DNA from: Streptosporangiales bacterium
Lineage (GTDB): Bacteria > Actinomycetota > Actinomycetes > Streptosporangiales > WHST01
NCBI GenBank assembly: GCA_009379825.1
Contig: WHTA01000018.1
Coordinates: 1 to 64,000, forward strand
Length of the DNA: 64,000 bases
Direction: 5' to 3'
This document shows positions 1 to 64,000 of the stretch, piece after piece. A program made the translations under genes and the position numbers. The notes under the pieces are model-generated. The model had not been told where the DNA came from. It did no database searches and saw only the letters and a program-made list of their open reading frames with translations. Each line of letters begins with the position of its first letter. Within the stretch, counting starts at the first letter, position 1.

Positions 1-117
1 ATCAAGCACAACCGCAGGATCCGAAGTCTCTTCCGTCGAGGGCTCGCAGCGGCGGACAGCGAATGGAAGCTCATCTACGCCACCCACAACCTGCTGAAGA
101 CCTACCGGACGGCCTGA
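1..117 (+). mobile_element. C-terminal end of an IS transposase (partial)
   Basis: The window opens inside a reading frame that ends at the TGA at 115-117. Its last residues include EWKLIYATHNLLKTYR, the characteristic tail of DDE transposases of the IS1182/IS5-like kind (a Trp followed by an A-x-HNLLK block). Only 38 codons are present, so the family cannot be fixed. The element appears to have landed in, or recombined into, the sortase gene that follows, because that gene lacks its membrane anchor right after this point. No terminal inverted repeat could be recognised in 118-190. Confidence 0.7.
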
Positions 118-188
118 CAGCCCCACCGCTCACCCGAATCGCGGACCGACCTCGACCGGCCAGCCAGCAGGCACAACATTCGTGCGAC

Positions 189-688
189 AGCCTCTGGGGA
201 ACGGGTTTCCACACCGACAGTGCCCAGCAGCGTCTCGCCCAGGAGCTACACCGCCCCGAACCAGCGCACCCCGAGCCGCCGCGTCCAGGACATGCGACCG
301 CGGAGATCCGGATCCCCGCGCTCGGCGCCGACTACCGGTACGTGATCGTCGAGGGCACGTCCGCGGAGGAGCTACGCAACGGCCCCGGCCACTACCGCGG
401 GTCCGCACTGCCGGGGCAGACCGGCAACTTCGTCGTCGCGGGCACCGCACCACCTACGGCGCACCGTTCAACCGCCTCGACGAGCTCCGCCGCGGCGACG
501 CCATCGTGATCCGCGCGGACGGCCGGCGGTACCGGTACGCGGTGTACGCGAGGCGCGTCGTGGCACCCGACGAGATCGGCGTCACCCATCCCGTACCTGG
601 CAGGGCGCTCATCACGCTGACCACGTGCCACCCGGAGTACTCGGCCGCGCAGCGACTCGTCGTGCACGGCGAGCTCACCCGCCGCTGA
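189..688 (+). pseudogene. Class E-like sortase, 5'-truncated and frameshifted
   Basis: Homology begins with LWGTGFHTDSAQQRLAQEL, the segment that normally follows the N-terminal membrane helix of actinobacterial sortases, and continues through the core. The catalytic elements are all present: His in GHRTTYGAPFN, Cys in TLTTCHPEY and Arg in AQRLVV. The His lies in a different frame from the first half. At about 441-444 the text reads GGCACC where one extra C (GGCCACC) would restore a continuous protein. The membrane helix and start are missing next to the transposase remnant. Either a decaying gene or a truncated gene with one consensus error; the 5' truncation looks real. Confidence 0.75.
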
Positions 689-798
689 ACTGCCGCGTTG
701 TCAGGGCGCTGTCAGGCGAACGTACGGGCGCTGTCGGTGGCCCGCCCCTGCCGCGGGTACGAGGCTGGGTACCGGTGCGATGGCCGATGGAGGGCGAC

Positions 799-2169
799 AT
801 GGGTGGCATGACCGTCGAGGGGTTGCGCGAGCGAACGCGTGGTGCCGTGATCACGGCCGAGATGAGCGAGTACGACCAGGCGCGCGCGGTGTACAACGCG
901 ATGGTCGATCGCCGTCCCCGGGTGGTGGTCCGGCCGGTGAACGCCGGGGACGTGATGGCCGCGGTGGACTTCGCCAGGGAGAACGAGCTCGACCTCGCCG
1001 TACGCGGCGGTGGTCACAGCGTGCCAGGGTTCGGCACGTGTGACGACGGTGTCGTCATCGACCTGTCGGCCATGCGCGGTGTCCGCGTCGACCCTGTCGC
1101 GCGCCGTGCGCGCGTCGAAGGCGGCGCCACCTGGGGCGACTTCGACGGCGCGACCCACGCCTTCGGGCTTGCCGCCACCGGCGGCATCATCTCCACCACG
1201 GGCGTCGGCGGTCTGACCCTCGGCGGCGGGATCGGCCATCTTGCGCGTAGCTGCGGCCTGTCGTGCGACAACCTGCTCGCGGCCGACATCGTGACGGCCG
1301 ACGGTCGGTTCGTCACCGCGAGCAGCGACGAGCACGCCGACCTCTACTGGGCGCTGCGCGGGGGGACGGGGAACTTCGGTGTCGTGGTCTCGATGGAGTT
1401 CGCGCTCCATCCCGTCGCTACCGTCTATGGTGGCCCGCTGGTGTTCGAGCTGGACGCTGCGTCGGACCTGCTGGCGTTCTACCGCGAGTTCATCGCGACG
1501 GCCCCGGAGCAGCTGGGTGGTTTCCCCGCGTTCCAGATCGCGCCGCCGTTGCCGTTCATTCCCGAGGACCGCGTGGGTGAGCCGTTCGCCCTGTTCGTCG
1601 CGTGCTGGTCCGGGCCGGTCGACGAGGGCGAGGAGGCGCTCAAGCCGTTGCGCGACGTCGCGCCGACCGTGGCCGAGCACGTCGCAGCGATGCCGTACCC
1701 CGTGCTGAACAGTGCGTTCGACGCACTGCTGCCGCCGGGGTTGCGGCATTACTGGAAGGCCAACTTCGTCATGGAGCTCACCGACGACGCCATCGCGGCG
1801 CACCTGGAACACGGGCCGAAGCTGCCGGCGATGCAGTCGACGATGCACATCTACCCGATCAACGGCGCGTGCCACCGGGTGGCTCAGGACGAGACCGCGT
1901 TCGCCGCGCGGGACGCCAACTTCGCCACGGTGATCGCCGGGATGTGGCCGGATGCCGCCGACGACGAGGCCGCCATCTCCTGGGTGCGTGACTACTACGC
2001 CGCCACGGCGCCGCACTCGGAGGACAGCGGGTACGTCAACTTCATGGCCGCGGACGACGCGAACCGGGTGCGGGTCAACTACGGCGCCAACTACGACCGG
2101 CTGGTCGAGGTGAAGCGGAGTTACGACCCTGGCAACCTGTTCCACCTGAACCAGAACATCGAGCCGTAG
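799..2169 (+). CDS. FAD-linked oxidase, berberine-bridge-enzyme family
   Basis: A PCMH-type FAD-binding domain fills the first half. RGGGHSVPGFGTCDDG holds the His that usually carries covalent 8-alpha-histidyl FAD, and GVGGLTLGGGIGHLAR binds the cofactor. The C-terminus is a BBE module ending in YDPGNLFHLNQNIEP. Such enzymes are soluble oxidases of amines, sugars or aromatic alcohols; the substrate cannot be read from sequence. The ATG at 799 is chosen because GGAGGG at 789-794 lies just ahead of it; ATG 787 and 808 are alternatives. Length (456 aa) is normal. The OsmC gene starts 3 bases after the stop, so the two are probably cotranscribed. Confidence 0.85.
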   Translation: MGGMTVEGLRERTRGAVITAEMSEYDQARAVYNAMVDRRPRVVVRPVNAGDVMAAVDFARENELDLAVRGGGHSVPGFGTCDDGVVIDLSAMRGVRVDPVARRARVEGGATWGDFDGATHAFGLAATGGIISTTGVGGLTLGGGIGHLARSCGLSCDNLLAADIVTADGRFVTASSDEHADLYWALRGGTGNFGVVVSMEFALHPVATVYGGPLVFELDAASDLLAFYREFIATAPEQLGGFPAFQIAPPLPFIPEDRVGEPFALFVACWSGPVDEGEEALKPLRDVAPTVAEHVAAMPYPVLNSAFDALLPPGLRHYWKANFVMELTDDAIAAHLEHGPKLPAMQSTMHIYPINGACHRVAQDETAFAARDANFATVIAGMWPDAADDEAAISWVRDYYAATAPHSEDSGYVNFMAADDANRVRVNYGANYDRLVEVKRSYDPGNLFHLNQNIEP

Positions 2170-2172
2170 TCG

Positions 2173-2688
2173 GTGATCCAGGTGAGGCGTGCCGAACTAC
2201 AGGAGGTCCAGGCTCCACTTAAGGCGCGGTACCGCGACGACCCGGCGGCGGCCGTCGTCACGCTGCGGGCCACGGGGACACTCGGCGACGACCTCACCTG
2301 CTCGGTCGCGACCGGCAGGGCACTGGTCGACGCGGGGCTGCATCCCGCGACCGGCGGCGACGGCGGCTCGGTCTGCTCCGGCGACATGCTGCTCGAGGCA
2401 CTCGCGGCGTGCGCGGGAGTGACGCTGCGCGCCGTCGCGACCGCGCTGGACCTCGACGTCCGCGCAGGTGCGGTGCACGTGGCGGGCGACCTGGACTTCA
2501 CGGGCACGCTCGCCGTCGACCGCGACGCGCCGGTCGGCTTCCGCAGCATCCGGGTCGGCTTCATCCTGGACACCGACGCGTCCGCGGACGAGCTGGCCAC
2601 CCTCGTGCGGCTCACCGAGCGCTACTGCGTCGTGCTCCAGACGATCGCGACCGCCACCTCCGTGTCCGTCACCCGGCTAGGGACTTAG
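2173..2688 (+). CDS. OsmC-family redox protein
   Basis: This 171-residue protein has the OsmC/Ohr fold signature. A conserved glycine-rich turn precedes Cys in GGSVCSGDMLLEALAACAG, and a second Cys sits near the C-terminus in ERYCVVLQT. These are the two positions of the peroxidatic cysteine pair in OsmC/Ohr proteins, which reduce organic hydroperoxides with thiols. The spacing suits the OsmC/YhfA branch better than true Ohr. The start is a GTG 3 bases downstream of the oxidase stop. A role in detoxifying peroxide made by the neighbouring FAD oxidase is plausible but inferred only from adjacency. Confidence 0.8.
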   Translation: MIQVRRAELQEVQAPLKARYRDDPAAAVVTLRATGTLGDDLTCSVATGRALVDAGLHPATGGDGGSVCSGDMLLEALAACAGVTLRAVATALDLDVRAGAVHVAGDLDFTGTLAVDRDAPVGFRSIRVGFILDTDASADELATLVRLTERYCVVLQTIATATSVSVTRLGT

Positions 2689-2747
2689 GTCCCAAGCGTG
2701 CATGGACGTAGGTAACTACCGGTTACGACGCGTCCTGTGGGGTACTG

Positions 2748-2787
2748 CATCGGGGGGAGTCCGTGCACAACGTCATCGGGGGGAGTC
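2748..2787 (+). repeat. Duplicated translation-initiation segment (14-base direct repeat)
   Basis: The 14-mer CATCGGGGGGAGTC occurs at 2748-2761 and again at 2774-2787, 26 bases apart. Each copy carries a strong Shine-Dalgarno-like GGGGGAG, the first followed by GTG 2763 and the second by ATG 2790 in the same frame. It looks like a tandem duplication of the ribosome-binding region, giving two possible starts for the next gene. Confidence 0.6.
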
Positions 2788-2789
2788 GC

Positions 2790-3164
2790 ATGCGGACCGA
2801 GAAGAGCAGACGTAGGCTGGGGCCCGCGCCGCTGGCGGACGAGATCTACGACTACCTCGCATCCGTAGTGGGACGCCTCGACGAAGTCGAGATGCAGGCG
2901 TGCGAGCTCGACGAGCCTGCGCACGTGCAGCTGATATCCCCCCGCCGGGCGACGGACGTCGTGACCGAGCTGGTGGACATCATGGCGGCCGGCACCCTCA
3001 GGGTCGTCTTCGCCGTGCACGGAGCGGCGCCCCAGCCGTGGACGAGGATGCGCGTCTACCACGTCGACGAGCCGCTCGCCGAGTACACCGTGGCGATCAG
3101 CCACGCCGAGGCGGTGAACGGCTCAGCGGTCGGGGACCGCGAGTATGCGCAGCACGCCGGTTGA
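2790..3164 (+). CDS. Small uncharacterised protein, family shared with the gene at 9417-9719
   Basis: A 124-residue soluble protein (133 residues if GTG 2763 is used). I recognise no named domain. Its second half, from DVVTELVDIM through VVFAVHGAAPQPWTRMRVY to EYTVAI, aligns without gaps to the small protein at 9417-9719 (VSELIDRIS, VAYMVHGTTPYPWTSIRLY). The two are therefore paralogues with a conserved VHGxxPxPWTxxRxY core. ATG 2790 has GGGGGAG five bases upstream. The next gene, a kinase-like protein, starts inside its last 20 bases, so the two are translationally coupled and may work together. Confidence 0.6.
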   Translation: MRTEKSRRRLGPAPLADEIYDYLASVVGRLDEVEMQACELDEPAHVQLISPRRATDVVTELVDIMAAGTLRVVFAVHGAAPQPWTRMRVYHVDEPLAEYTVAISHAEAVNGSAVGDREYAQHAG

Positions 3165-4446
3165 CCACGCCAGGCCCCTTCGCCGGATGCGCCTGCAGCA
3201 GACCGTGGTGTACCTGTTCGTGAGCGTGCTGGCCTTCGGCACGATGGTCACTCTCGTCGCACGCGCGGACGCGGACGAGCGGGCGGCCCGGCTGGACGCC
3301 TCGATGCGGACGACGGCGGAGGCGGCGGCCGCCCTCGTCTACTTCGAGAGGAACCGGCTCGAGCTCGCCGAGCTCGCCGCCGACCCGGTGGCGTCCGGAC
3401 GCCCACAGGTCGTCGTGTATCGCGGCACGCCGCCGGTGCGGCGCGTGTTCGCGACGAAGCGCCCCGGTGTACGTGTGGCCGACAGCGAGCTGCTCCCGCT
3501 GGCCGCCGACGCCGTCGGCGAGAGCACCGAGGCGCGGGGTACGGCGGTGGCCGAGGACGGCGGCGAGCGCCGGTTGTTGGCCACACCGTTCTACGACAAC
3601 GGCGGCGAAGTGGCCGGCGCCGTGGTGGTGGTCGGCGATCCGGCCGCAGTCGCGGCGGGCCGTAACCGGTTGTTGGCCGCGCTCGTCCTCGGCGGTGCGG
3701 GTCTGTTGCTGGTCGCGTCCGTGAGCTCGTACCTGCTGACCCGCCGCAGCACCCGCGTGCTCCGCGACGCACTGCGCCGCCAGCACCGGCTCGCCGGTGG
3801 TGCGGAGCGGTCGCTGCGGACCGTCGTCGTGGAGCTGCGGCGGTCTGCCCTGGCGGCGTTGAGTGATCCCGCGAGGCGGGACGCGCTGCCCGCGCGGACC
3901 GTCGTCGTCTGCGCGCAGCTGGACTTCACCATCGACGACATCATGCTGAGCTCGCGTCTCGACGCCGGCACGTACCGGCTGGTACGCAAGCCGGTACGCC
4001 TCGACGTCCTGGTAACCCGGATCGCCACCTCCCTGGGCGCGGGCGAGGTCGACCTGGCCACCCGGCCGTGCACGGTGGTGGTGGACGAAGCGCTCGTCGA
4101 GCATGCGGTACGACATCTGGTGGTGAACGCGTTGCGGCACGGCCGGCCGCGGGTCGACGTGGAGGTGCACGGGGACGGGCGGGTGTCCGTCTCCGACCGG
4201 GGCCAGGGCGTCGGTCGGGAGGTGACCGCCGCCCTGTACTACGGCGTCGCCCGCACGGCGTCGCCCGGGGTCGGACGCGGCCTATCGATGTGCCTGTGGG
4301 CGGCCCGGCTGCACGGCGGGACGTTCACCGTCGCCGGCCGCTCCGGCGGTGGCACCGTATGTACCCTGCATCTCCAGCCGGAGGCCGCCGGTACGGCGGA
4401 GCCGCCGGTCGACCGTCCGGTCGGGGCGGCCGTGGCCGGGCAGTAG
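3145..4446 (+). CDS. Histidine-kinase-like sensor lacking the phosphoacceptor His
   Basis: Architecture is that of a membrane sensor kinase: a transmembrane helix near residues 18-38, an extracytoplasmic region, a second helix near 176-198, a dimerisation-like helix and a C-terminal HATPase domain (N-box HLVVNALRHG, G1 SDRGQGVG, G2 GRGLSMCLWAARLHGG). Where active kinases have S-H-E-L-R-T-P, this protein reads E-R-S-L-R-T-V, with Arg222 in place of the acceptor His. No response regulator is adjacent. The start ATG overlaps the upstream small gene by 20 bases. It may be a regulatory ATP-binding pseudokinase or may phosphorylate elsewhere. The 3' end overlaps the convergent acyltransferase gene. 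Confidence 0.75.
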   Translation: MRSTPVDHARPLRRMRLQQTVVYLFVSVLAFGTMVTLVARADADERAARLDASMRTTAEAAAALVYFERNRLELAELAADPVASGRPQVVVYRGTPPVRRVFATKRPGVRVADSELLPLAADAVGESTEARGTAVAEDGGERRLLATPFYDNGGEVAGAVVVVGDPAAVAAGRNRLLAALVLGGAGLLLVASVSSYLLTRRSTRVLRDALRRQHRLAGGAERSLRTVVVELRRSALAALSDPARRDALPARTVVVCAQLDFTIDDIMLSSRLDAGTYRLVRKPVRLDVLVTRIATSLGAGEVDLATRPCTVVVDEALVEHAVRHLVVNALRHGRPRVDVEVHGDGRVSVSDRGQGVGREVTAALYYGVARTASPGVGRGLSMCLWAARLHGGTFTVAGRSGGGTVCTLHLQPEAAGTAEPPVDRPVGAAVAGQ

Positions 4447-5472
4447 CCGGGGCCGGCGCCTGGCAGCGATGTCCTCGACCCAGCCGAACGCTAGCACCGC
4501 GACGGCGATGAGAGCCCAGGCGGTCGCGAACAGCTGCCAGGGGTCGTAGAGGCCGAGCCGGTCGTTGACCGGCACCGCAAGCTCGATGGCGATGTTGTGC
4601 CAGAGGTAGACGGTGAGCGCCCTGGCGTTGACCACGGTGACCAGTCGGCCGAGCACGGGCACGCGGTCGAGCCAGGTCAGGCCCGGCGACCAACGCAACA
4701 ACACCAGTACAGCGCCTGGGCACCAGAGTGCCTGGGCGAGCGGGATCTCGTTGAGGTCGTAGCCGAAGACCGGATCCGGATGGGTCAGGGCCCAGGAGGC
4801 GCCGAGCAGCATCGCGCCGGCGGCGAGCCCGAACAGCGCCGGTAGTGGGATGCGGCGGATCATGCCGGCGCGGTGCGCGAACCCGAGCATCCAGCACGCG
4901 CCGTACGTGCCGAAGTCGAGGAGCGCGGGACCCGTGGAGCCGAGGCGCTCCACGTTCAGCACCGGCAGTGCGGTCGCGACGACCACCGCCAACGGCGCCA
5001 CCGTCGTCGCGACCGGCCACCTGCGGAACAGCAGCAGTCCGGCCGGCGACAGCAGGACGAACCACAGGTAGGCGCGCACGTACCAGAGCACCTGCGTCGT
5101 GGCGGCGCCCCAGGCGCTGGCCGGTGGATCGAGGACGGGGAGGATCCAGTACGCCAGGTTCAGCCAGTCGAACGGGCGGCCTTCGGTGAGCAGCGGCCAG
5201 CCGTGCCAGAACATGACCGGCACGACGATGAGCGCGAGCAGCCAGAGGGACGGCAGCAGGCGGCGAACCCGCGAATACACCACGCGGTAGGCCGCGTACC
5301 GCTCCATCGACGCCGCGGTGAGCGAGCCCGCGAGCGCGAACATCACACCCATCGACGGGAAGACGAACGTGAGCCACGCATAGCCGTACGTGTGGTACAC
5401 GACCACTCGCAGCAGCGCGACGGCGCGGAGCACGTCCAGGTACCGCTCGCGGTGGCCGGCAGGTGTTGGCAC
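4282..5472 (-). CDS. Membrane acyltransferase (acyltransferase-3 family)
   Basis: About 396 residues with roughly ten hydrophobic segments. It begins RERYLDVLRAVALLRVVVYH, the N-terminal Arg...His signature of acyltransferase-3/OafA-type proteins that O-acylate surface polysaccharides or lipids. GTG 5472 is chosen because it lies two bases after the stop of the upstream deacetylase-glycosyltransferase gene, implying coupling. The last 165 bases overlap the convergent kinase-like gene, and the tail beyond the final helix (about 50 residues, Arg/Gly-rich) may not be conserved. In context it probably modifies the glycan made by its operon partner. Confidence 0.75.
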   Translation of the reverse strand: MPTPAGHRERYLDVLRAVALLRVVVYHTYGYAWLTFVFPSMGVMFALAGSLTAASMERYAAYRVVYSRVRRLLPSLWLLALIVVPVMFWHGWPLLTEGRPFDWLNLAYWILPVLDPPASAWGAATTQVLWYVRAYLWFVLLSPAGLLLFRRWPVATTVAPLAVVVATALPVLNVERLGSTGPALLDFGTYGACWMLGFAHRAGMIRRIPLPALFGLAAGAMLLGASWALTHPDPVFGYDLNEIPLAQALWCPGAVLVLLRWSPGLTWLDRVPVLGRLVTVVNARALTVYLWHNIAIELAVPVNDRLGLYDPWQLFATAWALIAVAVLAFGWVEDIAARRRPRLLPGHGRPDRTVDRRLRRTGGLRLEMQGTYGATAGAAGDGERPAVQPGRPQAHR

Positions 5473-5474
5473 GG

Positions 5475-7609
5475 CTAGCGACTCTGCGCGTCCGCCAGGG
5501 TCAGTGTGCCCAGGTCGCCGTTTCGCTCGAGTTTCTGCCAACGCAGCCGGATGCCGCCGACCGCCGCGACGATCGACTGGATGATGACCGCGTACATCAG
5601 CTGTCGGTACACCACCTGCTGCAGCGGCAGCACCAGCAGGTAGCGCATCCGTTCGTTGTCGAGATGGAAGGCGTACAGCCCGCCGAGCGTCTGCACGAGC
5701 AGCACGGCCAGCCACGCGGCCACGGTGCGTGCCGGGTCGAGGAAGACGATGCCGTACAGCAGGAAGATGTCCACCAACGGTGCGAACGCGGGCAGCATGA
5801 CCTGGAACAGCGCGAGGTTGAGCAAACCGAACCGTCCGAACCGTCCCGAAGGGCCGCGCTCCAGCACAGCACGCCGGTGCTTCCACATCGACTGCATGGT
5901 GCCGTAGCTCCATCGGTAGCGCTGCCGCCACAGCTGGCCCATGGTGCGCGGCGCCTCGGTGCGGGCCACAGCACCGGCGACGTACGAGATCCGCCAGCCG
6001 GCCCGGCAGATCGCCATGGTGAGGTCGGTGTCCTCGGCGAGGGTGTCGTCGCTGAGACCACCGACCTGCAGCAGGGCCTGCCGCCTGAAGGCACCCACCG
6101 CGCCGGGGACGGTGGGCATGCGTGCAGCACGTCGTACACCCGGCGGTCGATGTTGAAGCCGATGACGTACTCGATGTGTTGCCAGAGCCCGACCATGTTC
6201 CGCCGGTCGCCGACCTTGACGTTTCCCGCCACCGCGCCGATCCGCGGGTCGGCGAACGGTCGTACAAGGTTGCTCACGGTCTGCGGCGCGAAGGTGGTGT
6301 CACCGTCCACCATCACGATGAGATCGCTGCTCGCCGCTGCGATGCCGGCGTTCAGGGCGGACGGCTTGCCGCCGTTCGCCCTGCGGATCACCCGGACGTT
6401 GCCGAGACCGAGCCGTTCGGCGACCTCGGCCGTGCCGTCGGTCGAGCCGTCGTCCACGACGATCACCTCCACCGGGTGCTCGCTCGCGACGATCGATCGG
6501 ACGGTGGCGGCGATGCACTCGCGCTCGTTGTAGGCCGGCACGACCACCGAGACGGTCCGGCGGGGTGCCTCGGTGGGCGGGCGTAACGCCCGGCGACGCG
6601 CGCTGGCGGCATGTCGCCTGGCGAGCACGAGCATCGCGAGCAACCGGGCGACGACGAGGACACCGGCGACCAGGAGGAAACCGGCCAGCGCCTTCGTCAT
6701 CACCTTGGCGACCTGGACCACCGTCAGGAGCGCCTCGCCGCGCAGCCGTTCGAGCGCGCCGGCGGCCGGGTTCGCCGTCTGGTCGTGCATCAGCTCGCCG
6801 AGCGTCGTGAACCGGTAGCCCTGGCGCAACAGTCGCGGGATCAGGATCTCGAGCGCCGCGACGGTCTGCGCCCGGTTCCCGCCTCCGTCGTGCAACAGGA
6901 TGCTCTCGCCGTTGCCGTTCCTCGGCGTGCCGCTGCGCACGATCTCCCGCACGCCGGGACGCCGCCAGTCCTGGGTGTCCAGGGTGCTCAGCACCGTCGT
7001 GTAGCCCTGCCGCCCGATCTCCCTGATCGACGGCCAGCCGCGGTTGTCGATCGCGTTCGCCTCGGACGAGTACGGCGGGCGCATCAGCGACGTGGTGACG
7101 CCTGCGCCGCCGGCGATGGCGAGCTGGGTCTCGGCGAGCTCCAGCTGGATCCGCCATCTGGCGGCGTAGGCGAGATCCGGGTGGGAGAAGGTGTGTACAC
7201 CGAGCTCGCTGCCGGACTCCCTGATGTCCGCCAGGACGCCCGGATAGCGGGAAGCGAGGGAGCCCACGACGAAGAAGGTCCCCGGCACGTGGTGGTCGTG
7301 CAGCACCTCGAGGATCCGCGGCGTCCACTCGGGATCGGGGCCGTCGTCGAAGGTGAGGATCATGGTCTTGCGCGGGATGTGGTGCGTCCGCACCTCACCT
7401 CCTGTCGTGTCGACGATCGGGCCACCGTTGTGCACGACGTCGGGAACGTGGCTCACGCTGGCGGGCGGCGCCACCCGAGCGTCCGCACTGAACGTCCCGT
7501 GGGCCAGACCGTTGACCAGCAACAGGCTGAGCAGGCCGAGCAGGCCAGTGGTGATGAGCGTCCAGCGCGGCTGGACCAGGGAACGACGCGACGTGGGGTG
7601 TCCGGTCAC
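5475..7609 (-). pseudogene. Polysaccharide deacetylase-GT2 glycosyltransferase fusion, frameshifted
   Basis: A signal/transmembrane segment is followed by a NodB-type deacetylase (TFDDGPDPEW metal Asp pair, HTFSH His motif). A membrane segment and a family-2 processive glycosyltransferase follow (DDGSTDGT, DGDT, EDTDLT, RQRYRW), with C-terminal helices. It resembles PgaB/PgaC-like functions joined in one chain for beta-linked GlcNAc-type polymers. Coding switches frame at about 6117-6121: GCATGCCC would need one more C (GCCATGCCC) to join VYDVLHA to MPTVPGAVGAFRR. Restored length is about 711 residues. If the shift is real, only the deacetylase and half the transferase are made. The GTG start overlaps the upstream stop (GTGA). 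Confidence 0.8.
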
Positions 7610-8199
7610 GAGCCGCCCAGCCGGTCGAGCAGCCGCCTGAGTACACCGTCGCGGGACGCCTCGGGCGACGGGTCCTGTTCGTCGTCGGGTTCCTCGGCGG
7701 AACCCGTGGACCGCGTGCTCGGCGCCGAGCTGGTGCCCGATCGTTCCCGCGTGGGTGCTGCGCTACCGGTGTCGCGTGCCGGCCGCTTGGCCCGTTCCTG
7801 GGTCGGCTCGCCGGCCCGGCTGCTGCCGGTGTCCTGGGCGGTCGACCGCGGGGTCGACGGTCGCGCGCTCGGTGAGCGTTCGGCCGGTTTCTTCGCAGGT
7901 GTACGGGACGCCTGCTGGGTGGTCGTGGCGAGCCCACGGGGCTCCATCGTCTGCTCGACGGCGTCGGCATTGCTGGGCTCGGTCGCGTCCGGCGGCTCGC
8001 TCGCCAGAGCGAACGGCGGCGACTGCGGTGTCATCGGGTCGCTACCGAGGCTGACGGCGAGGAGCATGACGTAGCCGACGGCGAGCACGGTGAACGCGTA
8101 GGCGGCGCGCCTGAGCCTGCGTCGCCTGGTGCCCGTGACGTCCACGAACACCTGCGCGGGCGCAGGCGCGTCGACCGCACGTTTGTCATTGCCCGTCAT
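7606..8199 (-). CDS. Membrane-anchored Pro/Ser/Thr-rich surface protein
   Basis: A cytoplasmic N-terminus of about 35 residues ends in RRRRLRRAAYAFTVLAVGY, one transmembrane helix (about residues 30-50). An extracytoplasmic low-complexity tail rich in Ser, Thr, Pro, Arg and Glu follows, with no recognisable domain. ATG 8199 is chosen because it is preceded by a G-rich ribosome site. The stop overlaps the GTG of the deacetylase-glycosyltransferase gene, so the two products are made together. It may be a scaffold or accessory factor for glycan synthesis; this is inference from position only. Confidence 0.65.
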   Translation of the reverse strand: MTGNDKRAVDAPAPAQVFVDVTGTRRRRLRRAAYAFTVLAVGYVMLLAVSLGSDPMTPQSPPFALASEPPDATEPSNADAVEQTMEPRGLATTTQQASRTPAKKPAERSPSARPSTPRSTAQDTGSSRAGEPTQERAKRPARDTGSAAPTRERSGTSSAPSTRSTGSAEEPDDEQDPSPEASRDGVLRRLLDRLGGS

Positions 8200-8229
8200 T
8201 GGTGCCCCCGTACAGATTGCAGCCTGCAG

Positions 8230-8241
8230 TCCCCCGGGGGA
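8230..8241. promoter_or_regulatory. GC palindrome in a divergent intergenic region
   Basis: TCCCCCGGGGGA is a perfect 12-base palindrome in the 218-base gap between the divergent surface protein (8199) and the GH18-like lipoprotein (8418). A related CCCCGCGGGG lies at 9776-9785, upstream of the small gene at 9417-9719. Either could be an operator shared by this locus. Evidence is the symmetry alone; no promoter boxes are convincing. Confidence 0.25.
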
Positions 8242-8417
8242 TGCCAGCGTAGGTGGGCTGCCGGTGAGTTTCGCCGGACCACGGGCAACTGGACGTATGC
8301 CGCACTCCTCGGCACGTTGTGTCAATGCGTCCGCGTCGGGTTCGACGCACTGTGCGAGCCGTTCGACCGTGGACGGTCGCGGGGCCGATCACCGGTGTGC
8401 TGTAGGAGAATTTCGCT

Positions 8418-9407
8418 GTGCTGCGAGTACCGAAGGTGCCGAGAGTGGTCGTACCTTTGCTGACTGCGGCACTGACTGCACTATCCGTGTCCGCATGTGC
8501 GGACGGGCCGCAGCCGCGACCGTCGAGACCGTCGGCCGACCCGCCTCGCTTCGCCCCCTACGTCGACGTCACCATGCGCGAGCCTGCACTGAGCGACGTG
8601 GCGGAGGCGACGGAGCAGCGGGCGTTCACGCTCGCGTTCATCCTGGCCGATGGCCGCCGCTGTGAGCCGACGTGGGGGAACGCCCATCCGCTCGACGACC
8701 GCGAGATCCTCGGTGAGGTGGCGGCGTTGCGGGCAGCGGGTGGGGAGGTCGTCGTCTCGTCCGGGGGAGCGGACGGGCCGTACCTGGAGAACGCGTGCGA
8801 CGGTGCCGGTGCGCTGCGGAGCGCGTACGAGCAGGCGCTCGACGCGGTGCGGTCGAACCACCTGGACGTCGACCTGGAGGCCGACGTGCCGATGGGGCGG
8901 GTCGGCACCGCGCTGCGCGGGCTGCAGCGCAGCCGGGGCACGAGCATCACCCTCACGCTGCCGGTGCAGGACCAGCGAACCGGACTCACCTCGAGCGCCA
9001 TGGCCGTCCTGCACGGCGCGGCGCGGCACCGCCTGGACGTGACGGTCAACGCGATGGTGATGAACTTCGGTCACACCGGCGACTGGGGGAACGCGATGAC
9101 GGATGCCGCGGAAGCCGTCGTCGGGCAGCTCGAGACCGTCTGGCCCGGCAAGGGCGCCGCCGAGATCCGCCGGATGCTGGGGTTGACGCCGATGATCGGC
9201 CGCAACGACAGCGGCATGATCACCACATTGCGTGACGCGCGGACACTGCTCGCGTTCGCGCGGTCCGAGCGCATCGGCTTCCTCGCGTTCTGGTCGGTAG
9301 CGAGGGACAACGGCTCGTGTCGGGCCAGGCGAGCGGTCAGCACCTGCAGTGGCGTACCGCAGCGCGACTACGCCTTCACCGCGACCTTCAAGCGCTTCGC
9401 GTCGTGA
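8418..9407 (+). CDS. GH18-like (chitinase-type) lipoprotein
   Basis: The N-terminus is a lipoprotein signal ending in the lipobox LSVSAC. The rest resembles bacterial chitinase-like barrels. LDVDLEADV sits where GH18 enzymes have D-G-x-D-x-D-x-E, keeping the last Asp and the catalytic Glu but shortening the motif. ITLTLPV, MVMNFGHTGDW and GFLAFWSVARDN match the later barrel strands. About 329 residues, exported and lipid-anchored. GTG 8418 has AGGAGA eight bases upstream. Lying divergently from the deacetylase-glycosyltransferase operon, it may trim or bind the same amino-sugar polymer. Confidence 0.75.
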   Translation: MLRVPKVPRVVVPLLTAALTALSVSACADGPQPRPSRPSADPPRFAPYVDVTMREPALSDVAEATEQRAFTLAFILADGRRCEPTWGNAHPLDDREILGEVAALRAAGGEVVVSSGGADGPYLENACDGAGALRSAYEQALDAVRSNHLDVDLEADVPMGRVGTALRGLQRSRGTSITLTLPVQDQRTGLTSSAMAVLHGAARHRLDVTVNAMVMNFGHTGDWGNAMTDAAEAVVGQLETVWPGKGAAEIRRMLGLTPMIGRNDSGMITTLRDARTLLAFARSERIGFLAFWSVARDNGSCRARRAVSTCSGVPQRDYAFTATFKRFAS

Positions 9408-9416
9408 CCGCCGCGG

Positions 9417-9719
9417 TCAGGTGTCCGACACCGGCCAGATCTCCGGGGCGTAGCGCACCGTGACGATGAAGTGCTCCTGCGGATCCTCGTCGTACAGCCG
9501 GATGCTCGTCCATGGGTACGGCGTAGTGCCGTGCACCATGTACGCAACATGCAGTCCCTTGTCCGATATCCGGTCGATCAGCTCGGAGACCGTCACTGAG
9601 GCCGGTTTCGTCGCCCGTACCTTGAGTTGCATCGTCCGACTGCTGCCGGACTCGTGCAGCCATAGGCCGTCGACGTCTTCGATTGCCGCGGTAACCCGCG
9701 GAAGAATCTCGCCTGGCAT
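9417..9719 (-). CDS. Small uncharacterised protein, paralogue of 2790-3164
   Basis: A 100-residue soluble protein. From VSELIDRIS through HVAYMVHGTTPYPWTSIRLY to HFIVTV it follows the second half of the protein at 2790-3164, with the VHGxxPxPWTxxRxY core intact and an alternating strand pattern. I do not recognise the family. It is convergent to the GH18-like gene, with only 9 bases between stops, and stands alone on its strand. Having two copies within 7 kb suggests a small actinobacterial family with locus-specific partners. Confidence 0.6.
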   Translation of the reverse strand: MPGEILPRVTAAIEDVDGLWLHESGSSRTMQLKVRATKPASVTVSELIDRISDKGLHVAYMVHGTTPYPWTSIRLYDEDPQEHFIVTVRYAPEIWPVSDT

Positions 9720-9855
9720 TCGTGGGCCCCAGAATTCGTCCAGTCGGCGGCGTCGCGGCAGGGACTTACAATCTGCCCCGCGGGGGAGCCAGGTGGAGGA
9801 GAACGCGGCAAGGCGGAACGCTCGGTGAGCACGAACACCACTCGTAGCGACCGAC

Positions 9856-10632
9856 TCACGGTATGGCTCGACGACCGCCGGTGGCGATGTGCACGTCGGT
9901 GAGACTGCGCACGACCACGTCGGCGCCGCATCCCCGTAGCTCGGTACCGGCCACGCCGCTGCGGTCGACGCCGACCACGAGGCCGAAGTCGAGCTGGCGC
10001 GCCGCCCGGACGTGCTCGGGCGTCGCCGAGACCGCGGCGACCGCGGCGGGCGGCAGACCGAGCTGGCCGAGGTGGTCGAGCGCCGCCGTCAGCAGCCCCG
10101 ACGGTGACCGCAGTCCGGCCACCTCGATGTCGAACAGCTCACCGAGGCCGGTGGCTCGCACGATCGCCTGCCCCAGCCGGTCGGAAGGCGCGGCGACGAG
10201 TTGGCAGCCGCGGTCGCGCAGCTCGCGAAGGAACCGCACGGTCGACGGATACGGGATCACGTGGCGGCGCTGCAACTGGGACGCCAGGTAGCGGTCCTTG
10301 AGCTCGCCGAGCCGTTCTGTGACGTGTCGCCCGGCGGTGTCACGGTCGTCGGACGTGAGCGGGATCCCGCGGGAGGCGAGGAAGCTGCGGATCCCGTCCG
10401 CGGACGGTCTGCCGGCGAGGTGGGCGAGGTAGTCGCCGCCCATGTCGAACGGGCGGTAGCTGGCGCGCTGTCTGCCGGCCCGCGCCCGTAGGAACGAGTC
10501 GAGAACCCCCTTCCAGGCCTCAGCGTGGATCCGCTGGGTGTCGGTCACCACGCTGTCGACGTCGACGACGACCGCTTCGACGTTGGTGTCGGTCGCAGGG
10601 ACGTGTTCGTCGGTGCCGTCAGTGACGGTCAC
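9856..10632 (-). CDS. HAD-superfamily hydrolase, beta-phosphoglucomutase-like
   Basis: About 258 residues. Motif I is VVVDVDSVVTDT, with nucleophile Asp and acid/base Asp in D-x-D-x-x-x-T. The helical cap contains the MGGDYLAHLAGRPSADGI block, close to the substrate-specificity loop of beta-phosphoglucomutase-like HADs, which are often linked to trehalose or maltose phosphorylases. A motif II-like Ser (AAPSDR) and late acidic segment (VVGVDRSG) follow. GTG 10632 has GGAG upstream and overlaps the preceding coiled-coil gene by 14 bases. No sugar phosphorylase is adjacent, so substrate is open. Confidence 0.7.
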   Translation of the reverse strand: MTVTDGTDEHVPATDTNVEAVVVDVDSVVTDTQRIHAEAWKGVLDSFLRARAGRQRASYRPFDMGGDYLAHLAGRPSADGIRSFLASRGIPLTSDDRDTAGRHVTERLGELKDRYLASQLQRRHVIPYPSTVRFLRELRDRGCQLVAAPSDRLGQAIVRATGLGELFDIEVAGLRSPSGLLTAALDHLGQLGLPPAAVAAVSATPEHVRAARQLDFGLVVGVDRSGVAGTELRGCGADVVVRSLTDVHIATGGRRAIP

Positions 10633-10816
10633 GCACTGCTCCGCGGCGGCTCGCGATGTCGGCGACCTGCCGGCTCTCGCGTCGGCTGGACAACTCCTCC
10701 TGCAGGGCGGTGACGGCGTCGTTGAGCGTCTCGATCCGCAGTTCGAGCGCGCGTATGCGGTCCTCGAGCGCCGCTGCGGGCGGTCGCTGGTATTCGGGAC
10801 CGATCTGTCTGGACAC
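10619..10816 (-). CDS. Small coiled-coil protein
   Basis: A 65-residue frame whose middle, ALEDRIRALELRIETLNDAV, is a clear leucine-heptad coiled coil continuing into TALQEELSSRR. No domain family is recognised. It overlaps the start of the HAD hydrolase gene by 14 bases, typical of coupled genes. The GTG start is uncertain because spacing to GAAGG is too short; the frame stays open upstream into sequence antisense to the stress-protein gene, which is unlikely to be coding. Confidence 0.45.
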   Translation of the reverse strand: MSRQIGPEYQRPPAAALEDRIRALELRIETLNDAVTALQEELSSRRESRQVADIASRRGAVRDRH

Positions 10817-10937
10817 ACCTTCAGTGCATCCCGGCCGGCGACCGCTGCACAGGGGCGTAGGTCCCGACCTGGTGGGCCGCGCGCCTCTGCCTGCCGCCCG
10901 TCGCACGGGCGACGCTCTGGGGAGGAGGGGATGCATC

Positions 10938-11378
10938 ATGAGCGGTGCGAAGAACCCGCGGATCGTCGTCGGTGTGGACGGTTCCGAGCCGTCGAAGGAG
11001 GCGTTGCGCTGGGCCGCCCGGCAGGCGGCGCTGGTCGGAACAGACCTGGACGCCGTCGTCGCGTGGGCGTACCCGGAGATGTACTGGGGGTGGGCGCCCG
11101 GCGAGGGTGTTGCGCCACTACGGGAACAGGCGGCTACCACGCTGGCGAAGAGGGTCGAGGAGGTGCTCGGCAGCGCATCGGCCGTCGAGGCGCGCCAGCG
11201 GGTGTTGCGTGCCGAGCCGGCTACGGCGCTGCTGGAGTCCTCGGCGGGGGCGGACCTGCTGGTCGTCGGCAACCGTGGGCACGGCGCGTTCTTCGGTGCA
11301 CTGCTCGGGTCGGTGAGCTACCGGTGTGTGCACCACGCGACCTGCCCGGTGGTCGTGGTCCACGGACACCGCGAGTGA
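10938..11378 (+). CDS. Universal stress protein (UspA family)
   Basis: A single Usp domain of 146 residues: N-terminal IVVGVDGSEPSKEALRWA and the C-terminal ATP-binding signature GNRGHGAFFGALLGSVS (G-x2-G-x9-G-S type), ending in CPVVVVHG. It is therefore of the nucleotide-binding class. ATG 10938 is chosen over ATG 10931 because GGAGGAGGGG ends seven bases before it. The site-2 protease gene follows after about 60 bases. Universal stress proteins and CBS-containing proteases often cluster in actinobacterial dormancy or hypoxia loci. Confidence 0.9.
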   Translation: MSGAKNPRIVVGVDGSEPSKEALRWAARQAALVGTDLDAVVAWAYPEMYWGWAPGEGVAPLREQAATTLAKRVEEVLGSASAVEARQRVLRAEPATALLESSAGADLLVVGNRGHGAFFGALLGSVSYRCVHHATCPVVVVHGHRE

Positions 11379-11436
11379 GGCGGCTGCGGCTGCAGCTGTG
11401 AGCAGCGCGAGCAAGACTGGAGTCGAGGGGGTCGCG

Positions 11437-12581
11437 ATGAAGCAGAGCCTTCGGCTCGGCCGGGTCGCCGGGATCCCTGTGGGTGTGCACTGGTCGGTGG
11501 TCGTGATCACGGCGCTGATCGCTGGGGTCCTCGGCGCGTCGGTGCTGCCCGCGGCGGCGCCGGGCACTCCGTCGGCGGTTTACGTGCTCGTCGCGGTGCC
11601 CACCGCTGTCCTGTTCCTCGCTTCATTGCTCGCCCACGAGCTCGCGCACGCTCTGGTCGCCCACCGCAAGGGCATGAGCGTGCGGTCGATCACGCTGTGG
11701 ATGCTCGGCGGCGTCGCCGAGCTGGAGGACGAACCGCCCAGCCCGCGCGCGGACCTGGCGATCGCCATCGCCGGCCCGCTCACCAGCGTCGCCGTCGGCA
11801 GCACGTTCCTCGCCGCGGCGTGGGGCGCGAACGCGCTGGGTGCGCCGGGCATCGTCACATGGCGCTGTTGTGGACCGGTCTGATGAACGTGCTCCTCGGC
11901 GTTTTCAACCTGCTGCCCGGGGCGCCGCTCGACGGTGGCCGCGTGCTGCGCGCGGTGCTCTGGCGGGTCCAGGGCGACCGCGCCCGCGCCGCCCGTACGG
12001 CCACCACGGCCGGCACGGTAACCGGCGTCGTGCTGGTTGGTCTCGGCGTGCTCGAGCTGGCCGTCGTGGGCCGGTTGGACGGGTTGTGGCTGATGCTCAT
12101 CGGCTGGTTCCTGGTGCAGGCCGCGGGCACGGAGCAGCGGGCGATCGGCGTCCGCAGCGCGGCCGCGGGAGCGGTCGCCGGCGACGTGATGACGCCCCAT
12201 CCCGAGGTGGCGGCCGCGTGGCACACGGTGCGCGCGTTCGCGACCGTGGCCACCAGGTCGCGGCAGGCGGTCTTCCCCGTGGTCGGTTTCAGCGGCGAAC
12301 CACAGGGTGTCGTCACCCTCGAGCTGCTGGCCCGGCTACCCGCCCAACGCGCCTACGATCGCATCGACGCGGTGGCGGTCACCCTGGCACCTGAGCACAC
12401 CGTGGCCCCGGACACCCCGGTGGCATCGTTGGTCGGCCGCCCGCCCCTGGCGGGAGCACTGGTCGCGGTAGTCGTCGACGCCGGCGTACTCGTCGGCATC
12501 ATCACCACCGACGACCTCCGGCGCTTCGTGCACCTACGCCAGCTGCAACGCCTGGCGACCCCTGCGCCCGTACCGGTCTAG
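11437..12581 (+). pseudogene. Site-2 protease (M50) with CBS-type tail, frameshifted
   Basis: An integral membrane zinc protease of the Rip/SpoIVFB group. HELAH (zinc ligands and catalytic Glu) lies in the second helix, and the third ligand motif is NLLPGAPLDGGR. A C-terminal pair of CBS-like modules (DVMTPHPEVAAAW; VGIITTDDLRRFV) would bind nucleotides. Coding changes frame at about 11855-11860: GTCACATGG would need one more C (GTCACCATGG) to join GAPGIVT to MALLWTGLMNVLLG. Restored length is about 381 residues. As written the protein stops at 11883, before the third zinc ligand, and would be inactive. Confidence 0.8.
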
Positions 12582-13213
12582 TCGCCGCCGGTTACGAACC
12601 AGATGCCTACCGCGGGCTCGGTGCCGTCGTTGCGGTAGCGGTGCGGCGTGGTCGACGGGAACGAGACGGAGTCGCCGGGGTGCAGTTGGTACTCCTCGAA
12701 GCCGACGGTCACGGTCAGCTCGCCGCTGGTCAGGTGGCCGTACTCGGTGCCGGGGTGCCGCATCAGCCGGCCGGTGCTCGACGACGTACCGCCGGGCTCG
12801 TAGGTGATGCGCAGGAAGTCGACGTGGGTGCTCGGGAGGTGCCCGAGCCGCTCCCAGGTGACCCCGGAGTCGAGCTGCAGCGCCTGCCGGTCGGCGCGGG
12901 TGACGAGCGGCCCGAGGCGCTCGCCGCGGTGCGTCGCCAGCGCTTCCAGTACGGTCGTGGGCGCGGCGGCAGGGCCGGCCGGTGCAGCAACCGGTTGGTC
13001 CGGCGGGTCGAAGACGTCCTCGATGGAGATGCCGAGCGCGCTGGTGATCGCGTAGAGGGTGCTGACCGACGGTTGGCTCTTGCCCGTCTCGATCTGGGAG
13101 ATCAGGCTCGCCGAGACGCCGAGGTCCCGCGCGAGGCTGCGGACGCTGATGCCGCGGCGCAGCCGCTCCTCGCGGAGCCGCTCGCCGACGTACGGCACAG
13201 GGGCTGGGGCCAC
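12578..13213 (-). CDS. XRE-family regulator with C-terminal cupin sensor domain
   Basis: Residues 1-70 form a helix-turn-helix of the XRE type (RSLARDLGVSASLISQIETG, SQPSVSTLYAI). After a Pro/Ala linker comes a cupin (RHPGTEYGHLTSGELTVTVG, LHPGDSVSFPSTTPHRY). This is the layout of PuuR/SutR-like repressors that sense small acids or amines. GTG 13213 has a strong GGAGG seven bases ahead. It is transcribed away from the M24-amidohydrolase-bicupin operon, with a shared 122-base promoter region, so it is the likely regulator of that operon. Confidence 0.85.
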   Translation of the reverse strand: MAPAPVPYVGERLREERLRRGISVRSLARDLGVSASLISQIETGKSQPSVSTLYAITSALGISIEDVFDPPDQPVAAPAGPAAAPTTVLEALATHRGERLGPLVTRADRQALQLDSGVTWERLGHLPSTHVDFLRITYEPGGTSSSTGRLMRHPGTEYGHLTSGELTVTVGFEEYQLHPGDSVSFPSTTPHRYRNDGTEPAVGIWFVTGGD

Positions 13214-13266
13214 GTGGTCACCTCCTCGACAGAGCGTACAGGTATAGCGCACAGATGGTTGTTCAG

Positions 13267-13302
13267 TATTGCTTGACACCCACCCCAACTGTTGCTTGAC
13301 TC
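13267..13302 (+). promoter_or_regulatory. Tandem operator-like repeats and -35 box of the M24 operon
   Basis: Two copies of a 13-mer, TATTGCTTGACAC (13267-13279) and TGTTGCTTGACTC (13290-13302), match at 11 positions and are spaced 23 bases, about two helical turns. The first contains a perfect TTGACA (13273-13278). They lie between the divergent XRE-cupin regulator and the M24 gene, the expected place for that regulator to bind. Confidence 0.45.
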
Positions 13303-13335
13303 ACACGTGGGCTGCGTGACCAAGGACGGTGGCGT

Positions 13336-14652
13336 ATGGCGATTCGTACGTACGGGCCGAATGCGGTGGACTGGGAACAGCGGATCGACCTCGACCGGCT
13401 GCGCCAGGATCGGCTGGCCAGGTTGCGGGCCACACTCGAGTCGTCCTCGCTCGGCGCGGTGCTCGCCTTCGACTTCTCCAACATCCGCTACCTCACCGCG
13501 ACCCACATCGGCACGTGGGCGATGGACAAGTTGATCCGGTTCGCGGTGTTGCCGCGCGGCGGCGACCCGGTGCTCTGGGACTTCGGCTCCGCGGCGCGTC
13601 ACCACCAGCTGTTCAACCCCTGGCTCGACGGCGACAAGCGCGCCCGCGCCGGCATCTCCACGCTTCGCGGTGCGTTCCACCCGGACGCGGGCATCGCCGA
13701 GGAGGTGGCCAGGAAGGTGGCCGCCGTGCTCCGCGAGCACGACCTGGCGAACGAGCCGCTCGGCGTCGACCTGGCCGAGATGCCGATCCTCGCGGCGCTG
13801 CGGACGGAGGGGCTCGACGTCGTCGACGGACAGCAGGTGTTCCTCGAAGCCAGGCGGATCAAGACATCCGACGAGATCGCGCTGCTCACCCAGGCCTGCT
13901 CGATGGTGGACGCCGCGTACGAGGAGCTCTTCACGTTCCTGCGTCCCGGCGTACGCGAGAACGAGTGCGTCGGCCTGGTGAGCAAGGCGCTCTACGACCT
14001 CGGCAGCGAGTACGTCGAGGGTGTGAACGCGATCTCGGGGGAGCGTTGCGCCCCGCACCCGCACGTCTACAGCGACCGCGTGGTGCGGCCCGGCGACCCG
14101 GCGTTCTTCGACATCCTGCACAGCCACCTCGGCTACCGCACCTGCTACTACCGGTGCTTCGCGGTCGGCAGTGCGTCGCCGGCGATGCGCGACGCGTACG
14201 TGCGTTGCCGCGAGTACATGGACGCCGCGATCGCGGTGGTGCGGCCGGGCGCCACGACGGCCGACGTCGTCTCGCTGTGGCCACGCGCCGAGGAGTTCGG
14301 CTTCCCGGACGAGGAGGCGGCGTTCGCGCTGCAGTACGGCCACGGCGTCGGGCTGGCGATCTGGGAGAAGCCGATCTTCAGCCGGCTGGTGTCGCTCGAC
14401 CACCCGGAGACCCTCGAGGAGGGCATGGTCTTCGCGCTGGAGACGTACTGGCCGGCGGCGGACGGCTGGTCTGCGGCGCGGATCGAGGAAGAGGTCGTGG
14501 TCACCGCCGACGGGTGCGAGGTGATCACGAAGTTCCCCGCCGAGGACCTGCTCGTGGCGGGACAGCGGTACTGGTCGGTCGGCGGCGCGCTGCCGACGGT
14601 CCGCGAGTCGCAGTCGCACCTCAACACCGACCTCGGACGCGGTGCGCCGTGA
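13336..14652 (+). CDS. M24-fold hydrolase with altered metal site (creatinase/Xaa-Pro-like)
   Basis: An N-terminal creatinase-type domain is followed by a pita-bread catalytic domain, 438 residues in all. M24 peptidases bind two metals through D-D-H-E-E. Here Asp259 (FFDILH), His336 (GHGVGLA), Glu369 (FALETYW) and Glu384 (RIEEEV) are present. The second Asp, 11 residues after the first, is Cys270 (GYRTCYYRCF). The protein is thus unlikely to be a standard dimetal aminopeptidase. Creatinase and the DMSP lyase DddP show that this fold takes non-peptide substrates. It is first in a five-gene operon behind the XRE-cupin regulator. Confidence 0.75.
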   Translation: MAIRTYGPNAVDWEQRIDLDRLRQDRLARLRATLESSSLGAVLAFDFSNIRYLTATHIGTWAMDKLIRFAVLPRGGDPVLWDFGSAARHHQLFNPWLDGDKRARAGISTLRGAFHPDAGIAEEVARKVAAVLREHDLANEPLGVDLAEMPILAALRTEGLDVVDGQQVFLEARRIKTSDEIALLTQACSMVDAAYEELFTFLRPGVRENECVGLVSKALYDLGSEYVEGVNAISGERCAPHPHVYSDRVVRPGDPAFFDILHSHLGYRTCYYRCFAVGSASPAMRDAYVRCREYMDAAIAVVRPGATTADVVSLWPRAEEFGFPDEEAAFALQYGHGVGLAIWEKPIFSRLVSLDHPETLEEGMVFALETYWPAADGWSAARIEEEVVVTADGCEVITKFPAEDLLVAGQRYWSVGGALPTVRESQSHLNTDLGRGAP

Positions 14653-14719
14653 GCGCCGGCGCGGCACCCCAACTCGCCGCCTAGGCGGCTCCTCAGCCAC
14701 ACCGGAAGGGACCACACTC

Positions 14720-16075
14720 ATGGGCAAGCTCCTCCTCAAGGGCGGCACCGTCATCAGGGTGGACGAACGCGTCGGCGACCTCGCGCCGGGCGACGTGCTG
14801 ATCGAGGACGACCACATCGTCGCCGTCGAACCCAGCATCGAAGCGGACGCGGAGGTCGTGGACTGCACCGGGAAGATCGTCATCCCCGGCTTCGTCGACA
14901 CGCACAGGCACACCTGGGAAGCCGCCCTCCGCAACTGCGCGCCCGACGCCACGCTCGACGACTACTTCGTCGAGGTGCTCGACACGTTCGCGCCCGTGTA
15001 CCGGGCCGAGGACGTCTACGCCAGCAACCTCGCCGGCTCGCTGGAGTGCCTCGACGCCGGCATCACCACGCTCGTCGACTGGTCGCACATCAACAACACA
15101 CCCGACCACCCGGACGCGGCGATCCAGGCGTTGCAGGAGACCGGGATCAGGGCGCAGTACGCCTACGGCAGCGCCAACACGTCGCTGGAGAAGTACTGGT
15201 TCTTCAGCGCGGAGGCGGTGCCCGGCGACGACGTGCGCCGAGTGCGTGACAAGTACTTCTCGTCCGGGGACGGGCTGCTCACCATGGCGCTGGCCACCCG
15301 CGGCCCCGGCTTCTGCCAGGACCAGGTGGTGCAGAGCGAGTGGGGGCTGGCACGCGAGCTCGGCATCCCTATCACCGTCCACGTCGGGATGGGCAGGCTC
15401 GCCGGCAGGTACGCGATGGTCGAGCAGCTGGACCGGCTCGGGCTCCTCGGCCCGGACACCACGTACGTCCACTGCTGCTACTTCAGCGACCACGAGTGGA
15501 AGCGGGTGGCCGACACGGGTGGCACGGTCTCCATCGCCGCACAGGTCGAACTGCAGATGGGTCACGGCTGGCCGCCGGTGAACAAGAGCTACCAGTTCGG
15601 CCTGCGTCCCAGCCTGTCCATCGACGTCGTCACCACCGTGCCGGGCGACATGTTCACCCAGATCCGCGCGGCGTTCGCAGCCGAGCGGGCACAGGTGAAC
15701 GCGACGTGCTGGCAGCAGGACGTCACCGTCCCCGACACGATGCTGACCGCGCGGCGGATGCTGAGCATGGCGACCAGCAACGGCGCCCACGTCGCCGGGC
15801 TCGAGGACCGCACCGGGTCACTCACCCCGGGGAAGCAGGCGGACGTCGTGGTCATCGACGCCACGGCGCTCAACGTCGCTCCCGTGCACGACCCGGCTGC
15901 CGCGGTGACGCTCTCGGCGGACGTTTCGAACGTCGAGCACGTGCTCGTCGACGGCGTGTTCCGCAAGCGCGACGGCAGGCTGCTCGCCGACGTCGGGCGC
16001 GCCCGCACCCTGGTCGAGAACGCACGCGACCACCTCGTCGAGTCGGTGGCGAAGGCGAAGGCCGCCGCCGGATGA
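14720..16075 (+). CDS. Amidohydrolase/deaminase of the cytosine deaminase-TrzN superfamily
   Basis: A metal-dependent beta/alpha barrel of 451 residues. VDTHRHTWE carries the first ligand pair H-x-H, and ITVHVGMGR and YVHCCYFSDHEW hold the later His residues. The C-terminus returns to the composite beta domain (LTPGKQADVVVIDATAL, VEHVLVDGVFRKRDG) typical of TrzN/AtzA and hydroxydechloroatrazine-type deaminases. ATG 14720 has GGAAGGGA ahead of it. The stop overlaps the next ATG (ATGA), tying it to the bicupin. Deamination or hydrolysis of an N-heterocycle or cyclic amide is the likely step. Confidence 0.8.
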   Translation: MGKLLLKGGTVIRVDERVGDLAPGDVLIEDDHIVAVEPSIEADAEVVDCTGKIVIPGFVDTHRHTWEAALRNCAPDATLDDYFVEVLDTFAPVYRAEDVYASNLAGSLECLDAGITTLVDWSHINNTPDHPDAAIQALQETGIRAQYAYGSANTSLEKYWFFSAEAVPGDDVRRVRDKYFSSGDGLLTMALATRGPGFCQDQVVQSEWGLARELGIPITVHVGMGRLAGRYAMVEQLDRLGLLGPDTTYVHCCYFSDHEWKRVADTGGTVSIAAQVELQMGHGWPPVNKSYQFGLRPSLSIDVVTTVPGDMFTQIRAAFAAERAQVNATCWQQDVTVPDTMLTARRMLSMATSNGAHVAGLEDRTGSLTPGKQADVVVIDATALNVAPVHDPAAAVTLSADVSNVEHVLVDGVFRKRDGRLLADVGRARTLVENARDHLVESVAKAKAAAG

Positions 16076-16979
16076 GCACGCACCATCTCGTCCGCCGAGA
16101 GACCGACGCCGTCTGGGCGCCCGCGGCCGGACCGCTTTCTGCGGCGACGGGTTACCGGGGCTGGTCGGTGGTGGACGCGACGAGCGCCGCCGTGCACACC
16201 GGGTTCGGCGTGGTGGCACTCGACCCCGGAGGCCGGTTGCCGGCACACGTCCACTCGTACGAGGAGAGCCTCTACGTCCTCGACGGCGAGGTGGTCGTGC
16301 AGACACCCGACGGTGCGGCGCTGCTCGGCGCCGGTGACTACGGCTGGATCCCGGTCGGTGTGCCGCACGCACTGCGCAACGCGGGCACCGGCGAGGTCCG
16401 CTGGGCGCGGATGTCCGCGCCCACGCCGCGGCCCGAGCACGACCTTGACACGTACGTCGTGCCCGAGCTGGTCGAGACCGACCCGGTGCGCGTGGACGCG
16501 CGGGACCCGCGCACCCGGCGGTACGGGCACATCGACCCGGCGAACATGGACCCTGCACTTCAGACGCAGGACCTGCTCGCGGTGTCGGCGAGCATGCGCA
16601 CAGCGCTGCTCGTGTACAGCGGCATCACGGTGAAGATGATGGTCGACTCCGACCTGGGGTCGGTGCTGTCCACGATGTTCATGGTGCAGTACGAGCCGGG
16701 CGGCATGGCGGGCGCGCACGACCACCCGTTCGAGGAGACCTACCTCATCCTCGACGGCTCGGTGGAGGCGACCTTCGACGGCACCTCGTACGTACTCGGC
16801 CCGGGTGACGTCGCGTGGGCCGGTGCCGGCAGCGTGCACTCGTTCCGCGCCGCCGGTGGCGGCTCGGTGCGGTGGCTGGAGACGCAGGCGCCGCAGCCAC
16901 CCGGCCCGCACTCGTACCGTTTCGCGCGCGCGACTGGGACTACCTGCGCGCGCGACTGGACGCAGGGAGCGCCACATGA
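16072..16979 (+). pseudogene. Bicupin protein, frameshifted near its 3' end
   Basis: Two cupin domains in tandem (PAHVHSYEESLYVLDGEVVV; AHDHPFEETYLILDGSVEAT), about 302 residues, in the manner of ureidoglycine aminohydrolase and other bicupins. The frame breaks in the GCGCGCGCG run at 16922-16931: one extra base (or two fewer) gives RFARDWDYLRARLDAGSAT and a stop at 16977-16979 that overlaps the next ATG. As written the frame has no stop and runs through the SDR gene in the wrong frame, then into the dehydrogenase gene in its own frame. A CG-repeat error in the assembly is the simplest explanation. Confidence 0.75.
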
Positions 16980-17668
16980 TCAGCGCGATCGTCGGCGGCA
17001 CGCGCGGGCTCGGGCTCGAGATCGCGAGGAACTGCAGCAAGCACGGCGACGAGGTCGTGCTCACCGGGCGCGACAGGGCCCGCGCCGCCGAGGTGGCCGC
17101 GTCGCTCGGTGGCCAGGCGCGCGGCGTCGGGCTCGACCTGAGCGACCCGCACGGGATCGCGGGCGCGCTCGCCGGCATCGAGCGGGTCGACCAGCTCGTG
17201 GTCGCGGCGATCGACCGCGACACCAACAGCGCCCGCGCGTACGACGTGGACCGGGCCGTCGAGCTGGCGACCGTCAAGCTGGTGGGCTACACGGAGGTGG
17301 TCCACGCCCTGCTGCCGGCCATGCACGACGACTCGGCCGTCGTGCTGTTCGGCGGGCGGGCCAAGGACCGGCCGTACCCGGGGTCGACGACCGTGTCGAC
17401 CGTCAACGGCGGGGTGATCGGCATGGTGAACACGCTGGCGCACGAGCTCGCGCCGATCCGCGTGAACGCGATCCACCCCGGGATCGTGGGCGACAGCCCG
17501 TTCTGGGCCGGCAAGCCCGCGGAGGTGCTCGAGGGGTACCGCACCCGCACTCCCACCGGGCGGCTGGCCAGTATGGCCGACATCGTGGACGCGGTGGACT
17601 TCCTGCTCCGCAACCGGTCGGTCAACGCGATGCAGCTGTACGTGGACGGCGGCTGGCTGCTGACATGA
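16976..17668 (+). CDS. SDR-fold protein lacking the YxxxK catalytic pair
   Basis: A Rossmann-fold protein of 230 residues with the short-chain dehydrogenase layout: GGTRGLGLEIA for the dinucleotide, VNAIHPGIVG and the C-terminal VDGGWLLT. Where active SDRs have Y-x-A-S-K it reads V-S-T-V-N, so catalytic Tyr and Lys are both missing. The classical NNAG motif is also replaced (VAAIDRDT). It may be a binding or regulatory partner, or use another chemistry. Both ends overlap neighbours by ATGA, so it is firmly part of the five-gene operon. Confidence 0.7.
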   Translation: MISAIVGGTRGLGLEIARNCSKHGDEVVLTGRDRARAAEVAASLGGQARGVGLDLSDPHGIAGALAGIERVDQLVVAAIDRDTNSARAYDVDRAVELATVKLVGYTEVVHALLPAMHDDSAVVLFGGRAKDRPYPGSTTVSTVNGGVIGMVNTLAHELAPIRVNAIHPGIVGDSPFWAGKPAEVLEGYRTRTPTGRLASMADIVDAVDFLLRNRSVNAMQLYVDGGWLLT

Positions 17669-18543
17669 GCGCGGTGTTCTCGGTGGCCGTCGTGGGCGCC
17701 GGACGGATGGGGTCGGCGATGGTGGGCCGGCTGGTCGACGCCGGGCATGACGTGGTCGTCTACAACCGCACCCGGTCGCGCGCAGCGGCGGTGGCGAAGC
17801 GGTACGGGCTCGGCGTCGCGGGTACGCCGCGGGAGGCGGCAGCGGCCGACGTGGTGCTCGTCTCGCTGGCCGACGACGCGGCCGTGCGGGCGGTGTACCT
17901 CGGCGGCGACGGGTTGGTCGCCGGCCTCCGGCCCGGGGTGGTCGTCACCGACACCAGCACCGTCGACCCGGCCACCGTCCGCGAGCTCGGGGCGGAAGTG
18001 GCGCGCACGGGCGCAACGCTGGTCGACGCGCCCGTGTCGGGCAGCGTCGCGAGTGTGGAGTCCGGTCAGCTGCTCGTGCTGGCCGGGGGAGAGGAGTCGG
18101 CGTTGGCGCGTGCGCGCCCGGCGCTCGACGCGTTCGGTGCGCGGGTGATCCCGTTGGGACCGCTTGGGGCCGGCGCCACCATGAAGCTCGTCGCGAACAG
18201 CATCGTGCACGCGCTGAACGCCGCGTTGAGCGAGGCGCTCGTCCTCGCCGAGAAGGCCGGTGTCGACCGCGCCGCCGCGTACGAGGTGATCGCAGCGAGC
18301 GCCGTGGCCGCGCCCTACGTGCACTACAAACGCCAGGCCTTCGAGCACCCGGACGACACCGAGGTGGCCTTCGCCCTCGACCTGGTCGCGAAGGACCTCG
18401 ACCTGGCGTCCGCGCTCGCCGAGCGGGTGGGGGCACGCATGCCCCAGCTCGCGACGAACCGCGCGGCTGTGCAGGCGGCGCTCGACGCCGGCATGGGCGA
18501 CGCCGACCTCAGTGCCCTCGCCTCGCTGTACCGGCGCAGCTAG
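17665..18543 (+). CDS. Beta-hydroxyacid dehydrogenase (HIBADH family)
   Basis: The N-terminal Rossmann motif VAVVGAGRMGSAMVGRL, the substrate-binding DAPVSGSVASVESGQL and the catalytic-Lys region GAGATMKLVANSIVHALNAA (Lys in M-K-L-V-A-N) identify an NAD(P)-dependent 3-hydroxyisobutyrate/tartronate-semialdehyde reductase type enzyme of 292 residues. As last gene of the operon, it suggests that the pathway ends in a small hydroxyacid or semialdehyde such as tartronate semialdehyde. ATG 17665 overlaps the preceding stop. Confidence 0.85.
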   Translation: MSAVFSVAVVGAGRMGSAMVGRLVDAGHDVVVYNRTRSRAAAVAKRYGLGVAGTPREAAAADVVLVSLADDAAVRAVYLGGDGLVAGLRPGVVVTDTSTVDPATVRELGAEVARTGATLVDAPVSGSVASVESGQLLVLAGGEESALARARPALDAFGARVIPLGPLGAGATMKLVANSIVHALNAALSEALVLAEKAGVDRAAAYEVIAASAVAAPYVHYKRQAFEHPDDTEVAFALDLVAKDLDLASALAERVGARMPQLATNRAAVQAALDAGMGDADLSALASLYRRS

Positions 18544-18612
18544 GTCGTCGGCGCCTGGTGCGTATCGTGTGCCGTCTACGGTGACCCTGCGCGTGCGGCG
18601 GGTGAGGATGCG

Positions 18613-20088
18613 GTGACCGAACCAGCCGGCAGTCCCTTCGGTACCGCGGTCGCGTTCGCCTCGCCGCCGGGGCGGGGTCTGATCGCCGCGGCGATCCTCG
18701 GGTCCGGTGTCGCGTTCCTCGACGGGTCGGTGGTGAACGTCGCGCTGCCCACCATCGGCCGCGACGTCGGCGGCGGTTTCGCCGTGCTGCAGTGGGTGCT
18801 CGACGGTTACCTGCTCACGCTGAGCGCGCTGCTGCTGCTCGGCGGTGCGCTCGGCGACCGGTACGGGAGGCGCCGCGTCTTCCTCATCGGCCTGGTGGTG
18901 TTCACAGTCGCGTCGCTGGCCTGCGGGCTGGCACCGAGCGCGTTCGGGCTGATCCTGGCCCGTCTCGCCCAGGGCGTCGGTGGCGCACTGCTGGTGCCTG
19001 GCAGCCTGGCGATGATCGACGCCACCATCCGTGCGGACGACCGTGGCCGCGCGATCGGCACCTGGGCAGGGCTGACCGGCGTCGCCTCGGCCATCGGGCC
19101 GTTCCTCGGCGGCTGGCTCGTGGACGCGGTGTCGTGGCGGCTGGTGTTCTTCATCAACGTGCCGATCGCCGTCGTGGCGGTCGCGGCGACGCTGCGGTAC
19201 GTGCCGGAGAGCCGCGACACCACGACGACCGGCCGGCCGGACATCGCGGGTGCGGTGACCATCACCGTCGGCCTCGCCGGCGTCGTGTTCGCGCTCATCC
19301 AGGGTCCGGCACACGGCTGGACGGCGCTGCCCGTCACTGCGGCGGTCGTCGGTGCGGTCGCGCTGGTGGCGTTCCCGTGGCTGGAACTGCGGCAGCGGGC
19401 GCCGCTGCTGCCGCTCGCATTGTTCCGCTCGGTCCAGTTCACGGGCGCGAACGTCACCACGCTGACGGTCTACGCGGCGCTCGGTGGCGCGCTGTTCCTG
19501 CTGGCGCTGCAGCTCCAGCTGTCCATGGGCTACTCGCCCGTCGCGGCCGGGCTGGCCACGCTACCGACCACGGTCATCATGCTGCTGCTCTCCGGCCGGA
19601 TCGGCGGCCTCGCCCAACGCACCGGGCCGCGGTTGCCGATGACCGTCGGGCCGCTCGTGGCCGGCGCCGGGCTGGCTCTGCTGGCCCTGGCCAGGCCGGG
19701 CGCCACGTACCTCGGCGGCGTGTTCCCCGGGGTGACGGTCTTCGGGCTCGGGCTCGCGATCACCGTGGCACCGCTGACCTCCGCGGTCCTCGCCGCGGTC
19801 GACGAGCGGCACGTGGGCGCGGCCTCAGGGGTGAACAACGCGATCTCGCGGCTCGCCGGCCTGCTCTCCGTCGCCGTGCTGCCGCTGGTCGCCGGGCTCG
19901 ACACCACAAGCGGCGGTCCGCTCGGCGACGGGTTCGCCACTGCCATGTTCATCTCGGCCGCGCTGTGCGGCGTCGGTGGCCGGACCGCCGCGGTCACCGT
20001 CGAGAAGGTCACACCGGTGGCTACGCACACCCTGCCCGCGGTCAACCAGGCCTGCCAGCATCCCTGCACCCGCACCGACGCGCGGTGA
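18613..20088 (+). CDS. MFS transporter, DHA2 (14-helix) drug-efflux type
   Basis: Antiporter signatures are clear: FLDGSVVNVALPTIGRDV in helix 1, WVLDGYLLTLSALLLLGGAL, the GDRYGRRRVF loop, ARLAQGVGGALLVPGSLAMI and motif C-like GPFLGGWLVDAVSWRLVFF. The 491 residues fit 14 transmembrane helices. It is a proton-driven exporter in the plasma membrane, substrate unknown. The GTG start follows GTGAGGA by a short gap, and 69 bases separate it from the catabolic operon, so it may be transcribed independently. The last 30 residues are hydrophilic and atypical. Confidence 0.85.
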   Translation: MTEPAGSPFGTAVAFASPPGRGLIAAAILGSGVAFLDGSVVNVALPTIGRDVGGGFAVLQWVLDGYLLTLSALLLLGGALGDRYGRRRVFLIGLVVFTVASLACGLAPSAFGLILARLAQGVGGALLVPGSLAMIDATIRADDRGRAIGTWAGLTGVASAIGPFLGGWLVDAVSWRLVFFINVPIAVVAVAATLRYVPESRDTTTTGRPDIAGAVTITVGLAGVVFALIQGPAHGWTALPVTAAVVGAVALVAFPWLELRQRAPLLPLALFRSVQFTGANVTTLTVYAALGGALFLLALQLQLSMGYSPVAAGLATLPTTVIMLLLSGRIGGLAQRTGPRLPMTVGPLVAGAGLALLALARPGATYLGGVFPGVTVFGLGLAITVAPLTSAVLAAVDERHVGAASGVNNAISRLAGLLSVAVLPLVAGLDTTSGGPLGDGFATAMFISAALCGVGGRTAAVTVEKVTPVATHTLPAVNQACQHPCTRTDAR

Positions 20089-20095
20089 TCTGCCG

Positions 20096-21517
20096 TCAGG
20101 ACGCTGGGCGGAAGGCGACGTCGGCGAGGCCGGCCCGGTGGCCGTCGCCGTTGCGGGGGAGGTAGGTGAACCAGACGACCCAGTAGCGCGCGGCGTGTTC
20201 GCCGTCCGGGCGGAGCTCGACCTTGCGGCCGGCGTCGGACATGGTGGCGACCTTCTTCGTGTCGTCCAGTGCCTCGGGTCGGAGGGTGGCCGCCCGCAGT
20301 TCCAGGTCCGCGCCGCCGGTGGGCAGCCGCAGCTCGACGCTCTCGACCTGCGTGCTCTTGCCGAGGTCGAGGACGACGCCGACGCCGGGCTTGAGGTTGC
20401 CGAGCTTCGCCGTGGTGTACCCGTCGCTGCGCCACGCCGTACGGGCGATGCCGTCGATGGCCTTGGACACCTCCGCGTCGTGCTCGTGGCCGTCACCGCC
20501 CGGGTCGAACGCGCGCGCCGCGACGACGGGGACCTGCCGCTTCGCCACCGGGGTGGCCGAGCTGCTCGACGTGGCCGGTGTGGACCGCGACGACGGCGTC
20601 ACCGTCGACGATGCCGACGACGGCGTGGACGGTGACCGGGGCGGTGTGGGGGAGAGCGTCGCCGACGCCCCCTGTTCCGAGGTCGGCAACCCGGCCCACA
20701 ACCCGACCACGCCGGCCGCGACCGCGACGACCGCGGTGGTCAGGGCGACGGCCGCGCGCCGCCGCGTCGTCCGCCGCGTGCCGTGGCGCGGTGGCGCGCC
20801 GGCGATCCCCGCGACGGGCGCCGGCCGCCGGCGCCCGTACCTGGCCAGCGCTTCCGCCACCGCCGCGGGCGTCGCCAGCGCGGGCCGGCCGCCTTGGGTC
20901 CGCTGCTCGAGTGCGCGCACGGTGATCTCGTCGAGCTCCGCGGGCATGCCGGACCGTTGGCTCGCACCGGTGAGTGCCACCTGCAACAGCCAGCCGAGTC
21001 CCTCGGCGTCGGTGCGTGTCGGGTCGTCGCTGTGCGCACCCGCGAGCGCTGCGTCCAGGCCCACCCCGAGCACCTTCACGCCATCGGGAGTCGAGACCAC
21101 GTGCTCGGGCTCCAGACGCAGGTGCCAGACGGCCTGGCGGTGCGCGGCGGTCAGTGCCTCGGCCGCCTCCCTGACCAGGCTGGCGGCCTGCCTCGGGCGC
21201 AGTGGGCCCGCCTGCGTCACCAGCTCCGAGAGCGTCGGGCCGTCCACCCACTCGGTGACCACGAACGTCAGGTCGCCCGCCGTTGCCATGTCGAGGACCT
21301 GTGGCAGCCGGCCGTCCTGGACCCTGGCGGCGCGGCGCGCGGCGGCGAGCACGGCAGGTGCCTCGGCCGAGGTGGCCGGCAGCAGCCACAGGGTGACCTC
21401 GTGGGCGAGGATCGTGTCGGTGGCGCGCCAACGGGTGGCCGGCCCCTCACGGGCTAGCTGCTCGCGGAGCAGGTAGCGGCGATCCACTACGAGCCCAGGT
21501 TCACCGGTGACCGCCAC
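20096..21517 (-). CDS. Membrane pseudokinase with extracellular discoidin-like domain
   Basis: Residues 1-250 follow the eukaryote-like Ser/Thr kinase fold but are catalytically degenerate. HLRLEPEHV replaces H-R-D-L-K-P-x-N (the Asp is lost), VLGVGLDA replaces the DFG region, and no proper P-loop is seen. A basic stretch, one transmembrane helix (AAVALTTAVVAVAAGVVGLW), a Ser/Thr/Pro linker and a C-terminal F5/8-type C-like domain (AIDGIARTAWRSDGYTTAKL, GVGVVLDLGK, VESVELRLP) follow. This matches the pseudokinase linked to MviN/MurJ in other actinobacteria, though no mviN is nearby. GTG 21517 has GGGAGG seven bases upstream; ATG 21610 is the longer alternative. Confidence 0.75.
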   Translation of the reverse strand: MAVTGEPGLVVDRRYLLREQLAREGPATRWRATDTILAHEVTLWLLPATSAEAPAVLAAARRAARVQDGRLPQVLDMATAGDLTFVVTEWVDGPTLSELVTQAGPLRPRQAASLVREAAEALTAAHRQAVWHLRLEPEHVVSTPDGVKVLGVGLDAALAGAHSDDPTRTDAEGLGWLLQVALTGASQRSGMPAELDEITVRALEQRTQGGRPALATPAAVAEALARYGRRRPAPVAGIAGAPPRHGTRRTTRRRAAVALTTAVVAVAAGVVGLWAGLPTSEQGASATLSPTPPRSPSTPSSASSTVTPSSRSTPATSSSSATPVAKRQVPVVAARAFDPGGDGHEHDAEVSKAIDGIARTAWRSDGYTTAKLGNLKPGVGVVLDLGKSTQVESVELRLPTGGADLELRAATLRPEALDDTKKVATMSDAGRKVELRPDGEHAARYWVVWFTYLPRNGDGHRAGLADVAFRPAS

Positions 21518-21671
21518 GACTGTGCCTCCCGGTCTCGAGCCTAGGTCGAGGCACTGCCGTAGACAGGTACATTCCGGGCATTTGCGCGGACGGTAGACGG
21601 CTGCACGCACTGTGTCGCCGGCTCGGCCGGCGCGGTCCGCATCGGGCGGCGCAACCCTCTTGTGTCGTGGC

Positions 21672-21690
21672 TAAGGTTTGCCTAACCTAA
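21672..21690 (+). promoter_or_regulatory. IdeR/DmdR iron box upstream of efeUOB
   Basis: TAAGGTTTGCCTAACCTAA matches the actinobacterial iron-box consensus TWAGGTWAGSCTWACCTWA at 18 of 19 positions. It lies 45 bases before the efeU start, so ferrous-iron-loaded IdeR/DmdR is expected to repress the operon in iron-replete cells. Confidence 0.85.
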
Positions 21691-21734
21691 ACACCTCGCT
21701 CGAGCAATCTCGCCGCCCACGCCGGGAGTTCACC

Positions 21735-22592
21735 GTGTTCGCCAGCTATCTCATCGGTCTACGCGAGGGCCTGGAAGCGACGCTCGTGGTGACCATCCTC
21801 GTGGCCTTCCTCGTGAAGTCGGGCCGCCGGCACCTGTTGCGCCTGGTCTGGGTCGGCGTGGCAGTGGCGGTCCTGGCCAGCTTGCTGGTGGCGGCCGGGC
21901 TCACGTACGTCTGGGCCAACCTCGACACGTTCCGACAGCAGGAGCTGTTCGAGGCGATCATCTCGCTGGTCGCGGTGGCGTTCGTGACGTGGATGATCTT
22001 CTGGATGCGCCGGGCGGCCCGCACCATAAAGAACGAGCTGCAGGCCAAGCTCGACGAGGCCGTCGCGATCGGCCCGGTCGCGGTGGCGGTGGTCGGCTTC
22101 GTTGCCGTCGCACGCGAGGGCCTGGAGACGGCGGTGCTGTTCCTCGGCGCGGCCCAGGGAGCCGGCAACTCGCCCGCTCCGCTTGCCGGGCTGGCGCTTG
22201 GCGTGGCGACCGCGATCGGCCTCGGGGTCCTGCTCTACCTGGGCGCACTGCGGGTCAACCTCGGGCACTTCTTCACCTGGACCGGCGTGCTGCTGATCTT
22301 CGTCGCCGCAGGGATCCTGCGGTACGGCATTCACGACTTCCAGGAAGCCGGGGTGCTCGGCGGCATGAACGCCGTCGCGTTCGACGTCTCCGCGTACTAC
22401 GACGAGCAGTCCTGGTACGGCTCGTTGATCACCGGGATGTTCAACTTCGTCGCGGCGCCGTCGTGGCTGGAGGTGATCGGGTACCTGGCGTACCTGGTCC
22501 CGGTGCTGCTGCTGTTCCTCTGGCCCCGCCGGGCCGCCGGCAGCCCCGCACGCACCGACGGCGGCCAGGTCGAGACGCCGGCCCAGTCCTAG
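21735..22592 (+). CDS. efeU: Iron permease EfeU (FTR1 family)
   Basis: An integral membrane permease of 285 residues. It carries both FTR1-type REGLE motifs that bind ferric iron during transport: LIGLREGLEATLV near the N-terminus and VAVAREGLETAVLF in the middle. Seven or so helices follow. GTG 21735 is chosen because GGGAG sits six bases upstream and it begins exactly where homologues begin; the in-frame TTG at 21678 lies inside the iron box. First gene of efeUOB, which takes up iron through periplasmic oxidation coupled to EfeO and EfeB. Confidence 0.9.
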   Translation: MFASYLIGLREGLEATLVVTILVAFLVKSGRRHLLRLVWVGVAVAVLASLLVAAGLTYVWANLDTFRQQELFEAIISLVAVAFVTWMIFWMRRAARTIKNELQAKLDEAVAIGPVAVAVVGFVAVAREGLETAVLFLGAAQGAGNSPAPLAGLALGVATAIGLGVLLYLGALRVNLGHFFTWTGVLLIFVAAGILRYGIHDFQEAGVLGGMNAVAFDVSAYYDEQSWYGSLITGMFNFVAAPSWLEVIGYLAYLVPVLLLFLWPRRAAGSPARTDGGQVETPAQS

Positions 22593-22621
22593 ACCAACTA
22601 CCACCAGCGAACGGGAGACCC

Positions 22622-23731
22622 ATGCGCTCGCACCGCCTGATCGCAGCCGTCGCCGTGGGGCTGCTCGCCCTCGCCAGCTGCTCGTCGTCCGACGGCAACG
22701 GGGACGACAGGAAGATCGCGGTCTCCGCGACCGACGACTCGTGCGACATCGCCGACACCGACCTGAAGGCGGGCACGCACACGTTCGCCGTGACGAACGA
22801 CGGCGAGGAGGTCACCGAGTTCTACGTCTACTCGGGCAACAAGGTGGTCAGCGAGGTGGAGAACATCGCGCCCGGCACCACGCGCGACCTCACCGTCGAG
22901 CTCACCAGCGGTGACTACGAGGGCGCGTGCAAGCCAGGCATGAAGGGGTACGGCATTCGCAGTGACATAAAGGTGACGGGCAAGGCGAAGGCGAAGACCG
23001 ACCCGAAGCTCGTCGAGGCGACTACCGAGTACGAGAAGTACATCGCGACGGAGGCGGACGAGCTGGTCGGCGCGACGGAGAAGTTCGTCCGGTTGGTCAA
23101 GGCAGGGAAGGCCGAGCAGGCGAAGCGGCTGTACCCGAGGGCCCGTACGCACTGGGAGCGGATCGAGCCGGTGGCCGAGATCTTCGGTGACCTCGACCCG
23201 AAGATCGACGCGCGCGCGAACGACGTCGAGCCCGGTACGAAGTTCACCGGCTTCCACAAGCTGGAGAAGGATCTCTGGAAGACGAAGGACATCTCCTCGT
23301 CCGGTCCCGTCGTCGACCAGCTGCTCGCGGACGTACGCACGATCGTGAAGCGCGCGAAGAACGAGGAGCTGCAGCCGCTCCAGCTCGCGAACGGGTCGAA
23401 GGCGCTGCTCGACGAGGTGGCCACCACGAAGATCACCGGCGAGGAGGACCGTTACTCACACACGGACCTGTGGGACTTCGCCGCGAACGTAGAGGGCTCG
23501 GAGGCGGCCATCGACGCGCTGCGCCCGGCGCTGAAGGAACGTGACCCGGAACTGCTCACCAAGCTCGACAGGCAGTTCGCCAAGGTCGAGAAGACCCTCG
23601 CCGAGCACCGTGCCGGCGACGGGTACGAGCTGCACACCGAGCTCACTCGCGCCGAGCTGAAGGAGATGTCGAACGCGATCAACGCGCTGAGCGAGTCGGT
23701 GAGCCAGGTCGCGGTAGCGATCGCGAAGTAA
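22622..23731 (+). CDS. efeO: Iron-uptake lipoprotein EfeO (cupredoxin + M75 domain)
   Basis: A lipoprotein signal (LLALASCSSSDG) leads into an N-terminal cupredoxin-like domain (TFAVTNDGEEVTEFYVY; the GDYEGACKPGMKG segment). A C-terminal M75/imelysin-type helical domain follows, with the signature H-x-x-E in ARTHWERIEPVAE and the later GFHKLEKDLW. About 369 residues, normal for EfeO. It binds iron outside the membrane and hands it to EfeU. GGGAGA precedes the ATG. It sits 29 bases after efeU and 11 before efeB. Confidence 0.9.
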   Translation: MRSHRLIAAVAVGLLALASCSSSDGNGDDRKIAVSATDDSCDIADTDLKAGTHTFAVTNDGEEVTEFYVYSGNKVVSEVENIAPGTTRDLTVELTSGDYEGACKPGMKGYGIRSDIKVTGKAKAKTDPKLVEATTEYEKYIATEADELVGATEKFVRLVKAGKAEQAKRLYPRARTHWERIEPVAEIFGDLDPKIDARANDVEPGTKFTGFHKLEKDLWKTKDISSSGPVVDQLLADVRTIVKRAKNEELQPLQLANGSKALLDEVATTKITGEEDRYSHTDLWDFAANVEGSEAAIDALRPALKERDPELLTKLDRQFAKVEKTLAEHRAGDGYELHTELTRAELKEMSNAINALSESVSQVAVAIAK

Positions 23732-23742
23732 GCGGGGCGACC

Positions 23743-25051
23743 ATGAGTGGGCAGCCGGCCGACGGCGAGCGCTCGGCCGATACGAAGCGCGGCCGGGTGT
23801 CGCGCCGCCGACTGCTCGGGTTCGCCGGCACGGGGGTCGTGGGGGCGGCCGCCGTCGGCGCGGTGGCCCACGACCTCGCGGAAGCCGAGCACACCGCGGC
23901 GAGCGACCGGTTGGACCGGGCCGTACCGTTCCGGGGTCGCCACCAGGCGGGGATCACCACGCCTGCCCAGGACCGGCTGCACTTCGTCGCGTTCGACGTG
24001 CTCACCGACAGCCGCGACGAGCTGGTCGAGCTGCTGAAGGAGTGGACCAGGGCGGCGGAGCGGATGACCGGGGGCCGGCCTGCCGGGCCGCGCGGGGCGG
24101 TGGGTGGACTCCCGCAGGCCCCGCCCGACGACACCGGCGAGGCACTCGGCCTGCCACCCAGCCAGCTGACCGTCACCATCGGGTTCGGCCCCACGCTGTT
24201 CCGCGACCCGGAGGACGGGGACCGGTTCGGCATCGCGGACCGCAGGCCGAGCGCCCTGCAGGACCTGCCGCGGTTCGTCGGCGACGAGATCGACCCGGCG
24301 ATCTGCGGCGGCGACATCGCGATCCAGGCCTGTGCCAACGACCCGCAGGTCGCCGTGCACGCGATCCGCAACCTCGCGCGCATCGGGTTCGGCGCGGTCG
24401 CCGTACGGTGGTCACAGCTGGGCTTCGGGCGGACCTCGTCGACCAGCCGCGAGCAGCAGACGCTACGTAACCTGATCGGCTTCAAGGACGGCACGAACAA
24501 CCTCAAGCTCGAGGACGCCGACCTACTGCGCGAGCACCTGTGGGTCCGGCCGGGCGACGACCAGGAGTGGCTCGCCGGCGGCAGCTACCTGGTGACCCGC
24601 AGGATCCGGATGATGATCGAGACCTGGGACCGCGCGCCGCTCGACGAGCAGGAGACGATCATCGGCCGGGCCAAGGGCACGGGCGCACCACTGACCGGCG
24701 ACACCGAGTTCGACGCACTGGACTTCGACGCGAAGAACGGCGACGGCGAGCCCACCATCCCGGACGTGGCGCACGTCCGGGATGGTGGGCTCGCCCCGCA
24801 ACGGCGGTGCGCGCATCCTGCGCCGCGGCTACAACTTCATCGACGGCTCGGATCAGCTCGGCCGCCTCGACGCGGGACTGTTCTTCATCGCCTACCAGCG
24901 CGACCCTGCCGACGGGTTCATCCCCGTACAGCGCAGCCTGTCCGTCGACCTGCTGAACGAGTACATCCGCCACACGAGCAGCGGCATCTTCGCCTGCCCA
25001 CCCGGTGTCAGGCGCGACGGGGAGTACTGGGGCCAGACGCTCTTCGGCTAG
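23743..25051 (+). pseudogene. efeB: Dyp-type haem peroxidase EfeB, broken at an internal hairpin
   Basis: A Tat signal (SRRRLLGFAGTGVVGAAA) precedes a dye-decolorising-peroxidase domain with the distal motif GFKDGTNN. The C-terminal third, NGGARILRRGYNFIDG to GQTLFG, is present but in another frame. The break coincides with a 51-base perfect inverted repeat at 24745-24795 that contains the codon of the presumed proximal haem ligand (His in VAHVR). Relative to the expected H-V-R-L-A-S-P-R-N-G-G-A-R, about four extra bases lie between HVR and SPRN. If the sequence is right, EfeB is truncated after its ligand loop and iron uptake would depend on EfeUO alone. Confidence 0.8.
24745..24795. repeat. 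51-base perfect hairpin inside efeB
   Basis: Two perfectly complementary 24-base arms (24745-24768 and 24772-24795) flank a 3-base GCG loop. The left arm codes normally for GEPTIPDV. The right arm begins in frame (HVR) and then replaces the expected coding sequence with the reverse complement of the left arm, ending in the frameshift. This is the signature of strand-switch copying of a quasi-palindrome, either in the cell or during library preparation. Confidence 0.85.
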
Positions 25052-26031
25052 GTGGCGACCGACAGCGACACGGCGAAGTCGCCTGCGGGGTCGGTCCACC
25101 ACTGTGCGAGGGTCATGCCGGCGGACCGCAACTCGGCGGCGACGCGTTCCTTGCGGAACTTGGCGGAGATCTCCGTGCGCATCTCCTCGCCGGCGGCGAA
25201 CGGCACAACGAGGTCGAGATCGTCGATCGGCACGGTCTGGTCGGTGGTGGACCGCAGCCGCATCTCGACCTGCTCGAGCTCCTCGTCCCAGGCGGCGACG
25301 TGGGTGAACGTCTCGGGGTCGAAGTGGCCGTCCAGCTCGCGGTTGATCACGTGCAGCACGTTCTTGTTGAACTGCGCGGTGACCCCGGCAGCGTCGTCGT
25401 ACGCCGCGAGCAACCGCGTCGTGTCCTTCACCAGGTCGGTGCCGAGTAGCAGGGTCTCGCCCGGTGCCAGGTGTGCGCGGGTCTGGCGGAGGAAGTCCGC
25501 ACGTTCGGCCGGGGTGAGGTTGCCGATCGTGCCGCCGAGGAACGCCAGCAGCCGATTACCCTCGCGCGGCAGCAGGTGCAGCTGTTGCGCGAAGTCCGCG
25601 ACCACCCCGTGCATGGTGAGCTCCGGGTACTCGCCGTGCAGTGCGCGGACCGCGTCGACGAGAGCACTCTCGCTGACGTCCACAGGGATGTAGCGGCGCA
25701 GGCCGTCCGCCGATCGCAGGCCGTCGAGCAGCAGCCGGGTCTTCGCCGACGACCCGGAGCCCAGCTCGACGACCGTGTCGGCCGCGGACAGCCGCGCGAT
25801 CTCCACCGCGTGCTCCTCGAGGATGGTGCGCTCCGCGCGGGTCGGGTAGTACTCGGGGAGTCGGGTGATGTATTCGAAGAGCTCGCTGCCGCGCGCGTCG
25901 TAGAAGTGTTTCGGCGGCAGCACTTTCGGCCGGCCGGTGAGTCCCGACCTGACGTCGTCGGCGAGTGCCGCCGTGCTGTGCTCGTCGGTGAGGTAGCGGC
26001 TTACGGTCACGGTCGCCGTGGAGTCGTTCAT
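25048..26031 (-). CDS. egtD: L-histidine N-alpha-methyltransferase EgtD
   Basis: A SAM-dependent methyltransferase of 327 residues that trimethylates histidine to hercynine, the first step of ergothioneine synthesis. Motif I is VVELGSGSSAKTRLLLD. PPKHFYDARGSELFEYIT and LPEYYPTRAE are the EgtD family signature, and FLGGTIGNLTPAE with FNKNVLHVINRELDG line the histidine site. Last gene of egtABCD on this strand, 10 bases after egtC. Its stop overlaps that of convergent efeB by four bases. Confidence 0.95.
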   Translation of the reverse strand: MNDSTATVTVSRYLTDEHSTAALADDVRSGLTGRPKVLPPKHFYDARGSELFEYITRLPEYYPTRAERTILEEHAVEIARLSAADTVVELGSGSSAKTRLLLDGLRSADGLRRYIPVDVSESALVDAVRALHGEYPELTMHGVVADFAQQLHLLPREGNRLLAFLGGTIGNLTPAERADFLRQTRAHLAPGETLLLGTDLVKDTTRLLAAYDDAAGVTAQFNKNVLHVINRELDGHFDPETFTHVAAWDEELEQVEMRLRSTTDQTVPIDDLDLVVPFAAGEEMRTEISAKFRKERVAAELRSAGMTLAQWWTDPAGDFAVSLSVAT

Positions 26032-26041
26032 GGGATCCCTT

Positions 26042-26770
26042 CTACAAGGACGTCAGGTGCACGCCGGTGCGGTCGGCTTCGACGAGTGTGCGGTCGGGCA
26101 CCTCCTCCCAGTCGGCTCCGTCGTCGTCGGGCTCGGCGGCGAGCACGACCGCGTCGGTCGTCCGCCGTACGTAGAGCGGCTCGCCCCAGGTGGTGCCGGC
26201 GAGCAGGGAGCCGTCGGTGGCCAGCGTGGTGAGCCGCCCGTCGGCTGCGGCAGCGACGTCGGTGACGGTGCTTGCCAGCCCCGCGCCGAGCGACGCCCCG
26301 CCGGACCAGTGCGTGACGGCGAGGCCGAACATGAACGCGGAGTCGACTGCGGCCAGCGCGTCGGGCACCCAGCTCACCCGGTCCTGGAGCGTCTTGCGCA
26401 ACGCCTGCGAGTCGAAGACACAGCCGTTGTGGCTGAACAGCCAACCCTCGTGCGTGAACGGTGCCGCGCACGACTCGTCGGCCGGGTAGCCGGGCGTGGC
26501 CGATCGCACGGCCGCGAGCACACAGCCGGACTCGACGGTCGGGGCGAGGCTCGCGAACGACTGGTCGCTCCAGATCGGTTGTGCGCGCCGGTATCTGACC
26601 GGTCGGCGGTGTCCGTCGACGTACCAGCCGGCGCCGAAGCCGTCCACGTTGACGGTGCCGTGTCCTTGCCGGCGCGGCGCGTACGACTGCATCGCGAGCG
26701 AGTGCGGTGCGTCGAACACCAGTTGTTGCAGCGGCGCTCGTGGGCCCAGGTAGGCGAAATGGCGGCACAT
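26042..26770 (-). CDS. egtC: Gamma-glutamyl-hercynylcysteine sulfoxide amidohydrolase EgtC
   Basis: A class II glutamine amidotransferase-fold hydrolase of 242 residues. The N-terminal nucleophile Cys follows the initiator Met (MCRHFAYLGPRAPLQQLVF), and FSHNGCVFD and AVRSATPG are further family blocks. It removes glutamate from the sulfoxide made by EgtB. The start is fixed by the need for Cys2. It lies 13 bases after egtB and 10 before egtD. Confidence 0.95.
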   Translation of the reverse strand: MCRHFAYLGPRAPLQQLVFDAPHSLAMQSYAPRRQGHGTVNVDGFGAGWYVDGHRRPVRYRRAQPIWSDQSFASLAPTVESGCVLAAVRSATPGYPADESCAAPFTHEGWLFSHNGCVFDSQALRKTLQDRVSWVPDALAAVDSAFMFGLAVTHWSGGASLGAGLASTVTDVAAAADGRLTTLATDGSLLAGTTWGEPLYVRRTTDAVVLAAEPDDDGADWEEVPDRTLVEADRTGVHLTSL

Positions 26771-26783
26771 GCGTGAGCTCCGA

Positions 26784-28091
26784 TCAAGCGTCTCGTGCGC
26801 AGCGGAAGCCGGCGAAGATCTGCCGCCGGATCGGCAGGTCCCAGTTGCGGAAGGTCGCGCGGCACGCGGTCGGGTCGGTCGCCCAGGAACCGCCGCGCAG
26901 CACCTTGTAACCGCCGTCGAAGAAGACCTCCGAGTACTCCTGGTAGGGGAACACGCAGAAGCCGGGGTGGCCGGTGAACTCGGTGGACGTCCACTCCCAC
27001 ACGTCGCCGAGCATCTGGTGTGCACCGTAGGGCGAGGCGCCGAGCGGGAAGGAACCCGCCGGCGTCGGCCGGTAGCGGCGCTGGCCGAGGTTGACCGTGT
27101 CGTCGGTGCCGGGCTGGTCGCCCCACGGGAACCTGCGCTTGGTGCCGGTGTGCTGGTCCCACGACGCGGCCTTCTCCCATTCCGTCTCCGTGGGCAGCCG
27201 CTTGCCGGCCCATCGCGCGTAGGCGTCCGCCTCGTACCAGCAGACGTGCTGTACCGGTTCGTCCATCGGCAGCGGCTCGGGGCGGCCGAACCTGCGGCGC
27301 AGCAGCTGCCCACCCTCGTGCACCCAGAACGCCGGTGTCCGCTTGCCGGAACGGCAGCGCCAGTCCCAGCCCAGCTCGGTCCACCAGCGGCGATCGTCGT
27401 AACCGCCGTCCTCGACGAAGTGCCGGTACGCCTCGTTGCTCACCGGAGTGGTGTCGAGCCAGAACGCGGGTAGGTCGACGGTGTGTGCGGGGCGCTCGTT
27501 GTCGTACGCCCACGCGTCGGTCGAGGTGCCCATGGTGAACGGCCCACCCTCGACCAGCACCTCCGCTGCGGGTTGGGCCGTGCGCGGCGCCGGCAGGTCG
27601 TCGGTGCTCGGCAGCGCCGGCTGACCGCGCCGCAGCTGGTGGGTGGCGAGCATCGTCTCGTCGTGCTGGTGCTCGTGCTGCACCACCATCCGGTAGACGA
27701 AGCCGCCGTCGAGCAGCGAGCTCTCCTGGGTGAGCCGTACGGTGTCGAGCGAGTCGAGCACCTTGCGGCGTACCAGGCCGATGTAGTCACCGGCCTCCCG
27801 CGGCGAGAGCAGCGGCAGCGTGGGGCGTTCGGTGCGGGGATGCTCGAACGCGTCGTAGATGTCGTCGATCTCAGGGCGCATGGGTTCGATCCCCGCGGCG
27901 GCGCGGAGCAACCACAGCTCCTCGTAGTTGCCGACGTGCGCGAGATCCCACACCAGCGGCGACATCAGCCGGGAGTGCTGTGCCACCAGCTCACCGTCGT
28001 CAAGCACCTCCGTGGTGAGGCCGAGACTGCGCTGCCGCACCCGTTCCAGCTCGTCCGCGACCATCGTCTTGAGTGCGTGTTCTTCTGTCAC
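26784..28091 (-). CDS. egtB: Hercynine oxygenase / sulfoxide synthase EgtB
   Basis: A non-haem iron enzyme of 435 residues. The N-terminal DinB-like domain carries the iron motif H-x3-H-x-E in VVQHEHQHDETML, and an earlier His lies in MSPLVWDLAHVGNYEEL. The C-terminal formylglycine-enzyme-like domain has FTMGTS, WEWTSTEF and LRGGSWATD. It joins hercynine to gamma-glutamylcysteine using O2. The GTG start overlaps the egtA stop (GTGA), with GGAGG upstream. Confidence 0.95.
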   Translation of the reverse strand: MTEEHALKTMVADELERVRQRSLGLTTEVLDDGELVAQHSRLMSPLVWDLAHVGNYEELWLLRAAAGIEPMRPEIDDIYDAFEHPRTERPTLPLLSPREAGDYIGLVRRKVLDSLDTVRLTQESSLLDGGFVYRMVVQHEHQHDETMLATHQLRRGQPALPSTDDLPAPRTAQPAAEVLVEGGPFTMGTSTDAWAYDNERPAHTVDLPAFWLDTTPVSNEAYRHFVEDGGYDDRRWWTELGWDWRCRSGKRTPAFWVHEGGQLLRRRFGRPEPLPMDEPVQHVCWYEADAYARWAGKRLPTETEWEKAASWDQHTGTKRRFPWGDQPGTDDTVNLGQRRYRPTPAGSFPLGASPYGAHQMLGDVWEWTSTEFTGHPGFCVFPYQEYSEVFFDGGYKVLRGGSWATDPTACRATFRNWDLPIRRQIFAGFRCARDA

Positions 28092-29293
28092 CGTGCCTCC
28101 TCGAGTGGTTGGGCCCGTGTGGTCACGTCGTCGGCCGGGCAGCGCCCGTGGCGTACGTAGGTGTGCAGGTAGCGGTCGACGAGGGTGAGCAGCTGCGGAT
28201 GCACGCGCCCAGCGGACAGTGCGCCAAGTGCGGCGTCGAAGCAGTCGGCGGCGGCGCGCGCGAGTCGGGGGTCGGCTAGCCCGCGGCGTGCGGCGACCTG
28301 CCAGGCGCCCGCCACCGGCTCCGCCGCGGCCATGGCCAGGTCGCCGGCCCTCGGGTCGTCGACGAGGGCGGTGAGCACGGCGATCGGTACCGGCCACCAG
28401 GTCTGCGACTGTGCGTCCACGTAGCGCACCTCGAACCAACCTCGTGGCCGTACCGGCGGGAACAGGGTGGTCAGGTGGTACGCCAGGTCGTCCGTGGTCG
28501 GCGGTGCGCGGCTGTCGAGCCACTGCCTGAAGGTGAGCTCAGGCTCGCAGCGCCAGGCGCCAGGCCGCCTGCGCACCATCACCGGCGCGTCGAGCGCGTA
28601 CTCCGCCCAGCCCACGACGGGGTCGGCGCCCGGCACGGGCGCGGAGGTCCGCGGCGGGTCGAGCCGCTGCCAGACCGCCTGCCTGGCGGACTTCCACCCG
28701 GTGTGCCGGCCCGCATGTACCGGTGAGTTGGCGAACGCCGCGACGAAGACCGGGCCGACGGCGTTCAGCAGCCGCCACCGCCGTCGCACGTCGGCAGCGT
28801 CGCTTCCGGCGTCCAGGTTGACCTGCACCGCCGCAGTGCTGCACATCATCAGCCGGCCGGTGCTGCCCAGCCGGTCGTAGTACGCCTCCATGGCGTCGTA
28901 GCGGGGCGCACGCAGCTGCCGCCGCGGCGTGCGGTGCGGGTCTATCGCGGTGGGGAGGAGGGTGAGGCCGAGTGGCCGGAGCTGTCCGGCGATGTGCGAG
29001 ACGTCGGCGGCGAGAGCCTGCCAACAGGCGGTGAGGCCTACCGTGGGCGGCGAACTGAGCTCCAGCTGCCCGCCGGGTTCGAAGGTGATTGTGCTGCCCG
29101 CCGGTGGCGGTGCGTGATCTGCGAGGAGTGTCCTGAGCTGGTCGAGCGGAACCGGTCGGTGCGGTTGCGCCAGATCGGCGACGAGCCATTCCAACTCGGC
29201 GCCGACGTACGTCGGGGGACCGGTCTTGAAGCAGATGCGCTTCACGTAGCCGTGCACGTCGGCGTAGGTGTGCAGCAGCTCGGCGGTCGTCAT
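28088..29293 (-). CDS. egtA: Glutamate-cysteine ligase EgtA
   Basis: A GCS2-type ligase of about 401 residues, supplying gamma-glutamylcysteine to EgtB. VGAELEWLVADL, FEPGGQLELSSPP and MCSTAAVQVNLDAG are the ATP/metal-binding blocks of the family, and RGWFEVRYVDAQS lies late in the domain. ATG 29293 is preferred over GTG 29302 because GAGGTGG lies just upstream. First gene of egtABCD. No egtE (C-S lyase) is found here, so that step must be encoded elsewhere or be supplied by another PLP enzyme. Confidence 0.92.
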   Translation of the reverse strand: MTTAELLHTYADVHGYVKRICFKTGPPTYVGAELEWLVADLAQPHRPVPLDQLRTLLADHAPPPAGSTITFEPGGQLELSSPPTVGLTACWQALAADVSHIAGQLRPLGLTLLPTAIDPHRTPRRQLRAPRYDAMEAYYDRLGSTGRLMMCSTAAVQVNLDAGSDAADVRRRWRLLNAVGPVFVAAFANSPVHAGRHTGWKSARQAVWQRLDPPRTSAPVPGADPVVGWAEYALDAPVMVRRRPGAWRCEPELTFRQWLDSRAPPTTDDLAYHLTTLFPPVRPRGWFEVRYVDAQSQTWWPVPIAVLTALVDDPRAGDLAMAAAEPVAGAWQVAARRGLADPRLARAAADCFDAALGALSAGRVHPQLLTLVDRYLHTYVRHGRCPADDVTTRAQPLEEAR

Positions 29294-29318
29294 GCGGACC
29301 ACCTCAACCGTTGGCGGG

Positions 29319-29332
29319 CCATGAGCTCATGG
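29319..29332. promoter_or_regulatory. Palindrome upstream of egtA
   Basis: CCATGAGCTCATGG is a perfect 14-base palindrome centred about 32 bases before the egtA ATG, in an 85-base gap. It could be an operator for the ergothioneine operon; no regulator can be assigned. Confidence 0.35.
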
Positions 29333-29378
29333 TGCCCGTCGCCTCTGACAACACTCGGTCGTCCAACCTAACGCGGCA

Positions 29379-30296
29379 TTACAGGTCCCAGCGGGTTTCC
29401 GGCGCCTCCGCGGAGCGCAGCAGCTGCAGAGCGGTCTCCACGACCTGCCGATGCCGCTTCGTGTCCCCGACCGGACCGATCGTGCGGCCCATCAGGTGCG
29501 GGGTGACGAGCACGCGGGGAACCCGCAGGCGTCCTGCGGTGTGCCGGAACGCGCGTACGTACACCGACACGGTGGCGATACCTGCGGCCTCGAGTGCCCT
29601 CGCGACGAGCCCGACCGACTCGTGACAGACCGGTCACGTGCCGACGAGCAGGCACACGTCGACCTCGTCGGCGACGAGCCGCTCCGCCCAGGCGGGGGCC
29701 GTCTGCTCCCGCAGCCGGACCTGCGAGGTGGCACCGGTGAACGCGAAGTGGGTGTCCGCGAGCTGCACCCGACCCTCGGCCTCGAGGTCGCGCAGGACGG
29801 CCAGCGGAAAGACGGTGCCGGGGTCGCGCTGCGCGGTCAGGGCGTCGTAGCCGGGATGCCGCGCGGTCAGCTGGGCGTCCGGCGTGTCGCGGGGGATCTC
29901 CGACAATGTCGGCGATCCGCGCAGGAACTGCTTGATGAGGGCCAGCGACTCCGCCTGGGTCGGACCATCAGGACCCATCGGGTCGTCGCCGACCCGGAAG
30001 ACACCGCCGGCGGTGATCAACGCGAGCCGCAGGTCGGCAAGATCGCCGTCCACGACGGTGAAGGGCGCGTCCTCCACCGTCGGCCCGTCGTCCTTCTCGT
30101 ACGCGGCGACCTGCGCGGCGTAGACGGCTTCCCTGACGGGCGCGTAGTCACCGGTGTCGAAGGCTTCCCCGAGTCGCTGCAGGATCTCCGCGATAGCATC
30201 CGCCGCCAGCTCGTCCGACATCGACTTGAGGAACTTGAACTGCATGTCGGCGTGCTCACCGTAGTAGAACGACGTGCGGAAGTCCTCGAAGTCCAT
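29379..30296 (-). CDS. GrdB/PrdB-like protein, probable selenoprotein with in-frame UGA (Sec221)
   Basis: The frame from ATG 30296 (MDFEDFRTSFYYGEHADMQF...) meets TGA at 29634-29636 after DVCLLVGT. It then continues in the same frame as PVCHESVGLVARALEAAG and on to FRHTAGRLRVPRVLVTPHLM and a stop at 29379, giving about 305 residues, the usual size of glycine/sarcosine/betaine-reductase selenoprotein-B-like proteins. Read as selenocysteine, the UGA gives a U-x-x-C redox motif (U-P-V-C-H). A hairpin with GGUC in its loop lies just downstream. DDPMGPDGPTQAESLALIKQFLRG is the family block. The alternative is TGA as an error for TGC (Cys). A conventional stop is unlikely because the conserved C-terminal third follows. 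Confidence 0.8.
29605..29623 (-). promoter_or_regulatory. Candidate bacterial SECIS hairpin
   Basis: On the minus strand, ACGAG pairs with CTCGT around the 9-base loop TCGGTCGGG. The stem starts 10 bases and the GGUC starts 17 bases after the UGA, inside the window expected for a bacterial SECIS that recruits SelB. The stem is short (5 bp), so this is supportive and not decisive. Confidence 0.5.
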
Positions 30297-30377
30297 GGCT
30301 GCCCCAATCGACGCACCTGGGTGCCAAGCCTAGGACCGCCCGGAGCACCCGTCAGTGATCGAGCACACATCCCTGCG

Positions 30378-31052
30378 TCAAAGGCCGGCGTCGAGGCGCA
30401 GCCGGGTCAGCTCGTCGTGCAGCTCCGCCCGTACCTTCGGGTCGTCGGTGTCGACGGTCCCGTCCGGCTGCACGATCCAGTAGAGCCGGTCGGAGCCCGG
30501 CTGCCGGCGTACCACGACGTCGACGACACCGTCGGTGAGTATCAGCCGGGTAGCCAGCTGCCGGGTCCAGGCCACCCGCTCGACCGCCAGGTCGACCAGC
30601 GGTACCCGGTCGGTGAAACGCAGCACAGTACGGCGGGGCAGCCACGGCAGCAGCCCGACAACGGTGAGTGCACCGTGGCGGTCGTCCCAGTCGACCCGGG
30701 CGACCTGCTCCCAACCCCAGCGCGACCAGCCCGCGGCGCCGTCCGGGCCGGTGAGGCGATGCAGCGCAGCGTCGGTGGCGACGACGGACGCCTCGTCGAC
30801 ATCGCAGGCGTAGGTCAGCACCCGCTCACCCGGCGCGAGCTCCGCCAACCGGCGTACCGGGGCCGGGCTGCGCACCTGGCTCGCCAGCCATGCGCTGCAT
30901 ATCGCAGCGCCTCCCACCACCGTCGAGCTGCCGTACGCTCCGGTACCGGGAGGTCGACGGCCGGGCCTACGTGGGTAGCCATGGCACATCACTGCACTGT
31001 CACGACTACGAGCGTCTCCCGCGGCTGTCGCCCCGTCTGTGACTGGGCTCAC
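30378..31052 (-). CDS. Conserved actinobacterial hypothetical protein
   Basis: About 224 residues. The core runs from VRRLAELAPGERVLTYACDV, through VVATDAALHRL and WGWEQVARVDWDDRHGALTV, to a C-terminal block VVRRQPGSDRLYWIVQPDGT. It looks like a small beta-rich soluble protein seen in many actinomycetes, with no known function. GTG 31052 overlaps the upstream stop (GTGA), but the first 45 residues look poorly conserved. ATG 30989 is a reasonable alternative start. It is the last gene of a coupled four-gene string. Confidence 0.6.
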   Translation of the reverse strand: MSPVTDGATAAGDARSRDSAVMCHGYPRRPGRRPPGTGAYGSSTVVGGAAICSAWLASQVRSPAPVRRLAELAPGERVLTYACDVDEASVVATDAALHRLTGPDGAAGWSRWGWEQVARVDWDDRHGALTVVGLLPWLPRRTVLRFTDRVPLVDLAVERVAWTRQLATRLILTDGVVDVVVRRQPGSDRLYWIVQPDGTVDTDDPKVRAELHDELTRLRLDAGL

Positions 31053-31285
31053 CGAGGACCTGGCCGGTGCTTGACGATCCAGAACGCGCTGGGGCTGGAT
31101 ACGTATTCGACCCGCGTGGGTTCGCTCCGCAGCGCGTCCAGGTACGAGCCGAGGTGCAGGCCGACGACGAGGAACGCTGCCACCGCGAGCAGCGTCCCGG
31201 CAGCGAGCCTGTCGACCAGCCTGGAGGCGGGCGCCAAACCGTCGACGTCGAGCGTGCGCCCCGACCGCGACCGCGGCTGCGTCAC
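31049..31285 (-). CDS. Small single-pass membrane protein (78 aa)
   Basis: A basic N-terminus of about 25 residues, one hydrophobic helix (RLAAGTLLAVAAFLVVGLHL) and a C-terminal tail ending in SAFWIVKHRPGPR. No family is recognised. GGAG lies inside the end of the upstream gene, and the GTG overlaps its stop. The downstream gene overlaps in the same way. Its size and place suggest a partner of the 51-residue membrane protein before it. Confidence 0.5.
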   Translation of the reverse strand: MTQPRSRSGRTLDVDGLAPASRLVDRLAAGTLLAVAAFLVVGLHLGSYLDALRSEPTRVEYVSSPSAFWIVKHRPGPR

Positions 31286-31437
31286 CTCCGACGAGCTGAT
31301 TCAGCCTCGGTCGCCGAGGTGTGGTACCGGATCACGCCGGTGACCAGCGGGCCGAGCACCGAGCTTGCTGCGATGACCGCACCCAGCGCGATCAATGCAC
31401 CATCCAGCCACCGGTCGCCGCGTATCGTGCCGGTCAC
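31282..31437 (-). CDS. Small single-pass membrane protein (51 aa)
   Basis: Starts GTG 31437, overlapping the CPBP protease stop (GTGA), and encodes about 51 residues: a short charged N-terminus (TGTIRGDRWLD), one helix (GALIALGAVIAASSVLGPLV) and a tail VIRYHTSATEAESARRR. Too small for homology by eye. The coupling on both sides is the main evidence that it is real. Confidence 0.5.
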   Translation of the reverse strand: MTGTIRGDRWLDGALIALGAVIAASSVLGPLVTGVIRYHTSATEAESARRR

Positions 31438-32182
31438 GGGTGTCCCAACCGGCCTTTCGTGCCCACGACGAGGGCCAGGGCAGTCACCAGGTAGACGCCG
31501 AGGATGGCCCAGTCCGGCGTGTCCAAGGCCGTGGTGTACGCCCGCTCTCTGGCAAGGAGGATCAGGTAATCCTGCGCCGGTGTGAAGCTTGCGTGCATGA
31601 GGATGCACAGACCGACGCTCCTGGTCCGGTTCCACAGCAGGGTGTAGGGGAAGGCCAGGACCATCGGGACGACGAAGCCGGCCGGGCCGTAGATCGGCAC
31701 GTGCCAGACTCCCCAGGCAAGGCCGATGATGAGGGTCGCGACGACCGGTGAGTACCGCTGTTGCAGCATCGGCAGCCCGAAGCCTCGCCAGCCCGGGTCC
31801 TCCAGCGCCCCGCCGAGCACGAGCACGAAGAGGATGTGCCGGCGTACCGCGGCAGGCGCTCGACGGCGAGATTCCAGTCGACCGGCTCGCCGAGCACCTG
31901 GAGCACCCCGGCGGGCCCAGGGCGTAGAGCCACCAGCCTGGTGCCACTCGCAGGGCGCCACGTCGGACGCAGCCAGTCGACCAGCCGATCTCCCCGCAGG
32001 CGGGTCACGACGCCGGCGGCAACCGCCGGCCCAAGCGCGCCGAAGAGGAAGGGGACGTCGCCTCCGCCCACTGCCGCGACCGTCCAGAGGGTCCACGAGA
32101 TGCCGTAGGCGAGGACGACGAAGCTGACCACCGGGTGCCGTTGAACCCAGTGCGCGGTCCTCGTCGTCGGCGTGCTGCTCAC
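31434..32182 (-). pseudogene. CPBP (CAAX-like) intramembrane protease, frameshifted
   Basis: An integral membrane protein of the CPBP/Abi family. The first half (HPVVSFVVLAYGISWTLWTV, FLFGALGPAVAAGVV) and the catalytic half (GGALEDPGWRGFGLP for the E-E/D-x-x-R motif, WGVWHVPIY and LMHASFTPAQD for the His motifs) are in different frames. The switch is at about 31836-31839 (GGCACATC on the minus strand), where one more C (GGCCACATC) would restore AG-H-ILFVLVLGG. Restored length is about 249 residues. GTG 32182 is the likely start. It leads a string of four genes joined by GTGA overlaps. Confidence 0.75.
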
Positions 32183-32269
32183 GCTGACAACCTGCCAACG
32201 TCCTCGTTACCGGGGTACGGAGCTTCGTCGGCGCAAGCACCACCGAGGTGCCGAGGGCGCGCGGTGGTG

Positions 32270-34078
32270 TCAGCGACTTGGGAGGACGATGTCGTACTCG
32301 TGGATCTTGCGGTACAGGGTGGCCCTGGATATGCCGAGCAGCGTGGCGGCGCGGAGCTTGTTGCCTTCGGCGTCGTCGAGGCTCTGGACGATCGCGTCGC
32401 GTTCTGCGGACTCCAGCCGGTTGAGTGGACGTTTGTTCAACACTCGGTACTCGGCCGGGAGGTCGGTCGGGCGGATGGTGCCGGCACGCCGGCGTCGCGC
32501 GACGTCCTTGAGCAGGTCGTAGAGCTGCGCGACGTTCCCCGGCCAGCTCGCGCGCATCAGCAGGTGCATGGCGGCCGGGGAGTACGTCAACCGGCCGCCG
32601 TAGCCGAGCTTGCTGAGCAGCAGCGGTACGAGCTCGCGGAGATCCTCGGAGCGCTGGCGCAGCGGCGGGACGTGGACGGTCCAGGGGAAGAGCGCGAGGA
32701 GGCCGGCCAGCCGGGTGTCCGTCGTGGCCTCCTTGGAGAGCGTCAGGGCCACCCAGGGTGCGTGCTCGCCGTGCCCGTTGACCATCTGTTCGAGGACCGT
32801 GGTGACGGCGTCGAGCCGGTCGCCCGACAGCCGGTCCGCGTTCCTGATGACGAAGGCGTCCACCGGGTCATCGACCAGCTCCTGCTGCAGCCGCAACGCC
32901 CAGTCGCCGTCGCCCTCGTCGGCGTCCACGGCCCGTAGCCGCCCTGTCGGCTGGTGTCGCTGCTGCGCGCAACGGGCCAACGTGTAGCGGCCGGTGCCGT
33001 GCTCGCCGGCCAGGATCACCCATTCGCCCCGGGCGTACGCAGCGTCGACGTCACGGCAGCACCGCAGCCACAGCGGCGTCGACCCGACCACGCCGGGGAG
33101 GAACATCGGTGGCGAGCCGCCGACCACGGCGCCCGAAGGCACGTCGTCCGCGTCGATCAGGTCGACGTGCAAGACGCCACCGTGCAGCCGGTCGGATCGG
33201 TCGCTGTGCAGCTGGCGACAGTGCAGCCGGGCCTTGCCGCCGGTGGGCAGCGAGACGCGGGTCGTCGTACTGTCACCCGTGGTCAACGCCTGCTCCGCGT
33301 GGGAGAGCACGACGGCCTGGTCGGCGGCGTCGAGCAGCTTTCGTGCCCGGTCGTTCATCATCACGAGGTCGTCGCTGAACGCGATCACGGCTCCGGTGCT
33401 GCGCTGGCATGCCCGCAGGTACCCCTCGAACAGGGCGAGCTCGTGGTCGTGGGTGTGGGCCAACAGGCCCTGCCGGATCTGTTCGGCCGCCGTCCTCGCC
33501 AGCACCACGAGCAGCTCCCCGGCGTCCTTCCGCCAGCAGGTGAAGTCGACCGCGCCGAGCGTCTTGCCGGTGATCGGATGCCGAATGGGCGCACCCGCGC
33601 AGGCGAGGTTCTCCAGGTTCTCCGCGTAGTGCTCGTGGCCGAACACGTGGGTCGGCCGCCCCTCCTCGAGTGCGGTGCCGATGCCGTTGGTGCCGACGAA
33701 TCGTTCGCCGTAGCTGAAGCCGGGTGCCAGCTCGACGCTCTCGAGATGTCGGTTGAGGTCTGGGTCGCCGCTCTGCCGGCTCAGCACCAGCCCCGTCTGG
33801 TCGGTGAGGATCAGGCTGATCGACTGACCGCCCAGCGTGTCGCCGAGCCTCGTCAGCACCGGGCCGGCGGCGCGAACCAGGGGAGTCTCCAGGTCCTGGT
33901 CGGGTACGTACGGCAGCTCGATCCGGTCGGCCGGCACCTGGAACTCGCGTGACCGCTGCCAGGAGGCGACGATCGTGTCACGCACCGTGCCCTGCTCGAC
34001 GCGTTCCGAGGTGAGGAACCGGATGCGGTTCCGAGCGAGGTCAGGGTCGTCACCGCGGACCAACGAAGCGTCGTTCAT
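32270..34078 (-). CDS. mimR: MimR/AcoR-like GAF-AAA+-Fis activator of the monooxygenase operon
   Basis: About 602 residues: an N-terminal helical/GAF sensor (FSYGERFVGTNGIGTALEEG), an AAA+ domain and a C-terminal Fis-type helix-turn-helix (NKLRAATLLGISRATLYRKI). The AAA+ part is that of the sigma54-independent actinobacterial branch. The Walker-A Lys is Arg (GEHGTGRYT), and the GAFTGA loop that contacts sigma54 is absent. ATG 34078 has GGGAGG upstream. In mycobacteria MimR activates mimABCD from inverted repeats like the two found here. It is divergent from the monooxygenase operon. Confidence 0.88.
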   Translation of the reverse strand: MNDASLVRGDDPDLARNRIRFLTSERVEQGTVRDTIVASWQRSREFQVPADRIELPYVPDQDLETPLVRAAGPVLTRLGDTLGGQSISLILTDQTGLVLSRQSGDPDLNRHLESVELAPGFSYGERFVGTNGIGTALEEGRPTHVFGHEHYAENLENLACAGAPIRHPITGKTLGAVDFTCWRKDAGELLVVLARTAAEQIRQGLLAHTHDHELALFEGYLRACQRSTGAVIAFSDDLVMMNDRARKLLDAADQAVVLSHAEQALTTGDSTTTRVSLPTGGKARLHCRQLHSDRSDRLHGGVLHVDLIDADDVPSGAVVGGSPPMFLPGVVGSTPLWLRCCRDVDAAYARGEWVILAGEHGTGRYTLARCAQQRHQPTGRLRAVDADEGDGDWALRLQQELVDDPVDAFVIRNADRLSGDRLDAVTTVLEQMVNGHGEHAPWVALTLSKEATTDTRLAGLLALFPWTVHVPPLRQRSEDLRELVPLLLSKLGYGGRLTYSPAAMHLLMRASWPGNVAQLYDLLKDVARRRRAGTIRPTDLPAEYRVLNKRPLNRLESAERDAIVQSLDDAEGNKLRAATLLGISRATLYRKIHEYDIVLPSR

Positions 34079-34160
34079 AGGGCCTCCCACCCCCGACGGA
34101 GGACAGCTCGGCCTGCGGACACCGGTCGTCCTCGACACCAGCCTATAGCGGTGACGGCAG

Positions 34161-34187
34161 CCGGGTGTCTCAGATTGAGACACCCGG
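34161..34187. promoter_or_regulatory. MimR-type operator, site A
   Basis: A perfect inverted repeat with 12-base arms, CCGGGTGTCTCA and its complement, separated by GAT. The inner TGTCTCA-N3-TGAGACA is the AcoR/MimR-type half-site pair. It lies between mimR and the small gene at 34243, so it may serve both directions. Confidence 0.75.
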
Positions 34188-34242
34188 CGGACCGTGACGG
34201 CCGTCTGATGGTTAGTAACACCTCGAGCCGTGAGGAGCTCCG

Positions 34243-34452
34243 ATGGTGACCGAGGAACCGTCAGCGGAGACGTACAACCCGTGGACCATCGTCAACCTCG
34301 TGTTCCACCACCTGGTGGCGCACGGGCGCCATCCGACCCTCGGCGACCCGGGCGATCCCGGCGAACCCGCCGCGGCCCTGCTGCGCGCACTGGGGGTCCA
34401 GCCGACCGTCGAGGCCGGCGCGCAGGCCGCGCGTGCCAGACGCGACCGCTAG
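34243..34452 (+). CDS. Small conserved protein leading the monooxygenase cluster
   Basis: A 69-residue soluble protein, SAETYNPWTIVNLVFHHLVA followed by GRHPTLGDPGDPGEPAAALLRALGVQPT. Small actinobacterial proteins with an N-P-W-T-x-V-N-L-V-F start are known to me as recurrent but without an assigned role. GAGGAGC precedes the ATG. It sits between the two operators, so it is probably induced with the monooxygenase. A role as a regulator or assembly factor is possible but not shown. Confidence 0.6.
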   Translation: MVTEEPSAETYNPWTIVNLVFHHLVAHGRHPTLGDPGDPGEPAAALLRALGVQPTVEAGAQAARARRDR

Positions 34453-34504
34453 CTCGCTGACCTGCGCGCAAGCATGTTCGACGAGCCGTGAGCGCATCCG
34501 AACC

Positions 34505-34521
34505 TGTCTCATATTGAGACC
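34505..34521. promoter_or_regulatory. MimR-type operator, site B
   Basis: TGTCTCATATTGAGACC contains the inverted repeat GTCTCA-TAT-TGAGAC (34506-34520), the same half-sites and spacing as site A, 75 bases or so before the hydroxylase start. Two sites about 340 bases apart suit an activator that oligomerises or loops DNA. Confidence 0.75.
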
Positions 34522-34589
34522 GATGCACGGTCGGTTCCGGGTTGTAATCACCGGTACGGGTCGCCGGAACCGGCCGGTAAGGAGTCATC

Positions 34590-36242
34590 ATGAGCCGCCA
34601 AAGCGTGGCGAGAGCGCATCAGAAGATTCAAGAACTGTCCTGGGAGCCGGCGTACCACGAGCCGGTGTCGCACTACGGGACCGACTACACGTTCCAGAAG
34701 GCCAGCAAGAAGGACCCACTCAAGCAGGTCCTGCGGTCGTACTTCCCTATGCAGGAGGAGAAGGACCACCGGGTGTACGGCGCCGAGGACGGCGCGATCC
34801 GCGGCAACATGTTCCGGCAGGTCCAGGAGCGATGGCTGGAGTGGCAGAAGCTGTTCCTGAGCATCATCCCGCTGCCGGAGATCTCGGCGGCACGTGCGAT
34901 GCCACTGCTGTTCCGTACGGTGCCGAACCCAGAGCTGCACAACGGACAAGCGATCCAGATGATCGACGAGGTCCGACACTCGACGATTCAGCAGAACCTG
35001 AAGCGTCTGTACATGAACAACTACATCGACCCCGCGGGGTTCAACAGCAGTCTCCGCAACTTCCAGAACGACTACTGCGGCACCATCGGGCGCCAGTTCG
35101 CGGAGGGCTTCATCACCGGTGACGCGATCACTGCCGCGAGCATCTACCTGACGATCGTCGCGGAGACCGCGTTCACCAACACGCTGTTCGTCGCCATGCC
35201 GGCCGAGGCCGCGGCCAACGGCGACTACCTGCTGCCCACGGTATTCCACTCCGTGCAGTCCGACGAGTCCCGGCACATCAGCAACGGCTACGCCACCCTC
35301 CTGATGGCGTTGTCCGACGAGGGCAACCACCAGCTGCTCGAGCGGGACCTGCGCTACGCGTGGTGGAACAACCACCGGGTCGTCGACGCGGCGATCGGCA
35401 CCTTCATCGAGTACGGCACGAAGGACCGCCGCAAGGACCGGGAGAGCTACGCCGAGATGTGGCGACGGTGGATCTACGACGACTACTACCGCAGCTATCT
35501 CGTCCCCCTGGAGAAGTACGGTCTCACCATCCCGCACGACCTCATCGAGGAGTCGTGGAACCAGATCTGGAACAAGGGCTACGTGCACGAGGTCGCGCAG
35601 TTCTTCGCCACCGGGTGGCTCGCCAACTACTGGCGCATCGACCCGATGACGGACAAGGACTTCGAGTGGTTCGAGGAGAAGTATCCGGGCTGGTACGACA
35701 AGTACGGCAAGTGGTGGGAGAACTACAACCGCCTGTCCTATCCGAACGGGCACAACCCGATCGCGCTCGAGGACGTCGACTACGTCTACCCACACAGGTG
35801 CTGGACCTGCATGGTGCCGTGCCTGGTGCGGGAGGACATGGTCGTCGACAAGGTCCAGGGGCAGTGGCGTACCTACTGCCACGAGGCCTGCCGGTGGACC
35901 GACGCAGAGGCGTTCCGGCCGATGTACCAGGGCCGGCAGACGCCGAACATGGGCCAGCTCATCGGTTCGCGTGAGTGGGAGACGCTCTACCACGGCTGGA
36001 ACTGGGCGGACGTGGTCTCGGACATGGGGTTCGTGCGTGACGACGGCAAGACGCTGGTCGCGCAGCCGCACCTCGACCTCGACCCGAAGAAGATGTGGAC
36101 GCTGGACCACCTGCGCCGCTGCCCGCCGCTGCAGAGCCCCAACGTCCTGCTGAACCAGATGACCGACGCGGAGCGGGACGCGTTCGTCGCCGACTACAAC
36201 CGACAGGGCCCCGCTGGCCGACCATCTTCGGCCAAGTCCTGA
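34590..36242 (+). CDS. mimA: Diiron monooxygenase hydroxylase, large (alpha) subunit
   Basis: A soluble diiron hydroxylase subunit of 550 residues from the propane-2-/phenol monooxygenase (Prm/Mim) group. The two E-x-x-H iron motifs are [13 protein letters not shown] and [13 protein letters not shown]. The C-terminal zinc/cysteine-rich part ([14 protein letters not shown]) is typical of the family. It inserts oxygen at secondary carbons of propane or acetone and at phenols. AAGGAG precedes the ATG. The order alpha, reductase, beta, coupling protein is that of mimABCD. Confidence 0.95.
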
Positions 36243-36273
36243 CCGTTCGACCGTCGATCCCGACCGTAGAGAG

Positions 36274-37329
36274 ATGACCATGGGCGAGAAGCACAAGGTG
36301 ACCTTCGAACCGGTCGGGATCGACATCGAGGTCGACGAGGAGCAGACGATCCTGCGCGCGGCCGCGGAGCAGGGCGTGATGCTCATGCACGGCTGCAAGG
36401 AGGGCCAGTGCGCGTCGTGCAAGTCGTTCGTACTCGACGGTGACGACATCGAGCTCGACCGGTACTCCACCTTCGCGCTGCCCGACTTCGAGAAGGAGGA
36501 GGGCTACACCCTGCTGTGCCGGACGCACGCGTACGAGGACCTCGTCGTCGAGCTGCTCAACTACGACGAGGAGATGATCAAGTCCGGCCTGCCCATCCAG
36601 CACGCCGACGTGGAGGTCGTGAGCAAGGACAATGTGACGCACGACATCAGGCACCTCGTGGTGCGCCTCGTGGAGCCGTCGACGTTGAAGTTCTTCCCCG
36701 GCCAGTACGTGGACTTCACCGTGCCCGGCCACGACGCAACGCGTTCGTTCTCCATGGCGAACACATCCAGCGCGGACACCGGCCTGCTGGAGTTCGTCAT
36801 AAAGATCTACCCGGACGGCATGTTCTCCAACTTCCTCGACACCCAGCTGGCCGTCGGCGACCGGTTGGAGATCACCGGGCCTTTCGGCGTGTTCACGTTG
36901 CGGGACAACCCGGAAACGGAGCTGATCTTCCTCGGCGGGGGTGCCGGGATGGCGCCGATCCTGTCGCTGCTGCGTTCCATGGCGGAACGCGGTATCGACC
37001 GGCCGGCCTCGTTCTACTACGGCGCCAGGCGCCGGCAGGACCTGTGCTTCGAGGACGAACTGGCCACCCTGGCGGAGACGCTGCCCGCCTTCCGGTACGT
37101 CCCCGCCCTGTCCGAGCCGGCGAACGAGGAGGCATGGGACGGCGAGGTCGGGCTGATCACCGACGTGTTGGAGCGGATGACGGGGGACCTCTCCGGTGCC
37201 GACGCCTACGTGTGCGGACCGCCGCCCATGGTGGAAGCCGCGCTGGCTCTGCTGCCCACGCTCGGGGTCGCGGAGAAGCGGATCTTCTACGACAAGTTCA
37301 CCACCACCGGTGACGCCGACGAGAGCTAG
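36274..37329 (+). CDS. mimB: Monooxygenase reductase (2Fe-2S, FAD, NADH)
   Basis: 351 residues. The N-terminal plant-type ferredoxin domain has HGCKEGQCASCKSFV and the last ligand in LLCRTHAYED. An FAD domain follows (TRSFSMANTSS for the R-x-Y/F-S motif), then the NAD(P) domain (LGGGAGMAPILSLLRSMAE, YVCGPPPMVE). It delivers electrons from NADH to the hydroxylase. ATG 36274 or the in-frame ATG 36280. Confidence 0.95.
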   Translation: MTMGEKHKVTFEPVGIDIEVDEEQTILRAAAEQGVMLMHGCKEGQCASCKSFVLDGDDIELDRYSTFALPDFEKEEGYTLLCRTHAYEDLVVELLNYDEEMIKSGLPIQHADVEVVSKDNVTHDIRHLVVRLVEPSTLKFFPGQYVDFTVPGHDATRSFSMANTSSADTGLLEFVIKIYPDGMFSNFLDTQLAVGDRLEITGPFGVFTLRDNPETELIFLGGGAGMAPILSLLRSMAERGIDRPASFYYGARRRQDLCFEDELATLAETLPAFRYVPALSEPANEEAWDGEVGLITDVLERMTGDLSGADAYVCGPPPMVEAALALLPTLGVAEKRIFYDKFTTTGDADES

Positions 37330-37347
37330 CACCGAAGGAAGAAGCGG

Positions 37348-38517
37348 ATGACAACGACAACACAACGAAGTGTGCCGAAGCCCGTCTTCACGGACGCCGA
37401 GGCCGGCGCGAAGGTCTTCCCCGACTCGGACGCCCGCCGGTTCAACTACTTCACGGCACAGAAACGCAAGCAGAGCCACTACGAGGACGTGACCGTCGAA
37501 GTGCAACCCGACCCGAGGCACTACCTCGCCCAGGGTTGGCTCTACGGGTTCTCCGACGGCAAGGGCGGGTACCCGCTGGAGTGGACTGAGCTGAAGGCCT
37601 GGGGGTCCGACCGGCCGGTACCGAAGCGGTCGCCGGGCTCGGGTGGCCAGGGGTACGAGTGGCCCGCGCTCGGCTGGCACGAGTTCCGTGACCCCAACGA
37701 GGAGTGGGAGCTGACGCTGTACCGCTACAACTCCAACGTGGTACGTCAGCTCAACCAGAACGTCGACGCGGCACGGCAGGCCAAGGCGTTCGACCAGTGG
37801 AACCCGAACTGGGTGCAGTTCGTCGCGCACCACGTCGGTGCGTGGATGCACGTCGACCACGGGCTCGGGCTCTACCTGTTCGCCAACGCCAACCGCAGAG
37901 CTCCGACGAACATGCACAACAACGCGATCTCCGTGAACAGCATGCACAGGATCCGCGCCGCCCAGGACCTCGCGCTGTACAACCTGACCCTCAGCGAGGA
38001 GATCTCGGAGTTCGACGGTACGGCGCACGTCGAGACCTGGAACGAGGACCCGGCCTGGCAGGGCGTAAGGGAGACGGCCGAACAGCTGACCACGATCTGG
38101 GACTGGTGCGAGGCCGTGTTCGCCGCGAACATCGTCTTCGAGCCGCTCGTCGGGGAGCTGTTCCGCAGCAACATGGTCCAGCAGGCGGCACCGGCGAACG
38201 GGGACTTCGTCACACCGACGCTGGTGGGCGCGGAGGAGTACGACTACGCGGAACGCGACCTGCGCTACACGAAGCCGATGTTCCGGCTGCTGATCGACGA
38301 CAAGGAGTTCGCCGACCACAACAGGAAGATCATGCAGCGCTGGCTGGCGGACTGGGTGCCGCGGTGCATCACCGCGGCGAGGACGCTGCAGTCGCTGTGG
38401 TCACTGCCGGACGCGAAGCCACCGCGCTTCGAGGACGGCCTCGACCGTGCCAAGAGCCGCTTCGTCGGCATCTTGTCCGAACTGGATCTGCAGACACCGA
38501 AGGAGCTGGCCCAGTGA
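37348..38517 (+). CDS. mimC: Diiron monooxygenase hydroxylase, small (beta) subunit
   Basis: A 389-residue helical protein of the ferritin-like fold that pairs with the alpha subunit but lacks a full set of iron ligands. Family blocks include FNYFTAQKRKQSHYEDVTVE, TLYRYNSNVVRQLNQNVDAA and IRAAQDLALYNLTLSEEISE. It sits 18 bases after the reductase gene. Its stop overlaps the GTG of the coupling-protein gene. Confidence 0.95.
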   Translation: MTTTTQRSVPKPVFTDAEAGAKVFPDSDARRFNYFTAQKRKQSHYEDVTVEVQPDPRHYLAQGWLYGFSDGKGGYPLEWTELKAWGSDRPVPKRSPGSGGQGYEWPALGWHEFRDPNEEWELTLYRYNSNVVRQLNQNVDAARQAKAFDQWNPNWVQFVAHHVGAWMHVDHGLGLYLFANANRRAPTNMHNNAISVNSMHRIRAAQDLALYNLTLSEEISEFDGTAHVETWNEDPAWQGVRETAEQLTTIWDWCEAVFAANIVFEPLVGELFRSNMVQQAAPANGDFVTPTLVGAEEYDYAERDLRYTKPMFRLLIDDKEFADHNRKIMQRWLADWVPRCITAARTLQSLWSLPDAKPPRFEDGLDRAKSRFVGILSELDLQTPKELAQ

Positions 38518-38885
38518 CGACTTTCAAGACGGCAGAGAGCCCGTTCGAGCGCAACAACACCGCCTCCAACAAGTGTGGCTTCACCCTGATGAACAACCAG
38601 GTCGGCGTGATCGTCGCCGAGGTGATGGGACGCAAGGAGAACGTCACCATCACGCCGTTGCCGTCGATGATCAGGGTCGACGCCAAGGGCCGGATGGACG
38701 TCGTCTACAGCGAGATCGACGAGGCTGCGGGCGAGGAGGACGGCTGGTTCAACGCGGCGGAGTTCGAGGAGAGCATGTCCACCCACTACGGGCGCATGAT
38801 CCACCAGGACGACCGCACCATCATGTTCGCGAACCCCGAAGACGCCGCCGAGTTCCTCGACTTCGATCTCGTGGCTCGCTCGTAG
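38514..38885 (+). CDS. mimD: Monooxygenase coupling (effector) protein
   Basis: 123 residues, MmoB/DmpM-like: NNTASNKCGFTLMNNQVGVI, VTITPLPSMIRVDAKGRMDV and MSTHYGRMIHQDDRTIMFAN. It binds the hydroxylase, has no cofactor and tunes oxygen activation. GTG 38514 overlaps the previous stop (GTGA). Confidence 0.93.
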   Translation: MTTFKTAESPFERNNTASNKCGFTLMNNQVGVIVAEVMGRKENVTITPLPSMIRVDAKGRMDVVYSEIDEAAGEEDGWFNAAEFEESMSTHYGRMIHQDDRTIMFANPEDAAEFLDFDLVARS

Positions 38886-38898
38886 CAGGGAGGTTGCC

Positions 38899-39936
38899 GT
38901 GTACGAGAAGGACGGCGAGAAGTACTTCGTGGTCGACGGCCACACCCACTTCTGGGACGCCAGCCCGGCCAACTGGATCCCCGGCCAGGAGCAATACGCG
39001 AAGGGCTGGATCGAGTGCTTCCACGCCTACCAGGGTCTCGGTCCGCCCGAGACGCACTGGTCGCTGGAGGAGTTCCAGAAGTACTCGGAAGAAAGGATGA
39101 TGAAGGACGTCTTCGAGGACGGGCACGTCGACGTCGCCATCTTCCAGCCGACGAACCTAAGGCAGTGGTACAAGAACGGGTTCAACACGACGGAGGTCGA
39201 TGGCGCACTGGCCGAGAAGCACCCCGGCCGGTTCGTCGTGAACACCACGTGGGACCCGCGCGACGGCGACCGCGGCCTGGACGTGCTGGAGGAGAACGTC
39301 GAGCGTTGGGGTTGCAAGGGCGTCAAGCTCTACACGGCGGAGTGGAAGGGCGACTCACGTGGCTGGAGCCTGAAGAGCGACGAGTCCGCCCGTTACCTGG
39401 CGAAGTGCCAGGCGCTCGGGGTGACGAACATCCACGTGCACAAGGGTCCGACGATCTGGCCGCTCGACAAGGATGCCTTCGACGTGTCGGACATCGACTT
39501 CGCGGCGACGAACTTCCCTGAGCTGAACTTCGTCGTCGAGCACGTCGGTCTGCCGAGGATCGAGGACTTCTGCTTCATGGCGACCCAGGAGCCCAACGTC
39601 TATGCCGGTCTCGCCGTCGTGGTCGGTGGGCTGATGCACGCCAGGCCGCGGTTCTTCGCCAAGGTCATGGGTGAGCTGATGTTCTGGCTGGGGGAGGACA
39701 AGCTGGTGTTCGGCGCGGACTACGCCATCTGGGAGCCACGCTGGCAGGTCGAGGGCTTCGTGGACTGGCAGATGCCGGACAGTGAGGAGTTCGCCGACTA
39801 TTCGCCGTTGAGTGTTACGGCGAAGAAGAAGATCCTCGGTCTGAACGCCGCGCGCCTCTACGACATCGAGATCCCGGCAGAGCTCCGCCCCGAGGCGGTA
39901 CCGACGGAGACGCCGGTCGGCGTTCCAGGGCAGTGA
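38899..39936 (+). CDS. Amidohydrolase-family protein of the monooxygenase cluster
   Basis: A metal-dependent amidohydrolase of 345 residues, ACMSD/amidohydrolase-2 type: FVVDGHTHFWD with the first H-x-H, NIHVHKGPTIWPLD, VVEHVGLPRIEDF and FGADYAIWEP with the late Asp. It recurs directly after mimD/prmD in mycobacteria and rhodococci, and its substrate there is not established. GTG start 13 bases after the coupling-protein stop. Its own stop overlaps the next gene. Confidence 0.85.
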   Translation: MYEKDGEKYFVVDGHTHFWDASPANWIPGQEQYAKGWIECFHAYQGLGPPETHWSLEEFQKYSEERMMKDVFEDGHVDVAIFQPTNLRQWYKNGFNTTEVDGALAEKHPGRFVVNTTWDPRDGDRGLDVLEENVERWGCKGVKLYTAEWKGDSRGWSLKSDESARYLAKCQALGVTNIHVHKGPTIWPLDKDAFDVSDIDFAATNFPELNFVVEHVGLPRIEDFCFMATQEPNVYAGLAVVVGGLMHARPRFFAKVMGELMFWLGEDKLVFGADYAIWEPRWQVEGFVDWQMPDSEEFADYSPLSVTAKKKILGLNAARLYDIEIPAELRPEAVPTETPVGVPGQ

Positions 39937-40658
39937 CGAACACCTCGGCGGTCCGGCCCCAGGCTGACAGGGCGGCGGTTGCGCACGCCGTCCTGTCGGC
40001 CCTGGCCGCAGTGCGCGATCCGGAGCTGGACCGCCCGGTGACCGAGCTCGGGTTCGTCGCGCACTGCACGGTGACGGAAACCGGTGTGGCACGGGTGCGC
40101 CTGCGCCTGCCCACGTACTTCTGCGCGCCGAACTTCGCCTTCCTGATGGTGGCGGATGCCGACGACGCGGTGCGCGGAGTACCCGAGGTGACGGGCGCGG
40201 ACGTCCAGCTCGTGGACCACTTCGCCGCCGACGTGATCAACGCGGGAGTCGCGGCACGGTCCGGCTTCGTTGCGTCCTTCGCCGACGAGGCGGCGGGCGA
40301 GCTGGACGAGCTGCGGGCCGACTTCCTGCGCAAGGCGGTGCTGGCAGGGGCCGACCGGGTGTCCAGGGCGATGGTGGCCGCGGGCACCGACCCGTCCCGG
40401 CTCGCAGACCTGACCCTCGGTGACGCTCCCGCCGGCCCGGACACCGACCGCCTGCGCGCACGCAGGACCGAGCTCGGACTGCCTGCGGCGGACACCGATC
40501 CGTTGCTCGTCGACGCCACGACAGGTGCGGCGGTAGAGGCGGCGGAGCTGCGTACGTATCTGGGCCGGGCCAGGTTGACCAGGGTGAGTCAGGAGGCGAA
40601 CACCGGAGTGTGCATCGGCATGCTGCGGGCTCGCTACGGGAACGAGGTGACGACATGA
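39933..40658 (+). CDS. DUF59/MIP18-type metal-sulfur assembly protein
   Basis: 241 residues. The N-terminal half is a MIP18/DUF59 domain (VRDPELDRPVTELGFVAHC; LRLPTYFCAPNFAFLMVADA, with a Cys in the usual position). The C-terminal half is not assigned. DUF59 proteins help assemble iron-sulfur or other metal sites, so maturation of the diiron enzyme or its 2Fe-2S reductase is a reasonable guess. The GTG overlaps the amidohydrolase stop, and its own stop overlaps the dehydrogenase ATG. Confidence 0.75.
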   Translation: MTNTSAVRPQADRAAVAHAVLSALAAVRDPELDRPVTELGFVAHCTVTETGVARVRLRLPTYFCAPNFAFLMVADADDAVRGVPEVTGADVQLVDHFAADVINAGVAARSGFVASFADEAAGELDELRADFLRKAVLAGADRVSRAMVAAGTDPSRLADLTLGDAPAGPDTDRLRARRTELGLPAADTDPLLVDATTGAAVEAAELRTYLGRARLTRVSQEANTGVCIGMLRARYGNEVTT

Positions 40659-41680
40659 AGGCCGTTCGGCTGCATGAGTACCACCGTCAGCCGGTCGTCG
40701 AGGACGTGCCCGAGCCGAAGGCACTGGAGCCGTTCGACGTCGTGGTGAAGGTCGGCGGTGCCGGGGTCTGCCGTACCGACCTGCACATCATCGAGGAGCA
40801 GTGGGCGGAGAAGTCCGGTGTGCGCCTGCCGTACACGATCGGGCACGAGAACGCGGGCTGGGTGCACGAGACGGGCAGCGCCGTCACCAACGTCGCCGTC
40901 GGCGACACGGTGATCCTGCATCCGACGCCGACCTGCGGCCTGTGCCGCGCCTGTCGGGCCGGCGACGACATGCATTGCGCCGCAAGCACGTTCCCAGGCA
41001 TCAACAGCGACGGCGGCATGGCCGAGTACCTGCTGACCTCGGCCCGCGCCTGCATCCTGCTGAACCCGAGCACAAAGCCGGCTGACGTGGCCGCATTGGC
41101 GGACGCGGGCATTACCGCGTACCACGCAGTGCGCAAGGCGGTGCCGTCGCTGTTCCCCGGCACCGTGTGTGTGGTGAACGGCGTCGGCGGCCTCGGCCAC
41201 GTCGGCCTCCAGGTGTTGTCCGCACTGACCGCGACGACCGTCGTAGCCATCGACCGCAACCCGGACGCGCTCGAACTGGCCGCCACACTCGGCGCGGACT
41301 ACACGGTGCTCGCCGACGGCAAGCAGGTGGACGCTGTGCTCGACCTGACCGGAGGCAACGGCGCCGAGGTCGTGCTCGACTTCGTCGCGGAGCAGGGTGC
41401 GCAGCAGGACGCGTTCGCTATGACGCGTCGCGGCGGCTCGCACTACGTCATCGGCTACGGCAGCAACATCGACGTCCCGACCATCGACATCATCTCCACG
41501 GAGCGCAACGTGATCGGCAACCTTGTCGGTACCTACAACGATCTGGCAGAGCTGATGGTCCTTGCCCAGGCGGGCAAGGTCACGCTGCATACAAGGGCGT
41601 ACCCGTTGGACGCCGCGCTGGACGCGTTGGCCGATCTGGACGCGGGCCGGGTACGCGGCCGCGCGATCCTCATCCCCTGA
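40655..41680 (+). CDS. Zinc-dependent alcohol dehydrogenase
   Basis: A medium-chain dehydrogenase of 341 residues. Catalytic-zinc ligands lie in GAGVCRTDLH and YTIGHENAGWV, the structural-zinc cluster is PTCGLCRACRAGDDMHC, and the NAD fold is VVNGVGGLGHVGLQVL. It probably oxidises the secondary alcohol made by the monooxygenase (2-propanol to acetone, or a related pair). ATGA overlap with the DUF59 gene; a GroEL gene follows after 24 bases. Confidence 0.9.
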   Translation: MKAVRLHEYHRQPVVEDVPEPKALEPFDVVVKVGGAGVCRTDLHIIEEQWAEKSGVRLPYTIGHENAGWVHETGSAVTNVAVGDTVILHPTPTCGLCRACRAGDDMHCAASTFPGINSDGGMAEYLLTSARACILLNPSTKPADVAALADAGITAYHAVRKAVPSLFPGTVCVVNGVGGLGHVGLQVLSALTATTVVAIDRNPDALELAATLGADYTVLADGKQVDAVLDLTGGNGAEVVLDFVAEQGAQQDAFAMTRRGGSHYVIGYGSNIDVPTIDIISTERNVIGNLVGTYNDLAELMVLAQAGKVTLHTRAYPLDAALDALADLDAGRVRGRAILIP

Positions 41681-43396
<1,716 letters not shown>

Positions 43397-43409
43397 CGGA
43401 CCCGAGTCG

Positions 43410-44027
43410 TCACGCTGACGACGCTGAAGGACCCCGCATGCCGTCGAGAAGGGCGGCGAGGAAGTCGTCGGCGAGCTCCTCAGGGCTCACCGCGCCGTCG
43501 GCGTCGAACCACAGGTAGGTGTAGTTGAGCATGCCGAGGATGCCCTTGATGAGGAGCCGAGGGTGCGGCTTGAGTGTGCCGTCGGCGACACCGCGGTCGA
43601 GCGCCTGCCGCCAGTAGCCCTCGTAGCGCTCGCGCGCGCCGACGACCCGATCGCGCTTATCGCCGGTCAGTGCCGTGTACTCGCGGAAGAACACGGTCCA
43701 CTCGGCGCGATGGCTGGCGATGTTACGGATCAGGCCGCGAGCCATTCCGCGTAGCAGGTCCTCGGTGGGTAGATCGGCGTGGAGTAGCTCTTCTGCATGG
43801 TCGTTCATCCGGTCGACCTGGGTCTTGCTGATGCGGTAGAGGAGACTCTCCTTACTCCCGATGTAGTGGTAGAGCGCGCCTCGGCCGAGGCCGACGGCGT
43901 CGGAGAGTTCCGCGATGCCGGTACCGTGATAGCTGTTGCGAGCCCAGAGTTCGGCGGCCAACTTGGCGACGCGCTCGCGGTTCACCTCGCGGCGCCCGTG
44001 CTTGGCGTTGGCGGTCGTCGTGCTCAT
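43410..44027 (-). CDS. TetR-family regulator
   Basis: 205 residues with an N-terminal helix-turn-helix (GIAELSDAVGLGRGALYHYI, GSKESLLYRISK) and an all-helical ligand domain. It ends 13 bases from the convergent chaperonin gene and lies 16 bases downstream of the acyl-CoA dehydrogenase gene on the same strand. It therefore belongs to the acid-catabolism locus and not to the monooxygenase cluster. Likely ligand: a CoA thioester of the pathway, as with many TetR regulators beside acyl-CoA dehydrogenases. Confidence 0.85.
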   Translation of the reverse strand: MSTTTANAKHGRREVNRERVAKLAAELWARNSYHGTGIAELSDAVGLGRGALYHYIGSKESLLYRISKTQVDRMNDHAEELLHADLPTEDLLRGMARGLIRNIASHRAEWTVFFREYTALTGDKRDRVVGARERYEGYWRQALDRGVADGTLKPHPRLLIKGILGMLNYTYLWFDADGAVSPEELADDFLAALLDGMRGPSASSA

Positions 44028-44043
44028 GGGTCTTGCTTCTGTC

Positions 44044-45225
44044 TCAGGACGTCGTGGTCAGTTGTTGGGTCGGATCGAAGCGGTCGGCGAAGCGGTAGCC
44101 GTCGAGAAGCTCCCGGCTGGTGACGAGGTACTGGATGGTGGGTGTGCCCTCTTCGAGCCAGTTCAGGCGTGCGTCGCGGTAAAGCCGTTCGATGGAGTGC
44201 TTACGCGTGTAGCCTATGCCACCGTGGACGAGTAGAGCCCGATCGGTGACGCGGCCGACGGCTTCCAGGCCGAACTGTTTGCACATGGCGGACTCCGCGG
44301 GAATGCGTTGGCCGGCATCCCACTTCTCCGCGGCATCGGCCAACATCCCGCGTAGTGCGTGGATGTCGGTCGCCATCTCGGCGAGGTAGCGCTGAACGGC
44401 CTGGCGGTGAGCGATGGGCTTGCCGAAGGTGACCCGCTGCCGAGCATGCGCCAACGAGAGGTCGAGGCAACGTTCCGACGTGCCGAGCGAGCTGGCAGCG
44501 ATGAACACGCGGCTGACCTCCAGCGCCCGCTCCAGATGTGCGTTGCCGTCTCCCTCGGCCCCGACGAGTGCGGACGGTGCGACGGTCACGTCGGTCAACG
44601 TGATGACCCCGTGCTCGCCACCCTTGCAGCCCATCGTCTCGGGCAGCGGCTCGATACTGAGCCCGGCGGCCTCCCGCTCGACGAGGAAGGCGGAGACCTG
44701 CCTGGCGTCGGTCTTGGCGAAGACCAGGAAGTGGCTGGCGATGTCGGAGTTCGTGATCAGCCACTTGCGGCCGCTGAGGACGTAGCTGGTGCCGTTGCGT
44801 TCTGCAGTGGTGCCGAGGTCGGCGCCCGTTCCGTAGTCGGGTTCGGTGAGGGCGAAGGCCAGTGATCGCTCGCCGGTCGCGGCACCGGGCAACAACGCGC
44901 GCCGCTGTTGGTCGTCCCCGATCTCCGACAGCGCGTGGGCGAACGAGTTGTGGACGTGCACGATGACCCGGATCCCGCCCTGGATCTTCGCGAACTCGGC
45001 GATGATGGGTAGGTACTGTCGGACGGACAGGCCGGCGCCGCCGTACTCGCGGGGGACGAGCAGTCCGAACGCGCCGCACTCGCGGAGCACGGGGAGTACG
45101 ATGTCGTAGGGAATCCGCTCGGAGTCCTCGATCTGTTGCTCCAGCGGGTCGAGCTCGTCCCAGATCGCGGTGGTGATGCGGTCGCGCAGCCTCCGGTACT
45201 CGGCGTCGTTCATGCCTGCGGTCAC
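44044..45225 (-). CDS. Acyl-CoA dehydrogenase
   Basis: 393 residues in the usual three-domain order. LAFALTEPDYGTGADLGTTA and the ITNSDIASHFLVFAKT region form the flavin/substrate site, FGKPIAHRQAVQRYLAEMAT lies in the C-terminal bundle, and the catalytic base region is NWLEEGTPTIQYLVTSREL (Glu before G-T). It introduces an alpha,beta double bond in an acyl-CoA. GTG 45225 has GGAGGA ahead; ATG 45213 is possible. Upstream partner is an SDR, downstream a TetR regulator. Confidence 0.9.
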   Translation of the reverse strand: MTAGMNDAEYRRLRDRITTAIWDELDPLEQQIEDSERIPYDIVLPVLRECGAFGLLVPREYGGAGLSVRQYLPIIAEFAKIQGGIRVIVHVHNSFAHALSEIGDDQQRRALLPGAATGERSLAFALTEPDYGTGADLGTTAERNGTSYVLSGRKWLITNSDIASHFLVFAKTDARQVSAFLVEREAAGLSIEPLPETMGCKGGEHGVITLTDVTVAPSALVGAEGDGNAHLERALEVSRVFIAASSLGTSERCLDLSLAHARQRVTFGKPIAHRQAVQRYLAEMATDIHALRGMLADAAEKWDAGQRIPAESAMCKQFGLEAVGRVTDRALLVHGGIGYTRKHSIERLYRDARLNWLEEGTPTIQYLVTSRELLDGYRFADRFDPTQQLTTTS

Positions 45226-45265
45226 GATGTCCTCCTTCTGCTGGCACAGCAGCGTGGGGCCGCGG

Positions 45266-46021
45266 TCACAACGACCAGCCGCCGTCGGCGGCCAGCACCG
45301 ATCCGGTGCAGTACGTGGCGTCCTCGGCGAGGAAGACGGCCGCTCTGGCGATCTCGTCGACCGTGCCGAACCGGCCGAGCAGCGAGGCGTCCGCGATGTG
45401 TGCGCGTGCCTTGGCGGGGACGGCGGCAGTCATGTCCGTGTCGACGAATCCAGGCGCGAGCACGTTGACCCGTACGCCGTCGCGGCTGGCTTCCTTGGCG
45501 AGGGACCGGGCGAAGCCGATCATCCCGGCTTTCGCGCTGGCGTAGGCGGTGTCACCGGCGTGGCCGATGACACCGACCACCGAAGAGACGAGAACGATAC
45601 TCGGATCCGCCGACCTCGCGACCACGGGAAGGGCGGCTCTGACCAGGTCGGCGACGCCTCTGAGATTGAGCTCGACGACCTGCCACCAGGCAGCCGGGTC
45701 CATCGCCGTGAGCCGGCCGCCGTCCCAGCTGCCGGCGTTCAGGATCAGTGCGTCGAGCCGGCCCCAGCGCGCGAGAACGGCTCCGACCGCGGCGTCCGCC
45801 GTCGCTGCCGAACCGGAGTCGTAATGGACGGGTAGGACACGCTCGGGCGCTTCGGCGGCGAGTCTCTGCGCTGCCGTTCGGCTACGCCGGTAGCCGCACG
45901 CGACGTTGCGCCCTCTGGCCTCGAGTTGCCGCGTGATGCCCGCGCCGATGCCCCTGGCACCCCCTGTGACGAGCACCGTCCGACGTGCCGAACCTTGCTG
46001 GCAGCGGGGAATTGTCGTCAT
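45266..46021 (-). CDS. Short-chain dehydrogenase/reductase, FabG-like
   Basis: About 251 residues with TVLVTGGARGIGAGITRQLE, LILNAGSWDGG, VLVSSVVGVIG, the catalytic Y-A-S-A-K (GDTAYASAKAGMIGFARSLA) and VNVLAPGFVDTDMTAAV. It is most like 3-oxoacyl reductases, fitting a 3-hydroxyacyl-CoA step beside an acyl-CoA dehydrogenase. First gene of the minus-strand operon. Confidence 0.88.
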   Translation of the reverse strand: MTTIPRCQQGSARRTVLVTGGARGIGAGITRQLEARGRNVACGYRRSRTAAQRLAAEAPERVLPVHYDSGSAATADAAVGAVLARWGRLDALILNAGSWDGGRLTAMDPAAWWQVVELNLRGVADLVRAALPVVARSADPSIVLVSSVVGVIGHAGDTAYASAKAGMIGFARSLAKEASRDGVRVNVLAPGFVDTDMTAAVPAKARAHIADASLLGRFGTVDEIARAAVFLAEDATYCTGSVLAADGGWSL

Positions 46022-46029
46022 GCCCTGAC

Positions 46030-46102
46030 TGTACCGGTCGGTCCACGAAGCTGGGTAGAGAGCCATAGCTGGACGGTGATGGCAATTGGAACGATCGGTA
46101 CA
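46030..46102. promoter_or_regulatory. Inverted pair of TetR-operator-like sites
   Basis: TGTACCGGTCGGT (46030-46042) and, on the other strand, TGTACCGATCGTT (complement of 46090-46102) are near copies facing each other across the divergent promoter region. Each contains an ACCG-x-TCG(G/T)T near-palindrome, the shape of a TetR operator. One site sits at each operon's promoter. Confidence 0.5.
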
Positions 46103-46219
46103 CAAAACCTTGTGCATCGAGTCGACGCATGGTTTGCTGTGTGACCAAGCGCACAGGAGCCGCGTTTGCCGCGTTCGTGTGCAGGATTCGACTACCCACC
46201 ACTGCCGTTGGGAGCGACC

Positions 46220-47518
46220 GTGAGTAGCGAAAATCTGACTTCACCTGCCGACGTCGCCGCCAGGCCCATGAGCCCGGTCAAGGTCGCGTTGGCCAGCTTC
46301 ATCGGTACCGCGATCGAGTGGTACGACTTCTTCATCTTCGGTACGGCCGCTGCGCTGGTGTTCAGCGGCAAGTTCTTTCCCTCGCTGAGCCCCGTCGCCG
46401 GGACGTTGGCCGCGTTCGCCACGTTCGGCGTGGCGTTCGTAGCGCGCCCGTTCGGCGGTATCGTGTTCGGCCACTTCGGTGATCGAATCGGCCGCAAGAA
46501 CATGCTGGTGTTCTCCCTGATGACGATGGGAGCCGGCACCGTCGCCATCGGGCTGCTGCCCACTTATGACCAGGTCGGCATCCTCGCGCCGATCCTCCTC
46601 GTGCTGGCCCGGTTGACGCAGGGCTTCGCGGTCGGCGGCGAGTGGGGTGGTGCCGTGCTGATGGCGGTCGAACACGCACCGCCAGGACGGCGCGCCTTCT
46701 ACGGGAGCTGGCCGCAGGCCGGCGTGCCGGTGGGCATGATTCTCTCTACTGGCGCGTTCTTCCTCGTCGGACAGCTGCCCGAGGCACAGATGCTGTCGTG
46801 GGGTTGGCGCGTGCCGTTCCTCGCCAGTGCGGTCCTGCTGGCCGTCGGGCTCTACATTCGCCTGCAGGTCATCGAGTCTCCGGACTTCCGTGCCGTCCGC
46901 GAGGCCAAGTCGGTGTCGAGGTTCCCGTTGGCCGATGTGCTGCGCGGCGCCAAGCGGCCGCTGGTGATCGGTGCCTGCACCCAGGCCGCCGCCTTCATCC
47001 CGTTCTACCTGGTCACGGTGTTCGTCCTCTCGTACGGGCCGCAGCAGCTGGGTATCTCCGGCAACGTGATCCTGCTGGCGGTGATCGCAGGGTTCACGCT
47101 GGACTTGGTGACCCTGCCGGCAGCTGCAGTGCTGGCCGACAAGTTCGGCCGGCGCAACGTGTTGCTGGTCGGTTCCGTCTACATGGGTGCGATCGCCTTC
47201 CCCTTCTTCTGGCTGTTCGACACCGGAACGCCGTGGCTGATCGTGGTCGCGATGATCCTGGCCATCCCCATCGGCCACGCCGTCACCTACAGCGCTGTCG
47301 CCGGCTACCTGGCCGAGCTGTTCCCGGCCAACCTGCGCTACACGGGAGCTTCGGTCACCTACCAGGTCGGTGGCGCGATCACCGGCGGCACCGCGCCGTT
47401 CATCGCCGCGGCCCTGCTGGCGGCCACCGGCGGCTCGTGGGCGATCTCCGCGTACATCGTTCTCGGCTGCCTGGTCACCTTCGTCGCGCTGCTCGGCGGG
47501 AAGGAAGCCCCGCGGTGA
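46220..47518 (+). CDS. MFS transporter, metabolite:H+ symporter (MHS) family
   Basis: About 432 residues, 12 helices. The opening ALASFIGTAIEWYDFFIFGTAAALVF and GHFGDRIGRKNMLVFSL, with ARLTQGFAVGGEWGGAVLMA, are the hallmarks of ShiA/KgtP/ProP-like symporters that import organic acids. GTG 46220 has GGAG five bases upstream. It leads an operon with an acyl-CoA ligase and a racemase, so the imported compound is probably the acid activated by the ligase. Confidence 0.88.
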   Translation: MSSENLTSPADVAARPMSPVKVALASFIGTAIEWYDFFIFGTAAALVFSGKFFPSLSPVAGTLAAFATFGVAFVARPFGGIVFGHFGDRIGRKNMLVFSLMTMGAGTVAIGLLPTYDQVGILAPILLVLARLTQGFAVGGEWGGAVLMAVEHAPPGRRAFYGSWPQAGVPVGMILSTGAFFLVGQLPEAQMLSWGWRVPFLASAVLLAVGLYIRLQVIESPDFRAVREAKSVSRFPLADVLRGAKRPLVIGACTQAAAFIPFYLVTVFVLSYGPQQLGISGNVILLAVIAGFTLDLVTLPAAAVLADKFGRRNVLLVGSVYMGAIAFPFFWLFDTGTPWLIVVAMILAIPIGHAVTYSAVAGYLAELFPANLRYTGASVTYQVGGAITGGTAPFIAAALLAATGGSWAISAYIVLGCLVTFVALLGGKEAPR

Positions 47519-49146
47519 ACGAGCCGGCGGTGCCGGCGGACGATGTCTGGGCGCGGGTCGAGGCGAGCTTGTCGCGAGATCCCGCAGCGGGTCTCAACAC
47601 TGCGACCGAGGTGTGCGGTCGGTACGCGGCCGACCGTGGCAGGCTCGCCTTGGTGGTCCGCCATCCGGACGGCAGCAGCCAGCGGTGGACGTACTACGAG
47701 CTGGACAAGGCGGCGGCCAAGGCCGCCCGCATGTTCGCCCGCGCCGGGCTGAGGCGCGGCGACCGGGTGGCCGGGCTGTTGTCCCGTCAGGTGGAGAGCT
47801 GGATCGTGGCACTCGCTGCCTGGCGCAGCGGGCTCGTCTACGTGCCGCTGTTCTGCGGGTTCGGCACCGACGCCCTGCGATACCGGCTGCGTTCCTCGCA
47901 TGCCCGGCTGGTCGTCGTCGACCACAGCTGGCGGGACACCCTCGATGGCGCCCTGTCCGAGCTCGACGCCGGCGATCTGACGGTGGTCACGGTGACCGGG
48001 CCGGGCGGGACCGGTTTGATCGCCGGGGACCACAGCTTCTGGGCCGAGTGGGAGCGCAGCGCACCCGACGGGCCGGAGGCGTACACCAGCGGCAGCGACG
48101 CGGCCACGCTGCTGTTCACCAGTGGCACCACGGGGGAGCCGAAGTCGTGCGTGATGCCGCACTCCGGTCTGCTGTCGCTGATCCCGTTCGTGGAGTACTC
48201 GTTGGCGGTGACGACGGCGGACCTGTTGTTCAACACCGCCGACCCGGGATGGGCTTACGGCCTCTACACAACGGGCGCCGTGCCCATGGCGCTCGGTGTG
48301 CCGCGGGTCATCTACAGCGGCGACTTCGACACGAACGCATGGTGGCAGGTGCTGGACGAGGAGGGTGTCAGCTGCATCGCCACGGCGCCCAGCGCGTACC
48401 GCAAGCTCCTCGCGCCGCTGTTACGCAACGGGCCACCCGCGGAGCTCCGACGCGTGGCAGCGGCCGGTGAGCCACTCGACGCCGACACGACCAGCCGGTG
48501 GTCGGAGGCGGGTGCGCCGGCCATTCGCGACGGCTACGGGCTCAGCGAGGTCGGCATGGTGCTCGCCGACCCGGCAGTCGGCGCGGAGCCCGAACCTGGC
48601 AGCCTCGCCGGTCCGGTCCCCGGGTTCGACGTGGAGCTCGTCGACCGTGAAGGAAACCCCGTCGGTGCCGGGGAGAGCGGGCTCATCGCGGTTCACAGCC
48701 CGAGATACCAGCTGAGCAACGGGTACGAGAATCGTCCTGCGGAATGGCAGGCGCGCTGGCGTGGCGACCTGTTCGTCACCGACGACCGCGCACGCGCCCG
48801 GCCCGACGGACGATGGTGCTTCCTCGGCCGCGAGGACGACATGATCATCACGTCCGGATACAACGTCAGTCCGGTGGAGGTCGAACGAGTGCTCTCCGAA
48901 CACCCGGGCGTGCTCGAAGCCGCCGCGGTCGCAGGATCCGGCGACCGCGGCGGCACCGTGGTTCGTGCTGTCGTCGTGCGCGGCGACGGCAGCGGCGACG
49001 TCGGCGAGCTCGAACGGCAACTGCGTGCCGAGGTAGCTCACCGCGTCGGCAAACACGCCAGCCCACGGCTGTTCGACTACGTGGACGCCCTGCCCCGCAA
49101 CGAGGTCGGCAAGCTGCAGCGGGTGCAGCTGCGCAGCCCCAGCTGA
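47515..49146 (+). CDS. AMP-forming acyl-CoA ligase (ANL superfamily)
   Basis: 543 residues. P-loop [49 protein letters not shown] and the adenylation Lys near the C-terminus ([12 protein letters not shown]). ACS/medium-chain type by its [20 protein letters not shown] motif. It activates a carboxylic acid to its CoA thioester. The GTG overlaps the transporter stop (GTGA). Confidence 0.9.
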
Positions 49147-49159
49147 CGGAGGAGGCAGT

Positions 49160-50242
49160 GTGTTCGGACCCCTCGCGGGCCTACGCGTCGTCGAGCTGGC
49201 GGGGATCGGTCCCTGCCCGCACGCCGCGATGGTGCTCGCCGACCTCGGTGCAGACGTCGTACGGGTCGAGCGGCCCGACCCCACCGGTGAGCACCCGGAC
49301 CACCTGCTGCGCGGGCGAAGCTCCGTGGTCGTCGCGGATCTCAAGACAGCCGACGACCGCGCGCATGTGATGTCTCTCGTAGCGCGGGCCGATGTACTGC
49401 TGGAAGGGCACCGTCCGGGAGTCACCGAGCGGCTCGGCCTCGGCCCGGCGGAATGCCTTGCCCACAACCCGAGACTGGTGTACGGCCGGATGACCGGTTG
49501 GGGACAGGACGGGCCGCTGGCGCAACGGGCCGGGCACGACATCAACTACATCGCGCGTACCGGCGTGTTGCACGCGATCGGGCACGCCGCCGAGCGACCG
49601 GCAGTGCCACTGAACCTCTTGGGCGACTTCGGCGGCGGATCGATGTTCCTCGTCACCGGCGTCCTGGCCGCGCTCTGGGAGCGGGAGCGCTCCGGTCAGG
49701 GGCAGGTCGTCGATGCCGCCATCGTCGACGGCACCAGCGTGCTCGCACAACTCGTCTGGGCGTTCCGCGGCGCCGGCGCCTGGCGCGACGACCGGGCAGC
49801 GAACCTGCTCGACGGGGGAGCGCCGTTCTACGACACGTACGCCTGCGCGGACGGGCGCTGGGTCGCTGTCGGTGCACTCGAACCGAAGTTCTACGCGCAG
49901 CTGCTCGACGGCCTCGGTCTCGTGGTAGAAGAACTTCCGGAGCAGATGGACCGCGACGGCTGGCCCGTCCTGCGGCAGCGGTTCACCGAGGTGTTCGCCA
50001 CCCGCACGCGCGCCGAGTGGGACGCCGTCTTCGCCGGTACCGATGCCTGCGTCACCCCCGTGCTGACGTTCGCCGAGGCGGTAGCCGACGAGCATCTCGC
50101 CGCACGCGCCACCCTGCAAGAGCTGGCCGGTGTGCCACAGGCGAGCCCGGCACCCCGCTTCTCCCGAACACCCGCGGCCACCCCCGCGCCACCCGTGCGC
50201 GAGCGACGCACGGCCAGTCAGGCCTGCGGTAGGTCGGGGTAG
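49160..50242 (+). CDS. Alpha-methylacyl-CoA racemase-like CoA-transferase family III protein
   Basis: 360 residues. The block [18 protein letters not shown] and [18 protein letters not shown] are those of alpha-methylacyl-CoA racemases, where His and Asp exchange the alpha proton; typical CoA-transferases of family III have an Asp in another context. It would interconvert (R)- and (S)-2-methylacyl-CoA so that a stereospecific dehydrogenase can act. The last 25 bases overlap the convergent GST gene. Confidence 0.85.
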
Positions 50243-51210
50243 GTGGCGAGGTCGCTGGGTCGCGTGGGCGGGCTGCCGCCCCCGAATGGGGTGCCGCCGA
50301 GCTCTGCACGACCGTGTGGCGCGTTCCAGGCGAGTTGCGGACCTCGTGGCACGATGCGGCTCGGGTTGATGGTGTCGAGTACCTCGTGGTAGTGCCGCTT
50401 GATGTGGGTCATGTTGACCGTGTCGCCGAAACCGGGGGTCTGGTAGAGGTCACGCAGGTACGCCCAGAGCACGGGGTCTTCGGCGATCTTGTTGCGGTTG
50501 CACTTGAAGTGGCCGTGGTAGACGGGGTCGAACCTGACGAGGGTGGTGAACAGCCGGACGTCCGCCTCCGTGATGTGGTCGCCGACCAGGTATCGCCGCT
50601 CGCGCAGGCGGTCGCTCAGCCAGTCGAGGCAGCCGAAGACCTTCTCGTACGCCGCTTCGTACGCCGACTGGCCGGCACCGAAGCCCGCGCCGTAGACGGC
50701 GTCGTTCAGCTCGTGGTAGAGCCGCGACATCACCTGGTCCATCTCGTCCCGCAACGGCTGCGGCCAGAGGTCCGGTGCGCCGGCGCGGTGGTGTGCCGTC
50801 CATTCGGTCTGCAGGTCGAGGGTGATGCGGTGGAAGTCGTTCGTCACCAGCCGCCCGGACGGTACGTCGACGACTGCCGGCACGCTGACGCCGTTGACGT
50901 AGTCGACGCCGGTCGCGTCGTACGCCTCGTGCAGGAAACCGATGCCGAGAACGGGGTCGCGGCCGCCGGGGTCGAGGGTGAACCGCCAGCTCCGCTCGTC
51001 CTGGATGGGGTCGACGACCGCGAGGCCGAGCGCGTCCTCCAGGCCGAGCAGCCGGCGCACGATCACCGCTCGGCTCGCCCACGGGCACGCCAGCGACGCC
51101 ACCAACCGGTACCGACCGGCCTCCACCGGCCAGGTGCTACGCGGGTCGGCGGTGATCCGGTCGGCGAACTCGACCGCGCCGTGGGTGTACGTGTCCGTGG
51201 CTTCACTCAT
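50218..51210 (-). CDS. Xi-class GST / glutathionyl-hydroquinone-reductase-like protein
   Basis: 330 residues with the xi-class layout: catalytic Cys42 in [19 protein letters not shown], the [19 protein letters not shown] insert and the all-helical domain with [20 protein letters not shown]. In glutathione-lacking actinomycetes these enzymes probably use mycothiol. Their usual role is reductive removal of thiols from quinones. It stands alone between the racemase and the molybdenum enzyme. Confidence 0.88.
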
Positions 51211-51273
51211 CCGTCCGTTCTACCGCGGGATGGTCGGGTTGTGATAGGCCGGGAGTTGGTGGACGGAGGCGGG

Positions 51274-54200
51274 ATGCCGGTGGAGAAGCGGAACGGGTAC
51301 TGCACGCTGTGTAGGTCCCGTTGTGGTGCGGTGTACGAGGTCGCAGGCGACCGGCTGGTGGGCGTCGAGCCCGCGCCGTGGCATCCGACCGGTGGTGCGC
51401 TGTGCCCGAAGGGCCGAGCGGCGCCGGAGATCGCGCACGGTCCGCGACGGCTGCGCAGGCCGATGCGCCGTACCGCGCCCAAGAGCGCCGCCGATCCTGG
51501 CTGGGTGGAGGTCGACTGGGACACCGCGCTGGCGGAGATCGCCGGCCGGCTCGACCGGATCGGCAGGGAGGACGGGCCTGAGTCCGTCGCGTTCGCGTTG
51601 ACCAGCCCGAGCGGCACCTCCATGTCGGACTCGATCGACTGGGTGGAGCGGTTCATCCGGCTCTACGGCAGCCCGAACATCGCGTACGCCACGGAGATCT
51701 GCAACTGGCACAAGGACTTCGCGCACGCGTTCACGTTCGGCCAGGCGCTGGCCACGCCCGACTACGCGCACACCGACCTGGTGCTGCTCTGGGGCCACAA
51801 CCCGGCGAGGGTGTGGCTGTCGCAGTCGACGGCGATCGCGGAGGCGAAGCTGCGGGGTGCGCGGGTCGCGGTCGTCGACCCCCGCAACGCGGGGTCGGGG
51901 CTCGGCGCGGACCGCTGGTTGCGGGTGCGGCCCGGCACCGACGCCGCGCTGGCCCTCGGGGTGGCACGGGAGCTGCTCGCCATCGGTGGCCAGGACGACG
52001 ACTTCCTCAGGCGCTGGACGAACGCCGCGTACCTGGTGCGCTGCGACACAGGGGAGTTCCTGCGCGATCCCGCCGGTGCGTTCGTCGTGTACGACGAGAC
52101 GCTCGGCGCGGTCGGCTACGACCCGCGCCATCCGGGCTCGGTGCGGCCGGACGCCCTGCGCCTGCGCGGCACCGTGGAGGTCTCGTCCGACGACGGCACG
52201 GTGGCGTGTCGGCCGGCGTTCGACCACTACGCCGCCGCGTGCGAGCCGTGGACGCCGGAGCGGGTCGAGCAGGTCACCTGGGTGCCGCGGTCGGAGGTGC
52301 GCGGACTCGCGCGCGACCTGGCCGAGGCGGGTAGCGTCGCGTACTACTCGTGGTCAGGCGTCGGCCAGCACACCGGCGCCACCCAGACCGATCGCGCGAT
52401 CTCGCTGCTGTACGCGTTGACCGGCGCCTACGACGCGGTCGGCGGGAACCGCAACTATGCGAGACCGCCGGTGAACCCGCTGACCAGCTTCGACCAGCTG
52501 GCACCCGAGCAGCAGGCCTTGGCACTCGGGCTCGACGAGCGTCCGCTCGGACCGGCGCGGCACGGCTGGGTGACGGTGAACGACCTGAGCCTGGCCATCC
52601 TCGAGCACCGCCCGTACCCCGTGCGCGCGTTGCTGAGCTTCGGGACGAACCTGCTGCTCTCGCACGCGGATCCGCAGCAGAGCCGGCAGGCGTTGGAACG
52701 GGTCGAGTTCGCCGTGCACGCCGACCTCTACCTGAACCCCAGCGCACAGTACGCGGACATCGTGCTCCCCGTGACCACCCCGTGGGAGCGTGAGGCGGTG
52801 CGCGTCGGCTTCGACATCAGTGCGGCGGCCGGCGAGCTGGCACAGCACCGACCGCGGATGATCCCGCCGGTCGGCGACGCGCGTTCCGACGCCGAGATCG
52901 TCGTCGGTCTGGCCGAACGGCTGGGCATGGGCGGCGCGTTCTTCGACGGCGACATCGAGGCGGGCTGGAACCACATGCTCGCACCGCTCGGCATCGACGT
53001 GGACGACCTGCGGGCGGCGCCGCAGGGCATCTCCTTCCCGCAGCCGCAGCGCGAACGCGGGTTCGCCGCCGTCGACGAGCACGGCGCCGTGCGCGGGTTC
53101 GACACCGAGACCGGGCGGGTGGAGGTCTACTCGGCGCTGCTCGCCAGGCACGGCTACCCGGCGGTGCCCGAGTACGTCGAGCCACCGGACGCGCCTGGCG
53201 ACGCGTTCCCGCTCGTCCTCAGTAGCGCGAAGAGCGGCCGATACTGCCACTCACAGCACCGCGGCGTGTCGTCGCTGCGGCGCAAGTCGCCTGAGCCCAC
53301 TGTAGAGCTGAGCCCCGTGCTCGCCGAGGCGAGGAACGTCGCCGACGGCGACTGGGTGCGCGTGTCCACGCGGCACGGCTCCGCGCGGTTCCAGGCGGTG
53401 CTCGACGAGACCCTGCACCCCGGTGTGGTGATGGCGGAGCACGGCTGGTGGCAGGAGCAGCCCGACCTCGGCCTGCCGGGCTACGACCCGCTGTCGCGCG
53501 ACGGCTCGAACTACAACGGCCTGATCGCCGCCGACCACGTCGACCCGGTGAGCGGCTCGGAGCCACTGCGGTCGTTCGCCTGCCAACTGCGTCTCGACGT
53601 ACCACCCGACGAGGAGAGCCGGTGGGACGGCCAACGCGCGTTCACCGTCGTCGACATCGACGACGAGGCGGTCGACGCTCTGTCGCTGACACTGCGGGCT
53701 GCCGACGGTGGTCGACTGCCCGCCTACCGGCCTGGCCAGTACGTGACGGTGAGCCTCCCTTCCGACGCCGGAGATCTCACGCTGGAGCGCAACTACTCCC
53801 TCTCCGACGCGCCGCACGGCGACGAGTACCGGGTGACCATCCAGCGGTTGGCGGCCGGCGCGTTCTCCGGACATGTGCACGACACGCTCGACGTCGGCGA
53901 CACCGTCTACCTGAGTGCTCCGACCGGCCGCTTCACGCTCCCGGTCGACGCCGACCTGCCGGTGGTGCTCGTCGCGGGTGGCGTCGGCAGCACACCGTTC
54001 CTCTCGTTCCTCGAGGCGTTGCGGGAGGCCGGGAAGCCGACGCGGGTCACGCTGTACTACGGCGTGCGCAACGGGGCGCGGCACCTGTTCGCGCGACGGC
54101 TCGCCGAGCTGGCCGCGCAGGTGGACGGCCTCGAGGTGGTCACGTACTACAGCCGTCCCGCCGCCGACGACGTGCTCGGCCGCGACTACGACCACCACGG

Positions 54201-54627
54201 CCGGATCACTGCCGAGTCGATCCCGGCCGAGCTGCTCGACCAGCGCGCCAGGTTCTACCTGTGCGGGCCGGACGCGATGGTGCGCGACCTGCGTACGGGG
54301 CTGCGCGAGCGGGGCGTCCCCGGCTTCGACATCTTCACCGAGGCGTTCTCCGCGGCGGCACCGCCGGCAGTGGCGGGCAGCCACCAGGTGCGGTTCGCCA
54401 AGTCGGGGAAGGCCGTGACCTGGCACGCCGAGGACGGCTACCTCCTCGACGCCGCCCAGCGCGTAGGCCTGCGGCTGCCGAGCGGATGCCGAGTCGGGCA
54501 GTGCGAGAGCTGCGCGGTGCCCCTGAGGTCAGGCTCCGTCCACCACACCGCCACCGACGACGTGGACGACGGCATCTGCCTCACCTGTTGCGCAACCCCT
54601 ACCACCGATATCGTCCTGGACGCCTGA
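51274..54627 (+). CDS. Molybdopterin oxidoreductase fused to its own FAD/2Fe-2S reductase
   Basis: 1117 residues in one chain. Residues 1-60 bind a 4Fe-4S cluster (Cys10, 13, 17 and 44). Residues 60-775 form a bis-MGD molybdenum domain of the DMSO-reductase family, with Cys143 (ATEICNWHK) at the metal-ligand position as in NapA/NasA-type enzymes. Residues 787-1030 are a ferredoxin-NADP reductase module (RNYSLSDAP, VAGGVGSTPFLSFLE, YLCGPDAMVR). Residues 1036-1117 are a plant-type ferredoxin (Cys1072, 1077, 1080, 1105). The order resembles an assimilatory nitrate reductase joined to a flavohaemoprotein-type reductase. GGAGG is just upstream of the ATG. Substrate unknown. Confidence 0.85.
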   Translation: MPVEKRNGYCTLCRSRCGAVYEVAGDRLVGVEPAPWHPTGGALCPKGRAAPEIAHGPRRLRRPMRRTAPKSAADPGWVEVDWDTALAEIAGRLDRIGREDGPESVAFALTSPSGTSMSDSIDWVERFIRLYGSPNIAYATEICNWHKDFAHAFTFGQALATPDYAHTDLVLLWGHNPARVWLSQSTAIAEAKLRGARVAVVDPRNAGSGLGADRWLRVRPGTDAALALGVARELLAIGGQDDDFLRRWTNAAYLVRCDTGEFLRDPAGAFVVYDETLGAVGYDPRHPGSVRPDALRLRGTVEVSSDDGTVACRPAFDHYAAACEPWTPERVEQVTWVPRSEVRGLARDLAEAGSVAYYSWSGVGQHTGATQTDRAISLLYALTGAYDAVGGNRNYARPPVNPLTSFDQLAPEQQALALGLDERPLGPARHGWVTVNDLSLAILEHRPYPVRALLSFGTNLLLSHADPQQSRQALERVEFAVHADLYLNPSAQYADIVLPVTTPWEREAVRVGFDISAAAGELAQHRPRMIPPVGDARSDAEIVVGLAERLGMGGAFFDGDIEAGWNHMLAPLGIDVDDLRAAPQGISFPQPQRERGFAAVDEHGAVRGFDTETGRVEVYSALLARHGYPAVPEYVEPPDAPGDAFPLVLSSAKSGRYCHSQHRGVSSLRRKSPEPTVELSPVLAEARNVADGDWVRVSTRHGSARFQAVLDETLHPGVVMAEHGWWQEQPDLGLPGYDPLSRDGSNYNGLIAADHVDPVSGSEPLRSFACQLRLDVPPDEESRWDGQRAFTVVDIDDEAVDALSLTLRAADGGRLPAYRPGQYVTVSLPSDAGDLTLERNYSLSDAPHGDEYRVTIQRLAAGAFSGHVHDTLDVGDTVYLSAPTGRFTLPVDADLPVVLVAGGVGSTPFLSFLEALREAGKPTRVTLYYGVRNGARHLFARRLAELAAQVDGLEVVTYYSRPAADDVLGRDYDHHGRITAESIPAELLDQRARFYLCGPDAMVRDLRTGLRERGVPGFDIFTEAFSAAAPPAVAGSHQVRFAKSGKAVTWHAEDGYLLDAAQRVGLRLPSGCRVGQCESCAVPLRSGSVHHTATDDVDDGICLTCCATPTTDIVLDA

Positions 54628-54665
54628 GGGCGAGGCCCAGGTACCCCGACCCCGTGAGGACGAAC

Positions 54666-55583
54666 ATGCCGGAACACGTTGTCGCTGACGAGCAAACCAA
54701 GATCGCCGTGCTCGGGCTCGGCGCGATGGGCCTGCCGATGGCCCGCCGCCTCGCCGAGACGTTCCCCGTAACGGTGTTCGACGTCGATCGCGTGCGCAGC
54801 GCGAGCGTGGGCGTCACTGCGGCTGACACCCCGGCCGCCGCGGCGGCGAACGCGGACATCGTGCTGCTGGCCGTACGCGACCACGCGCAGGTCGAGGACG
54901 CGCTGTTCGGTGCCGACGGCGCGGCCGGCCAGCTGCGTCCGGGCGCCATCGTCGTACTCACCAGCACCATTGGGCCGGCCGCGGCGACGCAGACGGCCGC
55001 GGAGCTGGCCGAGCGCGAGCTCGTGCTCGTGGACGCGCCGATCAGCGGCGGCCCCGGCCGTGCCGACACGGGCGACCTGCTGGCTATCGTCGGTGGCGAC
55101 CCAGCGGTGCTCGACGCGGTCCGTCCGGTGTTGGACCGGCTGGCGTCCAACATCACGGTGGTCGGCCCGCGCCCCGGCGACGGGCAGGCGCTCAAGGCCA
55201 TCAACCAGCTGCTCGCCGGGGTGCACATCGCCGCGGCCGCGGAGGCGGTGGCGATGGCGCGCAGCCTGGAGCTCGACCCGGCAACCGTGGTGGATGTGCT
55301 CTCGCAGGGCGCCGCCGCCTCGTTCATGCTGGCCGACCGTGGCCCGCGCATGGCCGAGACCTACGGTGCAGGCGCTGAGGTCCGCTCCCGGCTGGACATC
55401 TTCGTCAAGGACCTGGGCATCGTCACCGACATCGCGAGGGACGCGCACCTCCCGTTGCCGCTCGCCTCGGCTGCGCAGCAGCTCTACCTGCTCGGCGAGC
55501 GCGCGGGCCTCGGTGCGGCCGACGACTCCAGCGTCGTCACGGTACTGTCGCCGAAGTCGGCTGAAGAGGAGCTCGGATCGTGA
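54666..55583 (+). CDS. NAD-binding beta-hydroxyacid dehydrogenase, L-threonate-dehydrogenase-like
   Basis: 305 residues: IAVLGLGAMGLPMARRLAE, VDAPISGGPGRADTGDLLAI and the catalytic region GDGQALKAINQLLAGVHIAA with its Lys. The A-I-N-Q-L-L-A-G-V-H variant is that of L-threonate dehydrogenase (LtnD) and relatives acting on four-carbon sugar acids. GTGAGGA lies ahead of the ATG. The stop overlaps the GTG of the next gene. Confidence 0.8.
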   Translation: MPEHVVADEQTKIAVLGLGAMGLPMARRLAETFPVTVFDVDRVRSASVGVTAADTPAAAAANADIVLLAVRDHAQVEDALFGADGAAGQLRPGAIVVLTSTIGPAAATQTAAELAERELVLVDAPISGGPGRADTGDLLAIVGGDPAVLDAVRPVLDRLASNITVVGPRPGDGQALKAINQLLAGVHIAAAAEAVAMARSLELDPATVVDVLSQGAAASFMLADRGPRMAETYGAGAEVRSRLDIFVKDLGIVTDIARDAHLPLPLASAAQQLYLLGERAGLGAADDSSVVTVLSPKSAEEELGS

Positions 55584-56629
55584 CTGGACGGCACGTGGAC
55601 CTGCGGTCGGACACGGTGACGCGACCGTCACCGGCGATGCGGCAGGCGATGGCCGACGCCGAGGTGGGGGACGACCTGTTCGGGGACGACCCGACGGTCA
55701 TTCGGCTGCAGGAACGGGTCGCCGAGCTCACCGGCAAGCAGGCGGCGCTGTTCCTGCCGACCGGGTCGCTGTGCAACCAGATCGCCATGCACGTGTACGC
55801 GCGGTCCGGGCACGTCGTCGTCTGCGAGGAGACGGCGCACACCGGTGACCACGAGATGGCGTCGACGGCGCTCATCTCCGGTGTCGCGTTCCGCAAGGTG
55901 CGCGGCGCGTCGCGCGGGCTGCTCACGGCGGCGCAGGTCGCGGACGCACTGGTGCCCGACCCTTACGGCATGACCGTCGTCGACCTGGTGACCGTGGAGA
56001 ACACCCACCAGGTCGGCGGTGGCACGCCGATGGCCCTCGACGACCTGCGCGCGATCGCCAAGGTGTGCGCGGGCGATGACGTGCCGCTCTACTTGGACGG
56101 CGCGCGGATCTTCAACGCGTGCACCGTCACCGGCACGACCGTCGCCGACTACGCAGCTGCTGCCGACGCGATGATGTTCTGCCTGTCCAAGGGGCTCGGC
56201 GCCCCGGTCGGCTCGATGCTGGTCGGCGACACCTACTTCATCGCCGAGGCACGCCGGCTCAAGGTGCTCCTAGGCGCCGGCTGGCGGCAGGCCGGTGTGC
56301 TCGCCGCCGCCGGCCTGGTCGCTCTCGACGAAGGACCGGGCCGATTGCACGAGGACCACGCCAACGCCCGCCGCCTAGCCGTTGGTGTCGCGGAGATCCT
56401 GCCCAGCGCCGTCGACCTCGACGGTGTGCGCACGAACATCGTGTTCGTCGACATCTCCGCCACCGCCCGCCCGCTCGCGGACTGGGTCGACGCGCTCGCC
56501 GACGCGGGGGTCCTGGTGACGACCGTGACCGGCAAGCTGCGCATGCTCACCCACAGGGACGTAGCCCCCGCGGACGTCGACACCGCACTGGACGCCTGGC
56601 GCCGGGTGGCCGCCGACCTGCACGGCTAG
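55580..56629 (+). CDS. PLP-dependent beta-eliminating lyase, threonine-aldolase family
   Basis: 349 residues of fold-type I: VDLRSDTVTRPSPAMRQAMA, GDDLFGDDPTVIRLQERVAEL, AHTGDHEMAS and the PLP Lys in MFCLSKGLGAPVGSML. Low-specificity L-threonine/allo-threonine aldolases look like this. Cotranslated with a threonate-type dehydrogenase, it may act on a hydroxy-amino acid of the same pathway and not on threonine itself. Confidence 0.88.
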   Translation: MTGRHVDLRSDTVTRPSPAMRQAMADAEVGDDLFGDDPTVIRLQERVAELTGKQAALFLPTGSLCNQIAMHVYARSGHVVVCEETAHTGDHEMASTALISGVAFRKVRGASRGLLTAAQVADALVPDPYGMTVVDLVTVENTHQVGGGTPMALDDLRAIAKVCAGDDVPLYLDGARIFNACTVTGTTVADYAAAADAMMFCLSKGLGAPVGSMLVGDTYFIAEARRLKVLLGAGWRQAGVLAAAGLVALDEGPGRLHEDHANARRLAVGVAEILPSAVDLDGVRTNIVFVDISATARPLADWVDALADAGVLVTTVTGKLRMLTHRDVAPADVDTALDAWRRVAADLHG

Positions 56630-56738
56630 TCGCCGCCCGGCCGACGGCATGGGTGCTCCGGCGAGTGTCTAGGCTATGGCCGGGCCGCCTCGACCCACCG
56701 ACGCGGATTCCGTACGACCGGCCGAGGAGGTACCGACC

Positions 56739-58121
56739 GTGCTGCGTGGGCTGAGCCGTTCGTCCTGGCCGGCGGCGGGGCCGCCGGCTCCCGTCCGGGT
56801 CGTGCATCTCGGGCTCGGCGCGTTCCACCGGGCCCATCAGGCCTGGTACACGCACCGGGCCAACCTCGCCGGCGCCGAGCAGGCCGGCATCGCGGCGTTC
56901 ACCGGGCGCCGGCCCGACGCCGGACGCCGGCTCACCGAGCAGAACGGCTTGTACGGGTTGCTCGTACGCGGTGCGGACGGCGACGAGGTCGAGGTCGTCA
57001 CCAGCATCAGCGCCGCGCATGACGGCAGCCGCGTGGACGAGATGGTCAGGTACCTGGCCGACCCGCAGGTCGGCGTCGTCACGCTCACCGTCACCGAGGC
57101 CGGCTACCGGCGCGCCGCCGGCGGCGGTCTCGACGTCGCTGACGACGCCGTAGCCGCGGACATCGAGACCATGCGCAGCGGTGGCGACGCACTGCACACG
57201 GCGCCGGCGCGGCTGCTCGCCGCCCTGCGGGCAAGGCGGGCCGCCGACGCGGGACCGATCGCGGTCGTGCCGTGCGACAACCTGCCGGCGAACGGGCCCA
57301 CGGTGCATGCCGTAATGCGTGAGCTCGCCGACCTGGTCGACCCGGCGCTCGCCAGCTACCTGGACGAGTCGGTCCGGTTCGTCTCGACGACCGTCGACCG
57401 GATCACCCCCGCCACCATCGACGCCGACAAGCACGCCGTCGGCGAGCGTCTCGGCCTCGTCGACGAGGCCGCCGTGGTCACCGAGCCGTTCACCGAGTGG
57501 GTGCTCGCCGGCGAGTTCCCCGCGGGTCGGCCGGGCTGGGAGGCGGCAGGCGCGCGGTTCGTCGCCGACGTCGAACCGTTCGAGCAGCGCAAGCTGTACC
57601 TGCTCAACGGCGCACACAGCATGCTCGCGTACGCCGGCCTCGCGCACGGCCACGCCACGATGGCGGAGGCGGTGGCCGAGGACGGTCTCCGCGAGCACGT
57701 CGAGCGGTGGTGGGCCGAGGCGAGCGGCCAGCTGCCGCTGCCGGCGGCGGAGCTGGCCACGTACACCGAGGCACTGCTGTCGCGCTTCGCGAATCCTGCG
57801 CTACGCCACCTGCTGCAGCAGGTGGCCATGGACGGCTCGCAGAAGCTGCCGATCCGCGTGCTGCCCGTCGTACGCGCCGAGCGTGCGGCCGGCCGGCTGC
57901 CGACAGGCGCCGTGTTCGCTGTCGGCGCCTGGCTCGCACACCTGCGCGGTGCCGGTGGGGACGTCGTCGACCCGTTGGCGTCGCAGTTGGCAGCCGACGC
58001 CGGTGGTGCCACCGACGCAGCCGCACGCGGTGTCCTGGGTGTCATCGCGTCCGACCTCGCCGACGACACCGATCTGGTCGCCGCAGTCGCCGACGCGTGC
58101 GAGCGCGTGGAGGCGCGGTGA
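56739..58121 (+). CDS. Mannitol dehydrogenase-family hexitol/uronate oxidoreductase
   Basis: About 460 residues: VVHLGLGAFHRAHQAWYT for NAD and the catalytic K-x5-N-x2-H in KLYLLNGAHSMLAYAG, with VPCDNLPANG and TEPFTEWVLAG as family blocks. The group includes mannitol dehydrogenase, fructuronate reductase and tagaturonate reductase. GTG 56739 is favoured over ATG 56676 because GAGGAGG lies eight bases ahead and homology starts there. The stop overlaps the LarA-like gene. Confidence 0.88.
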   Translation: MLRGLSRSSWPAAGPPAPVRVVHLGLGAFHRAHQAWYTHRANLAGAEQAGIAAFTGRRPDAGRRLTEQNGLYGLLVRGADGDEVEVVTSISAAHDGSRVDEMVRYLADPQVGVVTLTVTEAGYRRAAGGGLDVADDAVAADIETMRSGGDALHTAPARLLAALRARRAADAGPIAVVPCDNLPANGPTVHAVMRELADLVDPALASYLDESVRFVSTTVDRITPATIDADKHAVGERLGLVDEAAVVTEPFTEWVLAGEFPAGRPGWEAAGARFVADVEPFEQRKLYLLNGAHSMLAYAGLAHGHATMAEAVAEDGLREHVERWWAEASGQLPLPAAELATYTEALLSRFANPALRHLLQQVAMDGSQKLPIRVLPVVRAERAAGRLPTGAVFAVGAWLAHLRGAGGDVVDPLASQLAADAGGATDAAARGVLGVIASDLADDTDLVAAVADACERVEAR

Positions 58122-59410
58122 TCGGCGCCGGCGACCGCAGCGCGCCGCTCGCCGACGAGCTCGTGCTCGACACGCTGGCCGACGGCGTCGTCAAGCTCGG
58201 TCTCGACGGCGAGCGCGTCCTCGTGGTCGTGCCGGACGCCACCAGGTCGGTGCCGCTCGGCGAGCTGTTCGCCACCGTCCACGACACGCTCGCCGGCCGC
58301 GCCGCCACGGTCGACGTCCTCGTCGCGCTCGGTACGCACCAGCCGATGACGCCCGGCCAGATCGCCGCCAGGTTCGGTTTCGCCGACGCGTCCGCACTCG
58401 CCGGGCGCTATCCGGACGTGACCTTCCACAACCACGAGTGGGCGGATCCCGCGGCATTCGTCGACCTCGGCAGGATCCCCGCGGACGAGCTCGCGGCGCT
58501 GTCGAACGGCATGCTCGCCGCGGACGTCCCCGTCCGGGTCAACCGGCTGGTGACCGAGTACGACGCAGCGCTCGTGCTCGGCCCGGTGTTCCCGCACGAG
58601 GTGGTCGGCTTCTCCGGCGGCAACAAGTACTTCTTCCCCGGCATCTCCGGGCCCGAGGTCATCGACGTGTCGCACTGGCTCGGCGCGCTGCTGACGTCCG
58701 CGGAGATCATCGGAACCCCGGGAACCACACCGGTTCGCGCGCTCGTCGACCGTGCCGCCGCGTACCTCCCACTGCGCCGGCTGTGCGCTGCCACGGTGGT
58801 CGCGCCGGACCACCACGGCGCGGGCATGGGCGTGCACGGTGTCTACGTCGGCGGCTGCGACGACGCGTGGGCCGCGGCAGCCGAGCTGTCGGCACACGTG
58901 CACGTGCGCTACCTCGACCGTCCCGTGCACCGGGTGGTGTCGGTCATGCCGTCGATGTACGACGACATCTGGACCGCGGCGAAGGGCATGTACAAGGTGG
59001 AGCCCGTCGTCGCCGACGGCGGCGAGGTCGTCATCGTCGCACCGCACATCGCCACGTTCTCCGTGACGCACGACGAGCACCTGCGTCGCATCGGCTACCA
59101 CTGTCGCGACTACTTCCTGGCGCAGCTGCCGTCGTTCGCCGACGTCCCGCGCGGTGTGCTCGCCCACTCCACGCACCTGCGCGGCGCCGGCACGTACGAC
59201 GCAGCGGCGGGCGTGGAACGCTGCCGGATCGCGGTCACCCTCGCCACCGGCATCGGCCGCGAGGAGTGCGAGGCGGTGAACCTGTCGTGGCGTCCGCTGT
59301 CCGACGTGGGCGCGCTGACCGGCGACCCGGACACGCTCGTGATCCCCAAGGCCGGCGAGCTGCTCTACCGCCTCACCGACGGACGCGGGCCGGGGCAGGC
59401 GGCCCGGTAG
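58118..59410 (+). CDS. LarA-family (nickel-pincer) racemase/epimerase
   Basis: 430 residues. It keeps the catalytic and cofactor residues of lactate racemase LarA with the right spacing: Asp40-x-x-Arg43 (DATR), His74 (LGTHQPM), His160, Lys170 (GGNKYFFPGISG; the Lys that bears the pincer cofactor) and His186 (VSHWLG). His160, Lys170 and His186 are 10 and 16 apart, as in LarA. Homologues epimerise other 2-hydroxyacids, including sugar acids. Coupled by GTGA to a uronate-type dehydrogenase, so a sugar-acid C2 epimerase is likely. No larB, larC or larE is in the window. Confidence 0.85.
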   Translation: MIGAGDRSAPLADELVLDTLADGVVKLGLDGERVLVVVPDATRSVPLGELFATVHDTLAGRAATVDVLVALGTHQPMTPGQIAARFGFADASALAGRYPDVTFHNHEWADPAAFVDLGRIPADELAALSNGMLAADVPVRVNRLVTEYDAALVLGPVFPHEVVGFSGGNKYFFPGISGPEVIDVSHWLGALLTSAEIIGTPGTTPVRALVDRAAAYLPLRRLCAATVVAPDHHGAGMGVHGVYVGGCDDAWAAAAELSAHVHVRYLDRPVHRVVSVMPSMYDDIWTAAKGMYKVEPVVADGGEVVIVAPHIATFSVTHDEHLRRIGYHCRDYFLAQLPSFADVPRGVLAHSTHLRGAGTYDAAAGVERCRIAVTLATGIGREECEAVNLSWRPLSDVGALTGDPDTLVIPKAGELLYRLTDGRGPGQAAR

Positions 59411-60374
59411 ACGCACGGACGGTGAACTCACCGTCGTACCTGACGACCTTCGCCGCCCGGGTTGCGCCGGTGATCTCACGGCGCAGCAGTGTCACGGTGG
59501 TCGCGCCGATCTCCTCCGGCATGGCGGTGACCGTGGTGAGGCTCGGGGTCGCCGTGCTGGCGAGCAGCACGTCGTCGCAGCCGATGACGCTGGTGTGGCC
59601 GGGGACGGTCAGGCCGTGCCTGGCCAGCTCGGCGAGCAGACCGCAGGCCATCAGGTCGTCGAACGCGAACGCCGCGGTCGCGGGTGTGTCGAGCAGGGCC
59701 TGCGCCGCCGTCACGCCGCCGTCGAACGACGCGGTGAACGGGCCGAGCTCGATCAGCTCCGTGCCAGACTCGCCGGCCCAGCCCCGTACGGCGTTCGCCC
59801 GCTGTGCTGCGACCCAGGACGCAGCGGGGCCGCGCAGCAGCGCGACCGTACGGTGGCCGAGCTCCTGCAGGTGCCGGCCACCCTCGACGAACGCGGTGCT
59901 GTCGTCGCACACCACCGCGGGCAGGCCGGGCAGCACCCGGTTGATCAGCACGGTCGGGATGCCCTCGGTCGCCTCGCGCAGTGCCTTGGGCGGGGTTCGC
60001 GGCGAGCAGAGGATGAGCCCGTCCACGTGACCGCGGAGCCGGCGCATCAGTCGCGGCTCGGCCACCGTCGACTCGTCCGCGTGGACGAGCAGCACCGAGT
60101 AGCCGATCTCCCAGGCGGTCTGCTGGATGGCGCGCACGATCGGCGGGAAGAACGGGTTGGTGATGTCGGGGACCAACAACCCGAGCATGTCGGTGCGTCC
60201 GGTGACCAGGCCGCGGGCCGCCGGGTTCGGCCGGTAGTCCATCTCCGCGGCGACGGCGAGGATGCGCGCACGTACCGCGTCGCTGATCACGTGCGGCTTG
60301 TTGAAGGCGCGCGACACCGTGGACGCGGAGACCCCGCACGCCTTCGCGATGGAGTAGATCGTCGGGCGGCCCAT
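59373..60374 (-). CDS. LacI-family sugar-responsive regulator
   Basis: 333 residues: N-terminal helix-turn-helix TIYSIAKACGVSASTVSRAF and hinge, then a periplasmic-binding-like ligand domain (LGLLVPDITNPFFPPIVRAI, VIGCDDVLLASTATPSLTTV). ATG 60374 has GAGGAG upstream. It faces the SSS-transporter operon, and both promoters carry TGCAA-TTGCA operators. Its 3' end overlaps the convergent LarA-like gene by 38 bases. Confidence 0.92.
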   Translation of the reverse strand: MGRPTIYSIAKACGVSASTVSRAFNKPHVISDAVRARILAVAAEMDYRPNPAARGLVTGRTDMLGLLVPDITNPFFPPIVRAIQQTAWEIGYSVLLVHADESTVAEPRLMRRLRGHVDGLILCSPRTPPKALREATEGIPTVLINRVLPGLPAVVCDDSTAFVEGGRHLQELGHRTVALLRGPAASWVAAQRANAVRGWAGESGTELIELGPFTASFDGGVTAAQALLDTPATAAFAFDDLMACGLLAELARHGLTVPGHTSVIGCDDVLLASTATPSLTTVTAMPEEIGATTVTLLRREITGATRAAKVVRYDGEFTVRASTGPPAPARVRR

Positions 60375-60388
60375 CGTGCTCCTCGGTG

Positions 60389-60404
60389 GTGCAAGCGGTT
60401 GCAC
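60389..60404. promoter_or_regulatory. LacI operator, regulator side
   Basis: GTGCAAGCGGTTGCAC: inverted arms GTGCAA/TTGCAC, ending 15 bases before the LacI ATG. Likely autoregulation site. Confidence 0.7.
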
Positions 60405-60490
60405 GCCGAGGTTAGCCGATCAGGCGCCTGGACCGCCCGAGTGTGTGCACATCCGCCTCCGCAACGAAACTGGCGGCAGGGGAGTGGTGG

Positions 60491-60510
60491 TTGACATGCA
60501 ACCGGTTGCA
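60491..60510 (+). promoter_or_regulatory. -35 box with LacI operator before the SSS operon
   Basis: TTGACA (60491-60496) is followed at once by TGCAACCGGTTGCA (60497-60510), a perfect 14-base palindrome of LacI-family type that fills the space between -35 and -10. Binding there would block RNA polymerase, so the operon should be induced when the regulator releases its operator. Confidence 0.75.
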
Positions 60511-60584
60511 CACCAGTCTCTGGCTCCAGTCCGGCGCGCCGCTAGCAGGCGGGGTGCCACCTTCGCGGGTGCGGGAGCGATGAG

Positions 60585-62123
60585 ATGAGCACACTCGACT
60601 GGTCGGTCGTCGGTGGGTACTTCCTGGTCATGCTCGGTATCGGGCTGTGGGCCAAGGCACGGATCCGCGACGCGAGCGACTTCTTCACCGCCGGCGGCAA
60701 GATGCCGTGGTGGCTGTCCGGGATCTCCCACCACATGTCCGGGTACAGCTCGGCCGTCTTCGTCGGCTACGCGGCGATCGCGTACACCGAAGGGTTCGTG
60801 CTCTACGTGTGGTGGGCGATCGGCATCACGTTCGCGATGATCGCCGGGTCGTTCCTGTTCGCGCCCCGCTGGCCGCGGCTGCGGCAGCGGCTCGGCATCA
60901 TCTCGCCGCTCGAGTACCTGCGGGTGAGGTACGGATTGCCGACGCAGCAGCTGCTCGCCTGGAGCGGGACGGTGCTGAAGGTGTTCGACGTCGGCGCGAA
61001 GTGGACCGCCATCGCGTTGCTGTTGAACGTGTTCGCCGGTGTGCCGTTGGTGTGGGGCGTACTGCTGACCGGCGGCGTCACGCTTGTCTACTCGACCATC
61101 GGCGGCCTGTGGGCGGACGCGCTCACCGACCTGGGGCAGTTCCTCATCCAGCTCGTCGCCGGCATCGTGCTGTTCGTCGCGACGCTCACCACGCTCGGCG
61201 GCGTTTCGTCGCTGTGGACGGTGTGGGACCGGCTGCCTGAAGGGCACGCGGCGCCGTTCAACGGCCAGTACACGGTGCTGTTCGTCGGCGCCTACCTGAT
61301 CATCAACACGCTCTCGTACAACGGCGGCACCTGGAACCTCGCGCAGCGCTTCATCGCCGCGCCGACCGGCTCGGCCGCCAAGCGGGCGGCGCTGTTCTCC
61401 GCGGGTCTCTACCTGGTGTGGCCGCTGGTGATGTTCTTCCCGATGTGGGCGGCGCCGCTGCTGCTGCCGAACCTGGACGACCCGGAGCAGTCCTACGCGT
61501 TGCTGACCCAGGACCTGCTGCCCGACGGTCTGGTCGGACTCGTGCTCGCCGGCCTCTTCTCGCACACGATGGCGATGACGGGGTCCGACGCGAACGCCAT
61601 CTCGTCGGTGGTGACGAGGGACATCGTGCCCGCGCTGTGGAAGGGTGCGAAGCGGATGACGTCGCGTGCCGAGCTGATCCTCGGCCGGGTCTCGGTGTTC
61701 ACGTTCATCGCGGCGAGCATGGTGATCGCGTTGACGGCGGACAGCTTCGGCGGTGTGCTCGGCCTGATCATCCTGTGGTTCGGCGGCCTCGTCGGGCCGA
61801 TCGCGGTGCCGATGCTGTTCGGCATGCTGCCGGTGTTCCGCCGGTGCGGTCCGAGCGCGGCGATCTCGTCCTGGGCGGCCGGTGTGGCGGTGTTCGTGCT
61901 CATCAACTTCGTGCTCAAGGGTGCGATCGCCGCGCTCGCGCCGGACATGGTGACGGCCATCTCCGTCGCAGGGCCGGTCCTCGTGGCGCTCGTGGTCTTC
62001 GTCGTGCTCGGCGCAGTGCGGCCGTGGCACGACGCGGACTCCGACGCGATCGTGGACGCCCTGTCGAGCGACGAGGCCGCCGCCGCGAAGCCGGAACCGG
62101 TCGAGGCTGCGACGAGTGGCTGA
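60585..62123 (+). CDS. Sodium:solute symporter (SSS family)
   Basis: 512 residues, 13-14 helices. DASDFFTAGGKMPWWLSGIS and VYSTIGGLWADALTDLGQFL are core SSS motifs. Relatives carry sugars, sialic acid or organic acids. First gene behind the operator-bearing promoter. The next gene starts 8 bases before its stop. With an AGE-family protein and an amino-sugar-phosphate deaminase downstream, an amino sugar or its acyl derivative is the likely substrate. Confidence 0.9.
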   Translation: MSTLDWSVVGGYFLVMLGIGLWAKARIRDASDFFTAGGKMPWWLSGISHHMSGYSSAVFVGYAAIAYTEGFVLYVWWAIGITFAMIAGSFLFAPRWPRLRQRLGIISPLEYLRVRYGLPTQQLLAWSGTVLKVFDVGAKWTAIALLLNVFAGVPLVWGVLLTGGVTLVYSTIGGLWADALTDLGQFLIQLVAGIVLFVATLTTLGGVSSLWTVWDRLPEGHAAPFNGQYTVLFVGAYLIINTLSYNGGTWNLAQRFIAAPTGSAAKRAALFSAGLYLVWPLVMFFPMWAAPLLLPNLDDPEQSYALLTQDLLPDGLVGLVLAGLFSHTMAMTGSDANAISSVVTRDIVPALWKGAKRMTSRAELILGRVSVFTFIAASMVIALTADSFGGVLGLIILWFGGLVGPIAVPMLFGMLPVFRRCGPSAAISSWAAGVAVFVLINFVLKGAIAALAPDMVTAISVAGPVLVALVVFVVLGAVRPWHDADSDAIVDALSSDEAAAAKPEPVEAATSG

Positions 62124-63300
62124 CCTCCGCGCGCTGCGGGAGACGTACCAGCGGCACCTGTGCGACGACGTGCTCGCGTGGTGGCTCGCGAACGGTCCTG
62201 ACCCCGACCATGGTGGCGTGCTCACCTGCTGGGACAACGCCGGCGAGCGACTGGTCTCGACGGACAAGTACACCTGGTCGCAGGGCCGGTGGGCGTGGCT
62301 CGCGACCGCGGTGGCACGCGCTGCGGACGAGGGTGTGCTGGACGTCGACCCGCAGCCGTACCGCGACACGGCGGTGCGTACCGCCGAGTTCGTCATGCGG
62401 CACGCGTTGCTGCCCGACGGCACCAGCGCGTACGTGACTGACAGGCAGGGCACGCCGGGTGAGCACCTGAGTGTGTTCGCCGACCTGTTCGCCGCGCTCG
62501 GCTTCGCCGGGGTCGCACGGCTCGGCGACCCGGCGTGGGGTGAGCTCGCCGACGACGTGCTTGCCTCGGCGGCGGAGCGGATCCGTGCGGGCAGCTACCG
62601 TGCCGAGCCGTACCCGGTGCCGCAGGGACACCGGTCGTTCGCACTGCCGATGATCCTCGTCGGTGTCGGCGAGAACGTGCACCGCGCCACCGGCTCCGCA
62701 GCGTCCGCGGACGTGGTGCGCGACGCGGCGGCCGAGGTCGCCCGTACGTTCCGCGACGGCGCCGACATCGTGGAGATGCCAGGACCGGCCGGTGGCCTGC
62801 TCACCAGGCACCGCACGCCGGGGCACGTGCTCGAAGCGCTGTGGTTCCTGCACCACGCCGGTGACCTGGTCGACGGCTGGCTACCGGCGGACCTGGCCGA
62901 CGTCGCCGCGCACGCCCTGACACTCGGCTGGGACACCACACACGGCGGCCTGCTGAGGTACACAGACCGCGACGGTGGCGAGCCGCGCGGTGCCAGGACC
63001 GATGACGGGTACGAGGCCCTGGTGATTCGTACCTGGGACATCAAGCTGTGGTGGCCGCACGCCGAAGCGCTCTACACCACCGCCCTGCTTGGCCTGTGGG
63101 AGTGGCACGAGCGGCTGCGCGCGTACACGTTCGGCACCTTCCCGGCGGGCCCGGGGCAGGAGTGGGTGCAGATCAGGAACCGCAGGGGAGAGCCGTTGGC
63201 GGAGACCGTGGCGCTGCCGGTGAAGGACCCGTTCCACGTGGCGAGGGCACTGCTGCTGCTCGTCCAGATGTTGCACGACGAGACGACGGAGGTTCGATGA
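62116..63300 (+). CDS. AGE-family (N-acylglucosamine 2-epimerase-like) alpha/alpha-barrel protein
   Basis: 394 residues of an (alpha/alpha)6 barrel: LTCWDNAGERLVSTDKYTWS, QGRWAWLATAVARA, TPGHVLEALWFLHHAGDLV and IKLWWPHAEALYTTALLGLW are AGE blocks with the active-site His residues. Members epimerise N-acyl-hexosamines, mannose or cellobiose. The GTG overlaps the transporter stop, and its own stop overlaps the nagB-like ATG. Confidence 0.85.
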   Translation: MADLRALRETYQRHLCDDVLAWWLANGPDPDHGGVLTCWDNAGERLVSTDKYTWSQGRWAWLATAVARAADEGVLDVDPQPYRDTAVRTAEFVMRHALLPDGTSAYVTDRQGTPGEHLSVFADLFAALGFAGVARLGDPAWGELADDVLASAAERIRAGSYRAEPYPVPQGHRSFALPMILVGVGENVHRATGSAASADVVRDAAAEVARTFRDGADIVEMPGPAGGLLTRHRTPGHVLEALWFLHHAGDLVDGWLPADLADVAAHALTLGWDTTHGGLLRYTDRDGGEPRGARTDDGYEALVIRTWDIKLWWPHAEALYTTALLGLWEWHERLRAYTFGTFPAGPGQEWVQIRNRRGEPLAETVALPVKDPFHVARALLLLVQMLHDETTEVR

Positions 63301-64000
63301 CGGGGGAAGCCACCCTGCAGTCCCCGCGAGTGCGGGTGCTCGCCGACAGGGACGAGCTCGGCAGGGTCGCGGCGCACGACGTCGCCGCCGAGATCAGGCA
63401 GCGGCTCGCCGGCCAGGAGCAGGTGCGCATGGTGCTCGCCGCTGCGCCAAGCCAGCAGGAGACGCTGCTGCGACTGCGCGACGAGCCGGGTATCGACTGG
63501 ACCCGGGTCACCTCGTTCCACATGGACGAGTACCTCGAGCTGTCGCCCGAGGCCCCGGAACGGTTCGGCAACTGGCTGCGCCACACGTTCTTCGACCACG
63601 TGCCGCTGCGCGCCGCGCATCTGATCGAGCCAGGCACCGACCCGGACGGTTGCGCGCGGCGGTACGCGGAGCTGCTCGCCGAGGCGCCGATCGACGTGGT
63701 ATGCATCGGCATCGGCGTCAACGGGCACCTCGCGTTCAACGACCCGCCGGTCGCCGACCTCGCCGACCCGCTGGACGTGAAGGTCGTGGAGCTCGACCAC
63801 GAGTGCCGGATGCAGCAGGTGACCGACGAGTGCTTCGACACGCTCGACGAGGTGCCGCACGCCGCGGTCACGCTCACCGTCCCGCGACTGCTCGCGGCGG
63901 ACCGGCTGTTCTGCATGGTGCCAGGTCGCGGCAAACGGCATGCTGTGCGGCAGGCTCTCACCGGCCCGATCGGTGCGCAGTGCCCGGCCACGGCGCTGCG
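63297..64000 (+). CDS. nagB: Glucosamine-6-phosphate deaminase/isomerase-like (3' end outside window)
   Basis: 234 codons are present. VTSFHMDEYLELSPEAPERF and VVCIGIGVNGHLAFNDPPVA are the NagB active-site blocks (Asp in MDEY; the GVNGHLAFN loop), and the frame is intact to the window edge. NagB turns glucosamine-6-phosphate into fructose-6-phosphate and ammonia. The E-P-G-T-D-P-D-G-C insert marks it as a divergent isomerase-like member, so another amino-sugar phosphate is possible. ATGA overlap with the AGE gene. Confidence 0.85.
   Translation, partial: MTGEATLQSPRVRVLADRDELGRVAAHDVAAEIRQRLAGQEQVRMVLAAAPSQQETLLRLRDEPGIDWTRVTSFHMDEYLELSPEAPERFGNWLRHTFFDHVPLRAAHLIEPGTDPDGCARRYAELLAEAPIDVVCIGIGVNGHLAFNDPPVADLADPLDVKVVELDHECRMQQVTDECFDTLDEVPHAAVTLTVPRLLAADRLFCMVPGRGKRHAVRQALTGPIGAQCPATAL

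Follow-up and report, generated by a model that had tools for sequence, protein, structure and literature searches.

Selenocysteine (Sec) forms of GrdB and PrdB, with a U-x-x-C motif, and deiodinase-like proteins are among the listed selenoprotein families (PMC13188914). Genes assigned to 'PrdB' were among the commonest selenoprotein genes in the Sargasso Sea, where 42 were counted (PMC1088965), and again in the GOS data, with 235 Sec and 110 Cys forms (PMC2398784). A Sec-containing PrdB-like protein is, as such, of an already known kind. What is new here is an N-terminal helical extension, together with a recurring deiodinase-like partner. In the open-licence literature we found no description of the PrdB-like/deiodinase-like pair or of the clade, and none of selenocysteine in Nitriliruptor; a search for selenoproteins in Acidimicrobi- gave nothing relevant by title and abstract. 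The part of PMC13188914 that deals with operons does not mention a pairing of deiodinase-like with PrdB-like selenoproteins. Taken as a whole, and judged by sequence comparison, the gene very likely encodes a Sec-decoded PrdB-like reductase.

A PrdB-like reading frame with one internal TGA

The window, by which we mean the whole 64,000-nucleotide stretch that was analysed, is part of contig C18 of the draft genome G000. A frame on its minus strand, read from 30296 to 29379, has a TGA at codon 221 as its sole interruption (Table 1). The 84 sense codons downstream, the number also counted in a sequence-only reading of this DNA, are followed by TAA (29381-29379), and the product reads MDFEDF...CLLVGT-U-PVCHESVGLV...ETRWDL. 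That reading had further placed the UGA at the head of a U-x-x-C motif, spelled here by the codons TGA CCG GTC TGT, and had foreseen that standard annotation would truncate the protein; indeed, table-11 ORF calling ends at residue 220 (29634..30296). Its proposal of a GrdB/PrdB-like selenoprotein agrees with the profile matches, the sel genes and the conserved TGA reported below.

Table 1. Coordinates of the features discussed; positions are those of the window unless a locus (L) is given.
Feature	Position	Strand	Basis
Predicted PrdB/GrdB-like selenoprotein gene	29379..30296	-	305 residues + TAA; frame, profile and homologue comparison
In-frame TGA, predicted Sec221	29634..29636	-	TGA at same codon in homologues; Cys in two alphaproteobacteria
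Predicted U-P-V-C redox motif (Sec221, Cys224)	29625..29636	-	Sec/Cys221 and Cys224 invariant in 11-row alignment
Putative bacterial SECIS-like hairpin, 7 bp, loop GGUCG (29612-29616)	29605..29623	-	pairing, rare codons, covariation
PrdB/GrdB-like domain, residues 77-295	29412..30068	-	PF07355, 1.1e-11; TIGR04483, 7e-25 over 76-295
N-terminal helical extension, residues 1-75	30072..30296	-	alignment; four helices in model
egtA, neighbour only	28091..29302	-	syntenic block without selenoprotein in genus mate
Putative deiodinase-like selenoprotein gene of G000	L054:7901-8593, contig C131	+	FGSFTUPYC; perfect GCAGAG-GGUC-CUCUGC hairpin
tRNA-Sec/selD/selA/selB cluster by PrdB-like gene	L025:6940-8362 and onward; L030:6966-11892; L090:4018-8656		Nitriliruptoraceae-type genomes

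Residues 77-220 matched PF07355 of the GRDB superfamily at 45.2 bits, against a gathering threshold of 22. The match to TIGR04483 (PrdB) reached 87.8 bits, against an equivalog cut-off of 300. The extension that precedes the domain is typical of the Nitriliruptoria-type clade and missing in PrdB; weak DUF2267/CATASP matches in some members were the only ones it gave. In a confident AlphaFold model (pLDDT 84.5, pTM 0.86), Sec221 lies between a strand and a helix, at the helix start. Phmmer and profile searches found no relatives in the PDB, and Foldseek returned no match of the model to solved structures at E <= 0.001.

Relation to proline and glycine reductases

The E-value of the TIGR04483 match, the PF07355 score above gathering and the U-x-x-C motif would all suit a true subunit of D-proline or glycine/betaine reductase, a reading we nonetheless consider improbable. 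The PrdB cut-off lies far above the score obtained, and identity to PrdB is only about 30%. Further, of the 14 family-bearing actinobacterial genomes searched with PF09338, the profile of the PrdA/GrdE pyruvoyl subunit, 13 gave no match (G000, two Nitriliruptoraceae genomes and 10 of 11 others), in a search that detected the positive control, Enterococcus raffinosus. The fourteenth genome, G643, was also positive, and there a separate GRDB-like gene with a TGA lies by the PF09338 gene in addition to a gene of the window type. We thus hold it very probable that the PrdA/GrdE partner is absent. Because such pyruvoyl subunits are lacking, the protein, by sequence a member of the GRDB superfamily, is probably not a proline or glycine reductase. 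The adjoining genes of G643 (C11:29392-31904, L098) are probably a real glycine-reductase-type pair in their own right; the PrdB-like gene of that genome is on C12.

A recurring deiodinase-like neighbour

Seven close homologues (63-71% identity) were found on contigs of Nitriliruptoraceae/Euzebyaceae MAGs. The gene directly upstream in five of these seven loci encodes a deiodinase-like selenoprotein carrying GSFTUPYC, with a U-P-Y-C motif. The partner gene (P0002) matched PF00837 above gathering (3.9e-8) and contains SFTUPYC, and it has a hairpin of its own, GCAGAG-GGUC-CUCUGC, whose DNA is nearly invariant, rare CCT and GGT codons included. G000 carries such a gene with 56% identity and one TGA (Table 1), on a short contig of 8.9 kb (C131) that makes its membership of this draft genome less secure. 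Among the genus mates, G001 gave a weak partial match and G002 no comparable copy. G559 has a decayed or frameshifted copy, seen as two overlapping deiodinase-like matches (L087:4665-4908) some 4.3 kb away from its PrdB-like gene.

Ergothioneine neighbourhood and origin of the gene

The selenoprotein gene lies 76 bases upstream of egtA on the same strand, an arrangement that had led the sequence-only reading to suggest a link with ergothioneine. Were the gene co-transcribed with egtABCD, a role in ergothioneine or selenoneine metabolism could be imagined, yet comparison with relatives makes this very unlikely. In G001, a syntenic block shares 76% DNA identity with the window's egtABCD genes (25073-29305); homology there goes no further than the start of egtA, with a sigma-factor-like gene upstream in place of the selenoprotein. 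Moreover, egtA was absent from the seven nearest-homologue genomes, and none of 16 family loci had egtA, egtB or egtD. Since G001 keeps the egt block without the selenoprotein and the genomes of the nearest homologues are without egtA, the neighbourhood is lineage-specific on the sequence comparison and gives no evidence of function; the proposed link is not supported. Elsewhere in the window, a Dyp-type peroxidase/EfeB-like gene (23743-25051, plus strand) seems split between two frames near 24780 by a frameshift or sequencing error. A plus-strand gene set at 34590-38885 looks by eye like an operon for a soluble propane/alkane monooxygenase; a sigma-54-type regulator is encoded on the opposite strand (32270-34183).

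Only four of 347 genomes of the order had a match, and the window genome was the only one above 45% identity. In the tree, the window row clusters with Nitriliruptoraceae rows (support 97/92). From tree and distribution, the simplest and most likely reading is that the gene was acquired horizontally, with a Nitriliruptoria-type lineage as donor and, as recipient, a genus already equipped with the Sec machinery. The G000 assembly is a draft of 169 contigs with 3.33% contamination; we rejected contamination as the gene's origin for the window contig, whose egt block matches those of genus mates and whose tetranucleotide profile fits the genome's other contigs.

Decoding of the UGA

We consider it almost certain, from the lines of comparison that follow, that the UGA at codon 221 is decoded as selenocysteine. 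Among the checks that the sequence-only reading had named were the selA, selB, selC and selD genes and the residue, Cys or Sec, that homologues carry at this position. All four genes are present in G000; with selB and tRNA-Sec there, and with homologues that read through, neither outcome named as refuting the proposal was seen. The tRNA-Sec lies at C101:11240-11330 (78.3 bits, also called tRNA-SeC by ARAGORN) with selB immediately downstream (275 bits, above cut-off), and selA (C44:12727-13989) and selD (C44:14069-14989) are divergent neighbours, both above cut-off. Genus mates G001 and G002 have selA and selD too; G001 carries, as a separate matter, a second selD with an in-frame TGA (C5:25060-25989, L043), which probably encodes a Sec-containing SelD. 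Three loci of Nitriliruptoraceae type have the PrdB-like gene next to tRNA-Sec and selD-selA-selB.

As for the homologues, all seven close ones have TGA at the same codon and homology that reads through it, and TGA is kept at the Sec site in 24 of 24 wider actinobacterial loci inspected, a few of which belong to MAGs already counted among the seven. MAGs are the source of most homologues. Two alphaproteobacterial homologues, from Haematobacter and Roseomonas, can be translated in full with the standard code and carry Cys in place of U221 (LVPNCPICH and LVPNCPVCH). Across the phylum, about one fifth of the sampled Actinomycetota genomes (78 of 397) had a PrdB/GrdB-like match, the weakest of which may be other GRDB-type proteins; nearly all matches (84 of 91 by table count, the TGA position being verified in 24 loci) contain an internal TGA.

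The hairpin that the earlier reading had placed 10-30 bases downstream, with a GGUC loop, proved to be a 7-bp stem 11 to 29 bases past the TGA, with arms ACGAGUC (29623-29617) and GGCUCGU (29611-29605) closing a GGUCG loop. Its fold energy is unremarkable (z = 0.39) and, with z-scores near zero, was rejected as evidence. Eight close sequences share the stem codons, seven of them keeping GGA, which is rare for Gly (2-17% of Gly codons), and the two stem differences of the window both preserve pairing (A-U for G-U, U-G for U-A). These eight contain no double changes, and a wider set was therefore used. In 24 sequences including distant members, 97.0% of cells were paired compared with 82.3% after shuffling, and five of the seven stem pairs had changed on both sides (18 such cells). 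The covariation score was 0.436; shuffles gave 0.165, and sliding the register gave no more than 0.095. Distant members have the loop CGUGG, not GGUCG. Cross-species covariation and conserved rare codons thus set the hairpin far beyond chance, and are strong evidence, at the level of sequence, for an RNA element acting as a SECIS.

That the TGA is instead a true stop, the mark of a pseudogene, sequencing error or mutation that ends the protein at residue 220, agrees with where table-11 reading halts but is refuted by comparison with relatives: in some 30 other loci a TGA stands at this very codon, followed by coding sequence that is conserved and by a hairpin that covaries, and the genome's Sec machinery is complete. 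Reading of the UGA as another residue such as Trp or Cys without selenium, for which we found no specific support, is hardly credible given the sel genes and tRNA-Sec, a hairpin placed as in bacterial SECIS elements and the usual Cys/Sec correspondence with homologues.

Possible mechanism and wider meaning

In the mechanism we favour, SelB and tRNA-Sec would decode the UGA as directed by the downstream hairpin, to give a 305-residue protein whose Sec-Pro-Val-Cys centre lies at a helix start. By relation to PrdB/GrdB, the most likely first step is an attack of the residue-221 selenolate on an electrophilic substrate. Cys224 would then resolve the Se-linked intermediate as an Se-S bond, which a thiol or selenol redoxin could re-reduce. 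The enzyme is probably a stand-alone reductase. As its usual neighbour in relatives, the deiodinase-like selenoprotein is the leading candidate for an electron donor or partner. This model of a redoxin partner is tentative. Doubtful, though possible, is the fuller proposal of an undescribed two-selenoprotein system, in which a pyruvoyl-free PrdB-like Sec reductase would regain its reduced form from a deiodinase-like Sec redoxin dedicated to it. The PrdB-like half of such a system occurs widely in Actinomycetota and may also lie behind the 'proline reductase' sequences of surface sea water. Because the Actinomycetota matches mostly lack a proline or glycine reductase partner where tested, many of the hundreds of marine sequences labelled 'proline reductase' may be misnamed. 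The real selenium-dependent reaction is now open to search, and the recurring neighbour offers a concrete partner to test.

Comparison with known systems

The UGSC family (PF24696/NF041046) shows weak similarity near the Sec site (E = 0.013 and 0.0013), but membership was rejected: both scores fall below cut-off (16.1 against 25 and 18.8 against 125 bits) and the motif is UPVC, not UGSC. The bacterial deiodinase-like selenoproteins (PF00837; U-x-x-C form in PMC13188914) resemble the partner gene rather than the window protein. GrdB/F/H, the selenoprotein B of glycine, sarcosine and betaine reductases (PF07355), is homologous in its C-terminal part and has the Sec motif in the same place, whereas the window protein is without about 210 N-terminal profile positions and a GrdE-type PF09338 partner. 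PrdB (TIGR04483) and the Sec 'PrdB' proteins of marine metagenomes share with it a homologous domain, the U-x-x-C motif and the common occurrence of the Sec form. Unlike PrdB, the window protein stands without a PrdA partner, scores far under the cut-off and carries an extra N-terminal helical domain.
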